This document shows positions 1 through 64,000 of a stretch of DNA of 64,000 nucleotides, in pieces. The notes beneath the pieces are model-generated. The model saw only the letters and a list, made by a program, of their open reading frames with translations. It had not been told where the DNA came from and ran no database searches. The DNA comes from Pseudomonadales bacterium (lineage in GTDB: Bacteria; Pseudomonadota; Gammaproteobacteria; Pseudomonadales; Azotimanducaceae). Position numbers and translations under genes: made by a program. Positions within the stretch are counted from its first letter, which is position 1. Every line of letters begins with the position of its first letter. The stretch covers positions 372,001-436,000 of the forward strand of contig WLWP01000002.1 of assembly GCA_012103505.1 (NCBI GenBank), in the 5' to 3' direction.

Positions 1-756
1 GTGGATATCCAAATTCATCATGCCCGGCGGATGCGCACCATCGACTAACGTCAAAATCCCTTTCGCGCGAGCCATCGCACAGATTTCTTTTACCGGCAGC
101 ACGCACCCATCTGTGTAATTGACATGGCAAAAACTAATCAACTTTGTTCGCGGTGTGATGGCGCCTTCAAAAGCGGCAAGAATCGTATCGGGTCGATTGG
201 GCGGGTGGAATTTATCACTCGATAGATCAACGACAACAGGGACAATGCCATGGCGGGCAGCGCGTAAATTGATAGGCTGACCACCACTGGAGTGATCGTG
301 GTTGGTGTAGATGATTTCATCACCGGCCTTAAGATCTAGACCAGAGGTTCCGATCGACATTCCTTCCGTAGTATTTGTAGTTATCGCGAGTTCGTTGGCA
401 TTGCAACCAACAAACTCAGCTAAACGCGCTCGCAGATTCTCCTTGGCTTCACTATTGGCGACATAACGAACGTAGCTTAAGCGGTCTCTGTCATAACCTT
501 TGATCGCTTCGAATTGGGCTTGGATGACGCTGGCTGGAGAAGGACCACGAGTACCCGTATTCATGTAGGCGATGTTCGGATCAATCAAGAATTGTTCGCT
601 TACCCAGCGCCAATAACTTTGGTCATCGGGCGCATGACCGGCACCGATCTCAGCAACTGAGACTGCCGCGCTCGCTTTGGTCGCGAGCGCTAATGAAGCC
701 GTCCCTGCCATCTGCGACATAAACGCACGACGTGAAGTGGAAGCAGATCCAGCCAT
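1..756 (-). CDS. Class V aminotransferase-like PLP enzyme, Tat-exported, 3' end outside window
   Basis: The reading frame is open from the ATG at 756 to base 1, giving the first 252 residues. The N-terminus has a twin-arginine motif (SRRAFM, residues 8-13) followed by an Ala-rich hydrophobic stretch, so export by the Tat system is likely. After that come features of fold-type I PLP enzymes of the class V/isopenicillin-epimerase group: N-T-G-T-R-G-P-S near residue 60, TTNTTEGM, NHDHSSG, and VDGAHPPGM near the edge, whose Asp would pair with the PLP ring nitrogen. The PLP-binding Lys lies beyond the window. RBS GGAGATGGGG precedes the ATG. The substrate cannot be told; desulfurase, epimerase and lyase activities all occur in this family. 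Confidence 0.8.
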   Translation of the reverse strand, partial: MAGSASTSRRAFMSQMAGTASLALATKASAAVSVAEIGAGHAPDDQSYWRWVSEQFLIDPNIAYMNTGTRGPSPASVIQAQFEAIKGYDRDRLSYVRYVANSEAKENLRARLAEFVGCNANELAITTNTTEGMSIGTSGLDLKAGDEIIYTNHDHSSGGQPINLRAARHGIVPVVVDLSSDKFHPPNRPDTILAAFEGAITPRTKLISFCHVNYTDGCVLPVKEICAMARAKGILTLVDGAHPPGMMNLDIH

Positions 757-889
757 CCCCATCTCCTTTTCGTTCTATTAACAGAGCAACAACCGTCACT
801 ATTGAATGTTCAGCGCCAACTGATACCCACTCTCGTTCTAAACGAGCTTACTCCTTTCTGTTACTCGCCGCGAAAGACCATTACGTCGA

Positions 890-1390
890 TTACGCTGTCA
901 CTACCTGGATATTTCGATCGCGAGTTTCTATCTCGTCTGGCGGCTGCCAGGCGGCGTTGGCGATCTGAAATATCTCCTCCGATACCGCCATCTTAAAGGC
1001 CATACCTTGTTCATCGTTACGGCGCATGACCCGAGCTTTGCGTTCGGCAAATGGAACATCTAACACAAAGACTTCCAGATCATGATCACACCCATCTACA
1101 CGGGCATAAAATTCTTCCCTATCCAACAGCTGCACTAAGCCGAGCTCCAAAATCACGTCGTGGTCCGCATCCAACAGCTCTAACGCGATGCGCCAGATTT
1201 GCTCTAGACATCGCTCCTTACGATCCTGGTACCAAGGCATAAACCCAGTTTCAGGCCGGTCGGGGCTGAAGAGGCTGACCATCCATTCATCCAAGTCCAA
1301 CCTTGGCACGCCTCGCTGCACTCCCAGCTTCGCGGCGAAAGTCGTTTTGCCAGCACCAACAGGTCCTTCAATCAAAGTAACCTTAGCCAT
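890..1390 (-). CDS. P-loop nucleoside/zeta-toxin-like kinase (AAA family ATPase)
   Basis: A 166-residue protein with a Walker A motif at the very N-terminus (GPVGAGKTT, residues 9-17) and a DLDEW motif near residue 33, as in small gluconate/adenylate-type kinases and zeta-toxin-like P-loop proteins. The C-terminal third contains FAERKARVMRRNDEQG, which resembles an arginine-rich lid. The ATG lies 3 bases downstream of the stop of the truncated winged-helix gene, so the two are probably cotranscribed. No antitoxin-like partner is visible unless that small neighbour serves as one. The substrate is unknown. Confidence 0.7.
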   Translation of the reverse strand: MAKVTLIEGPVGAGKTTFAAKLGVQRGVPRLDLDEWMVSLFSPDRPETGFMPWYQDRKERCLEQIWRIALELLDADHDVILELGLVQLLDREEFYARVDGCDHDLEVFVLDVPFAERKARVMRRNDEQGMAFKMAVSEEIFQIANAAWQPPDEIETRDRNIQVVTA

Positions 1391-1393
1391 CCA

Positions 1394-1696
1394 CTACCAC
1401 TCAACATCCTCGACGAGGTCGCAGGGGTTAACCTTCGGAAATCTATCGCCGATCTCGAGATGTACGGCATTGTCTCCGACGACCACCCCACGCCAAACCT
1501 TATCCTGTATTTCTTCGTTCGAAACCGTATCAGGCACACGCTCGACCAGATAGACAAGGACGTCCATCGCCTTCGGTTCAAGATGGCGGACTTCGCCATC
1601 CTTCGAGAGAGTGAGTTGTCCGGGATCGACGAGCCAACCGCCAACCGTAAACTCAGAATGAGTCTCCGTTACAGGCGGAAGATCTGCCTCACCCAA
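1394..1696 (-). CDS. Truncated OmpR/CadC-type winged-helix DNA-binding protein
   Basis: Residues about 15-75 (FTVGGWLVDPGQLTLSKDG, LEPKAMDVLVYLVER, VSNEEIQDKVWRG, VVGDNAVH) match the N-terminal two thirds of the Trans_reg_C winged-helix domain found in CadC-like regulators. After GDNAVH the expected recognition-helix end and wing (an R..LR..LGD pattern) is missing; the protein ends after about 24 unrelated residues just before the kinase ATG. The first codon is TTG and there is no receiver or sensor domain. It is either a decayed remnant of a larger regulator or a minimal DNA-binding protein. The start codon is uncertain. Confidence 0.5.
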   Translation of the reverse strand: MGEADLPPVTETHSEFTVGGWLVDPGQLTLSKDGEVRHLEPKAMDVLVYLVERVPDTVSNEEIQDKVWRGVVVGDNAVHLEIGDRFPKVNPCDLVEDVEW

Positions 1697-1707
1697 AATT
1701 GTTGCTA

Positions 1708-2973
1708 CTAGTTACCGAAGTCCCAGGTCTCTCCAGAGTGGTAGCGCCGAAGGATGAGCTTGGCCATCAGAATTTTGTGCACCTCATCAGGGCCGTCCGC
1801 CAGCCGTAACGTACGCGCGCCTTGATACATGCCTGCGAGCGGTAAATCTCCTGACACACCAGCAGCCCCATAAACTTGAATCGCGCGATCGACGACTCGG
1901 TGATAGGCAGCCGGTACAAAGACCTTGATCGCTGAAATATCCGTACGGGGATCAGCACCAGTCTCCATCTTTTCAGCGCAGTGAATTGTCATCAGGCGAG
2001 CAGACTGTATGTCCATGTAACTGTCAGCGATGAAGCCCTGCATAAATTGCTTCTCTTCAAGCTTCTCGCCACCATGAACCTCCCGCGTCATCAAACGGTC
2101 AATCATCAAATTGAACGCCCGCCACATCGAGCCTATGGAATTCATGCAGTGGTAGACACGTCCCGCGCCTAAACGATCTTGTGCCGCTTGGTGACCTGTA
2201 CCTGTACGCCCAAGCTGATTTTCCTTCGGTACACGAACGTTGTCATAGATAATTTCGCAATGGCTAGAAGCCTTACCCCAAACCGGCACCCCACGCACAA
2301 CATTCACCCCGGGTGTTTTCTTCGGCACGATTATCTGTGTCATCTTCTCATTAGCACCGCTCGGATCTTCCGGATCAGCCGTGCGACACATCACTATATA
2401 GAAATCCGCTGCATGGCCATTCGAGGTGAACCACTTGTGACCATTGATCACCCACTCGTCACCATCGAGTTCAGCACGGGTGGTTAGCGAGCGGGGATCA
2501 GAACCAGGATTGTGCGGCTCTGTCATCGAGAAACCGGATTGCATCGTGCCTTCAGTCAGCGGCTTCAGCCATTGCTCATGCTGCTCCGGCGTACCGTACT
2601 TAACTAAGATCTTCTGATTGCCTGAGTTTGGTGCGACAACACCAAACAAGGAAGATGCGCCCGGGCTATAAGACAGAATTTCGTTCATGTAGGCATGCTG
2701 GAGAAAAGACAGTCCCATCCCGCCAAACTCAGGCGGTAGGTGCGGTGCCCAAAGATTGGCTTTTTTGACCGTCTCCTGAATCTCGATCTTGAGCGCTTGT
2801 GCTTCTTTCTTAACCTCGTTGGTGGCGTTAGCGCTGTCGGCAAGCCATCCCCAAAGCCTGCCTTCGTTCGGCAGAATGTGCTGATTAACGATATCCGCAG
2901 TCGCGATGCGAATCTCATTCACTTCATCATCTAGCGCCGGTACAGGCTTCACATTCATATTTGCGTTGGCCAT
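1708..2973 (-). CDS. Acyl-CoA dehydrogenase (ACAD10/11-like)
   Basis: A full-length 421-residue flavin acyl-CoA dehydrogenase that would catalyse alpha,beta-desaturation of an acyl-CoA, passing electrons to ETF. Visible are the helical N-terminal domain with HLPPEFGGMGLS, the middle-domain signature FSMTEPHNPGSDP with INGHKWFTSNG, and the C-terminal IQVYGAAGVSGDLPL and RLADGPDEVHK. The DGPDEVH variant near the C-terminus is typical of the ACAD10/11-like branch rather than of short- or medium-chain enzymes. The start has a GGGAGAATGG-like RBS. The chain-length range cannot be told. Confidence 0.9.
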   Translation of the reverse strand: MANANMNVKPVPALDDEVNEIRIATADIVNQHILPNEGRLWGWLADSANATNEVKKEAQALKIEIQETVKKANLWAPHLPPEFGGMGLSFLQHAYMNEILSYSPGASSLFGVVAPNSGNQKILVKYGTPEQHEQWLKPLTEGTMQSGFSMTEPHNPGSDPRSLTTRAELDGDEWVINGHKWFTSNGHAADFYIVMCRTADPEDPSGANEKMTQIIVPKKTPGVNVVRGVPVWGKASSHCEIIYDNVRVPKENQLGRTGTGHQAAQDRLGAGRVYHCMNSIGSMWRAFNLMIDRLMTREVHGGEKLEEKQFMQGFIADSYMDIQSARLMTIHCAEKMETGADPRTDISAIKVFVPAAYHRVVDRAIQVYGAAGVSGDLPLAGMYQGARTLRLADGPDEVHKILMAKLILRRYHSGETWDFGN

Positions 2974-3082
2974 CCCATTCTCCCAATTATCCCTAACGGA
3001 CCAACGACTTTAACTCATTGATATATGAGACGAAACTAGCGACGACGCAACGAAAAGCCATTCCAGCTATACTGGCCGGCTT

Positions 3083-4195
3083 ATGCAAGAATCAAACACT
3101 CTAAAGTATCCGTACGAAGACCACCCGAAACCGGGCACGACCATGGAGCTCGCTCCCGGGGTCAGGTGGTTGACGATGCCCATGCCTGGGTCTCTCGCTC
3201 ACATTAACCTCTACCTTTTGGAAGACAAACGCGGCTGGTACGTCGTCGACACCGGCATCGGCAATGCCGAGACGGCAGAACTCTGGCACGAAATCTTTAG
3301 GAAAGAACTGGGCGGCAAACCGGTCATCGGGGTCATTTGTACACACATGCACCCCGACCACATCGGTCAATCTGCAATGATCACGGAAGAGTTTCGCTGC
3401 GCCTTACACATGACCCGCGCCGAATACTATCAAGCCCGTTCATTCGCCAACTCTGGTGGCAGCCACCACAGCTCCTGGCTCGGTCAGAGTTTCTACACCA
3501 AAGCTGGGATGCCTGACGATTACGTCGAACAACTACAGAAGATGTGGACACAACGTTCGTCTGAAGGTATGTCTATGCCGACAATGCCGTCAGGCTACGA
3601 GCGCCTAGAAGACGGTCAAGTATTGACCATCGGAGACCATGACTGGCAAATCGTCGTGGGTTCCGGGCATTCACCAGAACACGCATGCCTGTATTGTGCG
3701 TCGCTTAAGATCATGATCTCTGGCGATCAAATACTACCGATCATCACTTCCAACGTTAGTGTTCATCCAACCGAGCCCAATGCTAACCCTCTCAAAGAAT
3801 GGATGGACTCACACGACCGTTTCCTTTCGACACCAGACGATACTTTTGTTTTACCAGCGCACAACCTACCGTTTTACGGGGTTAGAGAACGGCTGCGAGG
3901 ACTAATCAGTCACCACGACGATCGAATGCTCGCCATCGAGGAAGCATGTGTAGCGCCGCAAATCGCCAAGGACCTATTACCTGTTCTTTTCGCTCGCGAG
4001 CTGGATCCTCGACAAATGATGATGGCGTTAGGTGAAGCCATAGCTCACGTTCACTTGCTAATCCATCGCAATCGAATCGATCGTGAGTTACATGAGGATG
4101 GACGTTATCGATTTCGTTCCATCGATCCCGATCTCGACCGACGCGCGCACCCAGGACAACATGATGCGCCTACCGACGGACCGGTCATGGTCTAG
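3083..4195 (+). CDS. Metallo-beta-lactamase-fold hydrolase
   Basis: 370 residues of the MBL superfamily. The dinuclear metal motif is clear (THMHPDHIG near residue 94), with further metal ligands in GSGHSPEHA (about 194), a following GDQILP Asp and LPAHNLP (about 258). The C-terminal about 90 residues resemble the winged-helix tail of LACTB2-like and hydroxyacylglutathione-hydrolase-like proteins. Thioester or lactone hydrolysis is the family norm; the substrate is unknown. The stop overlaps the next gene's GTG by one base, so they are likely translationally coupled. The divergent acyl-CoA dehydrogenase lies 110 bp away. Confidence 0.85.
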   Translation: MQESNTLKYPYEDHPKPGTTMELAPGVRWLTMPMPGSLAHINLYLLEDKRGWYVVDTGIGNAETAELWHEIFRKELGGKPVIGVICTHMHPDHIGQSAMITEEFRCALHMTRAEYYQARSFANSGGSHHSSWLGQSFYTKAGMPDDYVEQLQKMWTQRSSEGMSMPTMPSGYERLEDGQVLTIGDHDWQIVVGSGHSPEHACLYCASLKIMISGDQILPIITSNVSVHPTEPNANPLKEWMDSHDRFLSTPDDTFVLPAHNLPFYGVRERLRGLISHHDDRMLAIEEACVAPQIAKDLLPVLFARELDPRQMMMALGEAIAHVHLLIHRNRIDRELHEDGRYRFRSIDPDLDRRAHPGQHDAPTDGPVMV

Positions 4196-4479
4196 TGCCA
4201 GACAAGGACAAGCAGTCATCCAGTCTTGACCTCGGCCAACGGATTGCAGGGATCACGTATCGAATTCTAAAGTGGGGACGTGATCGTGTGCCGCCCGGAA
4301 TCCGAACGTTGCTCGGCATACTCTTCATGGTCGGCGGTGTTTTTGGATTTTTACCGGTATTAGGATTTTGGATGTTGCCACTTGGAGTTGCCTTCATCGC
4401 ACTTGATATCCCTCCCATGCGCCAAAGGATCGATGCTTGGCTTGTGATACTGCGTGCCAAGGCTCGCGGCGAAACCTAA
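4195..4479 (+). CDS. Small membrane protein, PGPGW-like
   Basis: A 94-residue protein with one or two hydrophobic segments (IRTLLGILFMVGGVFGFLPV and LGFWMLPLGVAFIALDIPP) between basic ends. The arrangement resembles the putative transmembrane PGPGW family, although the PGPGW motif itself is replaced by LPVLGFW. Start is GTG in a TAGTG overlap with the upstream hydrolase stop. Function unknown; probably an inner-membrane protein expressed with the hydrolase. Confidence 0.65.
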   Translation: MPDKDKQSSSLDLGQRIAGITYRILKWGRDRVPPGIRTLLGILFMVGGVFGFLPVLGFWMLPLGVAFIALDIPPMRQRIDAWLVILRAKARGET

Positions 4480-4571
4480 ACAGGCACGCGACCGACGACA
4501 TCCGTTTGCATGCAGCGAGCAGCTGCGCGACCATCCCTTTCCACATCATTTGCTAATTTGAGGAGCGCATT

Positions 4572-6017
4572 ATGAGCGATATCGCATTCCGATCTGCTAC
4601 GGAACTTGCAGCTATGATCGCCAAGAAAGAAATTTCTGCACGCGAACTGCTCGACCACTACCTCGATCGCGTCGATCGATATAACGAGGCATTGAACGCT
4701 ATCGTTGTGGACGTTCGAGACGAAGCTCGCGTAGCGGCTGACAAAATGGATGCCAGTCCCGGTGATGCTACTTTTCACGGTGTGCCTATGACCGTGAAGG
4801 AGTCATACGACATTCCTGGCGCGCCAACCACTTGGGGCAATCCAGCATGGCGTGACAACATTGCCACGGAAGATGCCGAATCAATCAAGAAGTTACGCGC
4901 TGCAGGCGTCAACGTTTTCGGTAAAACCAACGTCCCGATCTCTTTAGCAGATTTCCAAAGCTACAACGAAGTCTACGGCACGACGAACAATCCCTATGAC
5001 CACAGTCGTATCCCCGGCGGCTCATCAGGGGGCTCCGCTGCCGCACTGGCTGCTGGTCTCACCGGACTTGAAATTGGCTCCGACATTGGCGGCTCGATTA
5101 GGAACCCGGCACACTTTTGTGGTGTTTTTGGACACAAACCAACCTACAACCTACTCTGGATGCGCGGGCACACCCCACCAGGGGACATTCGCTCAAGCTC
5201 TGACATTTCGGTCATCGGACCGCTCGCGAGGTCAGCGGAAGATCTCGATCGCGCACTTCGGATCATGGCCGGTCCCGACGATATCACCGCTCGGGGTATG
5301 AAGCTGGATCTACCTGAATGGCAAGGCCGGTCTCTGAAAGGACTAAAGGTTGCTGTCTGGAAAAACGATGAACATGCCCCAGTTGCCCGGGAAGTGGAGG
5401 CACGAGTGGATCTTGTCGCTCAAGCTCTAAAAGACGCCGGTGCCATCGTCAATGAAGATGCGCGACCTAGCTTCACCGCCGAGCACAGCAACGAGACTTA
5501 CAACAACCTTTTGCACGCAACGATGGCGATGCGCATGCCCGAAGAAGACTACGAAGGCCTGAAGGCAATTGTCGACAACCTCGACCCTAATGACCAGAGC
5601 GACAACGCTAAAGTCAGGCGCGCACAGGTATCGAGTTTTAAGTCTTGGGGAGCGAACAACGAGCAGCGCCATCACCTTCGCTGGAGTTGGCACCAATTCT
5701 TCAACGACTACGACATCCTGCTTACGCCGATGATGGCAACCCCGGCTTTTGAACATGATCATCGAAAATTTGGTGAACGGACAATTCTAGTTGATAACCA
5801 AGAACGTCCATACTTCGAGCAGGTGTTCTGGGCAGGTCTAACAGGCGTTGCCTATTTACCCTCTACTGTCATCCCAACTGGACTAAACCCAGATGGTTTA
5901 CCCATTGGCGTGCAAATCGTCTCTGCCGAGTACAACGATCTTGTGACGATAGGTATCGCCGCGGAGCTTGAGCGAGAAGGCTTTTCCTTCACCCCGCCAC
6001 CAAACTATGTCGACTAG
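4572..6017 (+). CDS. Amidase (amidase-signature family)
   Basis: 481 residues of the amidase-signature hydrolase family. The Ser-cisSer-Lys triad is visible: Lys76 (TVKES), cis-Ser151 (GGSSGGS) and nucleophile Ser175 (SDIGGSIR), with the usual 24-residue spacing between the serines. RBS GAGGAG stands 7 bases before the ATG. Two bases separate its stop from mvaD, so it probably heads the mevalonate operon. GatA is unlikely because no gatB or gatC neighbours are present. The amide substrate is unknown. Confidence 0.9.
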   Translation: MSDIAFRSATELAAMIAKKEISARELLDHYLDRVDRYNEALNAIVVDVRDEARVAADKMDASPGDATFHGVPMTVKESYDIPGAPTTWGNPAWRDNIATEDAESIKKLRAAGVNVFGKTNVPISLADFQSYNEVYGTTNNPYDHSRIPGGSSGGSAAALAAGLTGLEIGSDIGGSIRNPAHFCGVFGHKPTYNLLWMRGHTPPGDIRSSSDISVIGPLARSAEDLDRALRIMAGPDDITARGMKLDLPEWQGRSLKGLKVAVWKNDEHAPVAREVEARVDLVAQALKDAGAIVNEDARPSFTAEHSNETYNNLLHATMAMRMPEEDYEGLKAIVDNLDPNDQSDNAKVRRAQVSSFKSWGANNEQRHHLRWSWHQFFNDYDILLTPMMATPAFEHDHRKFGERTILVDNQERPYFEQVFWAGLTGVAYLPSTVIPTGLNPDGLPIGVQIVSAEYNDLVTIGIAAELEREGFSFTPPPNYVD

Positions 6018-6019
6018 CT

Positions 6020-6955
6020 GTGACTAAGGCGCTCGCGCATCCAAATATCGCTCTGATTAAGTATTGGGGTAAGCAAGACAAGCTCGGTAATTTCCCAGCA
6101 ACACCGAGCTTGAGCATCACGTTAGATGGATTGGTAACGGAAACTGTCTTAACAGATGGGAGCACTGATCGCTTTGTCATTAATGGCAAAGAACAAGATG
6201 ACCCAAAGGTCGCTGGTTTCTTAGGTGCTCTACGCGCGAGCCTCTCAGTGCCGCCTCTAGAAATCGAGACAGTAAACAACTTTCCAACGGGTGCAGGTTT
6301 AGCATCTTCGGCGTCAGGCTTTGCAGCCCTGATGACAGCAATCAACGCACATTGTCAGTTCGGACTGAGCACTGAAATGATGAGCGACTGGGCACGACAA
6401 GGTTCCGCAAGTGCAGCTCGTTCGATGTACGGCGGGTTTGTTAGTCTCGTACCACCTTTGTGGCGCGCATACCCTGCAGCAAACGTTGATCATTGGCCGC
6501 TGAATGTTGTCATCGCCATTACGAGTGAAGAAAAAAAGGACGTAGGTAGCACCGAGGGTATGCGCCGCACGGCAGCGACCTCGCCCTTCTACCCCGCGTG
6601 GGTTAAAGACGCACCGGAAGATTATGCAACTGCATCTGAAGCAATCGCTCAACGAGATTTTGCTGCCCTCGCCGGAGTCGCTGAACTTAGCTGCCTGAAA
6701 ATGCACAGCATTATGCTGACAAGCGTTCCAACGTTGAGTTACTGGAATCCAACTACGCTCTCTTGCATGGACGGCGTCCGCGACATGCGGCGTAACGGCA
6801 TCGCAGCATTTTTCACCATTGATGCTGGTCCGCAGGTCAAAGTTGTATGCCTGCCCGACTCTGTCGAACAGGTGCAAGCCACCTTACGCGACATCCCTGG
6901 TGTGCTCACAACTAAGGTTTGTGCCCTGGGTGGGAATGCGCGGATACTCGATTGA
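6020..6955 (+). CDS. mvaD: Diphosphomevalonate decarboxylase
   Basis: 311 residues. This GHMP-superfamily enzyme makes isopentenyl diphosphate from mevalonate diphosphate with ATP. The family hallmark HPNIALIKYWGK is at residues 7-18, the ATP loop FPTGAGLASSASGFAAL near 87-103, and the catalytic-Asp region TIDAGPQVKV near 265-275. Start is GTG two bases after the amidase stop. Its TGA stop overlaps the TTG start of the next kinase, so the pathway genes are translationally coupled. I am sure of the family and the function. Confidence 0.93.
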   Translation: MTKALAHPNIALIKYWGKQDKLGNFPATPSLSITLDGLVTETVLTDGSTDRFVINGKEQDDPKVAGFLGALRASLSVPPLEIETVNNFPTGAGLASSASGFAALMTAINAHCQFGLSTEMMSDWARQGSASAARSMYGGFVSLVPPLWRAYPAANVDHWPLNVVIAITSEEKKDVGSTEGMRRTAATSPFYPAWVKDAPEDYATASEAIAQRDFAALAGVAELSCLKMHSIMLTSVPTLSYWNPTTLSCMDGVRDMRRNGIAAFFTIDAGPQVKVVCLPDSVEQVQATLRDIPGVLTTKVCALGGNARILD

Positions 6956-7899
6956 TCATCACTGCACCCGGCAAGGTTGTTGTTTGGGGTGAGTATGCCG
7001 TTCTGACTGGCGCGCCCGCTGCAGTCATGGCCATCGATCGTTACGCTTATTGCGAGTTGTCGACGAGCGCAAATTTCTCTTCGTTCACAGCACACGGTTT
7101 TCTTACCCCTGGTCTGCATAGTCCCGATCGAGCTGTACCAACTACTCCGGTAACGAGTCTCTTTGCGGCCATCTTGAAGGAAATGGGACACACAAAGTTA
7201 CCTTCTCACCTCGATTGTGCCATGGACACATCGGCATTCTACTCATCTGGCACAAAGATGGGGCTTGGTTCGTCTGCGGCTCTTAGCTGTGCCATCTACG
7301 CCGGGCTATGCGGAATCCTAGAACACGAACCCAACTGGCAAGAGGCGCTTCGCGCACATCGTGCCTGGCAAGGGGGAGGTGGTAGCGGCCTGGATGTTGC
7401 TGCGAGTTGGCACGGCGGTGTCATTCGTTATCAACAAGAATCTGTTGCCCAAACACTATGGCCAGAAAACTGGCACTGTTCGATTGTATTTACCGGTAGC
7501 TCTGCCAGCACACCCACACAAGTGGCAAAGTTCTCAGCGTGGGGCGATAGCGAAAAAAGTAGTCGATTAGATGCGCTTGCACAAGCGTCCGAGAATTTGT
7601 TTCAGCAGAATCCTGATCTAGACGACTTGCGACACTATACGAGTCGTTTGCGTGAGCTAGACCGCGCAGGAGACCTAAACATTTTTACACAAGAACACGA
7701 AAGGTTAGCTACAATTGCGGGTGACCTGGATATGGTCTACAAGCCTTGTGGCGCAGGAGGCGGTGACATTGGAATTGCCATAACCGAAAACCCGCAATTG
7801 TTGCAAAAATTTTGCACACAAGCCGCACTGGCAGGATTCACAGCCCTGGATACGGAGATTGCCGCGCATGGCATCCAAACAAGAGAAAACGCCGACTAA
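6952..7899 (+). CDS. mvaK2: Phosphomevalonate kinase-like GHMP kinase
   Basis: 315 residues from a TTG start that overlaps the mvaD stop by four bases; starting here places the GHMP motif ITAPGKVVVWGEYAVL directly at the N-terminus. Motif 2 is GLGSSAAL (about 105), a catalytic-Asp-type segment is GSGLDVAAS (about 144-152), and motif 3 is PCGAGGGDIGIA (about 266-277). Mevalonate kinase is fused to the reductase downstream and mvaD is upstream, so the missing pathway step is phosphomevalonate phosphorylation. Function is inferred from this context and the SG-DVA motif typical of ERG8-like kinases. It could instead be a diverged second mevalonate kinase. Confidence 0.8.
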   Translation: MIITAPGKVVVWGEYAVLTGAPAAVMAIDRYAYCELSTSANFSSFTAHGFLTPGLHSPDRAVPTTPVTSLFAAILKEMGHTKLPSHLDCAMDTSAFYSSGTKMGLGSSAALSCAIYAGLCGILEHEPNWQEALRAHRAWQGGGGSGLDVAASWHGGVIRYQQESVAQTLWPENWHCSIVFTGSSASTPTQVAKFSAWGDSEKSSRLDALAQASENLFQQNPDLDDLRHYTSRLRELDRAGDLNIFTQEHERLATIAGDLDMVYKPCGAGGGDIGIAITENPQLLQKFCTQAALAGFTALDTEIAAHGIQTRENAD

Positions 7900-10129
7900 C
7901 AGTTCGCGGATTTCGAATTTCTTCAAGATGAGCATCGCGGAGCGGATCGCGGCCCTTAATGCTAACGGTTTGCTATCCCAGGACGACGTTCAGCAGCTCG
8001 TTACATCTAATCACCAACTCAACATCAACGCAGCCGACAAAATGATTGAGAACGTTGTTGGTGTGTTTGGGCTGCCTATGGGCGTCGCACTAAACTTTTT
8101 GATCAACAACAAAGATTATGCGATACCACTTGTTGTTGAAGAACCATCCATTGTTGCCGGACTATCGGGTGCTGCACGGATGGCTAGGCTCGGTGGCGGT
8201 TACACCGCAGCTTCTTCGGATCCAATTCTCATCGGTCAAGTTCAGTCAGTGATTACGACTGATCCAGCACAGGCCATGCAAACCCTTCTCGATAACAAGT
8301 CTGAGATCCTGTCATTGGCCAACAGCATGCACCCCAAAATGATTGCCCGTGGTGGTGGCGCACTGGACATCGAGGTCTATCACCACGTTGCAGAGCAAGA
8401 CGGCCGAGATATGGTTGTCCTGCATCTCTTAGTGGATACAAGAGATGCAATGGGCGCAAATCTCGTTAACTCTATGTGCGAAGGCGTCGCTGCGCTTGTT
8501 GAACAGCTTACCGGCGGCACCGTCTTTTTACGGATTTTGTCTAACCTCACCGACCGAGCAATCGCGAAAGCCTCAGTCCAGATCCCTACAGCCAATCTAG
8601 AAGGCAAGGGATTCAGTGGTGAAGCGGTCCGTGATGGCATTATTCTCGCCAACGATCTCGCGCTCGCTGACCCATACCGCGCCGCCACTCACAACAAAGG
8701 CATCATGAACGGTGTCGACGCTGTCGCTCTCGCGACTGGCAACGACTGGCGCGCAATCGAAGCCGCTGCTCACGCGTACGCAGCCAGAGATGGTCGCTAT
8801 AAGGCACTCACCCGATGGTACAAAAGTAAAGAGGGTGATCTCGTCGGCGAAATCGAAATTCCAATGAAAGTTGGTACCGTAGGTGGTTCGTTGGAGTCCA
8901 ATCCTAGCGTTCGCATCAACCATCGCCTGCTAGGCTCACCTAGCGCCACAGAACTTGCTTCAGTCATGGGCGCTATCGGTCTTGCCCAGAACTTCGCTGC
9001 CCTGCGCGCTCTATCGACAAACGGTATTCAACAGAATCACATGAACCTCCACGCTCGAAGTGTTGCAAGCACAGCGGGGGTACCGGATGAATATTTCGAA
9101 ACCGTGGTCGAAAGTCTAATCGAGTCAGGAGAAGTCAAGGTCTGGAAGGCGCAGGAAATCGTTAAGAATCTCTCGCGCAAAGCAACCCGACCGGAAGCGT
9201 CCGAACGCCAATCAGCAAGCGGCAAAATAATTTTGTTGGGCGAGCACGCTGTCGTTTATGGCCGACCAGCAATCGCGCTGCCTATTCCACTCGCCGTGGA
9301 AGCGACAGTACGTAAATACCCTTCCGATGAGGGCCAAGGTGTAGACATCCTAATACCTCGTTGGGGCTTGGAACAGAAAGTCCATGCTGGTATGCAAGGC
9401 CTCCCCGGCATTCTGGGGAGTATTCTCGATCGTCTAAATTTACTTGACGAGCACATGACCATAGAGGTTTTTCCGCATGTGCCACGAGCGATGGGTTTAG
9501 GCGGGTCTTCAGCTCTGGCCGTCGCCATACTGCGTGCGGTTGATCATGCCTTTACCTTGAATCTCGGTAACGAAACCATCAATGAACTCGCCTTCGAATG
9601 TGAGAAAGCTGCGCACGGCACACCATCTGGCGTGGACAATACAGTCGCAACTTATGGAACGCCTCTGATCTATCGCAGAGTCGATGACGAGCCCAAATTC
9701 GAAAGCTTAAAACTAGGCACCCCCCTTGATCTTATCGTTGGGATCACCGGCAAAGAGAGTCTTACTGCTGACGCTGTGGCCAGAGTCCGTAAAACGTGGC
9801 AACAATATCCAGAACGTTATGAAGCTGTTTTTGATCAAGTTGCAGACGTTACAGATGCAGGTCGCGAAGCCTTGGTCGCAGGTAACCTGGACGAGATCGG
9901 CGAGCTCATGAATCTCTGTCACGGCTATCTCAATGCTCTGCAGCTATCAACTCCAGAGCTTGAAGAGCTAATACACATTGCCCGAACAAACGGAGCCGTC
10001 GGCGCCAAGCTAACTGGTGGCGGTGTCGGTGGATCCATGATCGCGCTTTGTCCTGACAATAAACATGGGATCGAACAAGCCATGCAAGCCGCGGGTTTCC
10101 AAACCCTAGAAGTCACTATCACGAACTAG
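7868..10129 (+). CDS. mvaA/mvaK1: Fused class II HMG-CoA reductase-mevalonate kinase
   Basis: One 753-residue frame carries two enzymes. Residues about 22-440 are class II HMG-CoA reductase: EEPS (91-94, catalytic Glu), dinucleotide motif DAMGAN (193-198), Lys277 in HNKGIMNG, Asp293 in GNDW and His391 in NHMNLHA. A short linker (about 440-450) leads to mevalonate kinase: SGKIILLGEHAVVYG (451-465), GLGGSSAL (543-550), GTPSGVDN with Asp590, and KLTGGGVGG (715-723). All catalytic residues seem present in both halves, so mevalonate would be made and phosphorylated by one chain. The ATG at 7868 lies inside the 3' end of the previous kinase gene; ATG 7928 is an alternative that loses only a non-conserved tail. 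Class II reductases usually prefer NADH. Confidence 0.92.
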   Translation: MASKQEKTPTNSSRISNFFKMSIAERIAALNANGLLSQDDVQQLVTSNHQLNINAADKMIENVVGVFGLPMGVALNFLINNKDYAIPLVVEEPSIVAGLSGAARMARLGGGYTAASSDPILIGQVQSVITTDPAQAMQTLLDNKSEILSLANSMHPKMIARGGGALDIEVYHHVAEQDGRDMVVLHLLVDTRDAMGANLVNSMCEGVAALVEQLTGGTVFLRILSNLTDRAIAKASVQIPTANLEGKGFSGEAVRDGIILANDLALADPYRAATHNKGIMNGVDAVALATGNDWRAIEAAAHAYAARDGRYKALTRWYKSKEGDLVGEIEIPMKVGTVGGSLESNPSVRINHRLLGSPSATELASVMGAIGLAQNFAALRALSTNGIQQNHMNLHARSVASTAGVPDEYFETVVESLIESGEVKVWKAQEIVKNLSRKATRPEASERQSASGKIILLGEHAVVYGRPAIALPIPLAVEATVRKYPSDEGQGVDILIPRWGLEQKVHAGMQGLPGILGSILDRLNLLDEHMTIEVFPHVPRAMGLGGSSALAVAILRAVDHAFTLNLGNETINELAFECEKAAHGTPSGVDNTVATYGTPLIYRRVDDEPKFESLKLGTPLDLIVGITGKESLTADAVARVRKTWQQYPERYEAVFDQVADVTDAGREALVAGNLDEIGELMNLCHGYLNALQLSTPELEELIHIARTNGAVGAKLTGGGVGGSMIALCPDNKHGIEQAMQAAGFQTLEVTITN

Positions 10130-10136
10130 GACATCT

Positions 10137-10508
10137 ATGAATTACCTACTTCGGCCAATCCTAGCTATTTTTCTTGTACTAAGCTCGGTTGCCGCTTCCG
10201 CTGATTCGGACCTTATCGGCCAATGGCAGCTACGCGTCGAAGGTCGAATGGGTATACAAACCCCTATTCTCACCGTTCGCGAGGCGGACGGTAAATTCAG
10301 CGGTAGTATCGGCGGAGCAAGGGGCCAACTCGACATTGAAACAATCACCGCCACGGGCAATCAGTTCTCTTTCCCTTTCAATATGACCACACCAAGGGGA
10401 GAGTTTAACTTGCTCTACAGCGGCACTCGCGATGGAGACAGTTTGACTGGCAAAGTTGAAACGCCGCGCGGTCCTGTGCCATTTACAGGCAAGCGGAAGT
10501 CCCCCTAA
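10137..10508 (+). CDS. Small exported beta-rich protein of unknown function
   Basis: 123 residues with a clear Sec signal peptide (RPILAIFLVLSSVAASA, cleavage near residue 22). The mature part has repeated short Gly-rich beta strands (GQWQLRVEG, GKFSGSIGGARG, GDSLTGKVETPRG), a pattern seen in lipocalin-like or C-terminal beta-barrel domains of exported hydrolases. It begins 7 bases after the HMGR-kinase stop and is probably the last gene of that operon. I do not recognise a function. Confidence 0.65.
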   Translation: MNYLLRPILAIFLVLSSVAASADSDLIGQWQLRVEGRMGIQTPILTVREADGKFSGSIGGARGQLDIETITATGNQFSFPFNMTTPRGEFNLLYSGTRDGDSLTGKVETPRGPVPFTGKRKSP

Positions 10509-10521
10509 TCTGAGATCTAGC

Positions 10522-12081
10522 CTAAGCCGGTGTCAGAGTGTTCGTTCCCGCAGCACACTCCAGCACGCTCCCTAACACCGCACCATTTCGTTCGGTCCGA
10601 TCACCGGTGAAGCGCCACTCTGCCCGCGTACGATCCTGATCGACAACTACCGTCAGATAACCGTTACTCATTCCGTCGGCATATTTGATATGCGCACGTT
10701 CGTCTAATGCGCGCGCGACCAAGTTTTGCATCGCCTCAGATGTCGAGGCGAGCGGCGGTGAACTGACAGCGGGCGCGACCAATTCGATGGCCTGACTGCC
10801 TTCGCCATTAACGTCGGGAACTTCCATTCCCCAAGCGCTATGTACATCACCAGAAAGAATGACGACATTTTCAATCCCTTCATCCTCAATGTGGTCAAGC
10901 ACTCGCGCCCGCGCACCTCGATAGCCTTCCCAGCTATCCGGATTGAAAGGGGTTTTGCCATCGGTCCACGGCGCAAACACAACCTGCTGGCCAACAAGCT
11001 TCCAACGCACATCATCTGCTTGAGTAGTGCTCAAGTGATTGAAGAAGAGCGACTCCTGAATCGGACCTAACAACGAACGCTGCGAATCGTTAGCCACATC
11101 AAAGTCTTCACGCCCACCTTGTTCATCGCGCCCTTCAAGTCGCGTATCAAGCATGACAAGGTCAGCAAGGTTACCGAAACGGAAGCTGCGGAAGAGCCCA
11201 GTCGGCACCTCTCGGATCGGCATCCATTCGTAGTAAGCCATAATTGCGTGATCTCGCCGGACATCCCAAGCACCTTCACCAGCTTCAGGATTATGATTTT
11301 GAGCACCACCCGACCATGAATTGTTGGTACTTTCGTGATCATCCCAGATCACAATCCAAGGGTGGGCGGCGTGAGCAGCCTGAAGATCACCGTCACTCTT
11401 ATATTGGGCATGACGGGTGCGATAGTCTCCCAACGATACTATTTCGTGGTCAGGCGCCGGGATTCGATCTAGCGCTTCGCCGTTTCCGTATTCGGAGTTA
11501 CCGTATTCATACAAATAGTCGCCGAGACTTAAGACTGCGTGCAAATCTTCTGTATTCGCTATGTCTCGATAAGCATTGAAATACCCTTGTGGGTAGTTGG
11601 CACATGATGTGACAGCCAAACGTACTTCACGAACATTGTGGCTTGGCAAAGTACGTGTACGCCCAACCGGAGATGCAAAGTCTCCAGCAGTGAAGCCATA
11701 AAAATAACGTGTATCAGGTGACAATCCAGCAGCGTCAATCTTTAGGGTGAAATCTCGCTCGGCTCGCGCCGTACCTGTACCGCGACGAACGACGCCTGAT
11801 GGCGTGGGTTCGGTACCGATCCACCAATCTACCGAGATGTCAGCGTCAGTGCTCGAGGACGGCGAAACTCTGGTCCATAAAATGACACGATCCTGCAGTG
11901 GATCGCCACTCGCCACACCATGTTGGAAGGGACTCTGGCCAGTTGGGACCGTAGTTCCAGCAGAGAGTTTCTCTACCTCATCACTTGCGCCGCCAGTGCT
12001 CGCACAACCACTGACGCCAACGAGCGCCACATGCGCTAAAGATGAAGTCTTGAGAAAGCGTCGTCTGTCCATAGTGCCCAC
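10522..12081 (-). CDS. PhoD-family alkaline phosphatase/phosphodiesterase, Tat-exported
   Basis: 519 residues with a Tat signal (DRRRFLKTS) and a possible lipobox (VGVSGC), then a Fn3-like domain (QSPFQHGVASGDP, ILWTRVSP) and the calcineurin-like PhoD catalytic domain: VTSCANYPQGYFNAY, LSLGDYLYEYG, IWDDHESTNN and ILSGDVHSAW are its metal-ligand blocks. The protein should hydrolyse phosphodiesters or monoesters outside the cytoplasm. No Pho box was recognised upstream. The first ATG and a second one three codons later (ATGGACAGACG) are both possible starts. Confidence 0.9.
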   Translation of the reverse strand: MGTMDRRRFLKTSSLAHVALVGVSGCASTGGASDEVEKLSAGTTVPTGQSPFQHGVASGDPLQDRVILWTRVSPSSSTDADISVDWWIGTEPTPSGVVRRGTGTARAERDFTLKIDAAGLSPDTRYFYGFTAGDFASPVGRTRTLPSHNVREVRLAVTSCANYPQGYFNAYRDIANTEDLHAVLSLGDYLYEYGNSEYGNGEALDRIPAPDHEIVSLGDYRTRHAQYKSDGDLQAAHAAHPWIVIWDDHESTNNSWSGGAQNHNPEAGEGAWDVRRDHAIMAYYEWMPIREVPTGLFRSFRFGNLADLVMLDTRLEGRDEQGGREDFDVANDSQRSLLGPIQESLFFNHLSTTQADDVRWKLVGQQVVFAPWTDGKTPFNPDSWEGYRGARARVLDHIEDEGIENVVILSGDVHSAWGMEVPDVNGEGSQAIELVAPAVSSPPLASTSEAMQNLVARALDERAHIKYADGMSNGYLTVVVDQDRTRAEWRFTGDRTERNGAVLGSVLECAAGTNTLTPA

Positions 12082-12137
12082 CTTTTGTTAGACGGACGAG
12101 TCTAGCAATGTCGTCTCATGCCTGCATTACATTGCCT

Positions 12138-13454
12138 CTACGCCGGGATCCAAGCGCCATGGAAACCGGCGGGAATCCGCCGACCCAGATCTACAACTGC
12201 AAGTGGCGCGTCGGCAATCCTGTGGGCATCTAGAATCCGCACTTCACTCGTATCGGTAGCCGCCCTGTAGACACAAACTAATACCCAACCGGCATCTTCT
12301 GCCGAGTCAGCGCGGCTTGTCGCTGGCACAAATACCGGCTCGCTATTCGAATCACCCGGATCGATGTCGTGGCATTCAGCATGACCCGTCTTCAGATCGT
12401 ATTTCAATACTCCGCGCATCTCCGTATTGCTCGGTTGCGCTACGGAGTAGTGATATTCGTATGGACGCCCGGTTCGAGATTCGTTTATGCGCGGTAACTC
12501 TACGCGGCGGTCATCCAGCTGGGTCTCGGTTGCCGTACCAGCCTCGATGTCGATCACATAACGCCAGGGCACGCCTAAGGGGTTTGCTTTGAATTCAGTC
12601 GTGGCCATATCAAATTTTAGATACCAGGGATAGCGGACAACGTCGAAGACAATCTTGCTGCCAGCGATGTCGTAGGCATTGATCACGTGCTGAATAAAGC
12701 ACGGTTCAATCTCTACCCAAATAACCTCTCCACTGCCTCGCGGTACGAGACAAAGGCGTGAGGGACGACCCTCCTGCCAACAAATCGGCATGCGTACACC
12801 CTTCTGAAGAAGAGAAAAGTCATACCCCACACTCAGATCCATCAAGATGCTGTGACTAGCGGTGATCGCCATGTCGTGCATCATTCCGGGACCCGCAACC
12901 TCAATCTCCAACTCGCGTTGCGATTGGCCTTGCGCATCAACCTCGCCATAAAGCAGCCAAGGCTGGTTCCAATCAGCGCGAAACCAAAATAGTTCGCCGG
13001 TCACGGGGTCAACTTTTGGATGCGCGGTCATGGCGCCAAGTGCTCGAGCGCCTTCAGTGCCTAAGTCGCTGTTAACCGCTAGAGGAACGCCGCCCTCGGC
13101 CATTGCGTACGTAGTACCACCGTGACGCAGGATGTTCACGTTTGGGTTCGTTTCAACAAACTCAGAGATATCTTCGATGTTTTGGTACCGAGCCCACGCA
13201 TGCGATCTCACCCACCGGTTTCGATACGCTTGCGCTTCGCCATCGGCGAACTGAACGCTGTGTAGCATCGCAGCCTCTGGCCACCACGAGAGCACATCGC
13301 TACCTTCGGAGCGCCCGCTATACGGGTTCGGTCCATTGCGTAACAAAGCGCCGTTTAGCGCCTCGGGAATCTCTCCGGTGACCTTGAGCGCGGTCATTTC
13401 AATTTCATCTAGGACAGGGGCCAACGCGCCACTGTTCAAGTCAGGTACGCTCAT
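12138..13454 (-). CDS. Carotenoid cleavage oxygenase (RPE65/CCD family)
   Basis: 438 residues of the non-haem iron carotenoid/stilbene oxygenase family. The four iron-binding His are in their expected blocks: His145 (TAHPKVD), His193 (MMHDMA), His256 (IQHVINAYD) and His432 (GFHGAW) near the C-terminus. The N-terminal LLRNGPNPY motif is also typical. Its start overlaps the MarR regulator stop by four bases, so it is the second gene of a MarR-controlled operon. The substrate (carotenoid, apocarotenoid or lignostilbene-like) is not predictable. Confidence 0.9.
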   Translation of the reverse strand: MSVPDLNSGALAPVLDEIEMTALKVTGEIPEALNGALLRNGPNPYSGRSEGSDVLSWWPEAAMLHSVQFADGEAQAYRNRWVRSHAWARYQNIEDISEFVETNPNVNILRHGGTTYAMAEGGVPLAVNSDLGTEGARALGAMTAHPKVDPVTGELFWFRADWNQPWLLYGEVDAQGQSQRELEIEVAGPGMMHDMAITASHSILMDLSVGYDFSLLQKGVRMPICWQEGRPSRLCLVPRGSGEVIWVEIEPCFIQHVINAYDIAGSKIVFDVVRYPWYLKFDMATTEFKANPLGVPWRYVIDIEAGTATETQLDDRRVELPRINESRTGRPYEYHYSVAQPSNTEMRGVLKYDLKTGHAECHDIDPGDSNSEPVFVPATSRADSAEDAGWVLVCVYRAATDTSEVRILDAHRIADAPLAVVDLGRRIPAGFHGAWIPA

Positions 13455-13906
13455 CGTCGCGCCTGCAAGAGATCTAGGACTTCCACAAAAATATCTAAAC
13501 GAGCCTCGCCAATATCTTCGAGCGGCAAACCAGCGAGTTGATCGTGCAGAATTTGTTGCGCATCACTTAGAAGTTCAGCGCCCCCTTTCGTGATCTTCGC
13601 GAGGCTTTGGCGTGCATCGCGCTGACCTCTGACCGTTTCAACGTAACCCAATTTCTCCATTGGGCGCAGGGCTCGGGTCACGGCAGATGCCGTTAGACCT
13701 ACCGCATTCGCAAGATCAATTCGCGGTAAGCCCTTCGATCCAGCATCAGCAAGCACACTGACCAAACGATATTCACGAAACGTGATACCGCGTGTAAATG
13801 AAAGGGCCCGATCCATCTCGCGTTCCAGCCCAGCGGCTGTGTCGAGAATATGTGCTAGCAGCACCTCGGGATTTGAAGAAGCAGAACTGTTGTTTCGTGT
13901 AGACAT
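13451..13906 (-). CDS. MarR-family transcriptional regulator
   Basis: 151 residues from ATG 13906. A TTG seven codons further out is possible but lies inside the operator-like palindrome, so I prefer the ATG. The winged helix covers about residues 35-110 (FREYRLVSVLADAG, ANAVGLTASAVTRALRPMEKLGYV, RGQRDARQSLAKITKGG). The gene is first in an operon with the carotenoid oxygenase. A 30-bp dyad ends four bases before the start codon, which suggests autorepression of the pair. Confidence 0.85.
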   Translation of the reverse strand: MSTRNNSSASSNPEVLLAHILDTAAGLEREMDRALSFTRGITFREYRLVSVLADAGSKGLPRIDLANAVGLTASAVTRALRPMEKLGYVETVRGQRDARQSLAKITKGGAELLSDAQQILHDQLAGLPLEDIGEARLDIFVEVLDLLQARR

Positions 13907-13910
13907 GATT

Positions 13911-13940
13911 GCATAATACTTGATCAATCAAGCATTATGC
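13911..13940. promoter_or_regulatory. Near-perfect 30-bp palindrome, likely MarR operator
   Basis: Arms GCATAATACTTGA and TCAAGCATTATGC flank TCAA; they are complementary at 12 of 13 positions. The dyad lies directly upstream of the MarR gene and would overlap its leader or promoter. MarR proteins bind dyads of this size and usually autoregulate; assigning this site to this protein is inference. Confidence 0.7.
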
Positions 13941-13962
13941 AACTAATTAGATCCCGATTTAG

Positions 13963-14571
13963 TTAGCTAGCGCCCCAACTTGGTCGCTCGGCAATCTGTG
14001 CACGCCAACGATTGAGATTGGTAAGGTCTGGAATCGTTACAACTTTAACCATTTCGGCAAAGTCCAAGGCGATACCAAGAGTGATGTCGGCGATACTAAA
14101 CTGAGCACCCGCCAAGTACTCGGTCTGATCAAGTTGCTCATCAAACATGGTCAAAGTTTTGGGTGCGACCTCGGCACAAACCTCGCCCCATTCTTTTACC
14201 GGTGTTTCCCGATCTTTAAAAAAGCCCGTGATGTTCCTGAAGGCACCTGCAACGTTGGACATAAAGTTAATTTCCGCTCGCCTGCCCCACATTTCGATTG
14301 TGGCCGCCTCCAGCGGAGTTGCACCAAACAGGTTCGGATCGGGGTTCAACCCCTCCAAGTAGCGGCATATCGCCACGGATTCTGACAAGAAGCTGCCGTC
14401 GTCTAGCTCAAGCACCGGCACACGTCCTGCTGGATTCTTGGCTAGATAATCATTTTGAATGTTCTCACCGGCCCGAATGTCGACCGCCACCCGCTCTAGT
14501 TCGACCCCCTTTTCTGCCATAAAAACATGCACGCGACGTGCATTCGGACTAGGTGCTTCATGTAGCTTCAT
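13963..14571 (-). CDS. Glutathione S-transferase
   Basis: 202 residues. The thioredoxin-like N-terminal domain contains SPNARRVHVFMAEKG, the cis-Pro region NPAGRVPVLELDDG and the glutathione-binding ESVAICRYLE; an all-helical C-terminal domain contains FSIADITLGIALDFA, the usual N-capping Asp motif. The active-site residue of the beta-class Cys type is absent; SPNARR suggests a Ser- or Asn-type GST. It is transcribed toward the MarR promoter region and probably separate from it. Substrate unknown. Confidence 0.88.
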   Translation of the reverse strand: MKLHEAPSPNARRVHVFMAEKGVELERVAVDIRAGENIQNDYLAKNPAGRVPVLELDDGSFLSESVAICRYLEGLNPDPNLFGATPLEAATIEMWGRRAEINFMSNVAGAFRNITGFFKDRETPVKEWGEVCAEVAPKTLTMFDEQLDQTEYLAGAQFSIADITLGIALDFAEMVKVVTIPDLTNLNRWRAQIAERPSWGAS

Positions 14572-14589
14572 TCATTTTCCTTTTGCTAA

Positions 14590-15372
14590 TCAATTTGTTT
14601 TTGTGTCGTCATCTTCAAGCGTAATGTGGCTCACATCAGGTGCAGCCGGGGGCGGTGCTTTATCACTGTCGTTCAAATCCGCACCAACATCCGCGATGTC
14701 AAAGTCTGGATCAGGTACTGCTATTTCTTCTGACTCCTCAGCTTCAGAGTCACGCAACAGAGCGCCAACTTCGGCAAGATCAAAATCAGCGTCGATTTCA
14801 GCAACGAGCGGTGGATCCGAGTCATTGCCAAGGATCGCGCCTAATTCAGCGAGTGTGATGTGGTCCACCTGCGGAACATCCACTGGCTCTTCCGTGTCAT
14901 CCGTTACGAACACCGAACCTTGGACAGACAAATGGTCGGTATCGATTTCTGGTGCGGCAATTACTTGCCGCTCGTCCGCTCGGAGCATATCCGCCCCGGG
15001 CGGGAGAACCTTGATACCGCCATCGTTTGCAGCACTCGTTTGCTCTTGTTCGGACGTTTGGGGTTCTGCTTGTGTTTTGGCTGGATCTGATGCTTCTATC
15101 TGACTAGCCGCTTCCGAGGCTGAGGCGTCACCGTCTGTCTCGCTGACAGGCAGCACGCGCAACTTGGCGCCCGCCTTCTGAAAGACTTGTTGATAGCGAG
15201 CGGCTGTTTTTTCGTCGGTTGCCTTCTTGACCACCACCGACTTACCCGAAAAGAGGACGTCCATACGCTTGTCATCTAATTTCAGGACCGTGGTCAGACG
15301 TTTTTTGACCACAGCTGCGTGCTGTCCTTCCGCCACTTCTCCTGAAAAAACGAGCCGATACTCTTGCGTCAT
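14590..15372 (-). CDS. Conserved modular protein with acidic internal repeats, function unknown
   Basis: 260 residues from ATG 15372; the longer frame begins at a TTG without support. Residues 1-70 form a compact domain (YRLVFSGEVAEGQ, VLFSGKSVVVKKATDE, YQQVFQKAGAKLRV) of a kind found at the N-terminus of other gammaproteobacterial proteins of unknown role. The rest is acidic and low complexity, with three imperfect repeats built on D-(H/F)-(I/D)-x-L/I-A-(E/D)-(L/V)-G-A: DHITLAELGAIL, DFDLAEVGALL and DFDIADVGADL, ending in SHITLEDDD. No signal peptide or membrane segment. Possibly a scaffold or stress protein, but this is a guess. Confidence 0.6.
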   Translation of the reverse strand: MTQEYRLVFSGEVAEGQHAAVVKKRLTTVLKLDDKRMDVLFSGKSVVVKKATDEKTAARYQQVFQKAGAKLRVLPVSETDGDASASEAASQIEASDPAKTQAEPQTSEQEQTSAANDGGIKVLPPGADMLRADERQVIAAPEIDTDHLSVQGSVFVTDDTEEPVDVPQVDHITLAELGAILGNDSDPPLVAEIDADFDLAEVGALLRDSEAEESEEIAVPDPDFDIADVGADLNDSDKAPPPAAPDVSHITLEDDDTKTN

Positions 15373-15447
15373 GCGCGAGAGCGTACACGTGATTGCGTTC
15401 AAAACCTAGTCGGGCGACCATACGGTAAACACCATCGCGGAGAGATC

Positions 15448-16539
15448 ATGGGAACCAGTGCACGTGTCGTCGTCCTACCTGAATCGACATCCACATTAAG
15501 GATCGAAGAGCTGACTTTGCCCGACCCTAGTCCCCACCAAGTTGTCGTCAAAGAATTCGCATCCGGGGTCTGTCATTCACAACTTCATCAGATGCATCGC
15601 GATCGAAGATCCCCTGTAATACTCGGACACGAAGCGACCGGTGTTGTTGTCAAAGCCGGTGCTGAAGTTTCCCACGTCGTTGAGGGCGACATCGTTCTCT
15701 TGACCTGGGTACCACGGAATATTGAAGCCGCAGGCAGGGTGCCAGAACGTGCTGTCCTCAATGTCAGCGACGGCGTCGCCCAATCCGAGAACGTGTTCAC
15801 ATGGGCAGACCACACCATCTGTGACGAACAATATATCGTCAAAGTAGATCCCAATATCAAGAAAGACGTCACGGCCATCATCGGCTGCGCTGTGATGACT
15901 GGCGCCGGTGCAGTCATCAACACAGCGAAAGTTCAGCCAGGTCAAAGTGTCGTTGTTTTCGGGGTTGGCGGCGTAGGCTTGAGTGCTGTTGTCGGCGCCA
16001 AAGTTGCCGGGGCAAACCCGATTATCGCGGTTGATCTAGATGACAAGAAATTGGAATTCGCCAAAGCTTTCGGCGCAACGCATACGATCAATGCCTCCGA
16101 AGTAGACCCGGTTGAAGCGATCCATGAACTAACGCCGAAAGCCGGTCAGTTTACGATCAGCCGACAACCCGTTAGCGGTGCCGACTTTGCTTTCGACTGC
16201 ATCGGCATCCGCACCACCATGGAGCAGATCGTACCTGCCTGTCGCGGCGGCCACTTTGGTGCGAACGACGGCGGTACTGCCGTCCTAGTCGGGGTGCCAT
16301 CAACACCTGTTGAGTTGAACGCCGTGGACGTGCTGATTAACGAGAAGCATTTCATTGGGAGTATTGGTGGTTCCTGCGCCCCAGATCGTGACTTCCCGCG
16401 GTTTTTGGAGTGGCATGACAGCGGCGAGCTCAACCTCGACGCCATGGTGACCGAGCGTTATTCCATCGATCAGATTAATGAAGCCACGCAAGCGTTGGAA
16501 GCTGGTCAAATCAGCGGTCGCGCCATCCTCGAGTTCTAA
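15448..16539 (+). CDS. Zinc-type alcohol dehydrogenase without structural zinc site
   Basis: 363 residues from ATG 15448, chosen over an upstream TTG because of the AGAGATC-type RBS and because the conserved domain begins here. The catalytic zinc ligands are present (Cys in SGVCHSQL, His in GHEATG, Cys in IIGCAVMTG) and the NAD fold has GVGGVGLSAVVGAKVAGA. The four-Cys structural zinc loop expected around residues 95-115 is missing. Overall it resembles class III/NDMA-dependent alcohol dehydrogenases. It is the first gene of an operon with the PNPOx-like and hydrolase genes. Confidence 0.85.
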   Translation: MGTSARVVVLPESTSTLRIEELTLPDPSPHQVVVKEFASGVCHSQLHQMHRDRRSPVILGHEATGVVVKAGAEVSHVVEGDIVLLTWVPRNIEAAGRVPERAVLNVSDGVAQSENVFTWADHTICDEQYIVKVDPNIKKDVTAIIGCAVMTGAGAVINTAKVQPGQSVVVFGVGGVGLSAVVGAKVAGANPIIAVDLDDKKLEFAKAFGATHTINASEVDPVEAIHELTPKAGQFTISRQPVSGADFAFDCIGIRTTMEQIVPACRGGHFGANDGGTAVLVGVPSTPVELNAVDVLINEKHFIGSIGGSCAPDRDFPRFLEWHDSGELNLDAMVTERYSIDQINEATQALEAGQISGRAILEF

Positions 16540-16541
16540 CC

Positions 16542-17042
16542 GTGCGGGAATTGGTTATTACAGAGATCACTCGGCCTAGCCCGACGTCCTATTTCGGACC
16601 GAAAGAGAAAGGGTTTTTGTCCTGGGATACGTTGATTTGGCGCTTCGCCGCAGAGAAATCTTATTGGGTGGTGACCTCTTACGAGACGCCCCACACAATG
16701 CCTGTATGGGGCGTATGGCACGACTGTGCCTTCAGGTTCTCGACCTCACCGGTGAGTCGCAAGGCGAAAAATCTCAAACAAAATTCCAATGCGATTGTTC
16801 ACCTCGCAGATACCGAAGCTGTCTTCTCTCTACACTGCACCGCCGCCGAGATCACCGCAGAAGACGAACTGCAGACGTTCTGCGGCGAATACAATCCCAA
16901 GTATCGCTGGAACTTTAAACCGACAGATGTCGCGGGCGGTGCATTCGCCTTGACCCCACATACCGCGTTCGCTTGGTCCGCTGGAGAGGGGGCTGGTTTC
17001 CACGACACCGCCACGCGCTGGCAATTCGAAGTCTCAGATTGA
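16542..17042 (+). CDS. PNPOx-like FMN/F420-type split-barrel protein
   Basis: 166 residues starting with GTG two bases after the dehydrogenase stop. The N-terminal half has the pyridoxamine-phosphate-oxidase-like split barrel (WVVTSYETPHTMPVWGVWHD, FRFSTSPVSRKAKNLKQN, AIVHLADTEAVF). Such proteins bind FMN, F420 or haem, and several act as oxidoreductases or stress proteins. No biosynthetic PdxH motifs are seen. The stop overlaps the next ATG (TGATG). Confidence 0.75.
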   Translation: MRELVITEITRPSPTSYFGPKEKGFLSWDTLIWRFAAEKSYWVVTSYETPHTMPVWGVWHDCAFRFSTSPVSRKAKNLKQNSNAIVHLADTEAVFSLHCTAAEITAEDELQTFCGEYNPKYRWNFKPTDVAGGAFALTPHTAFAWSAGEGAGFHDTATRWQFEVSD

Positions 17043-17854
17043 TGTACACCACACACTTTATCGCTAACAAAAACTTGCAAACCGCCTATCACGATCTAGG
17101 CTCACGCACGCCAATTGTGTTCGTGCATGGTTTCACAGGCTCCAAGCTCGATTTTCTTAATCAACTTGCATGGTTTTCTGAGACTCACCGAGTTATCGCC
17201 TACGATCAACGCGGTCATGGGGAATCCACCAATCAAGGTCCGTACACGCTCGATGAGCTAGCAGACGATCTCATCTCGTTCCTCGACGCCCTCGAGATAC
17301 CAACGTGTCACATCCTTGGCCATAGCATGGGCGGCATGGTTGTCTTGAGAGCCATGCTCGCACACCCAGAGCGGTTCCGATCCCTCATCCTCATGGACAC
17401 CGCACCACACGGTATAAAACTATTTGATGAAACAATCAGACAGCGCTTAGTGGATATGGTGACTGAAGGTGGTTGCCAGTCTTTAACTATAGGTATGCGC
17501 GACCAACCTCAACCACCGAGCGTCCAGAGGGGTGTGGACTTCCTGGGCGAGAATGAACATTGGCGGCGCATTACTGTGAAGTTGGAGCAAATGGATCCAG
17601 AAGCTTTTGCACATCTTGGTGATGAACTCGCAGACCAAACCGATCTAACACCTCAGCTAGAAAATATTGCAGTGCCCACAACCGTAATTGTGGGCGTGGA
17701 TGACAAACCGTTTCTTGGACCTTCGCGATTAATGGCTGACGCCATCGATGATGCAGAACTCCGGGTTATTGAAAAGGCAGCTCATAGCCCTCAGTACGAG
17801 CACCCGGAAGAGTGGCGCGCTGCAGTCGATGCACATCTACTACGCGCTGAGTAG
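17042..17854 (+). CDS. Alpha/beta hydrolase
   Basis: 270 residues; the ATG overlaps the preceding stop by one base, which decides the start. The nucleophile elbow is GHSMGG (about residue 100), the oxyanion region FVHGFTGS, the acid region VGVDDKPF (about 220) and the catalytic His in KAAHSPQYEHPEEW. A small esterase or C-C hydrolase of the MhpC-like group; the substrate may be a product of the upstream dehydrogenase, which is inference. Confidence 0.88.
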   Translation: MYTTHFIANKNLQTAYHDLGSRTPIVFVHGFTGSKLDFLNQLAWFSETHRVIAYDQRGHGESTNQGPYTLDELADDLISFLDALEIPTCHILGHSMGGMVVLRAMLAHPERFRSLILMDTAPHGIKLFDETIRQRLVDMVTEGGCQSLTIGMRDQPQPPSVQRGVDFLGENEHWRRITVKLEQMDPEAFAHLGDELADQTDLTPQLENIAVPTTVIVGVDDKPFLGPSRLMADAIDDAELRVIEKAAHSPQYEHPEEWRAAVDAHLLRAE

Positions 17855-17891
17855 ATGTCGTTGAGCAGAGCGCGCTAAAGGCTTTATCCAA

Positions 17892-17962
17892 GCTGAAGGC
17901 TCTTCGTCAGGACCGCTGAAGGCTCTCCACGCTGAAGGCTCTTTATCCACGCTGAAGGCTCT
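17892..17962. repeat. Four copies of GCTGAAGGCTCT
   Basis: Copies begin at 17892, 17915, 17931 and 17951, spaced 16-23 bases. The last copy encodes, on the minus strand, the extreme C-terminus of the serine hydrolase gene, and the third abuts its stop codon. The other copies lie between the convergent genes, so the array looks like a duplication of that gene's 3' end. Confidence 0.85.
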
Positions 17963-19079
17963 TATATACCTCCTGCAACAAGTTGTAGCCGCGGGGGTCG
18001 CCGAGCACGCTGGGCAGCATACGATTCATGACGTACGAAACACATAGTCGTGCATCCGCATCGACCACGATTGTCGATCCACCCCAGCCGCCCCAATAGG
18101 CGATTCTCTCATTCGGACCCATTGGCACTTCTTTGCCGTTCAACCCATAGCCCATCCCGAAGCGCATCGGCACACCGAGCACTAGATCTTGGCCATAGAT
18201 CTGCTCATCAAAAATTCGGTTCACGCCCTCTTCTGACAAAAGGTCAACACCAAACGCAGACCCACCGTTCGCAACTGGTGTTTGCGCTCGAACGACAGAT
18301 CGTGCATTTCCATGCCCATTGGCAGCCGGAATTTCTGCCAATCGCCAGCCAGCGGTCTTCGAATCTCTCGCGTTCGGCGCTGGACTGCGGAAGGTCTTCG
18401 CTGCTACCGAATCAGGATCGGTTGCTTCGCCACCTGGCTGCTCGTCTGGTGGTATTAGCTCACCGATCCTCGGCCAGTGCTCCTCTGCAGTACCGATGTG
18501 GAAGTCAGCCCCCAAAGGACCGGCAATTTCGTCTGCAAAAAACTGCCCGATCGACTTACCGGTGACACGTCGAACCACCTCACCGATTAGATGACCTTGT
18601 GTCATGGCGTGGTAACCGCTGGCAGTGCCTGGTTCCCACCATGGGGCTTGTTCGGCAAGTGCGCGAACAACGTTGTCCCAGTCATACAGCGCATCACCGC
18701 TCATCTGCTCGTCGAGCCCCGACAATCCAGCTGTGTGAGACATAAAGTGGCGAACTTCGATTTTTTCTTTGCCGTTCTGTGCAAACTCAGGCCAGTACTT
18801 GCTCGCTGGCGCATAGAAATCTATCTCCCCACGATCAGCAAGCACTAGGGCGCTAAGCGCGGCCATTGTTTTTGTCGTCGAGTAGACATTAACGATGGTG
18901 TCTTCTTCCCAGGGTTCTGTGCCTGCAGCGTCTCGATGCCCACCCCAGATATCGACCACAAACTCGCCTTCAACGGTTACCGCAAACGACGCACCAACAT
19001 CTCCATGCTTGGCAAAGTTGTGTTCAAACAGGTCTCTGGCTGAAGCAAACTTCTCATCAAATGAGCCTTTGATTTCCAT
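17943..19079 (-). CDS. Beta-lactamase-fold serine hydrolase (class C/EstB-like esterase)
   Basis: 378 residues without a signal peptide. The SxxK motif is STTK (Ser67, Lys70), the YxN-like Tyr is Tyr155 in GYHAMTQG, and the C-terminal block GGWGGSTIVVD replaces the KTG box, as in EstB-type esterases. Family members hydrolyse short esters, lactones or D-amino peptides. The C-terminal tail KSLQRG is encoded by a tandem repeat copy. Confidence 0.87.
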   Translation of the reverse strand: MEIKGSFDEKFASARDLFEHNFAKHGDVGASFAVTVEGEFVVDIWGGHRDAAGTEPWEEDTIVNVYSTTKTMAALSALVLADRGEIDFYAPASKYWPEFAQNGKEKIEVRHFMSHTAGLSGLDEQMSGDALYDWDNVVRALAEQAPWWEPGTASGYHAMTQGHLIGEVVRRVTGKSIGQFFADEIAGPLGADFHIGTAEEHWPRIGELIPPDEQPGGEATDPDSVAAKTFRSPAPNARDSKTAGWRLAEIPAANGHGNARSVVRAQTPVANGGSAFGVDLLSEEGVNRIFDEQIYGQDLVLGVPMRFGMGYGLNGKEVPMGPNERIAYWGGWGGSTIVVDADARLCVSYVMNRMLPSVLGDPRGYNLLQEVYKSLQRG

Positions 19080-19133
19080 GCAGATTCTCCCCCTTTATTA
19101 TTCCTTGTTGACCCCTAGCTAGCTCTTGTCTAG

Positions 19134-19568
19134 CTATACCCGTTCCCACTGTAGCAGCGTAAACGGAGGCTCGGCGTCTTCATGATGCTCAAACACCCCA
19201 CGAACGCTCGCACCGATCTCCACATCAGCCTCGGCATCACCTAACAAGTTACCGACCATGCGAACGTTTCCTGCGTGGGGTAACTCAACCAACACGACCA
19301 CGTAGGCGCCCTGTTCGCTCAGCGCAGGATGGACTGGGTGCCAAACTCGTTCGTAGCTGTAGATCACTCCTTCTGGGGCGACCTCGACAAAAGTCACTTC
19401 ATCGCTATGACAGTGATGGCAGATCCATTCGGGACCCCACTGATAACCTTGGCACGACTGGCACTGCTGAACGCGCACAACGTTTTCGCGCAACCCCGAC
19501 CAAAAGGGCTCGTCCAATTCTGTCCCTACGGGCTGAGCAAGCCCTGGATTTAGATAGTATTCACTCAT
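19134..19568 (-). CDS. DUF35 OB-fold protein with rubredoxin-like zinc ribbon
   Basis: 144 residues: an N-terminal helix (DEPFWSGLRENVVRVQQC), a zinc ribbon with two CxxC pairs (CQSC and CHHC) and an OB fold (IYSYERVWHPVHP, GAYVVVLVELPH). DUF35 proteins act as CoA-binding partners of thiolase-like proteins. Here the gene overlaps the end of the thiolase-like gene by four bases, so the two products most likely form one complex. Confidence 0.88.
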   Translation of the reverse strand: MSEYYLNPGLAQPVGTELDEPFWSGLRENVVRVQQCQSCQGYQWGPEWICHHCHSDEVTFVEVAPEGVIYSYERVWHPVHPALSEQGAYVVVLVELPHAGNVRMVGNLLGDAEADVEIGASVRGVFEHHEDAEPPFTLLQWERV

Positions 19569-20740
19569 ACTGTTGCCTCACTACCAAAGATTGAACAACT
19601 CACCGGGGTCACCATCGGTCCCGATATCACCATCGAGACATCCGCTTTATCCACCTGGCTAGTCGACTCTCCACGCACCTGTCGGACCGCTTCAATGTTT
19701 AAACCCAATCCGTGCATATAACACTCAGCAAGATTGCCACCACTTGTGTTTAGCGGCAGATCACCATTTGTCAGAAAACGATCCTTGGTAAAAAACTCGT
19801 TACAAGCTTCAGGTTCGCAAAAACCGTGTTCCACAATGCTCATCAGCACGCCACCTGTGAAATTCTCATAACTCTGCAAGACATCGACGTCCTTCGCGGA
19901 CAACTGCGCCATTTCATAGAGACGGGGCGCGAGGCTTTTGAAAGTCGACGTGGCATAGTCGGGTGTATTATGGACGCTGGCCCCCGCTCGATAGTGCGAG
20001 CCACCCACAGCCCCAAGTATGTAACAAGGCTTCCCTGGGAAATCCTTGGCTTTCTCAGCAGACACCAACACCATTGCGGCTGCGCCATCATTCTCCAAGC
20101 AACAGTCATATAGGTGAAATGGCTCGACGATCCAACGCGATTCATCATATTTCTGCTCATCGAGCGGCCGTCCGTGCATGACTGCTCGAGGATTGGCTTG
20201 AGCATGCTCATAACAAGCCAGCGAGATCGCCCGTAAGGCACTTTGCTCAACGCCATTGTCATGCATGAAGCGCACGACCTTCATGGCAAACATTTGTGCC
20301 GGTGACATGAGTCCATATGGAATCGTGTAGGCGAAATCACCGCGAATCGAGTTAGTGCGTGGTCCCTGACCAAACCGCCCGAACTGTCCTTGCGCGAGCG
20401 CTCGGAACACAACCACCGTATCCGCTACACCCGCATAGATCGCTGCCGCTGCATTGGATATGGCAGCTGAGCCGCCACCACCGCCACCACCCCATTGCAT
20501 ATTCGAAAAACGAAGTTCTTTGCAGCCGAGTGCAGCGGCAAGTTTTGATGGATCACTACGGTCATTGCTATAAGACGCAAAACCGTCGACATCCTTTGGA
20601 TCGACTCCAGCATTTTCACAGGCTCGCAAGATCGCACTGAGTGCCAACTTGAACTCTGCATCCGGCGCTTGGCCGCGTTTGTAGTATTCGGTCTCGCCGA
20701 CGCCGACAACGGCGACCTGACCTCGCATGGTATTTGACAT
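19565..20740 (-). CDS. Thiolase-like lipid-transfer protein/putative acyl-CoA aldolase (Ltp2-like)
   Basis: 391 residues from ATG 20740, preceded by the strong RBS AAGGGAGGCAAAT. The thiolase fold is clear, but the catalytic Cys loop is replaced by a run of seven Gly (84-90), so claisen-type thiolysis is unlikely. Tyr291 (QSYENF) and Tyr341 (GGNLAECYMHG) match the two Tyr blocks known to be catalytic in the Ltp2 steroid side-chain aldolase, which also works with a DUF35 partner. Retro-aldol cleavage of a beta-hydroxyacyl-CoA is therefore a reasonable inference. A MaoC hydratase is divergently transcribed. Confidence 0.85.
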   Translation of the reverse strand: MSNTMRGQVAVVGVGETEYYKRGQAPDAEFKLALSAILRACENAGVDPKDVDGFASYSNDRSDPSKLAAALGCKELRFSNMQWGGGGGGGSAAISNAAAAIYAGVADTVVVFRALAQGQFGRFGQGPRTNSIRGDFAYTIPYGLMSPAQMFAMKVVRFMHDNGVEQSALRAISLACYEHAQANPRAVMHGRPLDEQKYDESRWIVEPFHLYDCCLENDGAAAMVLVSAEKAKDFPGKPCYILGAVGGSHYRAGASVHNTPDYATSTFKSLAPRLYEMAQLSAKDVDVLQSYENFTGGVLMSIVEHGFCEPEACNEFFTKDRFLTNGDLPLNTSGGNLAECYMHGLGLNIEAVRQVRGESTSQVDKADVSMVISGPMVTPVSCSIFGSEATV

Positions 20741-20799
20741 ATTTGCCTCCCTTGGCCACATTACACGCGATTGAACAATAGCTAATCAAGGGGAAAAAG

Positions 20800-21636
20800 A
20801 TGCCAATTGATCCTAATGCCGTAGGTGTAAAAGGCGAACCGAGGAAGAGAAGTTGGACCAGCAAGGATGCATTGCTATATGCGGTGGGCGTTGGCGCCGG
20901 AACAGATGAGTTGCCCTATACGACCGAAAACACTAAAGAGACCGTACAGAAAGTACTACCTACCTTCGCCGTGATCATCGGTGGCGGTGGCTCTCCCATG
21001 GATAAAGTCGGTTCTTTTAACCCAGCCATGATGGTTCACGGCGAGCAAGGTATCGAACTTCTGGATGAAATCCCGGCCGATGGCGAACTCGAAAGCGTTG
21101 GTGAGTGCACCGCTATTTGGGACAAAGGCAGTGCTGCTGTCCTCGAATTTGAATCTACCAGCACCAACACCGCGACCGGTAAACCGTTACTCAAAACACG
21201 CACGATGCTTTTTTGCCGCGGCGAAGGTGGCTGGGGCGGCGAACGAGGACCGACTGACAAAATTGAATTCCCTGACTGGGCTGCGGACCACGAAGTCGTC
21301 TATGCAACCCGTGAGGACCAAGCCCTAACATATCGTCTAAGCGGAGACAGGAACCCACTACACTCTGACCCGTCATTTGCTGCGATGGGAGGTTTTGATA
21401 AACCGATTTTACACGGACTTTGCACCTGGGGTTTCACTGGGCGCGCCTTACTCCATACCCTTTGCGGATCGGATTCTTCACGTTTCAAGGCGATGAATAG
21501 CCGATTCTCTAAGCCTGTGATTCCAGGTGACACATTGACAATCAAGATGTGGGTTGACGGCAATGAAGCGCTATTCAAAACGGAAAACCAAAATGGTGAG
21601 ACCGTGATCGACCAAGGCGTTTTTAAGTTCAGTTAA
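20800..21636 (+). CDS. MaoC-like (R)-enoyl-CoA hydratase, double hot-dog
   Basis: 278 residues with two hot-dog domains. The C-terminal one carries the hydratase 2 motif YRLSGDRNPLHSDP with Asp183 and His188 as the catalytic pair, followed by GGFDKPILHGLC. The N-terminal half (YAVGVGAGTDELPYT, LPTFAVIIG) resembles the substrate-binding non-catalytic half of MFE-2/PhaJ-like enzymes. The product, a 3-hydroxyacyl-CoA, could feed the thiolase/aldolase system encoded opposite. RBS AAGGGGAAAAAG precedes the ATG. Confidence 0.88.
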   Translation: MPIDPNAVGVKGEPRKRSWTSKDALLYAVGVGAGTDELPYTTENTKETVQKVLPTFAVIIGGGGSPMDKVGSFNPAMMVHGEQGIELLDEIPADGELESVGECTAIWDKGSAAVLEFESTSTNTATGKPLLKTRTMLFCRGEGGWGGERGPTDKIEFPDWAADHEVVYATREDQALTYRLSGDRNPLHSDPSFAAMGGFDKPILHGLCTWGFTGRALLHTLCGSDSSRFKAMNSRFSKPVIPGDTLTIKMWVDGNEALFKTENQNGETVIDQGVFKFS

Positions 21637-21640
21637 CGGG

Positions 21641-22009
21641 ATGAAGCTTGCTCTACAAATAGTGGCTCTTGTAATCGGATCCGTCGTGACCGTCGCGGTT
21701 AGCGAGATCGCCTTCATCCAATGGATGATAATGGCGCCGCTAGATGTGACGGCCTCGCCGATCCTCCGGGGTTCGATGTGGGCACAGCTTTTCTTCACAG
21801 GGGTCGGGGTCGCTGCCCTGATTCCTGTATTTCGCAGGAACGCTCGCGTCTACGTCGGTGCCTACCTCGCCCTAACAACCGGTCTTTACCTATTTTTCAT
21901 GCTCGCAACGCTGAACCCAGCAGGGTTCGCTATTCTTTACGTCGCGCCGGTGTTGGGCGGCATTCTTCTGTGGTCTTGGCTACTACGCCATAAGATCTCA
22001 GCCGAGTAA
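21641..22009 (+). CDS. Four-helix membrane protein of unknown function
   Basis: 122 residues with four predicted membrane segments (VALVIGSVVTVAVSEIAF, WAQLFFTGVGVAALIPVF, VGAYLALTTGLYLFFMLA, GFAILYVAPVLGGILLWSWL). It starts four bases after the MaoC gene and is likely cotranscribed with it. No known family recognised. Confidence 0.6.
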   Translation: MKLALQIVALVIGSVVTVAVSEIAFIQWMIMAPLDVTASPILRGSMWAQLFFTGVGVAALIPVFRRNARVYVGAYLALTTGLYLFFMLATLNPAGFAILYVAPVLGGILLWSWLLRHKISAE

Positions 22010-22057
22010 CTAACTGTCCCATTGGCTCGAGTTCTGCTGCTAGTCGGAACCAACATT

Positions 22058-22114
22058 ATTTAGCAGTATTGCTAAATAAACTAAGGCGAACTATATTTAG
22101 CAAACCGGCTAAAT
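22058..22114. promoter_or_regulatory. Two ATTTAGC dyads, likely ArsR operators
   Basis: Site 1 (22058-22077) has arms ATTTAGCA and TGCTAAAT around GTAT. Site 2 (22095-22114) has arms ATTTAGC and GCTAAAT around AAACCG. Both precede the 108-aa gene that is cotranscribed with an ArsR regulator. The dyads resemble ArsR/SmtB operators in length, and the 37-bp centre spacing would allow two dimers. Assignment is inference. Confidence 0.65.
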
Positions 22115-22136
22115 AAAACTTGCTAAGGTATCCATC

Positions 22137-22463
22137 ATGTCCAACAAAGTCATTTGCCAATATCGCGTGAAATCCGGTAACGAAGACGCATTCGAGTCCC
22201 TCTTATTCAAACATTGGCCGACCCTCCACAAGCTTGGTCTTGTCACCGACACCCCCTCACAACAATTTAAGGGCCAAGAGCAAAACAGCGGCGAACCTCT
22301 CTACTTTGAGATCTTCGAATGGTTAGAAGGCGCGGTCGATCGTGCGCACGAACATCCGGCCGTCATGGCAGTTTGGGAGCCGATGGATCAGTTGTGCGAG
22401 GCGCGCGGCACGAAACCCAACATGGAGTTTCCTCACGTCGACGAGATCACAGAAACTCAGTGA
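22137..22463 (+). CDS. Small putative dimeric alpha/beta-barrel protein
   Basis: 108 residues. The pattern ICQYRVKSGNEDAFESLL, then FEIFEWLEGAVDRAHEHPAVMAVWEPM, resembles antibiotic-biosynthesis-monooxygenase-like ferredoxin-fold dimers, which bind small aromatic or haem-like ligands. It lies behind two operator-like dyads and overlaps the ArsR gene by four bases, so it is the first gene of a self-regulated pair. Function unknown. Confidence 0.6.
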   Translation: MSNKVICQYRVKSGNEDAFESLLFKHWPTLHKLGLVTDTPSQQFKGQEQNSGEPLYFEIFEWLEGAVDRAHEHPAVMAVWEPMDQLCEARGTKPNMEFPHVDEITETQ

Positions 22464-22762
22464 GCAAACAGCGCAAGTTGGAGGGTATACAGGATCTGGA
22501 AGTCGCAGACGCGGTTTTTGCCGCGCTAGCCCACCCTGCTCGCCGGCAAATATTGCTCGCCGTCCACTATCGGGGCAGCTGCAATGCTGGGGAGATTGCA
22601 AATCGATTTGAGTGCAGTTGGCCAACAACAAGTCGACACTTAAGCACTTTGGTTAAAGCTGAACTGTTGCAAGTCGACAAGGCTGGTCGAGAGCGCGTTT
22701 ATCGCGTGAACGCCGACGTTCTGCGCAACGTTTTAATGCAATGGCTGGATTTTCTCGCCTAG
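22460..22762 (+). CDS. ArsR-family winged-helix regulator
   Basis: 100 residues from a GTG that overlaps the preceding stop (GTGA). The HTH is clear: FAALAHPARRQILLAV, NAGEIANRFECSWPTTSRHLSTLVKAELL, then the wing VDKAGRERVYRVN. The two Cys (SCNAGE, FECSW) do not form the CVC box of metal-sensing ArsR proteins, so a metal role is not supported. Probably represses its own operon through the ATTTAGC dyads. Confidence 0.85.
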   Translation: MSKQRKLEGIQDLEVADAVFAALAHPARRQILLAVHYRGSCNAGEIANRFECSWPTTSRHLSTLVKAELLQVDKAGRERVYRVNADVLRNVLMQWLDFLA

Positions 22763-22769
22763 ACAAACA

Positions 22770-23396
22770 CTAGGAGCGGGTCCACTCGTACAGTTCCGCA
22801 AAGGGATCCCAGCTCGGATCGGCATGGCGATCAAATTCGATACCATCTGCGACTCGTTGAGCTATCTCAGGTCCGTGCAGTTTTTCAATCAGTGCCAGCA
22901 CCATATCGATCCCAGCCGAAACACCCGAAGACGTCCAAAACCGGCCATCCTCAACCCAGCGCGCCTTTTTCTGCCAAGCGACATTTGGTCCTCGTGAAAC
23001 GACCCATTCAAAGGCAAGTTTGTTTGAAGTTGCTTGGCGGTCATCTAATAGGCCGGCGCTTGCGAGTATCCCGGCGCCTGTGCAAACAGAAAGGACATAA
23101 CTCACAGAAGCTGACACCGTCCGTAGCCAATCTAAGATCGTTTCGTTGTCAGCCTCTCTTCGAGTGCCGTTCCCACCAGGGACCAGGACAATATCCAAGT
23201 CATTCGGTGCCGCAATCGTGCGGTCGATGGCTACCCGAGGACCCTGGGCACTCCGCACAGTACCTGCCTCAAGCCCGACCATTTCAACAGCATAAAGACG
23301 ACTCATCACGCCAAAAATCTGCGCGGGGCCGAACACGTCCAACAGCTCGAAGTCGTCAAAAAGCAAAATACCAACTTTCGTGATCGCGGTAGTCAT
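22770..23396 (-). CDS. DJ-1/PfpI superfamily protein, isonitrile-hydratase-like
   Basis: 208 residues. The nucleophile Cys105 sits in SVCTGAGILASAGLL and Asp20 in LLDVFGP, matching the Cys/Asp pair used by isonitrile hydratase of pseudomonads; VLVPGGNG and TSSGVSAGIDM are further family blocks. There is no AraC-type DNA-binding domain. It may be an isonitrile hydratase or another cysteine-dependent hydrolase. Confidence 0.82.
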   Translation of the reverse strand: MTTAITKVGILLFDDFELLDVFGPAQIFGVMSRLYAVEMVGLEAGTVRSAQGPRVAIDRTIAAPNDLDIVLVPGGNGTRREADNETILDWLRTVSASVSYVLSVCTGAGILASAGLLDDRQATSNKLAFEWVVSRGPNVAWQKKARWVEDGRFWTSSGVSAGIDMVLALIEKLHGPEIAQRVADGIEFDRHADPSWDPFAELYEWTRS

Positions 23397-23571
23397 CGGA
23401 TTTGGTGAGCCTCCGTTGTGAGTGTCGTGCTACAAGAGAATGAGGACAAGAGTATGGAACTTGGCTCGGTACGACCATGAAAGCGACACATATCCGAGAT
23501 GAACCAATTTCCTCCCTACCACAAATGTCACAAGCGGCGTAAAGTCAGGTTGAAGCCACCCGGAGATATCG

Positions 23572-23964
23572 ATGGACAACATCGCCATCGCAGAGCGGTT
23601 TATTACCGCGATCGATAAGGAAGACACTGAGGCTATGCGCGAGATTTACGCACCGGATGCCAAAATTTGGCATGACTTCGATCGTCAAGAACAAAGCGTC
23701 GACACCAACATCGAATCGCTCCTAACTTTGCGCCAAGCCATACCAACTGTGCGGTGGGTTAAGACTCGCATCGAGCCATTACCCACTGGATTTCTGCTCA
23801 CCTATAACCTTACAGTGACTTTTGGTGAAAGGACTCTCGCGATACCAGCCTGCGTCATAGCGACTATCGCCAACGATCGAATTACGTTTTTGGAAGAATG
23901 GGTCAACGCGACACCAATGTTCAAATATTTGAGCCCGGAGCAGCTAAAAATCCTGACCGGTTAA
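23572..23964 (+). CDS. SnoaL/NTF2-like protein
   Basis: 130 residues with the cone-shaped NTF2-like pattern: an N-terminal helix pair (AERFITAIDKEDTEAMREIY, then PDAKIWHDF) followed by beta strands (GFLLTYNLTVTFGE, TFLEEWVNATP). Such proteins are isomerases, cyclases or ligand-binding proteins. Convergent with the SDR gene, overlapping its stop by four bases. The 175 bp upstream hold no gene that I can support. Confidence 0.75.
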   Translation: MDNIAIAERFITAIDKEDTEAMREIYAPDAKIWHDFDRQEQSVDTNIESLLTLRQAIPTVRWVKTRIEPLPTGFLLTYNLTVTFGERTLAIPACVIATIANDRITFLEEWVNATPMFKYLSPEQLKILTG

Positions 23965-24722
23965 CTTCCGGCCATGATATTAGGTCCGCGTCGTAGGTGG
24001 TGGCCACCATCAACCGCGAGTGTCGTCCCAGTCACCCAGCTCGACTCCGGGCCACACAAAAATCGCACTGCACGAGCTATATCATCAACCTGCCCAACCC
24101 GCTTGATGGGCATGCACGACAGATAATCTTCCCGAATGGCATCTGTTTGGTGGAGCCCAGCAGAGAGGTCCGTCACCACGAGGCCAGGACACACACTGTT
24201 GACCCGAATCCCAAACGCACCTAGTTCATCTGCCGTGTTGCGTACCAGCATATCGATACCCGCCTTGCTGGTGCAGTAAGCCGACATCAACTGGTGGGTG
24301 CGCAAACCTGCGATTGAAGATATGGCGCACATGGCGCCACCGGCTTTCTGCATCGCTCGGCCGGCATGTTTGAGGGTATAAAACGTGCCATTTAGGTTCG
24401 TTTGGATCACCCTGTCCCAATCTTCGGTAGAAGTTTCCAGAAATGGTCCTCCGGCGCCGGTGCCTGCGTTAGCTACCGCGATAGTGAGCGGTGCTCGCAC
24501 GTGTGCCGCGTTAATGGCAGCAGCAACAGATGTCTCTTCAGATACATCCAACACGCTAACGGCAACATCCCCATCGAGGTCAGCAGCAGCGCTTTCCAAA
24601 CGATCGCGACTCCGCCCCGCAATCGTGACAGTTGCGCCGTCAGCTAAGAAAGCTTTCGCACACGCGAGTCCTATACCGCTGCCGCCACCGGTGACAAACG
24701 CGTGTTGGTCCGTTAGATCCAT
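23961..24722 (-). CDS. Short-chain dehydrogenase/reductase
   Basis: 253 residues of the classical SDR type. The cofactor motif is TGGGSGIG (11-18), NAG is at 85-87, the catalytic Ser lies in AISSIAG, and Tyr149/Lys153 are in SAYCTSKAG. The AGRSRDR segment after beta-2 suggests NADP(H). Substrate unknown. Confidence 0.9.
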   Translation of the reverse strand: MDLTDQHAFVTGGGSGIGLACAKAFLADGATVTIAGRSRDRLESAAADLDGDVAVSVLDVSEETSVAAAINAAHVRAPLTIAVANAGTGAGGPFLETSTEDWDRVIQTNLNGTFYTLKHAGRAMQKAGGAMCAISSIAGLRTHQLMSAYCTSKAGIDMLVRNTADELGAFGIRVNSVCPGLVVTDLSAGLHQTDAIREDYLSCMPIKRVGQVDDIARAVRFLCGPESSWVTGTTLAVDGGHHLRRGPNIMAGS

Positions 24723-24857
24723 ATCGGTTCTCCTTTCATTCGTTCTTTACACCCAGGCTACTCTATCTCCTCCAACGGTGCCTAACAGGAAGGAGCTAGC
24801 CCGCGGACGCGATTGGCTTTGAACCCCAAGCGCAGGTATCCTTCGCGGCTTTTTTGA

Positions 24858-25745
24858 GTGAGCACAACTGTGAGCAGCACGGAACGAACCTTCGAAGTAT
24901 TGGGCGCCAACTTTGCAGCCAAGCATTGGCCAAACGCCGAGGGTTATCCGACGTTGGCTCTGCATGGATGGCTCGACAATGCCAACACCTTCGACTTGTT
25001 GGCGCCTGCACTCCCGGAACTCAACATTGTTGGTCTAGACTTTGCTGGCCATGGAAGGTCCGATCATCGACCCCCTGGTGTGCACTACCACTCGTTACTC
25101 GACGTCCAAGATGTCCTCGCAGTAGCAGACCAACTAGGCTGGACAACTTTTCGACTAATTGGCCATTCCATGGGCGCAGCGGTCGCTAGCGAACTCGCAG
25201 CCCTCTTTCCAGAACGGGTAGAAAGTGCCGTTCTCATAGATGGCTTCCTCGCCACGGGTGGCGTATCTGCGGAAGAGCGACTGGTTCAAAACCGCGAAGC
25301 GCTGGTGCGCATGTTGCAACCAGCCAAAGCACCGAGAGCGTTTCCGAATGTGGAAACGATGGCAGATCGCGTCACCCAGGCCACAGACCAGAGCCTTGAG
25401 GCTGCTCGCGTACTGGTCGCGAGAGGCCACAAAGAAGTCGATCAAGGCGTTACTTGGCGTACGGATCCACGCATCCGTTTTCCAACCCCTATGCGCTATA
25501 CGATAGAACAAGTTGATCACCTCATTGCCCGCACGACATCACCGGCTCTCCTATTGGCAGCACGTGATGGCGACAAATGGTATCAGGGCGAAATCGAACT
25601 CCGTCAACAAAGTCATCCAAACCTCACTGTCCGCTATTTGGATGGGCCACATCACATCCACGTGGAACCAGCCTATGCTGACACGGTGATTGGAGAGATC
25701 AGAGATTTCTGGCAACTCGAACCGGAAATTGCCGCAGCTTCATAG
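24858..25745 (+). CDS. Alpha/beta hydrolase (serine hydrolase-like)
   Basis: 295 residues from a GTG. Oxyanion region LALHGWLDNANTF, GLDFAGHGRSDHRPPG, nucleophile elbow GHSMGAA (about 102) and a C-terminal GPHHIHVEPAY with the catalytic His. The HGWLDNA signature is common in serine-hydrolase-like (SERHL-type) proteins. Substrate unknown. Confidence 0.85.
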   Translation: MSTTVSSTERTFEVLGANFAAKHWPNAEGYPTLALHGWLDNANTFDLLAPALPELNIVGLDFAGHGRSDHRPPGVHYHSLLDVQDVLAVADQLGWTTFRLIGHSMGAAVASELAALFPERVESAVLIDGFLATGGVSAEERLVQNREALVRMLQPAKAPRAFPNVETMADRVTQATDQSLEAARVLVARGHKEVDQGVTWRTDPRIRFPTPMRYTIEQVDHLIARTTSPALLLAARDGDKWYQGEIELRQQSHPNLTVRYLDGPHHIHVEPAYADTVIGEIRDFWQLEPEIAAAS

Positions 25746-25786
25746 TCGGGAAACCTGGCCAACGCTCACGCCATACACCGCGTTAG

Positions 25787-26596
25787 CTAACCGGCTACAC
25801 CACCTAGTTCCTTGGTCCCAAACATTTCGCAGTCTGGGCGTGGATTGTTGGGCCATCGTCCCGTTGGATCGCGACCTCGACAAATGACCGCGGACCGAGT
25901 CCATCCGAGCGAAGCTTCATCTTTGACCCAAACTTCGGGCGGCACATAACGAATCGTCAAGCCACAACGCCGATGATCAGAGAGGTTTGCTTGGGAACCA
26001 TGCACGAGAAGGTCAGTGTGCAAAGAGAATTGCCCGGCGTTCAGAATCAACGGCGTCGGCGGGGCGAGCTCGCTCCGATCTTTTACTTCAAGTTCCAACA
26101 CCACGTTCTCGGTGCGACGTTGCCATTCGAGTCTTCCTTGTCGATGACTACCAGGGAGAAAACACATCGGTCCTGCATCCGGTCGGATGTCATCAATCGC
26201 AATCCAAGCCGTAACCGCACGTGACGGTCGAAAAGGCCAGTACGGCGCGTCCTGATGAAATGGCACAACTCTTTCATCGTGTGGCATTTTGCAGAAGTAG
26301 TGGGATCCCCAACAAACGATGTTAGGACCAATGAGATCTTCGACATAATCGAGCAGCTTCGGGTTTGTGACGATATCGTAGATACCTTGGCAAAGATGGT
26401 GGTATTCGTTGATGTCATAGGCGTCACGACCACCGGCTTGAACCTGTCGCAACAAGCCGTCCAGATAATTCCTCTGCCGGGATGCTTCGTCCCCTTCGAA
26501 GAGCGTCAAAGGTGCAACGTAGCCATTTTCGTTAAAGGCGTCGACTTGCTCAGCCGTCAGATGCTGTGGAGCCCTCTCAACGGGAGTGAATTGCAT
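25787..26596 (-). CDS. Phytanoyl-CoA dioxygenase family protein
   Basis: 269 residues of the Fe(II)/2-oxoglutarate PhyH family. Iron ligands HxD are in PFHQDAPYW (about 118-120) and the distal His in LLVHGSQANLSD, with the 2-OG-binding Arg in RRCGLTIRY. It is 14 bases downstream of the FAD subunit gene and so is the last gene of the molybdenum hydroxylase operon. The substrate is unknown, but PhyH proteins hydroxylate small molecules as well as acyl-CoAs. Confidence 0.88.
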   Translation of the reverse strand: MQFTPVERAPQHLTAEQVDAFNENGYVAPLTLFEGDEASRQRNYLDGLLRQVQAGGRDAYDINEYHHLCQGIYDIVTNPKLLDYVEDLIGPNIVCWGSHYFCKMPHDERVVPFHQDAPYWPFRPSRAVTAWIAIDDIRPDAGPMCFLPGSHRQGRLEWQRRTENVVLELEVKDRSELAPPTPLILNAGQFSLHTDLLVHGSQANLSDHRRCGLTIRYVPPEVWVKDEASLGWTRSAVICRGRDPTGRWPNNPRPDCEMFGTKELGGVAG

Positions 26597-26610
26597 ATCA
26601 GATACTGACC

Positions 26611-27408
26611 CTACGCCAACAGAGCTTCTGTCGCGCGCTTGGCCATCACTTTGACGAGGTGGGCGCGATACTCCGCGGACGCATGCAGATCGCTATTGAA
26701 GCCTGCATCAGGCACTTCAACGCTATCTATCGCCCCTGGTTCAAGGTCTGCATTCAGAACATTCTCGATCCCTGTCGCACGAAAGGCACAAGGTCCAGCT
26801 CCGGTCACACCAACGCGCACACCGTCTGAAAACTCCGCAACCAACACACCAACGACTGCATAACGAGAGGCAGGGTTTGGAAACTTACTGTAGCCCGCTC
26901 GCTTTGCTACGGGGAAATCTATACGCGTTATGATCTCGCCTGGATTCAGTGCCGTCTCAAACAAGTCCTTAAAAAAGTCATCCCCAGCAATTTCTCGCTC
27001 CTGGGTGACAACGGTTGCCCCTAAGCCAACAACAGCCGCCGGATAGTCAGCAGCTGGATCACTATTCGCGACAGAACCACCCATGGTGCCCCGGTTTCTT
27101 ACTTGGTTGTCACCAATTAAGCCGACAAGATCACATAGGACGGGGAGCTTGGCTGCGATCTCACGTGATCCTGCAACAACATTATGGGGCGTGAAACCCC
27201 CGACACTCACCACCGTATCGCTGACGCTTATCCCGGTAAGCTCCGCAATACCTGACAGATCAATGAGATCTGTGGGTGCAGCAAGTCTCTGTTTCATTGT
27301 CGGGATCAAAGTCATGCCACCACTCAGATACATCGGATCGTCTGAACCTTGGAAGATCGAAATCGCATCATTCAGGCTGGCTGGCTTGTGATAGTTGAAT
27401 TGATACAT
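26611..27408 (-). CDS. Molybdenum hydroxylase FAD-binding subunit (CoxM-type)
   Basis: 265 residues of the medium subunit of the xanthine oxidase family. FAD-binding motifs are YLSGGMTLIPTMKQRL (about 27-42) and the TMGGSVANSDPAADYPA region (about 108-124). The C-terminal CO-dehydrogenase flavoprotein domain has VGVTGAGPCAFRA. It passes electrons from the iron-sulfur subunit to the final acceptor. The gene follows the broken large-subunit gene by three bases. Confidence 0.9.
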   Translation of the reverse strand: MYQFNYHKPASLNDAISIFQGSDDPMYLSGGMTLIPTMKQRLAAPTDLIDLSGIAELTGISVSDTVVSVGGFTPHNVVAGSREIAAKLPVLCDLVGLIGDNQVRNRGTMGGSVANSDPAADYPAAVVGLGATVVTQEREIAGDDFFKDLFETALNPGEIITRIDFPVAKRAGYSKFPNPASRYAVVGVLVAEFSDGVRVGVTGAGPCAFRATGIENVLNADLEPGAIDSVEVPDAGFNSDLHASAEYRAHLVKVMAKRATEALLA

Positions 27409-27411
27409 TGG

Positions 27412-29701
27412 CTACTCCCCTCGTATCGCTCGCCAGACCTTTTCTGGCGTGGCTGGCATACTGATGTCTTTGTTACCCAGCGCATGGGTAATCGCGTTCA
27501 TTATCGCGGCTGGCGAACCGATGGCACCAGCTTCTCCGCATCCCTTTACTCCGAGCGGATTGTGCGTACACGGCGTCACGGTCGTGTCGACAATGAAATC
27601 TGGCAGATCGTCGGCTCTCGGCATGCAGTAATCCTTGGGCAACCCCACCGTGAACCTGCCCATGCACGATCAGCGGATTGATGATGTGGCCAAAGTCGTC
27701 AACTGCCACAAAGTCCACTAAATCGACAACACCAGTCTCTATGTCAATTTCCACCTCAGCGATGTGCGTGCCAGCGGGATACGTAAAATTGCCGGGATCG
27801 TAAAATGCTTTTTCACTTAAGCCTGGCTCCAAATCCTCCGGGTAGTCCGCAGGAACGTAAGACGCAAACGCGATCTCTTGGATCGACATTGATTGGTTAC
27901 TATCAGTCAATGTGAACTCGCCATTGTTGAACTCAACCTGGTCAATGCTCGCCTTCATCATATGCGCAGCGATCTTCTTCCCTTTCTCTATGATCTTCTC
28001 TGCCGCCATCACGAGCGCCGAGCCCCCAACAGCTAATGATCTGGATCCGTAGGTTCCGAGGCCAAAATCCATTCGACCCGTATCGCCGTGCACAACGTCA
28101 ATATCGTCGTACGGAATACCTAACTTGTCGGAAACAACTTGGGCAAATGTAGTCTCATGACCCTGGCCGTGACTGTGAGACCCAGTAAAAACGCTGGCAG
28201 AACCCGTGGCGTTTATCCGAATCTCCCCGCTCTCATACAAACCGACACCAGCCCCTAGCTCGATAGCGAGTTTGGAGGGTGCTAAGCCACATGCCTCGAT
28301 GTAACAAGCGAAACCAATGCCACGTCGCTTGCCTTGTTCAGCGGCTTTCGCACGCCGCCCTTCGAACCCATCGTAGTCTATGGCTAGCACCGCCTTATCG
28401 AGACTTGCTTCGTAGTTGCCTGTGTCATAGACCAGGGCAACAGGCGTTTCGTATGGAAAGTCCTCCGGCTGGATCATGTTCATCCGACGTAGATCGGCTG
28501 GATCCTTACCCAGTTCTCGGGCCGCCCGCTCAACTATCCGTTCGATCACATAAGTCGCTTCCGGTCTGCCAGCACCTCGGTATGCATCTACAGGAGAGGT
28601 ATTGGTATAAACCCCTTCCACCTCAACGTAAATGTTGGGGGTTTTGTATTGACCCGCGAGCAACGTACCGTATAGATAGGTAGGTACGGCCGAACCGAAC
28701 GTCGACAGATAGGCACCAAGATTGGCGGTCGTCTGCACTTTTAGCGCGGTGAATCGACCTTGTTCATCGAGGGCGAGTTCCGCGTGCGTCACGTGGTCAC
28801 GACCGTGAGCATCCGCCAAAAAACTCTCACTTCTTTCTGCCACCCATTTTATGGGTCGTCGAAGCTTACCCGCCGCCCAGATAACAGTGGTCTCTTCTGG
28901 GTAGACAAAAATCTTAGAGCCAAAGCCTCCACCAACATCGGGCGCCACTATTCTTAGTTTGTGTTCGGGTGCGACCTGGACAAAAGCACTTAATATCAAG
29001 CGCTCTAGGTGGGGATTTTGACTCGTCGTGTAAAGCGTGTAGTCACCAGTAGCCGCTTCAAACACACCCAGGCATGCCCTTGGCTCAAGTGCATTCGGAA
29101 TCAGTCGATTGTTCGTCAGGTCGATCGTTGTTACGTGCGCGGCTTTCGCAAAAGCCATGCGTGTTGCGTCTTCATCGCCAAGCGCCCAGTTGTATGCAAC
29201 GTTTCTATCGACGCTTTCGTAAATTGGTTCCGAAACTGAAGCCTGACTGACATCGATGACGGCATTGAGTTCTTCGAAATCCGCGACAACCATCTCAGCC
29301 CCTTGCTGAGCTGCCTGGACCGACTCAGCTACGACCATCGCGTACGGTTCGCCGACGTAATTGGCAAGCGTTGCCGCCATTGGTGGATGGGGTGCAGAGT
29401 TCATGTCACTGCCGTCCTTGCTTTTAACAAGCCAACCACAGGGGAGATCACCGAGCCCATCAGCAACCAATTCAGCGCCGGTGTAGATTGCGATAACTCC
29501 TTCTACAGAGAGCGCCTCAGTCGTTTCTATGCCGTTGATCCGCGCACGGGCATAGGGACTGCGACAAAACGCTGCATATACTTGGCCAGGTTGATTGAGA
29601 TCATCCGTATATTGGCCTTCGCCAGTAATAAAACGCTGGTCTTCACGGCGCCGAACCGAAGCACCTATACCTTGAGGATTCACTTGCGCTGCTTCACTCA
29701 T
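27412..29701 (-). pseudogene. Molybdenum hydroxylase large subunit (CoxL-type, form II), disrupted by internal deletion
   Basis: The frame from ATG 29701 reads as a normal molybdopterin subunit for about 680 residues (GGGFGSKIFVYPEE, AYRGAGRPEATY, SHGQGHETTFAQV) up to VHGGVAQG. It then leaves frame at about 27647-27650; the remaining C-terminus ([28 protein letters not shown]) continues in another frame down to 27412. Relatives have about 23 residues between those points (GIGQALLE to GSFM), so about 70 bp are missing and the frame is lost. The molybdopterin-binding Glu (GCGEAG) would not be made in frame. AYRGAGR marks form II, so CO oxidation is not implied. Could be real decay or an assembly fault. 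Confidence 0.82.
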
Positions 29702-29712
29702 GGACCTTTCTC

Positions 29713-30171
29713 CTAGCTCGCGTCAGCAACTGACTGAATCGCGCGAACGATGTTGTGATAACCCGTGCAACGACAGATGTTGCCCTCGAGCCCTTCTCTG
29801 ATAGAGCGATTGTCGAGATCGTCTACGTTGTCGACCAAATCAATGGCTTGCATGATCATGCCTGGCGTACAAAAACCGCATTGGAGCGCATGGCACTCGC
29901 GAAACGCTTCCTGCATGGGATGGAGATCTTCCTGTGTTCCGATCCCCTCGATCGTGGTCACTTCGGCACCTTCCGCTTGCCCAGCTAGGACGGTACACGA
30001 TTTCACCGCGCGTCCATTGAAGTGCACCGTGCAGGCGCCACACTGCGATGTGTCACAACCCACATGCGTCCCAGTCAGACCAAGATGTACGCGTAATATA
30101 TCGACTAGCAGCGTATTTTCCGGCACCTCTACATCTTTGGGTTCACCATTTACTTGCAACGATACTTTCAT
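29713..30171 (-). CDS. Molybdenum hydroxylase 2Fe-2S subunit (CoxS-type)
   Basis: 152 residues with both [2Fe-2S] domains. The plant-ferredoxin-like cluster ligands are in [16 protein letters not shown] plus SCTVLAG; the helical-domain ligands are in CGFCTPGM and [10 protein letters not shown]. It relays electrons from the molybdenum centre to FAD. Second gene of the operon, 11 bases before the large subunit. Confidence 0.93.
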
Positions 30172-30190
30172 TCACTCCTCCCAATTCAAT

Positions 30191-30808
30191 CTATATGGCA
30201 AACAACATTGCCAACGCCAAAACTACAAAGGCAATTATCCAAATCGTGCCACCCCCTGCGGTTTCATACTTAGGCTTGTCGGACTGCTCTACCGAAACGT
30301 CTGCAACGCGCGCGGGTACATCTACTCCTTCCGAACCTTCCGAACCTTCTGCACTTTCACCACTGTCGGCACGAACGTAATCTCGAAATGCAGAGAAAAA
30401 CTCGTCCGCCATTTTCCGCGTAGCACCATCGACTAGTCGACTGCCAACTTGCGCCAGCTTACCGCCGACGCTTGCCTTCACTTGATAGGTAAGTTTGGTA
30501 TTGCTCGCATCGATTTCAGCGAGCTGAACACTTGCTTCGCCTTTGGCGAAACCAGCAGCGCCACCCTTTACGCCACCTCTTATCCTATAACTCGAGGGTG
30601 GATCTAACTCGTCCAGCTCCAGAGCTGCTTGAAACATCGCACTAACAGGGCCGACTTTCGCCTTTACCTTAACGTCGAAATTAAGATCATCCGTGCGCGC
30701 AACTTCTTGGCAGCCGGTGATGCATTGACCTAATACATCAGGATCGTTCAGCGCTATCCACACGGTCTCGCGTGCTGCAGGAATGTCGTATTCGCCAGAT
30801 TGCTCCAA
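30191..30808 (-). CDS. coxG: CoxG-type SRPBCC membrane-anchored protein
   Basis: 205 residues. Residues 1-145 form the CoxG/SRPBCC ligand-binding fold (YDIPAARETVWIALNDPDVL, IPGC-like ITGCQEV, GVKGGAAGFAKGEASVQL, LAQVGSRLVDGATRKMADEFF). An acidic linker contains in-frame 9-base repeats (EGSEGSEG). A C-terminal membrane helix (IWIIAFVVLALAMLFAI) anchors it. CoxG recruits CO dehydrogenase to the membrane in carboxidotrophs; a matching role here is inferred. First gene of the operon. Confidence 0.85.
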   Translation of the reverse strand: MEQSGEYDIPAARETVWIALNDPDVLGQCITGCQEVARTDDLNFDVKVKAKVGPVSAMFQAALELDELDPPSSYRIRGGVKGGAAGFAKGEASVQLAEIDASNTKLTYQVKASVGGKLAQVGSRLVDGATRKMADEFFSAFRDYVRADSGESAEGSEGSEGVDVPARVADVSVEQSDKPKYETAGGGTIWIIAFVVLALAMLFAI

Positions 30809-30916
30809 AGTTCCCCCGAACCCATTATTCTCAGTCTGTCACCTCTTGAGATCGCAGCGACGATGACCGTATCCAGTAAGTAGCGTGCATGAATCACCGG
30901 ACGCTCGCAAGCCAAG

Positions 30917-31582
30917 CTAAGACGAAAGTGGCTCGCCGCCAAACTTCTCTTTCACCGCAATTTCACGCACCGGTTTGCGACGCAGTTTAGTGAGCTGTTT
31001 GACCGGTTTCCCGATCGGAATCATAGCGGCAAAGGCGAAGTGCTCCGGGATATCCAACAAGGTTTTGAGAGACCCTTCTTGGCCGCCCACAAATGTGGTC
31101 AGCGTACCGCCAAGACCCTCGTTGCGAGCGGCTAACAAGATGTTCCAAGCAAACGGATAGATAGAACCGCCTGAGATTACGCCCACGCGATCAAGCTCCG
31201 AATCAAAAGAAGCGACGACCGATAGGTCGACACAGACGATAAGCACAACCGGCGCATGACATAGCTTTGTAATCATTTCTCGGGGCACGGGCGCCGCCGC
31301 TATCTGATCCGCTGAAAGCTTGGTCGCATCAATCGTATTCCAAGGCACCTCGCCAACCTGGACTTGAGCCACGTATCTTTGGAAGGTTGGTTCGATCAAC
31401 GGCTCCAAAGCAGACTTGGTCTCTTCATTGCGAATAGCGATCACTTGCCAACCCTGGCGATTACCGCCACTAGGGGCAAATCTCGCGTTGTCTAAGATCT
31501 TCGCGAGCATCTCATCAGAGACTGGCTCATCAGTAAAATCACGTGCCGCAAACGTCGTTCGCATCACCTCATACAGTTCCAT
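30917..31582 (-). CDS. Nitroreductase family protein
   Basis: 221 residues from ATG 31582 with a GGGGTGA RBS; an ATG at 31624 adds 14 poorly supported residues. The FMN-binding start TTFAARDFTDEPV, APSGGNRQGWQVIAI and the late GLGGTLTTFVGG block are typical. Probably an NAD(P)H-dependent FMN oxidoreductase acting on quinones, nitro compounds or enals. It faces away from the downstream MarR gene, which may regulate it (inference from position only). Confidence 0.85.
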   Translation of the reverse strand: MELYEVMRTTFAARDFTDEPVSDEMLAKILDNARFAPSGGNRQGWQVIAIRNEETKSALEPLIEPTFQRYVAQVQVGEVPWNTIDATKLSADQIAAAPVPREMITKLCHAPVVLIVCVDLSVVASFDSELDRVGVISGGSIYPFAWNILLAARNEGLGGTLTTFVGGQEGSLKTLLDIPEHFAFAAMIPIGKPVKQLTKLRRKPVREIAVKEKFGGEPLSS

Positions 31583-31974
31583 GGATCGTTTCACCCCAAA
31601 TAAAATATGACATCTGTTTGACATTCTCCCTTATAATGGGACCTGACAACTTCGTTGTCTTACCGCATGTTTCGCCTTCGATAGATAGCACGATCGATCG
31701 AGCACAAAGGCTAGAGAACAAGATGTCCAAGTCCACGCTTGCCACCTTAGCGCAGTCGGCTTGAAGGAGACAGCCGCGTACAGTACTGAACGTGTAAACC
31801 GCCAGTACAGCAGATGCAGAGGGCAACCAATGCATTTGACTAGGTACCTAGGGAATAGCGAGCGAGGGTGCTAGAGCAGTCGAGGTAGTAGATTTGGATC
31901 TACTGCAGCGAATGAAAAGCAACCTTCGAGATGCAACATATCACTTTGCATTTCGAGCAACGAAGAGACCTTAT
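31583..31974. promoter_or_regulatory. Divergent intergenic region with CTAGGTACCTAG palindrome
   Basis: 392 bp without a supportable gene, between the nitroreductase and the MarR gene. The only strong structure is a perfect 12-bp palindrome at 31840-31851, directly after TTGA, a plausible MarR-type half-site pair. A 13-codon frame at 31723-31764 is not supported. Confidence 0.4.
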
Positions 31975-32466
31975 ATGAATAGTTTCGAAGACAATTCACA
32001 TCAAGAACTACCTCCCGAAGTATTGATGCGGGGACTTCTGCGAGCCTACTACTGGATGGATGAAAGCTTGCAAAACGGCCTGCAGCGAGCTGGGTATAGA
32101 CCACGGACGCGTACCCAAACCATGATCCTTATACACATTTCTAATGGCGTCACCCGCGCAGCGGAGCTCGCGCGCGCCTTAGGTGTTAGCCGCCAGGCCA
32201 TCCAACAGCAGATCAACGATCTCGAACAAGATGATCTCGTCACGCAAATTCCAGATCCAACGGATAAGCGGGCGAACCGAATCATCTTTAGTGAGCGCGG
32301 TGCAGAGCTAATCAACCAAGCAATGGAAACGTTGCGTGGTGCAGAACAGGCCCTGGCGATGCGGGTTGGTTACGAATCTGTGAGTCAGCTGCGTAAGGCG
32401 CTCATGACTGATTGGGGCCCCGTCATCGGCGAACAGAGAGCACCGGGACGTAAACGCTCAGCCTGA
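31975..32466 (+). CDS. MarR-family transcriptional regulator
   Basis: 163 residues from ATG 31975, which follows a GAAGAGA RBS; longer starts lack support. Winged helix: RTRTQTMILIHISNGV, AAELARALGVSRQAIQQQINDLEQDDLV, PDPTDKRANRIIFSERG. The extended N-terminal helix (MRGLLRAYYWMDESLQNGLQRAG) is the dimerisation helix. Likely target: its own promoter or the divergent nitroreductase. Confidence 0.85.
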   Translation: MNSFEDNSHQELPPEVLMRGLLRAYYWMDESLQNGLQRAGYRPRTRTQTMILIHISNGVTRAAELARALGVSRQAIQQQINDLEQDDLVTQIPDPTDKRANRIIFSERGAELINQAMETLRGAEQALAMRVGYESVSQLRKALMTDWGPVIGEQRAPGRKRSA

Positions 32467-32640
32467 TCTCTTTTGACCGACCTTGCTATCTAGGAGGCTA
32501 ACTAGTCGCTAACCAGGACACACGGTAATGCTGATCGGCGATGCAACAAATTCGTCGGTCAGTGAACCATTTCGTCGCACTGAGCGACGATCTCCCCCTA
32601 TCAGATTTATTCTGCACGCCTACTTATCGCGAGATGGAAC

Positions 32641-32718
32641 ATGGCAATGCGGCGTTTGGTTTTAATTGGCTTCACATGCTTCGTTTGGGTTATAGCGATC
32701 GCTGAGATGGCCCAATAG
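32641..32718 (+). CDS. Possible 25-aa hydrophobic peptide upstream of the sensor kinase
   Basis: ATG 32641 opens a 25-codon frame with one hydrophobic stretch (RRLVLIGFTCFVWVIAIAEM). Its TAG stop overlaps the GTG start of the histidine kinase gene (TAGTG), which is the coupling geometry used elsewhere in this window. No strong RBS is seen. It may be a small membrane protein or leader peptide, or a chance frame. Confidence 0.35.
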   Translation: MAMRRLVLIGFTCFVWVIAIAEMAQ

Positions 32719-33803
32719 TGAACGGAGACGTACACGGCCCGTGGCACCAGGTTGGCGGCGGCTTTAAGTCACACCTGCAAACGTACGCATACACGGGTCT
32801 TTTTTGCTTAGCGATAGGCACCGTCAATTGGCTCATCGACGCTGAGGTACCCCTCCTAACCAGCATAGCGGTCTCGTTCTGTATTGGCTTCTCGATCAAC
32901 ACGACGTTCGTCACCCTCGGCGGGTTCTTCAATCAATTTCTCAGCCCCTACGTCAGTCCCATCCCGTTAACAGCCATCGGACTTGCTATCGGTCTCTATC
33001 TCGCTGGAGCCTTGGTCGTAGGTGAGCCGCTCTACTTTTTTACGCAGAGCTTTGCCACTCTCGTGTTCGGTGTGTTCTTCGGCATCGTAGGATTTCTGCT
33101 ATTCACCACTCGAGCACGGCTGCTGGCTACTCAAGCTCAGCTCGCACGGGCTGAAGCTGAACGCGCACGCCAGGAACGGCTAACGCTCGAGACTGAGCTG
33201 AAGTTACTACAGGCACAGATAGAGCCTCACTTTCTGTTCAACACGTTGTCGAACATTGCAGGTCTGATCCATACCCAACCGCACCAGGCCGAGGAGACTC
33301 TGCTCAATTTCACGAAGTTGCTACGAGCCTCGCTGACGCGCACCCGGATGGCTGAGACGTCGCTCGCTGAAGAACTAGAAATCGCCAAAGCGTATCTAGA
33401 AATTCATCGGATTCGTATGAGAGACAGACTGGAATACGAAATTTGCGCAGACGAGCAAGCAAAACAAACCCCTATCCCACCGCTCCTCGTTCAACCCCTC
33501 ATTGAAAACGCGATCAAGCACGGCATCGACCCGAAAGAAGAAGGCGGCCTCATCTCGATCTCAGCAACCCTCGAACAAGACAGTGTGCAGATTTCGGTTC
33601 GTGACAATGGTATGGGGATCACACCCAACAATGCCAACGGCACGGGAACGGGCCTGAGCAACGTTCGTCACCGCTTAGAAGCTCTCTACGGAGCCAGGGG
33701 AAAGCTGCGTCTGCGCGAGCACAGCGAGGGTGGCTTAGAGGCGATTTTGACAATTCCTCGCACGCCAGAAAGCGACCTAAATGTGGCAGCAGACTTATCA
33801 TGA
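32718..33803 (+). CDS. LytS/YehU-type sensor histidine kinase
   Basis: 361 residues. Four membrane helices fill residues about 22-130, then a coiled coil (LLATQAQLARAEAERARQ) and the His_kinase domain with phosphoacceptor His171 in AQIEPHFLFNTL. The HATPase has PLLVQPLIENAIKHG (N box), RDNGMGI (G1) and GTGTGLSNVRHRL (G2). Start GTG. The signal is unknown; the stop overlaps the response regulator start by four bases. Confidence 0.9.
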   Translation: MNGDVHGPWHQVGGGFKSHLQTYAYTGLFCLAIGTVNWLIDAEVPLLTSIAVSFCIGFSINTTFVTLGGFFNQFLSPYVSPIPLTAIGLAIGLYLAGALVVGEPLYFFTQSFATLVFGVFFGIVGFLLFTTRARLLATQAQLARAEAERARQERLTLETELKLLQAQIEPHFLFNTLSNIAGLIHTQPHQAEETLLNFTKLLRASLTRTRMAETSLAEELEIAKAYLEIHRIRMRDRLEYEICADEQAKQTPIPPLLVQPLIENAIKHGIDPKEEGGLISISATLEQDSVQISVRDNGMGITPNNANGTGTGLSNVRHRLEALYGARGKLRLREHSEGGLEAILTIPRTPESDLNVAADLS

Positions 33804-34549
33804 CCGGTAGGCCAACTGCGGTTCTCGTTGACGACGAGGCTACCTTGATTGACTACCTGAAAACTAAGCTTGCACGCCTCTGGCCAGAACTTGAAATCCT
33901 CGGCACAGCAGTCAATGGTCGCCAGGCACTCGCGTTGGTCAAAGAAGTGCAGCCAGAAATCGTTTTTCTCGATATTCATATGCCCGGCATGACCGGACTA
34001 CAGGTCGCCGAAGCACTACCTACAGACACAAAAATCGTTTTCGTCACCGCCTTCGATCAGTACGCCGTTGACGCATTTGAGCACGCCGCTATCGATTACA
34101 TCCTAAAACCCGTCCACGACGACCGATTACAGCTTACCATCACAAAACTGCAGGAGACCAAAGCAGCACCTCGCGACGAATTTCTCGCCGTGTTGCGCGA
34201 GTTACAGTCGACAAGTTCCGGTCGGTATCTAAACTGGTTGCGGACAGGTCTAAACGACACCACTGAGCTCGTCTCGGTTGATGAGGTGATCTACTTTCAA
34301 GCGGATCAAAAATATACAACTGTGGTCACGGCTAGCGACGAAGCCATCATTAGGATGAGCATCAAGGAGCTCGAGGAGAGTCTCGACCCCGATGTCTTCT
34401 GGCGTATCCATCGAGGCACCATCGTCAGAGTTGATCAAATCGCGAGCGCTGTTCGAGATCTTCGTGGCCGTTACAATCTATCTCTGCGACAGAGAGATGA
34501 GACATTACGCACCTCACAAACCTACGGACGTCTGTTTAAGCAAATGTAA
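33800..34549 (+). CDS. LytTR-family response regulator
   Basis: 249 residues. Receiver domain: acidic pair VDDE (10-13), phosphoacceptor Asp58 in FLDIHMPG, Thr/Lys in VTAFD and ILKP. The C-terminal LytTR DNA-binding domain runs from about 145 (WLRTGLNDTTELVSVDEVIYF, WRIHRGTIVRVDQI, TSQTYGRLFKQM). Target genes are unknown; I found no clear paired LytTR half-sites in front of the operon. Confidence 0.92.
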   Translation: MTGRPTAVLVDDEATLIDYLKTKLARLWPELEILGTAVNGRQALALVKEVQPEIVFLDIHMPGMTGLQVAEALPTDTKIVFVTAFDQYAVDAFEHAAIDYILKPVHDDRLQLTITKLQETKAAPRDEFLAVLRELQSTSSGRYLNWLRTGLNDTTELVSVDEVIYFQADQKYTTVVTASDEAIIRMSIKELEESLDPDVFWRIHRGTIVRVDQIASAVRDLRGRYNLSLRQRDETLRTSQTYGRLFKQM

Positions 34550-34597
34550 CTTGCTACACTGCCTCGGGTTTTGATTAGTCGTCGCGGAGCAACTTGC

Positions 34598-35410
34598 ATG
34601 GACTTGACAGCCTATCTTGAACGGATTGAATTCTCGGGTACGCCAGCCGTGGATCTCGCTACACTTAAAACAGTCCACCATCAGCACCTGTTACACATAC
34701 CCTATGAGAACATCGACGTGCAGCTTGGCTCACCGCTCGATTTCGACATGCAAAGGATATTTAACAAACTAGTCACCGCAAATCGGGGTGGCTGGTGCTA
34801 TGAGATGAATGGGCTGCTGGGTTGGGCACTGCAGGAAATTGGCTTTGAGGTTACCAGGATGTGCGGTGGGGTAATGCGGGAGTTTGCTGGCGATGAACAA
34901 ATCGGCAACCACCTGATCCTCGAGGTCAATCTCAACGGCGATCGGTGGCTCGCGGATGTGGGCTTGGGAGACGGCATCCGTCAGCCAATTCCAATCGCCA
35001 AAGGTAGCCATACTCAACAAGGGCTATCCTACAAACTCGCAACGATGCCGGACGGATTTTGGCGTTTCAGCAACCACCAACATAGCAACGTCAAATCCTT
35101 CGATTTCATGCACCAACCAGCTAATGAAGAACAGCTTGCTCAGCGCTGTCAGTGGCTTCAAACCGATCCACAGTCGCCGTTCATGATGGCGCTAATCATC
35201 CAACGTTTTACTCCTGAAACGATCGAAGTCCAGCTAGGCAAAATGCACACGACTATCCGCGCTGAAGGCAAGCAAACAACAGAGATAAACTCGTTGGAAG
35301 CAATGCAAGAGCATTTGCAAACAACGTTCGGACTGAGTGTGGATATCTCACCAGCTTGGGATGGTATTCTCGCCGCACACAAAAAATTCACCGAAGAACG
35401 TACCGGCTAG
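34598..35410 (+). CDS. Arylamine N-acetyltransferase
   Basis: 270 residues from ATG 34598, where the family start [10 protein letters not shown] lies; a TTG upstream is not supported. The Cys-His-Asp triad is Cys67 (RGGWCYEMN), His105 (GNHLILEV) and Asp120 (LADVGLGDG). It transfers acetyl or other acyl groups from CoA to arylamines or hydrazines. The stop overlaps the rluE GTG by one base. Confidence 0.93.
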
Positions 35411-35967
35411 TGGCAACTGCGATCCTCCTAAACAAGCCGTTCAACGTACTATCACAGTTCACTGATGAGGCTGGACGTCTAACTCTCAGTAAGTTCGTCA
35501 CAAATCCTGCAGTACGAGTCGCTGGACGCTTGGATTACGACAGCGAAGGTTTGTTAGTACTTACCGATTCTGGCCAGTTTCAACACACTCTCACCCATCC
35601 CGATAAAGCCATCACCAAAACGTACTGGGCTCAAGTCGAAGGCGCTCCTGCGGAAAGCGATCTCGAACCGCTACGTACAGGTTTGGAGTTGAAAGATGGA
35701 CCCGCACTTCCTGCACGTGCACGGCTGTTAGGGACACCACACCTGCTTTGGGATCGTGACCCACCAATTAGACATCGTGCATCGATTCCAGAGAGTTGGC
35801 TCGAGATAACGATCAGCGAAGGGCGTAATCGACAAGTTCGACGAATGTGCGCAGCCATCGGCTTCCCAGTACTGAGACTCATCAGATATCGCGTTGGCTC
35901 GTGGACGTTAGATGGCTTGTTACCAGGTGAAAGTAGAGAGGTAAGCATTCGCACCGACCGATCATGA
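35410..35967 (+). CDS. rluE: 23S rRNA pseudouridine synthase RluE-like
   Basis: 185 residues from a GTG overlapping the upstream stop. RsuA-family catalytic motif [14 protein letters not shown] with Asp42, no S4 domain, and the C-terminal [27 protein letters not shown]. Absence of S4 and the small size fit RluE (E. coli 23S U2457) better than RluB, RluF or RsuA. Coupling to an acetyltransferase gene is probably incidental. Confidence 0.88.
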
Positions 35968-35977
35968 TCGAGCGTAT

Positions 35978-36241
35978 CTAGATCATGTCGACTTGACGGT
36001 TCCAAACGGTAGGATCGCCACGGTTACCTTCGCGCCGAAGTTTCTTGAGTTCGGTGACTTTGGCATCCAAAGACTCTTTGCTTGAAACAAAGCGGCGTAA
36101 ATCCATACGGGCTTCTTCTAAGGTAGGAAACGGTCCGACATCCTGTTCACGCGCAGCGTAGTACCAAGCGTCGTCGACCCTGAAAAAGCGGTCCTCGCTT
36201 CTAAACAGATGAACAGATCCCTTGTCATCACCTTTCCTCAT
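35978..36241 (-). CDS. Small conserved protein, DUF6316-like
   Basis: 87 residues, charged, no signal peptide. The pattern FRSEDRFFRVDDAWYYAARE, then GPFPTLEEARMDLRRFV resembles small gammaproteobacterial proteins of the DUF6316 type. Function unknown. Convergent with rluE. Confidence 0.6.
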   Translation of the reverse strand: MRKGDDKGSVHLFRSEDRFFRVDDAWYYAAREQDVGPFPTLEEARMDLRRFVSSKESLDAKVTELKKLRREGNRGDPTVWNRQVDMI

Positions 36242-36279
36242 AGCGGAAGGATAGCCGACCCTATCGGCTCAAATTGCAA

Positions 36280-36415
36280 CTAGGTTCACAGAATGAGCAA
36301 TCAAATACTTATCATTATTTAGTTTGACTTTAATTTTATTTAAGTTATTGTTTAATTATATTTAGTCAGACTTGAATATATTTAATCGAATCACCTAGTA
36401 CAACTCGGAGATAAC
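36280..36415 (+). promoter_or_regulatory. AT-rich promoter region upstream of the DUF2089 pair
   Basis: Base composition drops sharply from about 36296 to 36395. It holds TTGACT at 36324 and several TAATTATA-like hexamers but no pair with ideal spacing, so an exact promoter cannot be chosen. The similar AT-rich segment before the membrane protein at 62203 is notable. Confidence 0.4.
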
Positions 36416-36739
36416 ATGAACTTCCCAAATTGGTTACGCCAACTCGACGAAACCGACATCCATTTCCTGAAGCGCATGCTGCTGGCTTCTGGTTCTCTCA
36501 AGCAGCTGGCGGAAGAATATGAGGTTTCGTACCCAACCATCCGTCAACGCCTGGACAGAGTCATCCAACGGGTGCATCAGGCAGACAGCAACCCAGATGA
36601 CGATCCGTTCGAATCGAAGGTTCGACAGCTCGTATCAGATAACGATCTTAACCCCAGCACCGCGCGAGACTTGCTCGAATTACATCGTGCAACCCGCCAA
36701 TCCAATTCATCTACTCAAGAGGTATCAGAAAATGGTTGA
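36416..36739 (+). CDS. DUF2089-type helix-turn-helix protein
   Basis: 107 residues. The core LDETDIHFLKRMLLASGSLKQLAEEYEVSYPTIRQRLDRVI matches DUF2089, whose (G/S)-L-K-x-L-A…SYPT segment is a helix-turn-helix. The expected N-terminal zinc ribbon is absent. The second half (ESKVRQLVSDNDLNPSTARDLLELH) looks like a short helical domain. The end overlaps the membrane protein gene by 8 bases, so it may regulate its own two-gene operon. Confidence 0.72.
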   Translation: MNFPNWLRQLDETDIHFLKRMLLASGSLKQLAEEYEVSYPTIRQRLDRVIQRVHQADSNPDDDPFESKVRQLVSDNDLNPSTARDLLELHRATRQSNSSTQEVSENG

Positions 36740-37058
36740 TCCATGGTTTTCCCAAGAAATAGCCCCTTGGCTGTCCCTACTCTCGCTCTTCTCACTCCTC
36801 AACTTCGCCTACGGTTGGGCGCAAAAAGGTCACAAGAGAGAGCTGGTCATGAACACGTACAAAGGGGTAGTCCTCTTCGGGCTGGCACTACTCGTTGTTG
36901 GCATAATCGCCTACTTCGTTGATCAACCCTACTGGGTATGGTTTTCGTTGATCTTAGCCGGTGGACTGCTAGGCGGGCTGATGGTTTGGGGCTCAACGCA
37001 AATCACGAAGCTCTACGACGAAGCTGAGTTACGCAAGACAATCGCCAATGACCTATAG
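36732..37058 (+). CDS. Three-helix membrane protein
   Basis: 108 residues from ATG 36732, inside the end of the DUF2089 gene. Three hydrophobic segments: WLSLLSLFSLLNFAYG, GVVLFGLALLVVGIIAYFV and VWFSLILAGGLLGGLMVW. Small membrane proteins of this kind are commonly paired with DUF2089 or similar regulators; the role is unknown. Convergent with the PhzF gene, overlapping it by 6 bases. Confidence 0.65.
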   Translation: MVDPWFSQEIAPWLSLLSLFSLLNFAYGWAQKGHKRELVMNTYKGVVLFGLALLVVGIIAYFVDQPYWVWFSLILAGGLLGGLMVWGSTQITKLYDEAELRKTIANDL

Positions 37059-37889
37059 GGTCATCTCACCCACCACGACCGGTTGAACTTTACCGCCCAC
37101 CGCGAGCGTATCTGCCACATCCAGATACAGCCGCGAGGGGCGGTTAATTTCCACCCCTTGATCAACCACGACTCGACCAACATTTCCTTTGTGCTTTTTC
37201 AAATAAGCAGCGAAAGCCGAATTTGCAGAACCCGTGGCAGGATCCTCTCTAGGACCGGACGCGATAAAGAACATACGCGAAGCAAAATCAGCCTGAGGTT
37301 CATAGGGCTCTGCGCTCACTACAAATACTGAGCGCGCTGGCAGTCCTTGTGCGATCAACTCATCGCGCAAGTTAACGTTAAACGTCGCCTTCTTAAGCGC
37401 TGCTAGATCACGCACCGGAACAATGACGAACTGGGGCCCGACTTCAAGCATCTCCACAGGCAGTTCAGCAGATAGGTCTGAAACGTCCAAGCCGATGAGC
37501 TGAGCCGCGCGTTGAGCATCCAGTTCACCGTGGAAACTAACTGGCGGCGGCACCATCCAACCAAGATCAGCCTCAAACTCAACCGGAACTGGACCCGCGG
37601 CAAGATTTAGAACGATACGTCCACGGCCTTGGGTTAATACCCACGCCGTGCCAAGGGTTGGATGACCTGCAAACGGAAGTTCGGATCCGGGGGTAAAGAT
37701 CCGAACTGTCGCTTCAGTGTCCGACCGCGCCGTTATGAACGTTGTTTCGGAATAGTTCATTTCCAACGCCACCGCCTGCATTTCTGCATCTGACAAACTC
37801 GCGGCATCTTCGATCACTGCTAACTGATTACCAGCGAGCTGCGCTTCTGCGAATACATCAACAATGTGCATCCGGTATTTTCGCGTCAT
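37053..37889 (-). CDS. PhzF-family isomerase/epimerase
   Basis: 278 residues from ATG 37889 with GGGGAAAG as RBS. Family blocks: VDVFAEAQLAGNQLAVI, the catalytic Glu in MNYSETTFI, FTPGSELPFAGHPTLGTAW and GPREDPATGSANSAFAAYL. Members isomerise or epimerise small metabolites; phenazine synthesis is not implied because no other phz genes are present. Confidence 0.88.
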   Translation of the reverse strand: MTRKYRMHIVDVFAEAQLAGNQLAVIEDAASLSDAEMQAVALEMNYSETTFITARSDTEATVRIFTPGSELPFAGHPTLGTAWVLTQGRGRIVLNLAAGPVPVEFEADLGWMVPPPVSFHGELDAQRAAQLIGLDVSDLSAELPVEMLEVGPQFVIVPVRDLAALKKATFNVNLRDELIAQGLPARSVFVVSAEPYEPQADFASRMFFIASGPREDPATGSANSAFAAYLKKHKGNVGRVVVDQGVEINRPSRLYLDVADTLAVGGKVQPVVVGEMTL

Positions 37890-37896
37890 ATCTTTC

Positions 37897-37951
37897 CCCA
37901 CGTTTGTTTTTCCCCACGGTTGTTTTTCACAGACGTTTGTTTTTCACCGAC
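37897..37951. repeat. Tandem repeat CCCACGTTTGTTTTT, three to four copies
   Basis: Units of 16-17 bases at 37897, 37913 and 37929 (CCCACGTTTGTTTTT, CCCACGGTTGTTTTT, CACAGACGTTTGTTTTT) and a degenerate fourth. They fill the whole spacer between the soxR stop and the PhzF start. Confidence 0.8.
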
Positions 37952-37952
37952 G

Positions 37953-38423
37953 CTATTCTGGCGAATCACCAACAATATATCTTGGTCCGGGCCCGTTTTT
38001 GTTTATCCGATCGTCTGCGTTGTACAACGTGCAGTTTTCAAGTGACAGGCAACCACAACCAATACATCCCTCCAGACGATCACGCATTTGCGTCATGAGC
38101 TCGATCTTCTCATCCAATACCCCCGAGAACTGTTTACTGATTCTTGTCCAATCTCGCAGCGTCGGGGTACGACCACTCGGTAGCGACTCAAGTCGCTTAC
38201 GTATGTCCTCCAAGGTAAACCCCATTTGCTGGGCGATTAAGACGAACGAGAGCCTGCGTATATCTGAGCGAAGAAAACGTCTTTGTCCGCCGTTGTTGCG
38301 GATCGGACTGACCAACCCTGCTTCTTCATAGAATCGAATTGCCGAAATAGACAGTCCCGTACGGGTGGAGATTTAGCCTATCGACAGTCGCTCATTACCT
38401 CTCACGCGATGCTCTTTTGTCAT
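37953..38423 (-). pseudogene. soxR: SoxR-type redox regulator with an in-frame stop codon
   Basis: From ATG 38423 the frame reads MTKEHRVRGNERLSIG, then TAA at 38375-38373, then ISTRTGLSISAIRFYEEAGL and a complete MerR/SoxR protein. SoxR proteins have Glu at this position (SIGE), so one G-to-T change explains the stop. Downstream, the [2Fe-2S] sensor CIGCGCLSLENC (CX2CXCX5C) and the long dimerisation helix are intact, as is the normal 156-codon length. Without readthrough only 16 residues would be made; reinitiation at the TTG (38315) would lose most of the winged helix. Either a recent pseudogene or a sequence error. Confidence 0.88.
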
Positions 38424-38424
38424 T

Positions 38425-38490
38425 TGATTTCTCCTCTTTTCCTCTGATTTCCCCTCTTTTTTATCTGATTTCCCCTCTTTTTCCTGATTT
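38425..38490. repeat. Tandem repeat carrying the soxR ribosome-binding site
   Basis: TGATTTCCCCTCTTTTT-like units start at 38425, 38445, 38466 and 38485 (period 19-21). On the soxR strand each unit reads AAAAGAGGGGAAATCA, i.e. a copy of the Shine-Dalgarno and spacer directly before the soxR ATG. They lie between soxR and the SoxR box. Confidence 0.85.
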
Positions 38491-38510
38491 GAAATGAATG
38501 ACAAAAAAGC

Positions 38511-38541
38511 TTGACCTAAAGTAAGGTTGAGGTATTAGCAT
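38511..38541 (+). promoter_or_regulatory. SoxR box in a 19-bp-spacer promoter
   Basis: TTGACC (38511-38516) and TAGCAT (38536-38541) are 19 bp apart, the long spacing typical of MerR/SoxR-activated promoters. Between them lies CCTAAA-GTAAGG-TTGAGG (38515-38532), which differs from the SoxR box CCTCAA-N6-TTGAGG at one arm position. It drives the VOC gene at 38580. Confidence 0.82.
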
Positions 38542-38579
38542 CCTCCTCAATCGCTCAAGATGTCAACTGGAGAATCGAA

Positions 38580-38960
38580 ATGGCCAAACTTGAACACGTG
38601 AACGTAACCGTCTCAGATCCAAGCCGCACAGCAGAACAACTATGTCGGTTGTTCGACTGGCATGTCCGCTGGGAAGGTCCTTCGCAGATGGGTGGCAACA
38701 CAGTACATGTCGGCACCGACGACGACTATGTGGCGGTCTATACATTCGACGGCAACCCACCCGGCGAAGGCAGGACTGGGTCTCGGCGTGGTGGCCTTAA
38801 CCATATCGGCGTTGTCGTGGATGACCTTGATGCGACTGAAACTCGAGTGACCGAACTAGGGTTCGAACCATTCAACCATATGGATTACGAACCAGGCCGT
38901 CGTTTCTATTTTCTCGACCATGACGGAATCGAGTTTGAGGTGATTAGTTACCAAGCTTAA
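38580..38960 (+). CDS. VOC-family (glyoxalase/bleomycin-resistance) protein
   Basis: 126 residues with the paired beta-alpha-beta-beta-beta modules: LEHVNVTVSDPSRTAEQLCRLFDW and LNHIGVVVDDLDATETRVTELGF. Metal ligands are His7, His-containing LNHIG and a C-terminal Glu (GIEFEVISY). RBS GGAGAATCG. The SoxR-type promoter upstream suggests induction by redox-active compounds; the substrate is unknown. Confidence 0.88.
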   Translation: MAKLEHVNVTVSDPSRTAEQLCRLFDWHVRWEGPSQMGGNTVHVGTDDDYVAVYTFDGNPPGEGRTGSRRGGLNHIGVVVDDLDATETRVTELGFEPFNHMDYEPGRRFYFLDHDGIEFEVISYQA

Positions 38961-39016
38961 CTATTGAGAGCTAGTTATTAAGAGTTAGCTACCGAAGCTA
39001 GCTGTTGAGAGACAGC
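38961..39016. repeat. Degenerate tandem repeat after the VOC gene
   Basis: Units CTATTGAGAGCTAGT, TATTAAGAGTTAGCT, ACCGAAGCTAGCT and GTTGAGAGACAGC follow the stop codon directly. Copies share 60-80% of positions, so the call is less certain than for the other arrays. Confidence 0.55.
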
Positions 39017-39049
39017 GACAACCCTCTACCAAAACAGTCCAACCGAGGT

Positions 39050-39793
39050 TTACCCTGCCAACGCGTCAGCAATATGCGGGTAGACCGCCGGACTGAACAT
39101 CAGGCCACTGTGCGTGCCATCGATCACGATGTTCTTGCCAAACGGTAGTTTCGCGCTTGAAGGTGGCACCACCGGATCCTCGTTAGAGTAAATCGCAGTG
39201 ACCTTGGTAGATGGCGCAAGTGGTCCGAAAAGATCTGTGTAGTACTCACACCCACAACGAGGTGCAGTGCAGTCCGCATCCACCAGTCGCGTCGCGGCAA
39301 GGCCCGCATTAATCACCCAACGTTGGATGTCGTTTCCCTGTTCCATTGATTCGGCAAACGCAGACACGCCTTCTGGCCCCGCATTCAGAAATCCGCCAAG
39401 CGGAGAGCCAACTAAGATTAAGTGCGAAACCTGCTTACCAAGTCTGGTTGCTAGAGCTTTGGCAAGGAGACCGCCTCGGCTATGGCCCAGAATCGCAATC
39501 GGAGATCTATCCTCAGCAAGTAGAGGTTCAAGCTTCGCCTGAACATCTGTCGCCATGCGTTTAGCACAACCTAAATTCAACAAAATGTCGGAACTTAGCG
39601 GTTGATAGCCGATCCGCGATAACCAGTGTCGGACGGTTGTTAGATAGAGATCGTTGCCCATCAACCCGGGTAAGACCAGAACTCGTCGGCCGCTGCCGCG
39701 TGGCATGCCAGTGCCGCGCAGCATTGGATCTCGATGTAACGCCAAGAACTCAGCCATTGCCTGGGCTTCGTGAAAGAACGACGTATCAGCCAT
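39050..39793 (-). CDS. Alpha/beta hydrolase, lipase-like
   Basis: 247 residues. Oxyanion region LVLPGLMGNDLYL, nucleophile elbow GHSRGG (about 102), acid in YSNEDPVVPP and His in GTHSGLMFSP. The C-rich CTAPRCGCEYY segment is unusual. It resembles the hydrolase beside phaR at 45395 in its VLPG…GHS/GQS…HSGLM/HSGMG layout, so the two may be distant paralogues acting on acyl esters. Confidence 0.8.
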   Translation of the reverse strand: MADTSFFHEAQAMAEFLALHRDPMLRGTGMPRGSGRRVLVLPGLMGNDLYLTTVRHWLSRIGYQPLSSDILLNLGCAKRMATDVQAKLEPLLAEDRSPIAILGHSRGGLLAKALATRLGKQVSHLILVGSPLGGFLNAGPEGVSAFAESMEQGNDIQRWVINAGLAATRLVDADCTAPRCGCEYYTDLFGPLAPSTKVTAIYSNEDPVVPPSSAKLPFGKNIVIDGTHSGLMFSPAVYPHIADALAG

Positions 39794-39807
39794 GCATCCG
39801 CTCCTGT

Positions 39808-40620
39808 TTAGTGGAGGATCTCGCCCTTCAATATTTGATCGACCGCATAACCAACCCCCGCCTCGTGGTTCGCGCGCGTCACATAGTCTGCATGACTTTT
39901 CGTCGTCTCATCAGCCTGCCCCATCGCCACTGCGGCACCCGCTGCCTTAAACATCTCAAGATCGTTTTCCGCATCTCCGAAAGCCACTACTTGTTCTCTT
40001 GTAATGCCCATCTCTTCACATGCAGCTTGAAGCGCGGCTCCTTTCGTCGCCGCCTTAGCAGTTATGGTGATGATAATTTTGCCGCTCGGGCCAATAGAAT
40101 CAAAAATGTTCACTTGGTCTGCAAACTTCTCCTGCAGCTCGGATCGTATCCGTGCAATACAGGCACTTCCCTGAATGGCTGCGATTCGCGGTGGATCGTC
40201 CACGTCTAAATTGAGTGCACGAACCCACGACATTTCATCGCCCATTTGGGTCATATCCGGTTCACCATCCAGCTTCAAACGAACATCGGCTCCGAAAGTG
40301 ACTGTCGCTATGCAACGCTCTCCGTTACAAAGGTCAAATAGCTCTTTTGTAAACTCTTCTGGCAGTCGATGGTCGAATATATCCAGTTGACGGCTTGGAT
40401 CATAAACCTGGGCACCTGAACAGGCGATGATGAGGTCCCTTATGCCAATTTGGTCTGCGATACGCTGTGCTATGTGCGTCCAGCGCGCCGTGGCGATCAT
40501 CACTTTGATGCCCATGTCGCGGGCACGTCGGAGCGATTCAATATTGGCACTTGGCAGCTCCTCTCCAACAAGAAGCGTACCATCTAGATCAATCGCAAAT
40601 GCGCGGTACTTTGTACTCAT
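39808..40620 (-). CDS. Cof-type HAD-IIB phosphatase
   Basis: 270 residues from ATG 40620. HAD motif I IDLDGTLLV (about 10-18), motif II IATAR (about 43), motif III Lys in ATKGAALQAACEEMG, motif IV AFGDAENDLEMFKAAG. The C2B cap follows motif II. Acts on sugar phosphates or other phosphoesters; substrate unknown. Confidence 0.9.
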   Translation of the reverse strand: MSTKYRAFAIDLDGTLLVGEELPSANIESLRRARDMGIKVMIATARWTHIAQRIADQIGIRDLIIACSGAQVYDPSRQLDIFDHRLPEEFTKELFDLCNGERCIATVTFGADVRLKLDGEPDMTQMGDEMSWVRALNLDVDDPPRIAAIQGSACIARIRSELQEKFADQVNIFDSIGPSGKIIITITAKAATKGAALQAACEEMGITREQVVAFGDAENDLEMFKAAGAAVAMGQADETTKSHADYVTRANHEAGVGYAVDQILKGEILH

Positions 40621-40635
40621 AAAATGTAGTGACGA

Positions 40636-40647
40636 GATTATATAATC
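40636..40647. promoter_or_regulatory. GATTATATAATC palindrome between divergent genes
   Basis: A perfect 12-bp palindrome, with partly symmetrical GACGA/CGTC flanks, stands 16 bases upstream of the HAD gene start. Could be an operator or simply overlapping -10 boxes. Confidence 0.35.
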
Positions 40648-40727
40648 GTCTTGTATACCAAACTTAGTTAATATAGCCAAACGCGCTAAAACGCTTACGC
40701 AACAGTAGCACGACAACGGAGACACTA

Positions 40728-40973
40728 ATGAAAATTAACGTTGAGATTGATCTTACCCCGGAGGAACTGCGTCGATTTATGGGTCTGCCTGACGTGCAAG
40801 GTTGGCAGCAGCAAATGATGGAATCTTTCACGAACAACCTGCAAAACTCCCAGGAACAACAGCAAGAATTTGTCACCAGTTTACTGACCGGTGCTTTCGC
40901 ACCTTGGCAAAATTTTGTTGGAGGCATGAATGGTTTCGGTAATGTCTCACCTCCCAAGCCCGACAATAAATAG
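40728..40973 (+). CDS. Small DUF6489-like protein
   Basis: 81 residues. The start MKINVEIDLTPEELRRFMGLPDV is characteristic of a small conserved family found in alpha- and gammaproteobacteria (DUF6489), followed by a Gln-rich amphipathic helix (WQQQMMESFTNNLQNSQEQQQ) reminiscent of granule-associated proteins. It sits at the head of the WS/DGAT-GNAT-phasin run, so a storage-granule role is possible but unproven. Confidence 0.65.
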   Translation: MKINVEIDLTPEELRRFMGLPDVQGWQQQMMESFTNNLQNSQEQQQEFVTSLLTGAFAPWQNFVGGMNGFGNVSPPKPDNK

Positions 40974-40987
40974 CCCGACAATAAATA
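40958..40987. repeat. Perfect 15-bp tandem duplication across a stop codon
   Basis: GCCCGACAATAAATA occurs at 40958-40972 and 40973-40987, with a partial third GCCCGATA. The first copy encodes the protein end and reaches into its TAG stop. Confidence 0.9.
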
Positions 40988-41027
40988 GCCCGATAGAAGT
41001 AACCAGACACAGCCGGTTCCTCATCTT

Positions 41028-42512
41028 ATGCGTCTAACAGATCAAGCAGCAGCCAGTCTTTTTTTGGAGAAGACCGGGGTCGCCATGCAGGTCAGTGCTC
41101 TTTCTATCCTGGCAACCAATCCCGACCTCGATGCCATTCTCAAACACGTCGGTTCACGCTTAAGTAGCCTACCCCACTACCGCAAACGTCTCGCATTCGT
41201 ACCATTCAATCTTGCCCACCCGGTTTGGGTCGATCATGAAGAGTTCGATATTGCAGAACATATAACTAAGGTCGAACTACCGGGCGATACCTCAGTTGAT
41301 GATCTGATCTCCCACGCAGTGGATATCGGCACCAAGCCCCTAGATCGAACCAAGCCGTTGTGGGCGATGCACTTGGTTAGCGCTAAAGATCGCGATCAAA
41401 CTATCCTTGTACATGTTGTCCACCTCGCCGCCTTAGACAACGTTACGCTCGGGGAGGACGCACATGTGTTCTTCGACTTGCTCAGAGAACCGCGTGTCGC
41501 GCCACCAGAAGACTGGACGCCTGAAGCTGCACCTTCCGAGATGGACCTTGCCAGCGAAGCGGTCAAAGACAACACCGCAGCTTTTGCAGAACAGTCCCGT
41601 CGCCTCGGAAGTTTTTCCGAACATGGCAGTGAAATGATTCGCCGTGCAACTGAGTCAGTGACGCGATTCTTAACCGAACCGATCTGTATTGCCCCTTGGA
41701 ACCAAGGTCTTGTCGGCCAGGCTAGGGAGTTCCGTCGCATCTCGGTCCCATATCTCAACGTCCGAAAATTGCGTCGCAAGCTTGGCGGCACCGATAACGA
41801 CATTGTACTTACTGTGTTGGTTGAAGCAGCTGCGCGTTATCTCGCTAACAAATCTGTAAACGCAGCCGGTCGACATCTGCGTGTTTTCTGCCCAGTCAAA
41901 GTGCGTCGCGAAGATACTTCCGGCATACGAGGTAGTCGAATGTCCGGGGTATTCCCCGTTGCCGATGCTGAGCCCAGGGCAGTACTTGATCGCTTGACCG
42001 AAATTCGCTGGGAAAATGAGTCGATCAAGCAAAACCGAGAAGCGCAAGCACTACAATTGCTGAGCGAACTTGCACCACCTCTCCCGACGATCCCAGGCGT
42101 AGACGACGCAACCGCCAGCCGTTTCTTTGGACAGACCCCACTTAACTGGTTGACATTCAATCCGATCAATTTCTTCCAACAATTTATGCCAGGCAATCTC
42201 GCAACCTCCATCTCGAGCAGTCTACCGCCAGCGTTTTCGCAAATGATGGCAGGGTTTAACTTCAGTGCCGTCACTGCAAACGGTGCCCAAACCTCATTGT
42301 TTTTCGCCGGACATGAAGTGAAAGAACAGCTCTTTGTACCAGCACTTGCAGGCAATCTAGGATTCGCAGTAGCTATTAGCACCTACGCCCAAACCCTGAC
42401 ATTCAACCTCGTCGCCGATCGCGTATTGATGCCAGACATCGACATGATGCAAAGCTCTGTAGAAGCCGTTACACAAGAGCTCATGCAAGCAGCCGAATTA
42501 TCAGACAACTAG
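41028..42512 (+). CDS. WS/DGAT-family protein with degenerate active site
   Basis: 494 residues of the wax ester synthase/diacylglycerol acyltransferase family. The N-terminal FVPFNLAHPVWVDHEEFD and RTKPLWAMHLV blocks align well with the second WS/DGAT in this window. The HHxxxDG catalytic motif is HLAALDN (132-138): the second His, held to be the general base, is Leu and Gly is Asn. The C-terminal domain (RRISVPYLNVRKLRRKLGGTDNDIVLTVLVEAAARYL, LGFAVAIST) is retained. Wax/TAG synthesis is therefore doubtful; it may bind acyl chains or partner the active paralogue. Confidence 0.82.
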   Translation: MRLTDQAAASLFLEKTGVAMQVSALSILATNPDLDAILKHVGSRLSSLPHYRKRLAFVPFNLAHPVWVDHEEFDIAEHITKVELPGDTSVDDLISHAVDIGTKPLDRTKPLWAMHLVSAKDRDQTILVHVVHLAALDNVTLGEDAHVFFDLLREPRVAPPEDWTPEAAPSEMDLASEAVKDNTAAFAEQSRRLGSFSEHGSEMIRRATESVTRFLTEPICIAPWNQGLVGQAREFRRISVPYLNVRKLRRKLGGTDNDIVLTVLVEAAARYLANKSVNAAGRHLRVFCPVKVRREDTSGIRGSRMSGVFPVADAEPRAVLDRLTEIRWENESIKQNREAQALQLLSELAPPLPTIPGVDDATASRFFGQTPLNWLTFNPINFFQQFMPGNLATSISSSLPPAFSQMMAGFNFSAVTANGAQTSLFFAGHEVKEQLFVPALAGNLGFAVAISTYAQTLTFNLVADRVLMPDIDMMQSSVEAVTQELMQAAELSDN

Positions 42513-42537
42513 ACAAAACAAAATCCTTGGAGCTCAT

Positions 42538-43140
42538 ATGGCCTTACCGGAAAACGTTGCAAATGCCGTCAGCGAATTTCCACTGGAAGTAACGCTGGAC
42601 GATGGAGAAACCGTCGAAATTCGCGTTGCTGAAAAGAAAGCTGCAGAAGCCATTCTCAAATTCGCAACAAATCTCGACGAACAAGATTTGTTATTTTTGC
42701 GCGTCGACATCACCGAACCGAAGGTGGTTGAAAACTGGCTCAAGAATGTCAAAAAAGGCGAAACGCTGTCACTCCTTGCATGGCGCGGAGAGGATGTTGT
42801 GGGTTACGGCACGGTTGATCGTAATAGCGCTCGCTGGACGCACAGGGTTGGCGAGATTCGTGTCAACGTCGCACCAGAGCTCCGGGGTCAAGGTTTAGGT
42901 CGACAATTGACCGGCAAAATCTTCGACATCGCACGACGCTTAGACCTCAAAAAACTGACTGCCAATATGACGCCAGATCAGATCGGTGCCCAAGCAGCAT
43001 TCACGCGACTCGGCTTCCGTCCTGAAGCCCTACTCGCCGACTACATTGAGGACCGCAGTGGCGAAACACATGATTTGGTGATCATGTCATACGATATTGA
43101 CGGACTTAACGGGCAAATCGACTCGCCGTTGAAGCTCTAG
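42538..43140 (+). CDS. GNAT-family acetyltransferase
   Basis: 200 residues. The acetyl-CoA-binding motif A is VNVAPELRGQGLGRQLTGKIF (about 116-136), followed by the GFRPEALLADYIEDRSGETHDLVIMSY block typical of ribosomal-protein- or small-molecule-modifying GNATs. It starts 26 bases after the WS/DGAT gene with GGAG as RBS, so probably the same operon. Acceptor unknown. Confidence 0.85.
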   Translation: MALPENVANAVSEFPLEVTLDDGETVEIRVAEKKAAEAILKFATNLDEQDLLFLRVDITEPKVVENWLKNVKKGETLSLLAWRGEDVVGYGTVDRNSARWTHRVGEIRVNVAPELRGQGLGRQLTGKIFDIARRLDLKKLTANMTPDQIGAQAAFTRLGFRPEALLADYIEDRSGETHDLVIMSYDIDGLNGQIDSPLKL

Positions 43141-43311
43141 AATAAAGCGCAACGCACCAATGCAGGCCACGTAAGACTATTTCATTGCACCAATGTCACC
43201 CATTTATGTAAAACTACTTACCATATAATTCGATAATTAGTACATAAACCCCGATTAATGGCTATTTTTCTACTTGCAATCACGAATGCTGTACTGCACA
43301 ATTGTTTTCAT

Positions 43312-43324
43312 TGTGCGGTGCACA
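43312..43324. promoter_or_regulatory. TGTGC-GGT-GCACA dyad, candidate PhaR box of the phasin gene
   Basis: The core TGC-N3-GCA lies 74 bases upstream of the phasin ATG. Known PhaR sites in other bacteria have the form CTGC-N3-GCAG. Two further copies precede the hydrolase-phaR unit (45213, 45320). Confidence 0.5.
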
Positions 43325-43342
43325 CAAAGCACCAACCTAATT

Positions 43343-43367
43343 TTGAACATTCAATTTGAACGTTCAA
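43343..43367. promoter_or_regulatory. Twin TTGAACRTTCAA palindromes before the phasin gene
   Basis: TTGAACATTCAA (43343-43354, one mismatch) and TTGAACGTTCAA (43356-43367, perfect) lie side by side, 30 bases before the phasin ATG. Probably an operator for a second regulator; the protein is unknown. Confidence 0.45.
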
Positions 43368-43397
43368 TAGAAAATACAACGAACTAGAGGAGCAGTT

Positions 43398-43748
43398 ATG
43401 AATCCGTTTGAAAAGCAGATAGAGCTGGGTCGCGAATTGATGGAACTCAACACTCAGTGGTTCCAAAAAATTACCGAATTTGATGCGACCAACTTGCAAA
43501 AGTACGTTGAGATGAACCAAGAGTTCGCCTCTCGTCTACCTGAAGTAAAAGACGTGCAAACCTTTGCAGAACTACAGCGTGAGTACGGTGAGACTTTGTG
43601 GTCAGCCACACAGAACGCATTTCAAGCTCGCGGTGAGCTACTGCGCGAAGCTGTAGAAGCAAATGGCGATGTCGTTAAGACCGCGTTCAACACAGACGCG
43701 GCTCCAGAATTGAAAGCCGAGGAGAAAGTCGAAGAAAAAGCTGCATAA
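43398..43748 (+). CDS. Phasin
   Basis: 116 residues, almost entirely helical and amphipathic, with the phasin-like EKQIELGRELMELNTQWFQKITEFDATNLQKY and an acidic Lys/Glu/Ala tail. Phasins coat polyhydroxyalkanoate granules. RBS AGAGGAGCAG. It has its own terminator downstream and a promoter region with several dyads, consistent with strong, regulated expression. Confidence 0.82.
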   Translation: MNPFEKQIELGRELMELNTQWFQKITEFDATNLQKYVEMNQEFASRLPEVKDVQTFAELQREYGETLWSATQNAFQARGELLREAVEANGDVVKTAFNTDAAPELKAEEKVEEKAA

Positions 43749-43770
43749 AGCTCTTTCTTAAGACTAGAAA

Positions 43771-43797
43771 AACCCGTGCAACGCACGGGTTTTTTTA
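43771..43797 (+). terminator. Rho-independent terminator of the phasin gene
   Basis: Perfect 9-bp stem AACCCGTGC/GCACGGGTT with AAC loop, followed by a run of T from 43790. It lies 22 bases after the phasin stop. On the other strand it also faces the end of the acyltransferase gene. Confidence 0.92.
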
Positions 43798-43805
43798 TGT
43801 GTGAC

Positions 43806-44792
43806 TTAGGCTTCCGAATCGATACCAAGTACTTCGTTGTGCTTAGCGAGCATCGCCTGATAGATCTGCTCTGTTGCCTCTGGGACTGACGTCGTTTCAT
43901 CAAAGTACAGCGGCGCCAAAACATGTGCGGCGACGGGACCCGGCACAGACTCTTTGGATCCTGGCGGACGTATCGCCTGTAGCCCTTCAAGATAGATGGG
44001 AACTACCGGCGCGCCTGTCTGCGTCGCCAAGATTGATACCCCATGTTTAAACCGCGAGAGCTTGCGGCCGCGAGCGCGTGTTCCCTCTGGGAAAAGCATC
44101 AAGTTTGCCCCCTGTTCGAGGAGCCACTTCGGGTAATCCAATGAACGGGATCCGCCGCCGCGCTGTATCGGATATGTACCTAACGCCAAGGACACGTACC
44201 AAGGTTGCAGCGTAATCTCTTTGCGCCCGCGCAAGAACCATCTATCAGCAGCCGCACCTATATATAGGTTGGTCCGTATGCTCCATGGCACCGCCTTCAT
44301 CAAGCAATACTGGTCGTAGTGGCTGGCATGATTGGCGACGACAATGCACGGCCCTTTAATCCCGTTGAAATTCTCCCGCCCCAGAACCGCGTGATTCGTA
44401 AAGAATTTTCGGCCGTAGCGGCCATAGTTATAGTCGTAGAGTAGAAAGCGCGCCGCACGCGCCCACCACTGGATCTGCCATTTGTGCGGACCCGCTGTGC
44501 GGATCTCTTGTTTAAGGAGTCGCTCAAACAGCGGCAGTTCAAGGGCAGGCAAGATCGCTGTATCTGCAGTCACGCTCCACTCTTGTGCGAGCGTTGCACG
44601 GTAGGCCAAAAAATTGCTGGGGGCTTCGATGATGTAGCACTGATCCCAGACACCCAGCAACCGATAAGACGCGATGACTTTGGCCTCCCATCGCTCCAGT
44701 CCGGCCACGATGCCTTCTAACGCTGCGGCGTTGTCGCTAATGGCGCGCAACCCCTCAGAGTGGTCGCGCATGAGGAGAATGTACTGGCCCAT
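43806..44792 (-). CDS. PlsC-type acyltransferase with N-terminal GYD-like domain
   Basis: 328 residues. Residues 1-95 (GQYILLMRDHSEGLRAI, GVWDQCYIIEAPSN, TADTAILPALELPLFERLL) follow the pattern of the free GYD protein encoded just upstream. Residues about 105-328 are a lysophospholipid acyltransferase: HX4D motif NHASHYD (His155, Asp160), RWFLRGR, FPEGTRA (234-240) and VVPIYLEGL. It should acylate a glycerolipid or related alcohol at the membrane. The fusion of a small ligand-binding domain to PlsC is unusual. Confidence 0.82.
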   Translation of the reverse strand: MGQYILLMRDHSEGLRAISDNAAALEGIVAGLERWEAKVIASYRLLGVWDQCYIIEAPSNFLAYRATLAQEWSVTADTAILPALELPLFERLLKQEIRTAGPHKWQIQWWARAARFLLYDYNYGRYGRKFFTNHAVLGRENFNGIKGPCIVVANHASHYDQYCLMKAVPWSIRTNLYIGAAADRWFLRGRKEITLQPWYVSLALGTYPIQRGGGSRSLDYPKWLLEQGANLMLFPEGTRARGRKLSRFKHGVSILATQTGAPVVPIYLEGLQAIRPPGSKESVPGPVAAHVLAPLYFDETTSVPEATEQIYQAMLAKHNEVLGIDSEA

Positions 44793-44806
44793 CTCTAAGT
44801 CGGACC

Positions 44807-45109
44807 TTAAGTCTTAGGCGGCGCCGCAGACATCAGCGTCACAAATTCATCAATACTAACTGCGGGTAACGTGACAATTTTGATGGTGCCGCGCGCGCCT
44901 AGCTCCATCGAGATTCTCGCCATCACCTCGTTGCTCGGTGCTTCGATGACGTTAACGAAATCATAACCGCCCAGTGTGGCGAACTGGTAGGTCACTCGCC
45001 CACCCATTTCCTCCAACTCTTTATTCACCTCCTGCAATCGCTCAGGTCGGCTTTTCAACGTCTTGCGTCCTTCATCAGTCAAAGTACTGAGCATGATATA
45101 ACTCGCCAT
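44807..45109 (-). CDS. GYD-domain protein
   Basis: 100 residues from ATG 45109 with RBS AGGGGAGTG; the longer frame is unsupported. GGYDFVNVIEAPSNEVMARI is the GYD-domain signature, with the ferredoxin-like YIMLSTLTDEGRKTL start. Encoded 14 bases upstream of the acyltransferase that carries a related domain. Ligand unknown. Confidence 0.85.
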   Translation of the reverse strand: MASYIMLSTLTDEGRKTLKSRPERLQEVNKELEEMGGRVTYQFATLGGYDFVNVIEAPSNEVMARISMELGARGTIKIVTLPAVSIDEFVTLMSAAPPKT

Positions 45110-45212
45110 AACACTCCCCTGAAAGTCAGTCGATCTAGCTCCATAGTCACCCAATAACTGGCCCTATTCAACCACCCAGCTCAGTCACTCACGATGGTGG
45201 GAGGTTCTAGTG

Positions 45213-45223
45213 TTGCAACGCAA
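45213..45223. promoter_or_regulatory. TTGC-AAC-GCAA dyad, candidate PhaR box 1
   Basis: Part of the 15-bp dyad TGTTGC-AAC-GCAACA, 182 bases upstream of the GTG of the hydrolase-phaR unit and about 100 bases upstream of the divergent GYD gene. Same TGC-N3-GCA core as the phasin site. Confidence 0.5.
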
Positions 45224-45319
45224 CATATTTGGGTAGGGGGGTAACACCACAAACGCCGAATAGCCTGTTTCACCTCCGATTTCAACAATTTTCCTCAAAA
45301 AACCTACAAAAAAGCCATA

Positions 45320-45330
45320 TTGCGTCGCAA
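45320..45330. promoter_or_regulatory. TTGC-GTC-GCAA dyad, candidate PhaR box 2
   Basis: A second perfect TTGC-N3-GCAA dyad 107 bases after box 1 and 65 bases before the GTG of the hydrolase gene, in the position expected for autorepression of the unit containing phaR. Confidence 0.5.
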
Positions 45331-45394
45331 CATTCTTGTTGACTCAAATGGAAGGCACATACACACTCAGGGAGTCTTCAAGGGCCGAGGTACC

Positions 45395-46240
45395 GTGGCA
45401 CAGACTAACGAACAATCCGATTTTTCTGGCAATCGCAGTGACGATTCGGGATCGCGAACATCGAAACTCGCGGGTCCAGGGATGCTCGATTCGCTGACAG
45501 AGCTGCCACGGACCTTGTTCGAAGTCAGCATGCTGACGACGCAATGGGCATCTCTCATGCGCGAAGCACCCGAAGCCCAACCCCATCCTGTTATGATTCT
45601 ACCGGGGTTCAGTGCTGGCGATAGCTCTACAGTGATGTTGCGCCGGTTTCTCACCCAACTTGGCTACAAGCCACTGCCCTGGCTTCAAGGTGTTAACACA
45701 GGCCACCCCAGATTACTTGAAGCAGCGATGATTCGTTTCTATCGCCTCAGTCACTCTATGGGCACCAAAATCAGCTTGGTCGGCCAGAGCTTGGGTGGTG
45801 TCTACGCACGCGAGATCGCCAAACAGTTTCCGGACGCGGTTCGTTCCGTTATCACTCTAGGCAGCCCTTACGGCGCCACCGAAACTGGCTCAACCAATCC
45901 GTTAGTGGAAAAGTTATTCGAGCGTATGTCAGGCTTAACCGTCGAAGAGTTAAGAGCGATGATGCCTAGCGCACGAGAAAGTGCACCTCTCGCAATGCCC
46001 ACAACTTCCGTCTACAGCAAAGCAGACGGGGTTGTCGGATGGGAAACGTGTATCGAGCCGGAGTCTCCAACAAGCGAGAACATTCGCGTGTGGGGCAGTC
46101 ACAGTGGTATGGGAATGAATCCCGATGTATTCAGAATCGTCGCCGATCGTCTCGCTCAAGATCCCGAATCGTGGCAGCCATTCAAAGCCGACCGCACTTG
46201 TCTGAAACTCATTTACCCACCGACAGACAAACGTGCATAA
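45395..46240 (+). CDS. Alpha/beta hydrolase upstream of phaR
   Basis: 281 residues from GTG 45395, preceded by GCCGAGG; longer starts run through non-conserved sequence and a putative operator. MILPGFSAGDSST is the oxyanion region, GQSLGG (about 150) the nucleophile elbow, YSKADGVVGWETC the acid region and WGSHSGMGMNP the His. It overlaps phaR by 8 bases, so the two are coupled. Perhaps an acyl-ester or PHA-oligomer hydrolase (inference from context). Confidence 0.78.
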   Translation: MAQTNEQSDFSGNRSDDSGSRTSKLAGPGMLDSLTELPRTLFEVSMLTTQWASLMREAPEAQPHPVMILPGFSAGDSSTVMLRRFLTQLGYKPLPWLQGVNTGHPRLLEAAMIRFYRLSHSMGTKISLVGQSLGGVYAREIAKQFPDAVRSVITLGSPYGATETGSTNPLVEKLFERMSGLTVEELRAMMPSARESAPLAMPTTSVYSKADGVVGWETCIEPESPTSENIRVWGSHSGMGMNPDVFRIVADRLAQDPESWQPFKADRTCLKLIYPPTDKRA

Positions 46241-46646
46241 ACTTAAGAAATATCCCAATCGTCGCTTGTACAACACGACGGAAAGCAAGTACGTCACGAT
46301 CGACGACGTGCGCGACATCATCACTAAGGGTGAGAGTATTGAAGTCGTCGACAGTAAGGACGACGAAGACATCACACGATCAGTTCTACTGCAAATTCTT
46401 GCCGAACAAGAGAGCAGTGGCCACGGGACTGTCCTCACAAATAGGGTCATCGAGCAAATGATTCGCTTCTATGGCGATCAGCTCGGTGCGGTTGCCGCTC
46501 GCTACATCGAACAAAGCGTTGTCACCTTCTTAAACCATCAAGATCAGATGCGGGCGCACTTGAAGCAGCTCAACGACCTGAATCCAATGAATATGATGAA
46601 ACAGGTGTTCGACCCTCCAGCACCCACGCCCAAAAAGCCCGAGTAG
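46233..46646 (+). CDS. phaR: Polyhydroxyalkanoate synthesis regulator PhaR
   Basis: 137 residues from a GTG. The N-terminal DNA-binding domain KKYPNRRLYNTTESKYVTIDD (residues 4-24) is diagnostic, followed by the PHB-accumulation domain (DITRSVLLQILAEQE, VTNRVIEQMIRFYG, YIEQSVVTFLNHQDQ). PhaR binds DNA and PHA granules and represses phasin genes until polymer accumulates. The nearby TGC-N3-GCA dyads are candidate targets. Confidence 0.93.
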   Translation: MHKLKKYPNRRLYNTTESKYVTIDDVRDIITKGESIEVVDSKDDEDITRSVLLQILAEQESSGHGTVLTNRVIEQMIRFYGDQLGAVAARYIEQSVVTFLNHQDQMRAHLKQLNDLNPMNMMKQVFDPPAPTPKKPE

Positions 46647-46653
46647 ACGCTGA

Positions 46654-47577
46654 ATGAAGAGTTTCGCGCTCGCAGCGAGTGATGGCGTTGACGTTGCTTG
46701 CTACCACCGGCCAACCGCTGCACCACGGGCTGTCGTTCACATTGCTCACGGCATGGGTGAGCACGCCCAACGATACGATTGGGTTGGCGAACAATTCGCG
46801 CTCGCTGGACTCGCCACATATGCCAACGATCATCGCGGCCATGGCCAAACTGGTAGCGCAGGAACTGACCAAGCTCAAGGTTACTTCGGTCCAGACGGCT
46901 GGAATCGAGTTGTTGCAGACGCCTACGAACTAAACCAACACATACGTGCGAACCACCCTGATGTACCGGTTATCTTGTTAGGCCACAGCATGGGGTCCAT
47001 GCTGGCACAGCACTACATAACACGACATGGCAGCTCGATCGATGGGCTTATCTTATCGGGATCGCCTGGTTTCAAAGCGAAATCGCGCAACCCGATTCCT
47101 GGTTGGATTCTGGGTTTCGAGACGCGCCGCGTCGGTATATCCGGTCAAAGCCCACTCATGCAAAAACTCCTGTTCAGTAGCGCAAACAACGACTTTTCAT
47201 CTGAAACGGCTACGGGATTTGAATGGTTGTCGCGAGACCAGAGTCAGGTGGATCTGTACGTGCAAGACAAAAACTGTGGGTTCGTTATCGCGACTGGCTC
47301 GTTGCGAGACTTACAGGCCGGCGCTGCGGTTGCCGCGGACGCCGCCCACCTCGCCTGCATCCCCAAATCACTGCCAACCCTGGTTTTTTCCGGCCGTAAG
47401 GATCCAGTACATAATGGTGGCGCTGACGTAGAACGGATGGTTGCAGCTTACAAAGACACCGGGCTAACGCAGGTACAACTGCGGTGGTACGCGGATGGTC
47501 GGCATGAAATGCTCAACGAGACCAACCGCGACGTCGTCGTCACAGACCTACTGCAGTGGTTAGAGACGCTTAGCTAG
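46654..47577 (+). CDS. Alpha/beta hydrolase, monoacylglycerol-lipase-like
   Basis: 307 residues. HIAHGMGEHAQRYD is the oxyanion region, NDHRGHGQTG the following loop, GHSMGSMLAQ the nucleophile elbow (about 113), FSGRKDPVHNGG the acid and DGRHEMLNE the His. This set is typical of the lysophospholipase/monoglyceride lipase group (hydrolase 4). Seven bases after phaR, convergent with phaC (4-base overlap). Confidence 0.88.
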   Translation: MKSFALAASDGVDVACYHRPTAAPRAVVHIAHGMGEHAQRYDWVGEQFALAGLATYANDHRGHGQTGSAGTDQAQGYFGPDGWNRVVADAYELNQHIRANHPDVPVILLGHSMGSMLAQHYITRHGSSIDGLILSGSPGFKAKSRNPIPGWILGFETRRVGISGQSPLMQKLLFSSANNDFSSETATGFEWLSRDQSQVDLYVQDKNCGFVIATGSLRDLQAGAAVAADAAHLACIPKSLPTLVFSGRKDPVHNGGADVERMVAAYKDTGLTQVQLRWYADGRHEMLNETNRDVVVTDLLQWLETLS

Positions 47578-48668
47578 ACAGATCTGTCTGCTAACCAAGC
47601 TCCGACCCGAGGCCACATCCGTTTGGCGGCATTTGGTCCAGCTATTAAGCTGACATGGCCGCCCTTCAAAAGGACTTCTTCTTTGTCCGTGGAACCCACA
47701 AGCTCGAGCAGCTTCTCCGTTGAGCCTCGTGGTGCAAGGTGATCATGTTCGGCGACACAACTCATCAACGGTACTTTGATTTTTTCAAGCGCCGCCTTCT
47801 TACCGTCCACAATCAGCTCTCCCGTAAACAGCTTGTTACCCCATTGCAGCTCTTTAGTCGTTTCCCTGACATATTCTCCCGCCAACGGTAGCGTTTCGTC
47901 ACCCCAACGCAGCATCGCGCGATAACTCTCGACGAAGTCATCATCAAGCATGTTGTCCCAGTAACGGAGCTGGCCTGCCAATCTCTGCGCCGGCCTTTGC
48001 ATTTCGAACATTTGCGTGACAGTACCCGAAGACAAGACACCGACAGTATCGACAAGCTGGTCCACATCGAAGTACTGCGGGTCATTCCAGACCTGCGATA
48101 TACCCATGCGATGAAAATCCACAGGCGTTGTCAAACAGACTAGATTCTTAAGTGGCCCATCCGGATTGGTCGCCGCGTAGATGAGCGACAGAACGCCACC
48201 CATGCAATACCCGATGATATTTACGTCTTCCTCACCGCTTTCTTTTTGGATCTTCTCGATACAGGTCGGGATGAAGTCTTGGGTGTAATCCTTGAGCGTT
48301 AAGCCTCGCTCCGCCTGGGTCGGAGGTGCCCAGTCCAACACGTAGACATCGAATCCCTGTTTCAACATGTATTCGATCATGCTTCTACCAGGCGCGAGGT
48401 CAAAGACGTAGGACTTATTGGTCGTTGCCATCACGAGCAATACTGGTACGCGGTAAACCTCTTCACACATCGGTTCATAGTGATACAAACGCAGCGTTCC
48501 CCGCGTATAAATCGTCTCTTTCGGGGTTAGACCAACCGGTTGTGGTGGTGCGTTAGCGAGCTCAACACTTTTCTTGCCTCGAGCAATCGCCTGCTCAACA
48601 AAATCACGGACGTCGCCCTGTAGATCTTCTAGATTTGGTACACCCATTCCCGATGGTATGTCACTCAT
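47574..48668 (-). CDS. phaC: Poly(3-hydroxyalkanoate) synthase, class III/IV PhaC subunit
   Basis: 364 residues, the usual length of class III/IV PhaC. The lipase-like box is GYCMGG with nucleophile Cys155; Asp309 (AEHDHLAP) and His338 (KGGHVSL) complete the triad at the spacing seen in the Allochromatium enzyme. It polymerises 3-hydroxyacyl-CoA. The start overlaps the small subunit stop (TAATG), fitting a heteromeric synthase. Confidence 0.94.
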   Translation of the reverse strand: MSDIPSGMGVPNLEDLQGDVRDFVEQAIARGKKSVELANAPPQPVGLTPKETIYTRGTLRLYHYEPMCEEVYRVPVLLVMATTNKSYVFDLAPGRSMIEYMLKQGFDVYVLDWAPPTQAERGLTLKDYTQDFIPTCIEKIQKESGEEDVNIIGYCMGGVLSLIYAATNPDGPLKNLVCLTTPVDFHRMGISQVWNDPQYFDVDQLVDTVGVLSSGTVTQMFEMQRPAQRLAGQLRYWDNMLDDDFVESYRAMLRWGDETLPLAGEYVRETTKELQWGNKLFTGELIVDGKKAALEKIKVPLMSCVAEHDHLAPRGSTEKLLELVGSTDKEEVLLKGGHVSLIAGPNAAKRMWPRVGAWLADRSV

Positions 48669-49063
48669 TAGCTTTCCTCCGGAGTTTGCGGTGGTTTGCG
48701 GGTTCGAGCTGGCTTATTGCGCTTCGCCGGTGGCTCGTCATTTAGAACCAGTTTGTCCTCGATGCGCTCCATCCGCCGATCAAGTTGGCGGACAGCTTCG
48801 GCTAACTGCAAGACGTCATCGCGGGTCGGCATGTTCAGAGTGGCCAACTGCTGCGCCATGTTGTCAGTGACGCCCTTTTGATAAGTGAGTTGCGCCTTCT
48901 GCATTTCATTCATAGCTTGGCTATAAGCTTCTGTGCCCATGACCTGATTGGCAAACGCGTCAAAATTGCGTTCCCACTCGGTAACCATGCCACTAAATGA
49001 TTGACCCATTGGATTAGGTATTGAGCTACCTGCACCTTTGTCCGTCTTCTTCTCTTCCGACAT
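48668..49063 (-). CDS. Small PhaE/PhaR-like subunit of PHA synthase
   Basis: 131 residues from ATG 49063 behind a strong GGAGGAGG RBS. The segment MPTRDDVLQLAEAVRQLDRRMERIEDKL matches the conserved C-terminal part of PhaE and of the class IV small subunit. It is far shorter than typical PhaE (about 350 residues). The Lys/Arg/Pro-rich tail (PPAKRNKPARTRKPPQ) is unusual. Coupled to phaC by one-base overlap. Confidence 0.75.
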   Translation of the reverse strand: MSEEKKTDKGAGSSIPNPMGQSFSGMVTEWERNFDAFANQVMGTEAYSQAMNEMQKAQLTYQKGVTDNMAQQLATLNMPTRDDVLQLAEAVRQLDRRMERIEDKLVLNDEPPAKRNKPARTRKPPQTPEES

Positions 49064-49079
49064 AGCGACCTCCTCCGAT

Positions 49080-50516
49080 TTACTGCGCATCTTCAGCATG
49101 CGTCCTTAGTTCATCAAGCGCTTGGCTTGCCAAATCGCGAAACATCTCAACATCTGACATCAGACGAGGATCCGCGGTGAATACAAAGTTCAGTCGCCCA
49201 TTGTAACTACCGACACTCGCCCCGAACCCCAAGTTACCACCGAGCATAAGGGTGCCAAAGGAATTTTCAACGCGACAACCTGCTATGTACTGCTTCCAAT
49301 TCGGACCAGGCACATTGGTACAAGTAAAATTGAACCCCAATTGCTGTGGCCGAGACCCCTCAAGGCCCGGTACAACTGGCAATGGTGCGCGCGCAGCGGC
49401 AACCGTTGGATCCCACTGTGTGCCAACACTCAGAGTCTGTGCCATGGCAATCGGGGGTACGTTTGGCTGCAGCTGCTGCATTTGATCTAGAATCGATGCC
49501 TCATCCCTATTCTTTATATCGCCAAGTTCAGTCCTGACAAGCTCATATCGCTCGTCGATCGGCATCGGTTCAGCTTTTACCAACGGAAACATCGCTGAAA
49601 CCCTATTGCCACCCATCGCTAACGGATCGTCATCTTCACCCCTAACATTCACGGGGCACATAAGACGTAAATACTGATCGTCGACCTCTTCCTTCTTCTT
49701 AGCTAAGTATCGGGCTGCGGCTTCGGCGACAATCGTTACCGCGATGTCGTTTAACGTCCCACCTAGCGCCGTGCGTACCGGTTTGAATTTGGATAACTTG
49801 AGATCGAACCGCGCCATCGATCTCTTCGGCCCGACCAAGCTCGCATTCCATGGAGCCTGTAAAACAGGCTTAGACATGCGTTGGAGCAATGACGCGCCTT
49901 TACTACCCAAGGAGACTAACGATTGCGCCCCTTCGGCCAATTGTTGGACCTGGCCAAAACCCGATTGAGCATTTTCCGTTGCTGCTTCCTGCCAGAGTTC
50001 AAAGGAAGAGGGTGCCGACTCTGGTCGCCACTTTTCGGGGGCTTCTGGTGCCTCAGTGTCCGGTTCTGGGTCAGTCAGTACAGTTGACATCGCAACCGCC
50101 GTCGCACCATCCATAAAGGCATGGTGTCCCATCTGCACAATCAGGGTTTTACCTTCGACATTCTCGATCACATAGTGCAACCAGAGTGGTCTTGCTCGGT
50201 CCAGTAGAGGCTCACCTAACTCCAGACCAATCTCGATCGCACGATCTAACTTTGTGTTTGCAGAGACTTCATGGCCACGAATGTGGTTCCCTAAATCAAA
50301 ATCCTGATCATCAATCCACCTAGGATGGGCAAGATTGAACGGTACAAACGCGAGCTTTTGGCGTAGTCGAGGCACCAAATGCAACCGGTCGGCATAGAAC
50401 TTCAGATACTGGTCACGACTTACCGACCCATCGAGAATGGAGAACACGACGCTATGCATCGGTCCACTCGCTGTTTCACCATATAGAAAGGATGCATCGT
50501 GCGCGGATAGTCGCAT
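49080..50516 (-). CDS. Wax ester synthase/diacylglycerol acyltransferase
   Basis: 478 residues of the WS/DGAT family with an intact catalytic motif HHAFMDG (His131, His132, Asp136, Gly137). The N-terminal FVPFNLAHPRWIDDQDFD and the C-terminal NVPGPNWKQYIAGCRVENSFGTLMLGGNLGFGASVGSYNG are family blocks. It should make wax esters or triacylglycerol from acyl-CoA. It lies upstream of phaE/phaC in the same operon, linking two storage lipids. Confidence 0.92.
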   Translation of the reverse strand: MRLSAHDASFLYGETASGPMHSVVFSILDGSVSRDQYLKFYADRLHLVPRLRQKLAFVPFNLAHPRWIDDQDFDLGNHIRGHEVSANTKLDRAIEIGLELGEPLLDRARPLWLHYVIENVEGKTLIVQMGHHAFMDGATAVAMSTVLTDPEPDTEAPEAPEKWRPESAPSSFELWQEAATENAQSGFGQVQQLAEGAQSLVSLGSKGASLLQRMSKPVLQAPWNASLVGPKRSMARFDLKLSKFKPVRTALGGTLNDIAVTIVAEAAARYLAKKKEEVDDQYLRLMCPVNVRGEDDDPLAMGGNRVSAMFPLVKAEPMPIDERYELVRTELGDIKNRDEASILDQMQQLQPNVPPIAMAQTLSVGTQWDPTVAAARAPLPVVPGLEGSRPQQLGFNFTCTNVPGPNWKQYIAGCRVENSFGTLMLGGNLGFGASVGSYNGRLNFVFTADPRLMSDVEMFRDLASQALDELRTHAEDAQ

Positions 50517-50564
50517 TAGAGACTCCTCAGTACGGATTCACCATTGTTGGGCAACCCCATCATG

Positions 50565-51347
50565 CTAGGCCGCTTCCTCATCGGCAACGACTTCTGCTGT
50601 TTGCACGCCTAAACGTGTCTGATGTGCTTGATTCATCGCGGCCTGGACCAAACCAGTCGCACTTTCAACATCCATACCCACACTGAATTGAATGGGTTCG
50701 AGAATATCCATGGAGACCGAGCCAGGCACCGTTTCGCGGCTACCCTTCGGGCGTAGCGCTCGCAACCCACCAAGATACAGAGGTATAACGGGCACCTGAT
50801 GGCGCAAAGCCAGTATCGTCGCCCCATGCTTAAACGCACCCAGCTCGGTACCCATCGCTCTCGTGCCTTCAGGGAACAATAGGATGTTGTGGCCGTTCTC
50901 CACCAACTCGCTAGCATATGACAGGGCGCCAAGGCCTCCGCCGCGCAGGATTGGGAACGTACCTAACACGAACGATTGATAGAGGGGGTTCAGTTCTTTT
51001 TTCTTTCGACCTTTAATAAACCAACGATCTTGCGCTGCACCATAAAATAGATCATCAGCAACATGATCTGGCAGTGCTGATTGGGTCAGTATCGTATCGA
51101 GGTGACTTGTGTGATTTGCCACATAAATGGCCGGACCGATCCGTTCCTCTAGGTGCGCGAGACCGGTGATCTCAATTTCGGTAAATGCTTCTGCCCAGCG
51201 AAGATAGGCATGGTGTTTTAGAGACTTGCGTAACAAACGAGCTACTCTTGACTGCTGAGCACCGTGGGGGCCCGCATATTTACTCGTGTCTTGCTCATAC
51301 AGCTTCGGCACTACCTTGTGTCGTTTGGGCAGCTGAGTGACGGTCAT
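50565..51347 (-). CDS. PlsC-type acyltransferase
   Basis: 260 residues from ATG 51347 with AAGGATAAG before it. HX4D motif NHTSHLD (His79, Asp84), RWFIKGRKKK, FPEGTRAMG (159-167) and VIPLYLGGLRALRPKG. Strongly similar in layout to the acyltransferase domain of the GYD fusion at 43806 (YGAAQDRWF/IGAAADRWF, FPILRGGG/YPIQRGGG), so the two are paralogues. Probably supplies acylated intermediates for neutral-lipid synthesis with the adjacent WS/DGAT. Confidence 0.88.
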   Translation of the reverse strand: MTVTQLPKRHKVVPKLYEQDTSKYAGPHGAQQSRVARLLRKSLKHHAYLRWAEAFTEIEITGLAHLEERIGPAIYVANHTSHLDTILTQSALPDHVADDLFYGAAQDRWFIKGRKKKELNPLYQSFVLGTFPILRGGGLGALSYASELVENGHNILLFPEGTRAMGTELGAFKHGATILALRHQVPVIPLYLGGLRALRPKGSRETVPGSVSMDILEPIQFSVGMDVESATGLVQAAMNQAHQTRLGVQTAEVVADEEAA

Positions 51348-51647
51348 GTTCTTATCCTTAGTATGTAGTTCGATTTTGATGCAACACAACAAGACAATGC
51401 CTGTGTTGGCTTTTGCCTTTTGCTTTAGCTTCTTACATAGAAGGAGCAAGTTTCGTGCCAGTCAAAATAGGGGTTTAGTGCTTATAAATGCCCAAAATTG
51501 GCGCATTTCGCATCCCGCGCACCGCTTGTGTGCACTGCAGCATAAACGCGGGAGCGCTTTATAGAGGATTGTGAGAACACAAGCAACAGATGAGGCAAAC
51601 TAATTGGCTATAAGGTCATAATTTGCCAACTGAGTGTGGGAAAACTC
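51348..51647. promoter_or_regulatory. Upstream region of the storage-lipid operon with TGC-ACT-GCA
   Basis: 300 bp without a supportable gene. It must hold the promoter of the acyltransferase-WS/DGAT-phaE-phaC operon. A TGC-N3-GCA dyad (GTGCACTGCAG) at 51530-51540 resembles the candidate PhaR boxes elsewhere, 184 bases before the acyltransferase start. No convincing -35/-10 pair was chosen. Confidence 0.4.
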
Positions 51648-52451
51648 CTAATCAGGCCGCATACCGACTGTCTTGTTCATCGAGTAGCCGAGCGCACGAT
51701 ACATTTTGTATCCGATCAAATCGCGAAGCTTTGGCGGCAGCTTCGAGGCGACTTCCGCAGGGACGTCTAAGTATTGGTTCTCTTCCTGGCGCAGCCAACC
51801 CAGCGAATAGGTCAGGATCACGCCATAGCGCCAATCCGATGATGTGTTTGCCCCTGCCCCATGCAATGTGCCACCAAGCCAATAGAGTACAGATCCCGCA
51901 GGCATTTCCGCGGATTCAACTTCCTCATCCTTAGCTTGACGATCTGCCGTCCACTTATGGCTACCGGGTACAAGGAGGGTGGCGCCATTGTCGGCGCGAA
52001 AATCAGTCACCGCCCACATACTTGCAACAATCAAATTGGGCCGCGGATGTTCGAAGAACGTAAACGAGTCGTGCTCACGATGCAGAATTTGCCGCCGCGC
52101 TCCCGGGCCCACTTCAAGCGCTGCACTCACGTGGAGTTGATAACCAAACTCTCCGTTCGGCGTGAGAAAATGATCACACAGACCCAGGCTGTGTTCAGCA
52201 ACCGCTAGCTTCCCGACCGTCTCCGAACGCGCGATCAACGCACTCGTTCTACGTGTGTGTCCTGGGTAAAACTGTGTCGGATCGTCATCGACGATCACCC
52301 GCACGGTTTCAAGATAAGGCGCCAGTTCATCTCTCACACGCGTCTGCTCATTCGCATCAAAGAGATCTGTAACAACCAAACAACCTGCTTCAGCCAAAGC
52401 CTCGGCCATTAACGCAGGATCACTTTCCTTCGCCATGCATGGTATTGCCAT
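51648..52451 (-). CDS. Phytanoyl-CoA dioxygenase-like oxygenase
   Basis: 267 residues from ATG 52451 (ATG 52436 also possible). PhyH-family core with LHREHDSF as the proximal iron motif, where the HxD is HxE (H-R-E), the distal His in GGTLHGAGANTS and the 2-oxoglutarate Arg in WRYGVILTYS. Also the typical LLVPGSHKW. Substrate unknown; not part of the lipid operon. Confidence 0.8.
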   Translation of the reverse strand: MAIPCMAKESDPALMAEALAEAGCLVVTDLFDANEQTRVRDELAPYLETVRVIVDDDPTQFYPGHTRRTSALIARSETVGKLAVAEHSLGLCDHFLTPNGEFGYQLHVSAALEVGPGARRQILHREHDSFTFFEHPRPNLIVASMWAVTDFRADNGATLLVPGSHKWTADRQAKDEEVESAEMPAGSVLYWLGGTLHGAGANTSSDWRYGVILTYSLGWLRQEENQYLDVPAEVASKLPPKLRDLIGYKMYRALGYSMNKTVGMRPD

Positions 52452-52505
52452 CTCACACACTCTTGTTCGCTGTTTTCCTGAGGAAACCACCAATCCATTC
52501 CTCGG

Positions 52506-52563
52506 TCAATCAGCTCCTCTCAATCAACTCCTCTCAATCAACTCCTATTAATCAACTCCTAGG
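52506..52563. repeat. Tandem repeat TCAATCAACTCCTC, four copies
   Basis: Units at 52506, 52520, 52534 and 52549 (14, 14, 15 and 15 bases) differ by one to three bases. They sit between the divergent PhyH-like and alpha/beta hydrolase genes, just upstream of the latter's RBS. Confidence 0.9.
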
Positions 52564-52610
52564 TGAATAAAACTCGGGTTACACTCTGTTGTCAGCCAGG
52601 GAGTAATAAA

Positions 52611-53399
52611 ATGCCATATTTCGAAAACGACCGCGCCAAACTCTACTACCGCGTACAAGGCAAACGCGTCACCAAGGCGCCCGCCCTTTTGTTTATTCAC
52701 GGCTGGTGTTCAAACGCTGATCACTGGCACGAGCAGATCAAACATTTTTCTAGCCAATACAAAATCCTGTCACTGGACCGCCGAGGTCTTGGGCGATCTT
52801 CTACTCCTGGAACAGGACACACACCGGAACAGCACTCACAGGATATAGTCGCCCTACTAAAACACCTTAAAATACGGAAAGTCATCGCAATCGGCCATGC
52901 CGGGGGTGGACCAGTGACTTTAGAGCTCACCCGTTCCAAGCCAAACTTAGTCAAAGCCTGCGTCATGATCGACTCGGGGCTCTACCCCAGCGCAAACTTG
53001 AAAACGCGCAAAAGCCCGTTCGCACAGCTTCTCGGTGGCATGGCAGACAGGTTGTCTGGGCCGCAAGGAAAGAAAGCCTTCAAAGGCATGTACCAAGGAT
53101 TCTTCGGACCTAAGTGTGACAAAACGGTGGCAAGCAGCGCTGTCGCCGATGCAATGAAAACACCTCTCGAGACAATCATTGCCGAGGTGGACGTCATGGC
53201 AGTCAATACAGAACGCATGGCACGCCAAATCAAGCAGCCAGTCCTATGGTTAACCGCGAATGCGGTGGACCAAGGCTATATCAGCAAGAATGTGCAAAAC
53301 GTGCAATTCGCACAGGTAGTGGGCTCAGGCCACTTCCCACAGTTAGAAGTACCGAACCAGACAAATGCGGCTATCGAAACTTTTTTGGCCCAAATCTAA
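52611..53399 (+). CDS. Alpha/beta-hydrolase-fold protein lacking the nucleophile Ser
   Basis: 262 residues from ATG 52611 behind AGGGAG. LLFIHGWCSNADHW is the oxyanion region and SLDRRGLGRSS follows. The nucleophile elbow reads IGHAGGG, with Ala97 where Ser is expected. The acid region LTANAVDQ and His in GSGHFPQLEVP remain. Either a non-hydrolytic member (ligand binding or cofactor-free chemistry) or an inactivated enzyme. Confidence 0.8.
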   Translation: MPYFENDRAKLYYRVQGKRVTKAPALLFIHGWCSNADHWHEQIKHFSSQYKILSLDRRGLGRSSTPGTGHTPEQHSQDIVALLKHLKIRKVIAIGHAGGGPVTLELTRSKPNLVKACVMIDSGLYPSANLKTRKSPFAQLLGGMADRLSGPQGKKAFKGMYQGFFGPKCDKTVASSAVADAMKTPLETIIAEVDVMAVNTERMARQIKQPVLWLTANAVDQGYISKNVQNVQFAQVVGSGHFPQLEVPNQTNAAIETFLAQI

Positions 53400-53404
53400 C
53401 AACA

Positions 53405-54748
53405 CTATTTAGGTGCTCTTAGATCCTCGATCAAGTATTTCGCAGCGATCAGATAGAACACTGTGGATATCACGTTGAGCCCCAGCACGCTCACCATCGC
53501 CCAACGCAGAGAATCCACTCCAAGTGCGGTGGTGGCATTTAGAACATCGCTGATGATACCGGTTAGTTGAGGACCGAGGCCGAGCCCTATTAGGTTAGTA
53601 ACAAACAAAAGCACACTTGCCGCCAGCGCGCGCATACGCACGCCCACCAATCGCTGGGTCAGAGCAAAACCCGGTCCAAGATAGAAAGCACCCAGCATTA
53701 CCGGTATGTTCGCGACGACCAATGCCCGCACCACATCATCACCGAGGTAAACGTATACCGAAAACGGTATCGCAAGAACGGTCGCGAACCCTGGCAACCA
53801 TAGATACCAACGATCGTCCCTTTTCCCGAGTCGGTCACAAAAATAGCCGCCAAGAAAGGTCCCGATCATCCCAGCAAAACCTAAGTAGAAGAGCCAAAGT
53901 CCCACGGTCGCTGTATCCAGACCGTGCGATCGAATCAGGAAGGACGGGAACCAGTAACCAACCCCATTGCCGACAAATGCGTGTAGTGCCGCACCAATAG
54001 ATAAGTAACGGAAGCTTTTGCGCGCCCAAAGAAACCGCATCACGTCCATGACCGGCGGAGCTTCGGAGTTTGCTCTGACGATGGCTTCCGACGCCCCTCG
54101 AACAGGTTCTGCAAGCGTGAATCGAACAAGGAGTGCCAGAAAAATGCCTGGTATGCCGACTGCAATGAAAGCAACACGCCAACCATATTCAGCGTTGATC
54201 GTGCCACCAATCAGACTCCCAAGCATGGCGCCAATTGGTATCCCTAGTGCGTAGATCGATAACGCGGTCGCACGCTTATGCTCGGGAAACAAGTCAGAGA
54301 TCATGGAGTGGGACGGTGGACTTCCACCCGCCTCGCCGATAGAAACCCCAATCCGCGCGACCAGGAGATAGGTGAAACTGGTCGCGAAGCCACAGAGCAC
54401 GGTCATACCACTCCACAGCGCAAGGCATACCGCCAGCAGTGTACGACGCACTGTTTTGTCCGCTAACCGTGCAATTGGGATCCCTAAGATCGTATAGAAC
54501 AGAGCAAAGGCGATCCCACCCAAGAATCCCATCTCTGTGTCCGAAACCCCCAGCTCCTCTTTGATCGGCTGGGCTAGAATGCCAAGAATTGATCGGTCGA
54601 GAAAATTGAAAACGTAAACGATGAGCAGCAAACCCAAGGCGTACCAGGAGCTGGCTGCCACCTTGTCATCGATAACTCTTTTTTCTCCTACAATTTCGCC
54701 CGCCGTCCCGCCAGACGCGCTCCCGGCGTTCGAACCTTCCGCTATCAA
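53405..54748 (-). CDS. MFS transporter, spinster-like
   Basis: 447 residues with 12 predicted membrane segments. VYVFNFLDRSILGILAQPIKEELGVSDTEMGFLGG is the first-helix signature of spinster-like MFS proteins; IARLADKTVRRTLL is the motif-A loop and ARIGVSIGEAGGSPPSHSMISDLFPEHKRA motif region follows helix 4. The start is a TTG preceded by GGGGAAGG at short distance and is uncertain. The substrate is unknown; relatives export lipids or take up organic acids. Confidence 0.85.
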   Translation of the reverse strand: MIAEGSNAGSASGGTAGEIVGEKRVIDDKVAASSWYALGLLLIVYVFNFLDRSILGILAQPIKEELGVSDTEMGFLGGIAFALFYTILGIPIARLADKTVRRTLLAVCLALWSGMTVLCGFATSFTYLLVARIGVSIGEAGGSPPSHSMISDLFPEHKRATALSIYALGIPIGAMLGSLIGGTINAEYGWRVAFIAVGIPGIFLALLVRFTLAEPVRGASEAIVRANSEAPPVMDVMRFLWARKSFRYLSIGAALHAFVGNGVGYWFPSFLIRSHGLDTATVGLWLFYLGFAGMIGTFLGGYFCDRLGKRDDRWYLWLPGFATVLAIPFSVYVYLGDDVVRALVVANIPVMLGAFYLGPGFALTQRLVGVRMRALAASVLLFVTNLIGLGLGPQLTGIISDVLNATTALGVDSLRWAMVSVLGLNVISTVFYLIAAKYLIEDLRAPK

Positions 54749-54820
54749 CCTTCCCCGATTTTGGCATTGACCCGAAGACTAAGTAAGCTCAAGCATCATG
54801 TCTATCTGAATGCTTAAACT

Positions 54821-55519
54821 ATGACTCTCGAAATCATTGGTGCCGGTTTTGGTCGAACGGGAACACTTAGCTTGAAGACAGCCCTCGAGCGACTCGGTTT
54901 CATCAAATGTCATCATATGATTGAGGTGGCGACGAAGGCTGATCAAGTCGATTACTGGTCTCGTATCGCCAATCAGCGGGATGTCCCTAGTTGGGATGAA
55001 GTTTTTTCCGGATACAGAGCGACAACGGACTTCCCGGCATGTGATTTTTACGCTGAGCTTGCCGACTATTACCCGAACGCCAAGGTCATCCTTACAGTCC
55101 GGGATGAGGATAGCTGGTTCCGCAGTGTCAACGAGACAATCTACAGAGTCTCACAAGTCATGCCGAGCTGGCTGCCGCGTCTGGTCCCGCGCGTCGGCAA
55201 AATGCTAGACGCTGTAGCTAAACTCGTCTGGGACGGCACGTTTGCAGGTCACGCCGGTGACCCGGTACGCGCCAAAGCCACCTTTCGAGCCCACAACGAA
55301 GCGGTCAAAGACACCATCGATCCCGAACGGCTGCTTGTATTTGAAGTAAAAGAAGGATGGCAGCCACTCTGTGAATTCCTGGGCGTACCAGAACCTGACG
55401 AGCCATTCCCACACATAAACGACACGGCACAAATGAAACGTCGCATATTCTTTATTCAGTGCCTAGGTATCCTCCCTTATTTGCTGGCCGCAGCTATTCT
55501 CTTAATTCTGTTCGGCTAA
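54821..55519 (+). CDS. Sulfotransferase family protein with C-terminal membrane helix
   Basis: 232 residues. The 5'-PAPS loop GAGFGRTGTLSLKTALE is at 7-23 and the later VRDEDSWFRSV fits the 3'-phosphate region of the P-loop sulfotransferase-4 group. A hydrophobic helix (CLGILPYLLAAAILLILFG) forms the C-terminus, suggesting a tail-anchored membrane enzyme. Acceptor unknown. Confidence 0.8.
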   Translation: MTLEIIGAGFGRTGTLSLKTALERLGFIKCHHMIEVATKADQVDYWSRIANQRDVPSWDEVFSGYRATTDFPACDFYAELADYYPNAKVILTVRDEDSWFRSVNETIYRVSQVMPSWLPRLVPRVGKMLDAVAKLVWDGTFAGHAGDPVRAKATFRAHNEAVKDTIDPERLLVFEVKEGWQPLCEFLGVPEPDEPFPHINDTAQMKRRIFFIQCLGILPYLLAAAILLILFG

Positions 55520-55605
55520 CCCATCTGCCGGTGAAATTGTTACAAATCCTAGAAAGAATTTACTTTCACGTCGGGTAAACTGTCTTTTTAGCCTCGGACC
55601 TGGTT

Positions 55606-58413
55606 TTGCGTCTCACCCAATTCGTTCTGTTACTGCTTTTGGCCACAAGCTCAGCGATTGCAAACGCTGAAACTTATTACGTAGGGCTCGCCAGTTTTAG
55701 CCATCGAGCCAACGCTGAAGATTTCGCATCAAAGCAACAGGCAGGCTACACGCAGATTCAGATCCGCCAAGTGGAACGCAACGGCGGCATGTTCTTTCGC
55801 GTCGTCGCTGGGCCTTTCGAAAACGAAGCTATCGGGCGTCGTGAAGTTGCGCAAAGTAAAACAAGAGGGCTAACAGGGGCATGGTTGGTCATCGAGCCTG
55901 ATCAGCTCGCCCGCACACCGGCAACCAGTCCGACGGACTTAACTCCTCAAACTCGCGCGTCAACACCTCGAGCACGAACAGAGACAACAGCGCCAACACC
56001 CTCCACCCCTGTTGCGGTACCCACAGAAACGCAAGCGCTGCCAGCGACGATTCTTGTGAGCACGGACTCAGGCAGCCCGCTGACCCTGACAAAAATTCCT
56101 GACGATCAGATCAAAGTGGATGGCTTTGTTAATGAAGCTATCTGGCGAGACATCGCCATTGTCGACAACTTCATTGGGGTAGAACCAGACACCGGTACCC
56201 CGGGCACCTATCCCACTCAATTGCGCATTGCCTACAACGAAGACGGTCTCTATGTGAGTGCAATCATGGAGCAGCCCACAGACAGTCTCGTCAAACGCCT
56301 CACCGGTCGCGACGTTCGGGATAATCGAGACAGCCTCTCCGTCACCATCGACACCTCTGGTGAGGGTCGTTATGGCTATTGGTTTGGCATCAATCTCGGC
56401 GACTCGCTGATGGACGGCACCGTATTGCCTGAGCGTCAGTTCTTAAATGACTGGGACGGACCATGGTACGGGCGCAGCCAGACAACCGATTCAGGATGGT
56501 CTGCAGAGATGTTCATTCCTTGGGGTATGGTCTCAATGCCATCGGTGTCAGGGACTCGATCCATGGGTGTCTATGTTTCACGCAAGGTCGCCCACCTCGA
56601 CGAACGATGGGCATGGCCTGCACTTCCATCGACACAACCAAAATTTATGACCGCCCTCAACACGCTCGAGATGGAAGATGTCCAACCTCGGCAGCAGTAC
56701 AGTATCTATCCGTTCGCAGCGACCTCTTACGATTGGGTGGACGAAGAAGCTGAGTATAGGGTGGGCGCAGACATACTCTGGCGACCTTCAAGCAACTTCC
56801 AGCTTAACGCCACCGTGAATCCGGACTTCGGGATCGTTGAGTCTGATGATGTCGTGATCAACCTCACGGCAACCGAAACCTTCTTTCCTGAGAAACGACT
56901 GTTCTTCCTCGAAGGCCAAGAGATCTTTATCGCTACGCCGAGAGCTGACACAAGAACAAACGGGGTCGGGCAGCGCGGCCTACCTTATACCATGGTCAAT
57001 ACTCGGCGCATCGGCGGCAAACCCCTGGCACCAGTCGTTGACCCAACTGTGGATGTACCACAACGAGAGCGAGTCCAACCGACCGAACTTGTCGGCGCTG
57101 TGCGCACAACCGGTCAGGCAGGAAACTTCCGTTACGGGCTGATGGGCGCGTTTGAAGAAGACGTTAAATTTGATGTCACGGACGCAGGTCAACCGCGCAA
57201 TCTAGACCAAGCAGGCAATGACTACGGTATCGCTCGCTTGATGTACGAAGACAACGCGAGTGACGGCGCGTATCGCGCAATAGGCATCCTTGGCACCGCG
57301 GTACTTAATACAGAACGCGGCGACGCAATGGTGCAAGGATTGGATTGGCACTACCTGTCGGGCACAGGCGGGTTGAAAATCGATGGCCAGATTATGAGTT
57401 CGGACCTCGATCGCATCGACGAACGCGGCTACGGCGGTTTCATGGATTTCGAAATGTTCTATGGCGATGGGGTACGGCACCGGGTCGGTATTGAGTACTT
57501 TGACGAACATATCGATATCAACGACCTTGGCTTCTTACAACGCAATGATGAGTATAGTTTTCGCAGCGCGCTCACCTTGACTCACTCGAACCTAAGCTGG
57601 GCGCGCGAAAACGAATTCGATCTGCGCGGTTCGGTGCGCAAGAACATCAGCGAGTCTTTGTTAATTGGCGCTGGCGTATTCGTATCCAACAAGACTAGCC
57701 TCAACGACCTATCGCAAATCACATTTCGCGGCGCCTACTCAGCCCCTCAATACGACGATCTAAACAGTTTCGGCAACGGTACTTATCGTATCGAACCAAA
57801 GGTTACGGCAAGCGTGCAGTGGCAAACGGACACGACTCGCCCGCTGAGCCTGTCTGTGACAGGTGGCTATGAAGAGGACAATCTTGGCGACCCAGGCTAC
57901 AACGCCAACCTCGGTCTGGTCTGGCGTCTAGGCCATCAGTACGCCGTCGAATTTGCAGTGGGCTACAAGGACCAGGAAGGTTGGCTCTTGCACCAGGATG
58001 ACGACCTATTCGCAACATTTGAAGCGGAACAATGGCTACCGTCATTGAGTTTGGAGTACTACATTAGCGCTCGCCAACAACTGCGATTAGCGCTGCAATG
58101 GGTAGGCATTCGGGCCGAAGAAAACGAGTTCTTCCAAATTCCAGGTGAGCCAGACAACCTTATCCCTATAGCCAAGCCCGTCGGTGCTGGGTTCCAAGAT
58201 AGCTATGATTTTTCCGTCAGCCAGTACAGCTTGCAAGCACGCTATCGCTGGGAGATCGCACCCCTTTCCGATATTTTCTTGGTCTACACTCGGCAGGCGA
58301 ACCTGCGTTCAGCGCTTGGCGAAGCAGGGTTCAACGATATTTTTGATAACGCCTGGGAAAACCCACTCGCGGACATATTTGTATTTAAGATCCGCTATCG
58401 CTTTGGCTCTTAA
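55606..58413 (+). CDS. Outer-membrane protein: SPOR, CBM9-like and DUF5916 barrel
   Basis: 935 residues from a TTG. Signal peptide (QFVLLLLLATSSAIANA, cleavage about 21), SPOR-like domain at about 22-98 (YYVGLASFSHRANAEDFASK, RVVAGPFENEAIGRREV), Pro/Thr linker to about 155, CBM9-like carbohydrate-binding fold about 165-345 (IKVDGFVNEAIWRD, RDSLSVTIDTSGEGRYGYWFG), then DUF5916 beta-barrel with ETFFPEKRLFFLEGQEIF and a barrel end (FKIRYRFGS). CBM9-DUF5916 proteins are outer-membrane proteins of unknown transport role. A SPOR domain, which binds denuded peptidoglycan, at their N-terminus is uncommon. Confidence 0.85.
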   Translation: MRLTQFVLLLLLATSSAIANAETYYVGLASFSHRANAEDFASKQQAGYTQIQIRQVERNGGMFFRVVAGPFENEAIGRREVAQSKTRGLTGAWLVIEPDQLARTPATSPTDLTPQTRASTPRARTETTAPTPSTPVAVPTETQALPATILVSTDSGSPLTLTKIPDDQIKVDGFVNEAIWRDIAIVDNFIGVEPDTGTPGTYPTQLRIAYNEDGLYVSAIMEQPTDSLVKRLTGRDVRDNRDSLSVTIDTSGEGRYGYWFGINLGDSLMDGTVLPERQFLNDWDGPWYGRSQTTDSGWSAEMFIPWGMVSMPSVSGTRSMGVYVSRKVAHLDERWAWPALPSTQPKFMTALNTLEMEDVQPRQQYSIYPFAATSYDWVDEEAEYRVGADILWRPSSNFQLNATVNPDFGIVESDDVVINLTATETFFPEKRLFFLEGQEIFIATPRADTRTNGVGQRGLPYTMVNTRRIGGKPLAPVVDPTVDVPQRERVQPTELVGAVRTTGQAGNFRYGLMGAFEEDVKFDVTDAGQPRNLDQAGNDYGIARLMYEDNASDGAYRAIGILGTAVLNTERGDAMVQGLDWHYLSGTGGLKIDGQIMSSDLDRIDERGYGGFMDFEMFYGDGVRHRVGIEYFDEHIDINDLGFLQRNDEYSFRSALTLTHSNLSWARENEFDLRGSVRKNISESLLIGAGVFVSNKTSLNDLSQITFRGAYSAPQYDDLNSFGNGTYRIEPKVTASVQWQTDTTRPLSLSVTGGYEEDNLGDPGYNANLGLVWRLGHQYAVEFAVGYKDQEGWLLHQDDDLFATFEAEQWLPSLSLEYYISARQQLRLALQWVGIRAEENEFFQIPGEPDNLIPIAKPVGAGFQDSYDFSVSQYSLQARYRWEIAPLSDIFLVYTRQANLRSALGEAGFNDIFDNAWENPLADIFVFKIRYRFGS

Positions 58414-58418
58414 CTCTC

Positions 58419-58967
58419 TTAGGTGAAAGTCGCAGCAGCCTTGATCGCGTCCCACTGCTCGTTAAACACGCTGACTTCAGGTTCCGCACCTTCACTCGCA
58501 TACTCATCAAGTAAGGTAGGAATGGTGACGACTGACGTTGGATGGCCTTTAGGAAACGTCGCCTCGTTCACGAACAGCACCTTGGACGCTATCGGCACAC
58601 CAGGCGCTAGAAAACTGATGGCGGCCATACGATCCTGAAGCCTCGGGATCGGGTTATCGAACGCGACCCGACCAATCTCAGAAGTGGCACTCCAAGTATC
58701 TAGTCGATCACCGGCAAAAACCGTCCCAGACACATCTTTCGTCTCAAGTAGCACGAGCCCTTGTTCAGTAAGCAACAGGTGATCGATGTGGATCTCACCA
58801 CCGTTGCCATCCGGCACAAAAAAGTCAGCTAACACATCGCGACTAATATCGCGCAACCGTCGACGCAAATCTTTGCTGCGCAACCGCCGCCAGCGGACCA
58901 TGCCCCACACCACACCAACAAGGGTGATGATCAGCAGCAATCCACCTGCAATAGTTATCAATTCCAT
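58419..58967 (-). CDS. NERD-domain membrane protein
   Basis: 182 residues from ATG 58967. An N-terminal membrane helix (ITIAGGLLLIITLVGVVWGMV) with a basic stop-transfer (RWRRLRSKDLRRRL) precedes the NERD domain, whose IHIDHLLLTEQGLVLLETKDVSGTV holds the D…E-x-K nuclease-like signature. No helicase or kinase domain is attached. Possibly a membrane-bound nuclease-related protein; activity unproven. Confidence 0.82.
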   Translation of the reverse strand: MELITIAGGLLLIITLVGVVWGMVRWRRLRSKDLRRRLRDISRDVLADFFVPDGNGGEIHIDHLLLTEQGLVLLETKDVSGTVFAGDRLDTWSATSEIGRVAFDNPIPRLQDRMAAISFLAPGVPIASKVLFVNEATFPKGHPTSVVTIPTLLDEYASEGAEPEVSVFNEQWDAIKAAATFT

Positions 58968-59052
58968 CTGTCTCAAATTCCCGCGCCTCCACGAGCGACC
59001 TTAGCAAGGTTAGCCCTCCGGTACGAGCAACCACACCGCCTTCAAGTAAAAG

Positions 59053-59076
59053 TGGGGTAAAAGATGGGGTAAAAGA
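59053..59076. repeat. Perfect 12-bp tandem duplication TGGGGTAAAAGA
   Basis: Two abutting copies (59053-59064 and 59065-59076) in the 250-bp spacer between the NERD and thiolase genes. Confidence 0.85.
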
Positions 59077-59197
59077 GGACACACACAATTCGCGGCTCAC
59101 AAATTCCCGCCGACTTTATAATCTCGTCATGACCGTGAATGGCCAAAGACTTCATCAGAGAACGATGAGCGATGTAAGCCTGTTTTAGTGTGTGTCC
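59077..59197. repeat. Inverted repeat GGACACACAC/GTGTGTGTCC, 121 bp apart end to end
   Basis: Arms at 59077-59086 and 59188-59197 are perfectly complementary over 10 bp and bordered by A-rich and T-rich tracts. The 100 bp between hold no gene. This could be a small non-autonomous element or REP-like unit; one occurrence does not prove it. The spacer 58968-59224 contains nothing else supportable. Confidence 0.4.
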
Positions 59198-59224
59198 TTT
59201 TCGGAAGATTTTTCAGAGAGGAGG

Positions 59225-60382
59225 TTAGACGCGCTCGATGATGGTCCCTGTGCCCAAGCCACCGCCACAACACATCGCGATTAGGCCGTAACGACCTTCG
59301 GTTCGCTCCAGCTCGTGAAGCGCGGTCGTGATTAATCGTGCGCCGGTGGAACCCGTCGGGTGACCAAGTGCAATGGCACCCCCATTGACGTTGACCTTAG
59401 CAGGATCAGCGTTGACAGCCTTCTGCCACGCGAGGACTACGCTTGCGAATGCTTCGTTGACTTCAAACACATCGATGTCATCAATGTTCAGACCAGTATC
59501 GTCGAGCACTTTCTTGGTCGCAGGAATCGGCCCCTTCAACATCGTGACTGGATCACATCCAACAAGTGTCGTGCTCGTGATTTTCGCTCTTGGCGTTAAG
59601 CCATATTTATCGATTGCATCCTGATTGGCCAATATCACTACCGCTGCGCCGTCAGAAACTTGCGAGCTAGAACCTGCCGTGTGTACTTCCTGCCCTGGTA
59701 CTGGCGCTAGACTCGCTAGAGACTCCATATCCGTAGCGCGTAAGCCTTCGTCCTTGGCAACTGTGTGCTTTTCACCTGTTGCGTTGCCTTCCTTGTCAAC
59801 GACCGGAGCTTCAAGCGGGACAATTTCTCTATCAAAGCGGCCCTCTTCCCAAGCTTGGATCGCTTTCTGCTGGCTCGCCATACCGAAGGCATCGGTGTCT
59901 TGCCGCGTGATCTGATACTCCTCGGCAATCATCGCTGCACCCATGAACTGGCTCGTGGGCTGCTCCATATAGCTTTCACCCATGGGCGCGCCACCTGCCA
60001 TATTCGAGCCCAAAGGAATGACGGACATCATTTCTACACCGCAGGCGAGCACGATATCTTCCATCCCAGAACCGACCATCGCCGCACCCAACGAAGTCGC
60101 CTGCTGGGATGAACCACACTGAGAATCGATGGTTGTCGCGGCGACTTCTTCTGGAAAGCCCTGTGACAACCAGGCAATACGCGCGACATTGAAAGATTGT
60201 TGATTGATCTGCGAAACGCAGCCGCCAATGACTTGGCCAACATTCACCGGATCTACTCCGGCACGTTGTAGTGCCGCGTCTTGCACAGCGCCGAGCAAAT
60301 CTGCAGGCATGAGGCCTGCGAGTCCCTTGCCACGCTTGCCGATCGGACTTCTTGCAGCCCCTACTATGAATACGTCTTGCAT
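59225..60382 (-). CDS. Acetyl-CoA C-acyltransferase (thiolase)
   Basis: 385 residues with all thiolase catalytic residues: acylated Cys in SQCGSSQQA (about 91), His in GHPTGSTGARL and Cys in CCGGGLGTGT. The SQCGSSQQA loop resembles steroid/FadA5-type thiolases more than FadA. Thiolysis of 3-ketoacyl-CoA is expected. It lies just after the frameshifted DUF4336 gene on the same strand. An acetoacetyl-CoA-forming role for the mevalonate pathway is possible but less likely. Confidence 0.9.
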   Translation of the reverse strand: MQDVFIVGAARSPIGKRGKGLAGLMPADLLGAVQDAALQRAGVDPVNVGQVIGGCVSQINQQSFNVARIAWLSQGFPEEVAATTIDSQCGSSQQATSLGAAMVGSGMEDIVLACGVEMMSVIPLGSNMAGGAPMGESYMEQPTSQFMGAAMIAEEYQITRQDTDAFGMASQQKAIQAWEEGRFDREIVPLEAPVVDKEGNATGEKHTVAKDEGLRATDMESLASLAPVPGQEVHTAGSSSQVSDGAAVVILANQDAIDKYGLTPRAKITSTTLVGCDPVTMLKGPIPATKKVLDDTGLNIDDIDVFEVNEAFASVVLAWQKAVNADPAKVNVNGGAIALGHPTGSTGARLITTALHELERTEGRYGLIAMCCGGGLGTGTIIERV

Positions 60383-60414
60383 GTCTTTTCCTACCCAAAA
60401 AAGGCTAGTTTACC

Positions 60415-61103
60415 TCAAGACAGGTAAGAAAATTCTCGCTCTATAACCTCCATCGCTGGCTCGGAAAAATCTTCGCCATGACAGAAAAGCACACGCTCAG
60501 GGTCCCACGCGCGGATCTTGGTTAAGGCTTCTCTGCCTTATCTTTGTCGCTGGTCAGCCATCGATAGAGCCTCGGCAGACCGCCGTTGGGAAAAACCACG
60601 CCCTCAAATTTCAGGAACCATCCGGCAAGCATGTTCACCTGATCAAGCCGCAGATTGATAAAGAGGTCGGTGAAGATGAGGCTCCGACTCGGTCGATGAA
60701 AGAACACCGCCTCTTGGAACAGTCGATGGCCATCAATCACAAGCTGATCGATATCATCCGACCAAAGCGCTGGCGGGGTCTGATCGAGGTCTTCTGCTTC
60801 TTGTAGAGCAGGTACTTTCTTCTTTAAGTCTGCTTCTGCAAAGACCACCGCTTCCGGATGGTGTTCACGCCAAACATCAAGATAGAGATAGTGGAACTTG
60901 TTGGGTGCCACGAGCGCCACAACGTCTCCACCTTGTCCATCGACAAAGCGCTCAACTTCGTCACTCCACGCAATTGGAGAATGCACCCACAATTGTCCAC
61001 TAGATAAACGCACAACTGTCATCCTCGTATGCATTGTCGCACCTGCAAACACCACGTCTGGCCCTACGACAGTCCAAATGTTGTCGTCTATCGCACGGAT
61101 CAA
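60415..61103 (-). pseudogene. DUF4336 (MBL-like) protein with a single-base frameshift
   Basis: The frame from ATG 61103 reads as a DUF4336 protein (VWTVVGPDV-like start IWTVVGPDVVFAGA, VHSPIAWSDEV, ALVAPNKFHYLYLDVW, FTDLFINL) but stops at 60522 after about 193 residues. In another frame, from about 60537 down to a TGA at 60417-60415, lies REALTKIRAWDPERVLFCHG and a further 18 residues, which fits the W-P-V-HG C-terminus of this family. One missing base at about 60534-60540 explains it. The end lies 32 bases before the thiolase start. The family resembles metallo-beta-lactamases; function unknown. Confidence 0.8.
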
Positions 61104-62059
61104 GACTCACGCTCCTTACGTCTGTGCAGCAACCGCATCGGCAGATACAGAACCAAAACAGGCTGTAGGAGGGCAATAGCAAACACCAACACGGCAAGGT
61201 CGGATCCCAACGATATGCCTAATCCCACGATCAGAACCAAATTAATGACAACTGCAGCCCCGAAGGCCAACCACTTTTGACTTAGTGTCTCTATGGCACA
61301 GCTCCAACGCTCATGTAGCAGCGCTAGAGCGCCAAAGCCAGATCCCATACCAACAATGAGAAGACTCGAATTTGTAAATAGGGAAAGGTCTTCTGCCGTC
61401 GCACCGTCGACACCTTCGGCGCGCATGTACCCTTCAATCCAAGCCTCTGGGACAACAAATCCTGCATTCAAGGCGAGAATTATCTCACTGACCAACAAAG
61501 CCGCCATCGACACACCAGCGAGCAGTAGCCATCGCATATCCCAGGAGACCAAGCTCAATCTCTCAGTCAACTTTGGCCAAGTCACCAGAACCACATAGGC
61601 GACTACAAACCCCAAAGCTAAGCCAACCAAAACCTGAGCAGGGCTGTGGGCTCCTAAGTAGACTCTCGTCAAACCGACAGTTAACGCAAACAGTACTAAG
61701 GCGATAAACAGCCAGCGTTTGCTGCGCCACATCCATGCAAGTCCACCCCAGAATGCAGCCGCACCCTGAGCGTGACCTGAAGGCATGCCAAAATCGCCTA
61801 CTGCGCCAAATGCCACAATTTCGCTATCAGTGTGAAACGGTCGCGGTTCAGCGATGATCCACTTGAGCCAGCTGTTGGTAACAAACGCGATTGTCGCAAT
61901 GAGCGCCAATTTGAGCCCCGCCGACACACCGACAAAGATCATCATCAACTGAAGTACAATCCAAGAACCCAGCGGTCCACCCCAATTGGTGACAAACTCA
62001 ACCGCCTTGTGCTGATCCAAACCAATCAGTTCCTGCAAGAGGGGTATCAACTCATTCAT
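61100..62059 (-). CDS. PAP2-superfamily membrane phosphatase
   Basis: 319 residues from ATG 62059 behind GGAGGAG; a TTG at 62119 would add 20 residues. Phosphatase motifs: KWIIAEPRP (KX6RP), MPSGHAQ (PSGH) and TRVYLGAHSPAQ (SRX5HX3D with Gln at the last Asp). Six membrane segments in the PAP2 core and about four more C-terminal ones. Likely dephosphorylates a lipid phosphate or undecaprenyl/isoprenyl diphosphate. Overlaps the DUF4336 gene by four bases. Confidence 0.87.
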   Translation of the reverse strand: MNELIPLLQELIGLDQHKAVEFVTNWGGPLGSWIVLQLMMIFVGVSAGLKLALIATIAFVTNSWLKWIIAEPRPFHTDSEIVAFGAVGDFGMPSGHAQGAAAFWGGLAWMWRSKRWLFIALVLFALTVGLTRVYLGAHSPAQVLVGLALGFVVAYVVLVTWPKLTERLSLVSWDMRWLLLAGVSMAALLVSEIILALNAGFVVPEAWIEGYMRAEGVDGATAEDLSLFTNSSLLIVGMGSGFGALALLHERWSCAIETLSQKWLAFGAAVVINLVLIVGLGISLGSDLAVLVFAIALLQPVLVLYLPMRLLHRRKERES

Positions 62060-62144
62060 ACGTTCTGCAATCTCCTCCGGACTTAGGTTACTTGCCCCGA
62101 CCGACCCTGTCCCGTTCAAACGGCACGCCTAAGCCTAATATCAG

Positions 62145-62183
62145 TGTTAATTATATTTGACTTAATGTTAATTATTATTAACA
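62145..62183. promoter_or_regulatory. Repeated TGTTAATTAT and dyad TGTTAAT-TATT-ATTAACA
   Basis: TGTTAATTAT occurs at 62145 and 62166, two helical turns apart; the second copy is half of a perfect 7-bp-arm dyad (62166-62183). The element lies in AT-rich DNA directly upstream of the membrane protein-XRE pair and is a natural candidate for XRE autoregulation. Confidence 0.5.
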
Positions 62184-62202
62184 TATCTTAAAATTCAATC
62201 CG

Positions 62203-62631
62203 ATGGAAAAGAACATGCTGCCACGAGAAAGATATGCCTGGGTGTGGCTCACAACCCTTGTAGTCGTCTTCACCACCTACTTCACAACGCTCAGTATGCT
62301 CACGCACGAAGAACTCTCACCGATCGTTCAGTTTGGCTTGCTCGCCGCAGCACTTGGGAGTCTAGGTGCGATCATTGGGCTCTATCGGGCTTATGCCTAC
62401 TTCCGTGGTGAACAATTCCAACCCGATGAACGTGATCGATTGGTCGAAGCACAGGCCACCACCACTGCCTACTACGTTCTGATAGCCGGTATGATTGTGG
62501 TCGGGTGTGTCCTGCCCTTTTCCGCGCAGAAGTGGGAACTCGTCCACGCGGCCCTGCTCGCCATCGCTATCGCCGAAGTCGTTCTTCAGTGCATGCTGCT
62601 AAACGGCTATCGTCGGGGTGCCCGTGCCTGA
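62203..62631 (+). CDS. DUF2178-like four-helix membrane protein
   Basis: 142 residues, four membrane segments (VWLTTLVVVFTTYFTTL, FGLLAAALGSLGAIIGLY, YVLIAGMIVVGCVLPF, AALLAIAIAEVVLQCMLL) with a central charged loop QPDERDRLVEAQAT that is typical of DUF2178-type proteins (the DER motif). It is cotranscribed with an XRE regulator, the usual partner. ATG 62203 or the ATG four codons later could be the start. Function unknown. Confidence 0.72.
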   Translation: MEKNMLPRERYAWVWLTTLVVVFTTYFTTLSMLTHEELSPIVQFGLLAAALGSLGAIIGLYRAYAYFRGEQFQPDERDRLVEAQATTTAYYVLIAGMIVVGCVLPFSAQKWELVHAALLAIAIAEVVLQCMLLNGYRRGARA

Positions 62632-62845
62632 AAAAACTCTAACAAACAACATACGAGCATTGCGCTTCCTAAACAGCGAAATGACGCAGGCAGAGCTAGG
62701 TCAACAAATCGGAGTGACGCGACAGACGGTCGCCGCTATCGAAAATGGCAAATATTCACCCACTCTCGAGTCAGCATTTCGTATTGCGGAGATTTTTCAG
62801 AAACCACTCGAAGAAGTGTTCCAGTGGTCTTCGAACGAAAGCTAG
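62618..62845 (+). CDS. XRE-family regulator (YozG-like)
   Basis: 75 residues from GTG 62618 (GTG 62624 also possible), overlapping the membrane gene by 14 bases. NNIRALRFLNSEMTQAELGQQIGVTRQTVAAIENGKYSPTLESAFRIAEIF is a complete Cro/CI helix-turn-helix of the short type paired with small membrane proteins. Ends LEEVFQW. Confidence 0.88.
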   Translation: MPVPEKTLTNNIRALRFLNSEMTQAELGQQIGVTRQTVAAIENGKYSPTLESAFRIAEIFQKPLEEVFQWSSNES

Positions 62846-62854
62846 GACGGACCG

Positions 62855-63448
62855 CTAACCCAACTTACCGTGAAAGAGCAGTTCTTCTATCGGTTTACGG
62901 GGCGACGGTACTTCGCGTTCCTGGTATTTCTCCGGCAAATCAGCTCGCTCACCTGGCTTACCAACGGCGACCATCGCTTGCACAGCATGATCTTCTGGTA
63001 GGCCGAGCGCCGCTGGTGCTTGATCATGATGGAATCCCCACATGGCGTGGCTGGCTAAGCCCATTTTTTGCGCTTGTAGTGCCATGCTCATCCACGCACC
63101 GCCTGCATCAAAACTAGCAGTCGGTGCTGGATTGCCATCGTCAAAAGTCTTTTTAGCCACTATCGCAATCAAAGCGCCAGCATTCCCAGCCCAGACTTGG
63201 TTCATATCCATCAGGACATCAAGCATCGCCGACCACTGGTCGTCGCCGTTGATCGCGTAAACAAACCGCCATGGTTGCGAATTAAAACAAGATGGCGCCC
63301 ACCGCGCCGCTTCAACCAGGATATGTAAATCAGCTATGGGTAGTGGCTCCCCTGAAAACGCACGAGGAGACCAACGTTGGATGAACTGCTCATCCGCGTC
63401 ACCTGCCGCAGTTCTGGTCGCATATACATCAATGTCTAAGGTCGACAT
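62855..63448 (-). CDS. Nitroreductase family protein
   Basis: 197 residues: FMN motif RWSPRAFSGEPLP, AARWAPSCFNSQPWRFVYA, and GGAWMSMALQAQKMGLASHAM with VAVGKPG near the end. Probably an NAD(P)H-dependent flavin reductase. Two bases upstream of it on the same strand lies the pntB end, so they may be cotranscribed, which would place it next to a source of NADPH. Confidence 0.87.
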   Translation of the reverse strand: MSTLDIDVYATRTAAGDADEQFIQRWSPRAFSGEPLPIADLHILVEAARWAPSCFNSQPWRFVYAINGDDQWSAMLDVLMDMNQVWAGNAGALIAIVAKKTFDDGNPAPTASFDAGGAWMSMALQAQKMGLASHAMWGFHHDQAPAALGLPEDHAVQAMVAVGKPGERADLPEKYQEREVPSPRKPIEELLFHGKLG

Positions 63449-63450
63449 GT

Positions 63451-64000
63451 TTAGCCTTTAAACTCGCCCACTACCGCAGAAATGGATTCTTTCGCATCAC
63501 CAAAGAGCATTCGTGTGTTCTCACCGAAGAAGAGTGGGTTGTCCACACCAGAGAAGCCAGACGCCATAGATCGTTTCAGTACGAAGACTGTTTTGGCTTG
63601 GTCCACGTTGATGATAGGCATGCCGTAGATCGGGCTATTCTCGTCATTGCGCGCAGCAGGGTTGACCACATCGTTTGCTCCGATAACCACTGCTACGTCT
63701 AGACCCTCGATGCGCCGATTTATATCATCCATCTCAACCAGCTGATCGTATGGCACGTTTGCCTCTGCAAGCAGGACGTTCATATGTCCCGGCATCCGCC
63801 CAGCAACAGGGTGGATCGCGTAAGTCACTTCCGCACCATTGCCTTCCAGGAGTTCACCCAATTCACGAACAACGTGCTGGGCTTGCGCTACCGCCATACC
63901 GTAACCAGGTACAAATGTGACTGATTGTGCTGCTTCGAGAATCAAGAAAGCATCCTCGGTATTGATCGGCTTAACCTCACCTTCCACTTTCGTAGCTTGT
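63451..64000 (-). CDS. pntB: NAD(P) transhydrogenase beta subunit, C-terminal part
   Basis: The frame is open to the window edge and gives the last about 183 residues. They are domain III, the NADP(H)-binding part: VTFVPGYGMAVAQAQHVVRELGELLEGNG, HPVAGRMPGHMNVLLAEANVPY, VVIGANDVVNPAARND and KRSMASGFSGVDNPLFF. PntB with PntA couples proton entry to NADPH formation. The membrane domain and the start are outside the window. Confidence 0.93.
   Translation of the reverse strand, partial: QATKVEGEVKPINTEDAFLILEAAQSVTFVPGYGMAVAQAQHVVRELGELLEGNGAEVTYAIHPVAGRMPGHMNVLLAEANVPYDQLVEMDDINRRIEGLDVAVVIGANDVVNPAARNDENSPIYGMPIINVDQAKTVFVLKRSMASGFSGVDNPLFFGENTRMLFGDAKESISAVVGEFKG

Follow-up and report, generated by a model that had tools for sequence, protein, structure and literature searches.

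Fused isoprenoid enzymes are known from bacteria. According to passages of one published account, the mvaE gene encodes both thiolase and reductase activities, and IspDF of the MEP pathway is likewise a bacterial fusion of two isoprenoid enzymes (PMC13001223). Here we describe a gene on a 64,000-nucleotide stretch of bacterial DNA (the whole of which we call the window) that joins a class II HMG-CoA reductase to a mevalonate kinase. Like MvaE, the acetoacetyl-CoA thiolase/HMG-CoA reductase of Enterococcus faecalis and its kin, it combines two pathway enzymes of which one is a bacterial reductase. In MvaE, however, the partner is a thiolase, whose step is separated from that of the reductase by HMG-CoA synthase, whereas here it is the next enzyme of the pathway, mevalonate kinase, which is C-terminal. 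IspDF differs in belonging to another pathway and in joining non-consecutive steps. A description of a reductase-mevalonate kinase fusion was not found in the literature searched, in agreement with the preliminary description of this DNA, which knew of no described example; with most subscription papers outside the scope of the search, this is weak evidence of absence. The words "fusion" and "fused" do not occur in PMC3857490, and the passages of PMC13001223 do not describe this fusion. The reductase-kinase architecture was not found in print, yet it is plentiful in public genomes, and for that reason the gene is not a singular find.

Domains, catalytic residues and linker

The fusion gene occupies positions 7868–10129 of the forward strand. 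Its frame runs from an ATG at 7868 to a TAG at 10127–10129 and comprises 753 codons without an internal stop, which is the uninterrupted frame of the preliminary description in coordinates, length and phase. A GGAG lies, by eye, about 10 bases 5' of the ATG, and an alternative TTG start at 7859 would give a protein of 756 instead of 753 amino acids. The reductase part (7904–9169, residues 13–434), which includes the C-terminal helical part with H391, is connected through a linker of low column identity and low pLDDT (9173–9211, residues 436–448) to a mevalonate kinase part with the GHMP fold (9212–10120, residues 449–751). Pfam assigns HMG-CoA_red to residues 23–396 (346 bits), GHMP_kinases_N to 524–596 and GHMP_kinases_C to 667–741. 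Moreover, each half is a full-length match to an NCBIfam model and exceeds its cut-off: the reductase half to TIGR00532 (397 bits, cut-off 260) and the kinase half to the mevalonate kinase model TIGR00549 (234 bits, cut-off 163). Another model for mevalonate kinase, NF003036, scores 194 bits, under its cut-off of 403, and the NADPH reductase model TIGR00533 scores 41 bits (cut-off 442). A thiolase domain was absent from the chain in both the Pfam and the NCBIfam scans.

The reductase part aligns nearly end to end with the solved structures 1qax, 9v7y, 6dio, 6p7k and 5wpj, the highest-scoring of which is the Pseudomonas mevalonii enzyme 1qax. The kinase part matches the solved mevalonate kinases 2hfs, 6mde and 4hac, of which 2hfs scores best. 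In the alignment with 1qax, counted manually, E92, K277, D293 and H391 of the fusion stand opposite E83, K267, D283 and H381; we take these to be the catalytic Glu, Lys, Asp and His of a class II reductase. All four, together with K453, S547, E579 and D590, presumably the catalytic Asp and Lys and the Ser and Glu of the metal/ATP site of a GHMP kinase, show no variation among the 79 distinct fused frames. The intact reductase residues (Glu91/92, Lys277, Asp293 and His391) and the intact mevalonate kinase with Asp590 that had been read from the letters alone are thereby borne out, with E92 as the aligned glutamate. The column of P. mevalonii D146 holds H in 78 of the 79 frames, and that of L148 holds K, N or R in 75; we assume D146 and L148 to be the determinants of NADH use in P. 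mevalonii. In this stretch the fusion resembles the reductase of Streptococcus pneumoniae, an enzyme that uses NADPH, more than that of P. mevalonii. Judged from its sequence, the fused reductase probably uses NADPH.

The gene very likely specifies one protein with two activities, which catalyse successive steps of the mevalonate pathway. The reductase half, presumably running in the biosynthetic direction, would convert HMG-CoA and two NAD(P)H to mevalonate, which the kinase half would phosphorylate with ATP to 5-phosphomevalonate. The fusion might in this way trap mevalonate, as the preliminary description proposed. Whole domains and invariant catalytic positions suggest that both halves are active.

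The linker is the least conserved part of the chain. Over the 79 fused frames, mean column identity is 0.31 in the linker, compared to 0.74 in the reductase and 0.65 in the kinase, and positions 428 and 452 are separated by anything from 18 to 87 residues (median 25). A predicted model (mean pLDDT 81, pTM 0.52) shows ordered secondary structure on both sides of the low-confidence linker, with pLDDT below 50 at residues 438–444; a pTM of 0.52 leaves the arrangement of the domains unfixed. Because the linker is unconserved and variable in length, we infer that the join is a tether, which provides equal amounts and proximity, rather than a built channel. Such a linker, unconserved and of low confidence in the model, would also suit a mere precursor that is cleaved at this flexible site to release two enzymes acting apart. 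This is unlikely, since the linker columns are not conserved, as they would have to be at a shared cleavage site, and the join has been retained over several phyla. In solved reductases the C-terminal part, which bears the catalytic His, is mobile. The kinase of the fusion hangs on this part, which may be relevant to turnover.

Gene cluster and proposed replacement of the MEP pathway

Two further genes of the pathway precede the fusion on the forward strand. The first (6020–6955, GTG start) encodes diphosphomevalonate decarboxylase (MvaD; TIGR01240 247 bits, cut-off 171). The second (6952–7899) encodes a GHMP kinase that is probably phosphomevalonate kinase (TIGR01220 72 bits, under the cut-off of 166); by eye, it likely starts at a TTG that overlaps the preceding stop, and its 3' end overlaps the start of the fusion by 32 bases. 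The fact that these three successive frames overlap at their ends suggests coupled translation. Together, MvaD and the probable phosphomevalonate kinase would carry the product of the fusion on to isopentenyl diphosphate. An amidase gene lies directly upstream (4572–6017, forward strand; PF01425, NF004816), and we claim no role in the pathway for it.

The neighbours were clustered over 56 loci (the window plus 18 plus 37 fetched ones), two of which have split genes and one neither gene. The clustering used simple open frames and therefore has misses, the fused L065 and L070 having gone unrecognised, and cluster identities were taken from single members. The probable phosphomevalonate kinase (cluster c1) is found in 41 of the 56 loci, MvaD (c2) in 36 and the amidase (c4) in 13; MvaD, the probable phosphomevalonate kinase and the fusion adjoin one another in many of them. 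A type 1 isopentenyl-diphosphate isomerase belongs to a cluster found in 29 of 56 loci, mostly just downstream of the fusion. This cluster lies upstream in L033, L040 and L063 and on the opposite strand in L091, and is absent from the window's own stretch. In G232, hpnH and hpnN adjoin the fusion, and representatives of these hopanoid clusters (hpnH, hpnN or squalene-hopene cyclase) are also present in L034, L035, L041, L066 and L071. At these loci the pathway may therefore feed hopanoid synthesis.

We searched for Dxr, which marks the MEP pathway, in a chosen panel of 37 genomes: 15 from the window's family with the fusion, 14 from the family without a match, six with the fusion from outside the family and two with split genes. 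The 14 were picked from 20 that were listed by name out of 53 family genomes without a match. Dxr is present in 0/15 family genomes with the fusion and in 11/14 without a match (Fisher p 1e-5, relatedness ignored), and further in two of the six outside genomes and in neither of the two with split genes. We infer that, among the tested members of the window's family, the fusion takes the place of the MEP pathway. The replacement is not clean, because three family genomes (G789, G795 and G808) have neither a fusion match nor Dxr, two of them having a divergent HMG-CoA synthase, and two genomes from outside the family (G232 and G462) have both fusion and Dxr.

These data also bear on the direction of the reaction. 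The name of TIGR00532 contains the word "degradative", and among solved structures the P. mevalonii enzyme scores highest, so that the reductase half might run backwards, as a catabolic mevalonate oxidation like that of P. mevalonii; alternatively, one of the halves might be a dead regulatory domain. Both are highly improbable, given that the same cluster holds MvaD and a kinase that would make phosphomevalonate, that the catalytic positions of both halves are invariant and that Dxr is missing from every tested family genome with the fusion.

Distribution and history of the fusion

Among the 37 genomes of the genus, the window's included, 27 have full-length single-frame matches and three have partial matches across the junction, so that a frame crosses the junction in 30. 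Three others have fragments that do not cross it, and the four without a match are listed as 70–82% complete. In G010, one of the 27, a stop lies at the very end of the matched range and the open frame covers residues 2–749. The family sample of 150 genomes, to which the window's own and at least ten more of its genus belong, was searched at a threshold of 1e-20. Matches were found in 97 (90 full-length single, three partial across the junction, two with both parts in one open frame and two fragments), and none in 53; a frame thus extends over the junction in 95/150. G880 and G891 have two fusion copies each. At the level of the order (n = 390), 16 full-length fusions were recovered, 15 of which are within the family, and two genomes have adjacent separate genes. 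Matches at 1e-40 in the class (28 of 369) comprise nine full-length fusions, one partial across the junction and 18 reductases only, and matches at 1e-60 in the phylum (15 of 398) two fusions and 13 reductases only. The genus, family, order, class and phylum draws share genomes.

A scan of genome contigs gave at least 585 confirmed stretches, the best 80 of which were kept. These 80 include 37 fused genes (one, L092, cut by a contig end), eight pairs of adjacent genes and 35 reductases that are alone in their stretch. The titles of the fused ones read Gammaproteobacteria, Woeseiaceae, Calditrichota, Acidobacteriota, Planctomycetota MAG, Nakamurella MAG and Cryobacterium, bearing in mind that MAG titles can err. 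The architecture recurs across families of the class and across phyla, and its supposed rarity has to be given up: many public genomes already hold it (30/37 of the genus, 95/150 of the family and others in further phyla), an outcome that the preliminary description had named as grounds for refutation. Between residues 435 and 450, where the preliminary description placed the critical junction, there is neither a stop nor a frameshift, and the join recurs across genomes. A stop lost through an assembly or sequencing error could join two neighbouring genes, and the window's assembly has an estimated contamination of 6.6% and relatives can hold both genes adjacent yet separate (in L034 the stop codon and the next start share an ATGA), but chance and such an artefact are excluded because the same join recurs in many assemblies, including the one-contig genomes G349, G417, G849, G851 and G887 and the Cryobacterium strains L087, L088 and L091.

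A plasmid-borne origin was rejected: tblastn of a plasmid collection returned 58 records, all with a query coverage below 80%, and the 15 of these that were listed match the reductase part. Also rejected was a triple fusion with phosphomevalonate kinase in a 995-aa frame of G112, where the coordinates place the kinase match in another frame.

The same two enzymes are encoded in the same order by adjacent separate genes in Bacillota (L095, L101, L107 and L119) and Myxococcota (L096, L102, L110 and L116). These are, however, two proteins that fall outside the fused group in both gene trees, and their kinases score 176–209 bits against a profile built from fusions, compared to 311–481 for the fused ones among the best 80 of at least 585 stretches, the contig-cut L092 aside. 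The split genes of family f16 (L034 and L035), whose reductases are 57–58% and kinases 40% identical to those of the window, are also separate proteins, yet the best trees place them within the fused group.

Before all trees were built, many rows of the same genus and duplicates were omitted; the thinned trees also lack ten further fused rows, L203, most solitary reductases and five kinases. L092, whose contig ends inside the kinase, was counted as separate in the 116-row reductase tree and as fused in the thinned reductase tree and in the AU and distance tests. L054 is a fusion cut at the other end and was labelled fused in the kinase trees. In the reductase tree (116 rows), 60 fused rows, the split L034 and L035 and the cut L092 form one group (SH-aLRT 100), and in the kinase tree (81 rows) 61 fused rows and L034/L035 do so with a support of 91. 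The thinned trees recover fused rows plus L034/L035 with supports of 100/100 (reductase) and 88/78 (kinase). Of 200 bootstrap trees for each half, 0% (reductase) and 4% (kinase) contain a clade of fused rows without L034/L035; such a clade is not rejected by AU tests (p 0.115 and 0.335). For 50 fused rows common to both trees, the distances in the reductase and kinase halves are strongly correlated (Mantel r 0.946; none of 999 permutations as high). L034/L035 and L029 are on long branches.

Because both gene trees group the fusions, a single fusion event followed by spread, in part by horizontal transfer, appears the likeliest history. The split genes L034/L035 would perhaps be a later fission; the alternative, an unfused sister group, is permitted by the AU tests. 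In both thinned trees a strongly supported group unites Cryobacterium, family f207 and a MAG titled Salinisphaera, which likely reflects transfer. The locus L061 of Candidatus Azotimanducaceae (Pseudomonadales) sits among the rows of the window's family in both trees, which probably places the window's genome in that group or close to it.

The source of HMG-CoA

The least expected observation concerns HMG-CoA synthase. A divergent form (frames of 490–572 aa, 118–142 bits to TIGR01835, cut-off 360) occurs in nine of the 23 genomes with fused or split genes, as well as in two genomes without a fusion match. From the other 14 of the 23, the window's included, a recognisable synthase is missing in searches with PF08540, the divergent synthase, TIGR00748 and TIGR01835, and the usual pathway is therefore incomplete in these genomes. 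In 12 of the 14, Dxr is absent as well. The window's own genome has no match to PF08540 or to the divergent synthase and scores 23 bits with TIGR00748 and 26 bits with TIGR01835. Since TIGR01835 also matches 11 of 14 controls, one of them over the cut-off, scores near 25 bits mean little.

An archaeal-type synthase was considered and rejected: TIGR00748 matches 17 of the 37 panel genomes, none over its cut-off, as well as 12 of 14 controls including E. coli. The strongest match in a synthase-free fusion genome (68 bits, G540) is a FabH-type ketoacyl-ACP synthase; G462 has a match of 44 bits.

It is conceivable, as a tentative proposal, that in lineages with the fusion and without synthase and Dxr the mevalonate pathway is fed by the catabolism of leucine or isovalerate. 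Isovaleryl-CoA dehydrogenase, methylcrotonyl-CoA carboxylase and a hydratase would yield HMG-CoA, which the fused reductase-kinase would draw to isoprenoids in competition with HMG-CoA lyase. In trypanosomes leucine is a known sterol precursor by this route, according to the part of the source consulted (PMC5993337). The alternative, a synthase that our models do not recognise, is equally probable or better. As to the proposed leucine route, a relative of the beta subunit of methylcrotonyl-CoA carboxylase (at least 58% identical) is present in 12 of 14 genomes without synthase vs 4 of 9 with it (p 0.066), a contrast that is only suggestive; it is absent from G417 and G811, and one of the 12, G274, is the source genome of the query. 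In the window's genome, the beta subunit is accompanied by the alpha subunit and a relative of isovaleryl-CoA dehydrogenase, and the same 19-kb stretch has no relative of the reference hydratase or lyase. In G232 the carboxylase set includes a lyase as well, together with a hydratase of weak similarity. Elsewhere, the window's genome encodes one HMG-CoA lyase that exceeds the model's cut-off (294 bits); as a marker of the leucine route the lyase was discarded as uninformative, since it matches 36 of 37 genomes and is over the cut-off in 22.

In summary, the gene represents a natural and phylogenetically broad fusion of two consecutive isoprenoid steps for which we found no description. It provides pathway engineers with ready-made variants and with a comparison of fused and separate enzymes in near relatives. 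Moreover, it suggests that a switch from the MEP to the mevalonate pathway took place within a single family, and it draws attention to genomes that seemingly have no route from acetyl-CoA to HMG-CoA. Were the proposed feeding from leucine true, these bacteria would have a mevalonate pathway without HMG-CoA synthase, in which the fusion would serve as the commitment device.

HMG-CoA synthase and a possible leucine route

The window's own genome encodes the reductase-kinase fusion (753 amino acids; window 7868-10129, plus strand), MvaD and a probable PMK, despite the fact that profile and similarity searches of this genome neither recognised an HMG-CoA synthase nor found the MEP-pathway marker Dxr. 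Of its noted loci (L176, L165 and L166), the first contains an isovaleryl-CoA dehydrogenase-methylcrotonyl-CoA carboxylase cluster (L176:8351-13214), whose neighbours include no recognised hydratase or lyase.

Among the fetched loci, a divergent HMG-CoA synthase of approximately 490-540 amino acids is found at L139:814-2298 and L034:13348-14958. It matches NCBIfam synthase models, with scores far under their cut-offs. Two genomes of the family (G795 and G808) have the divergent synthase, and both Dxr and a match to the fusion are absent from them.

Other genes of the window

The amidase encoded at window 4572-6017 recurs near MvaD in relatives, its cluster (c4) being represented in 13 of the 56 loci. 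A carotenoid-cleavage-dioxygenase-like protein (12138-13454, minus strand) matches NF052295 with 310 bits, under the cut-off of 675. Two proteins of the wax ester synthase/diacylglycerol acyltransferase type are encoded at 41028-42512 (plus strand) and 49080-50516 (minus strand). Finally, a thiolase-like lipid-transfer protein, a 144-amino acid neighbour without any NCBIfam match and a MaoC-type hydratase lie together at 19134-21636.

Copy number, long frames and split genes

In the family search, two genomes (G880 and G891) each contain two full-length copies of the fusion. Two reductase matches from the class search (G522:C112:4077-5375 and G438:C67:9473-10825) lie in open frames of 713 and 742 amino acids, respectively, which exceed the length of a lone reductase and may be either chance frames or another fusion.

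Two loci of family f16 carry separate, adjacent reductase and kinase genes (L034:9207-11455 and L035:8145-10396), which in L034 overlap as ATGA. In trees these split genes nest among the fusions, a candidate case of natural fission. Hopanoid-cluster genes, such as hpnH, hpnN or squalene-hopene cyclase, are found near the fusion or the split pair in L028, L034, L035, L041, L066 and L071.
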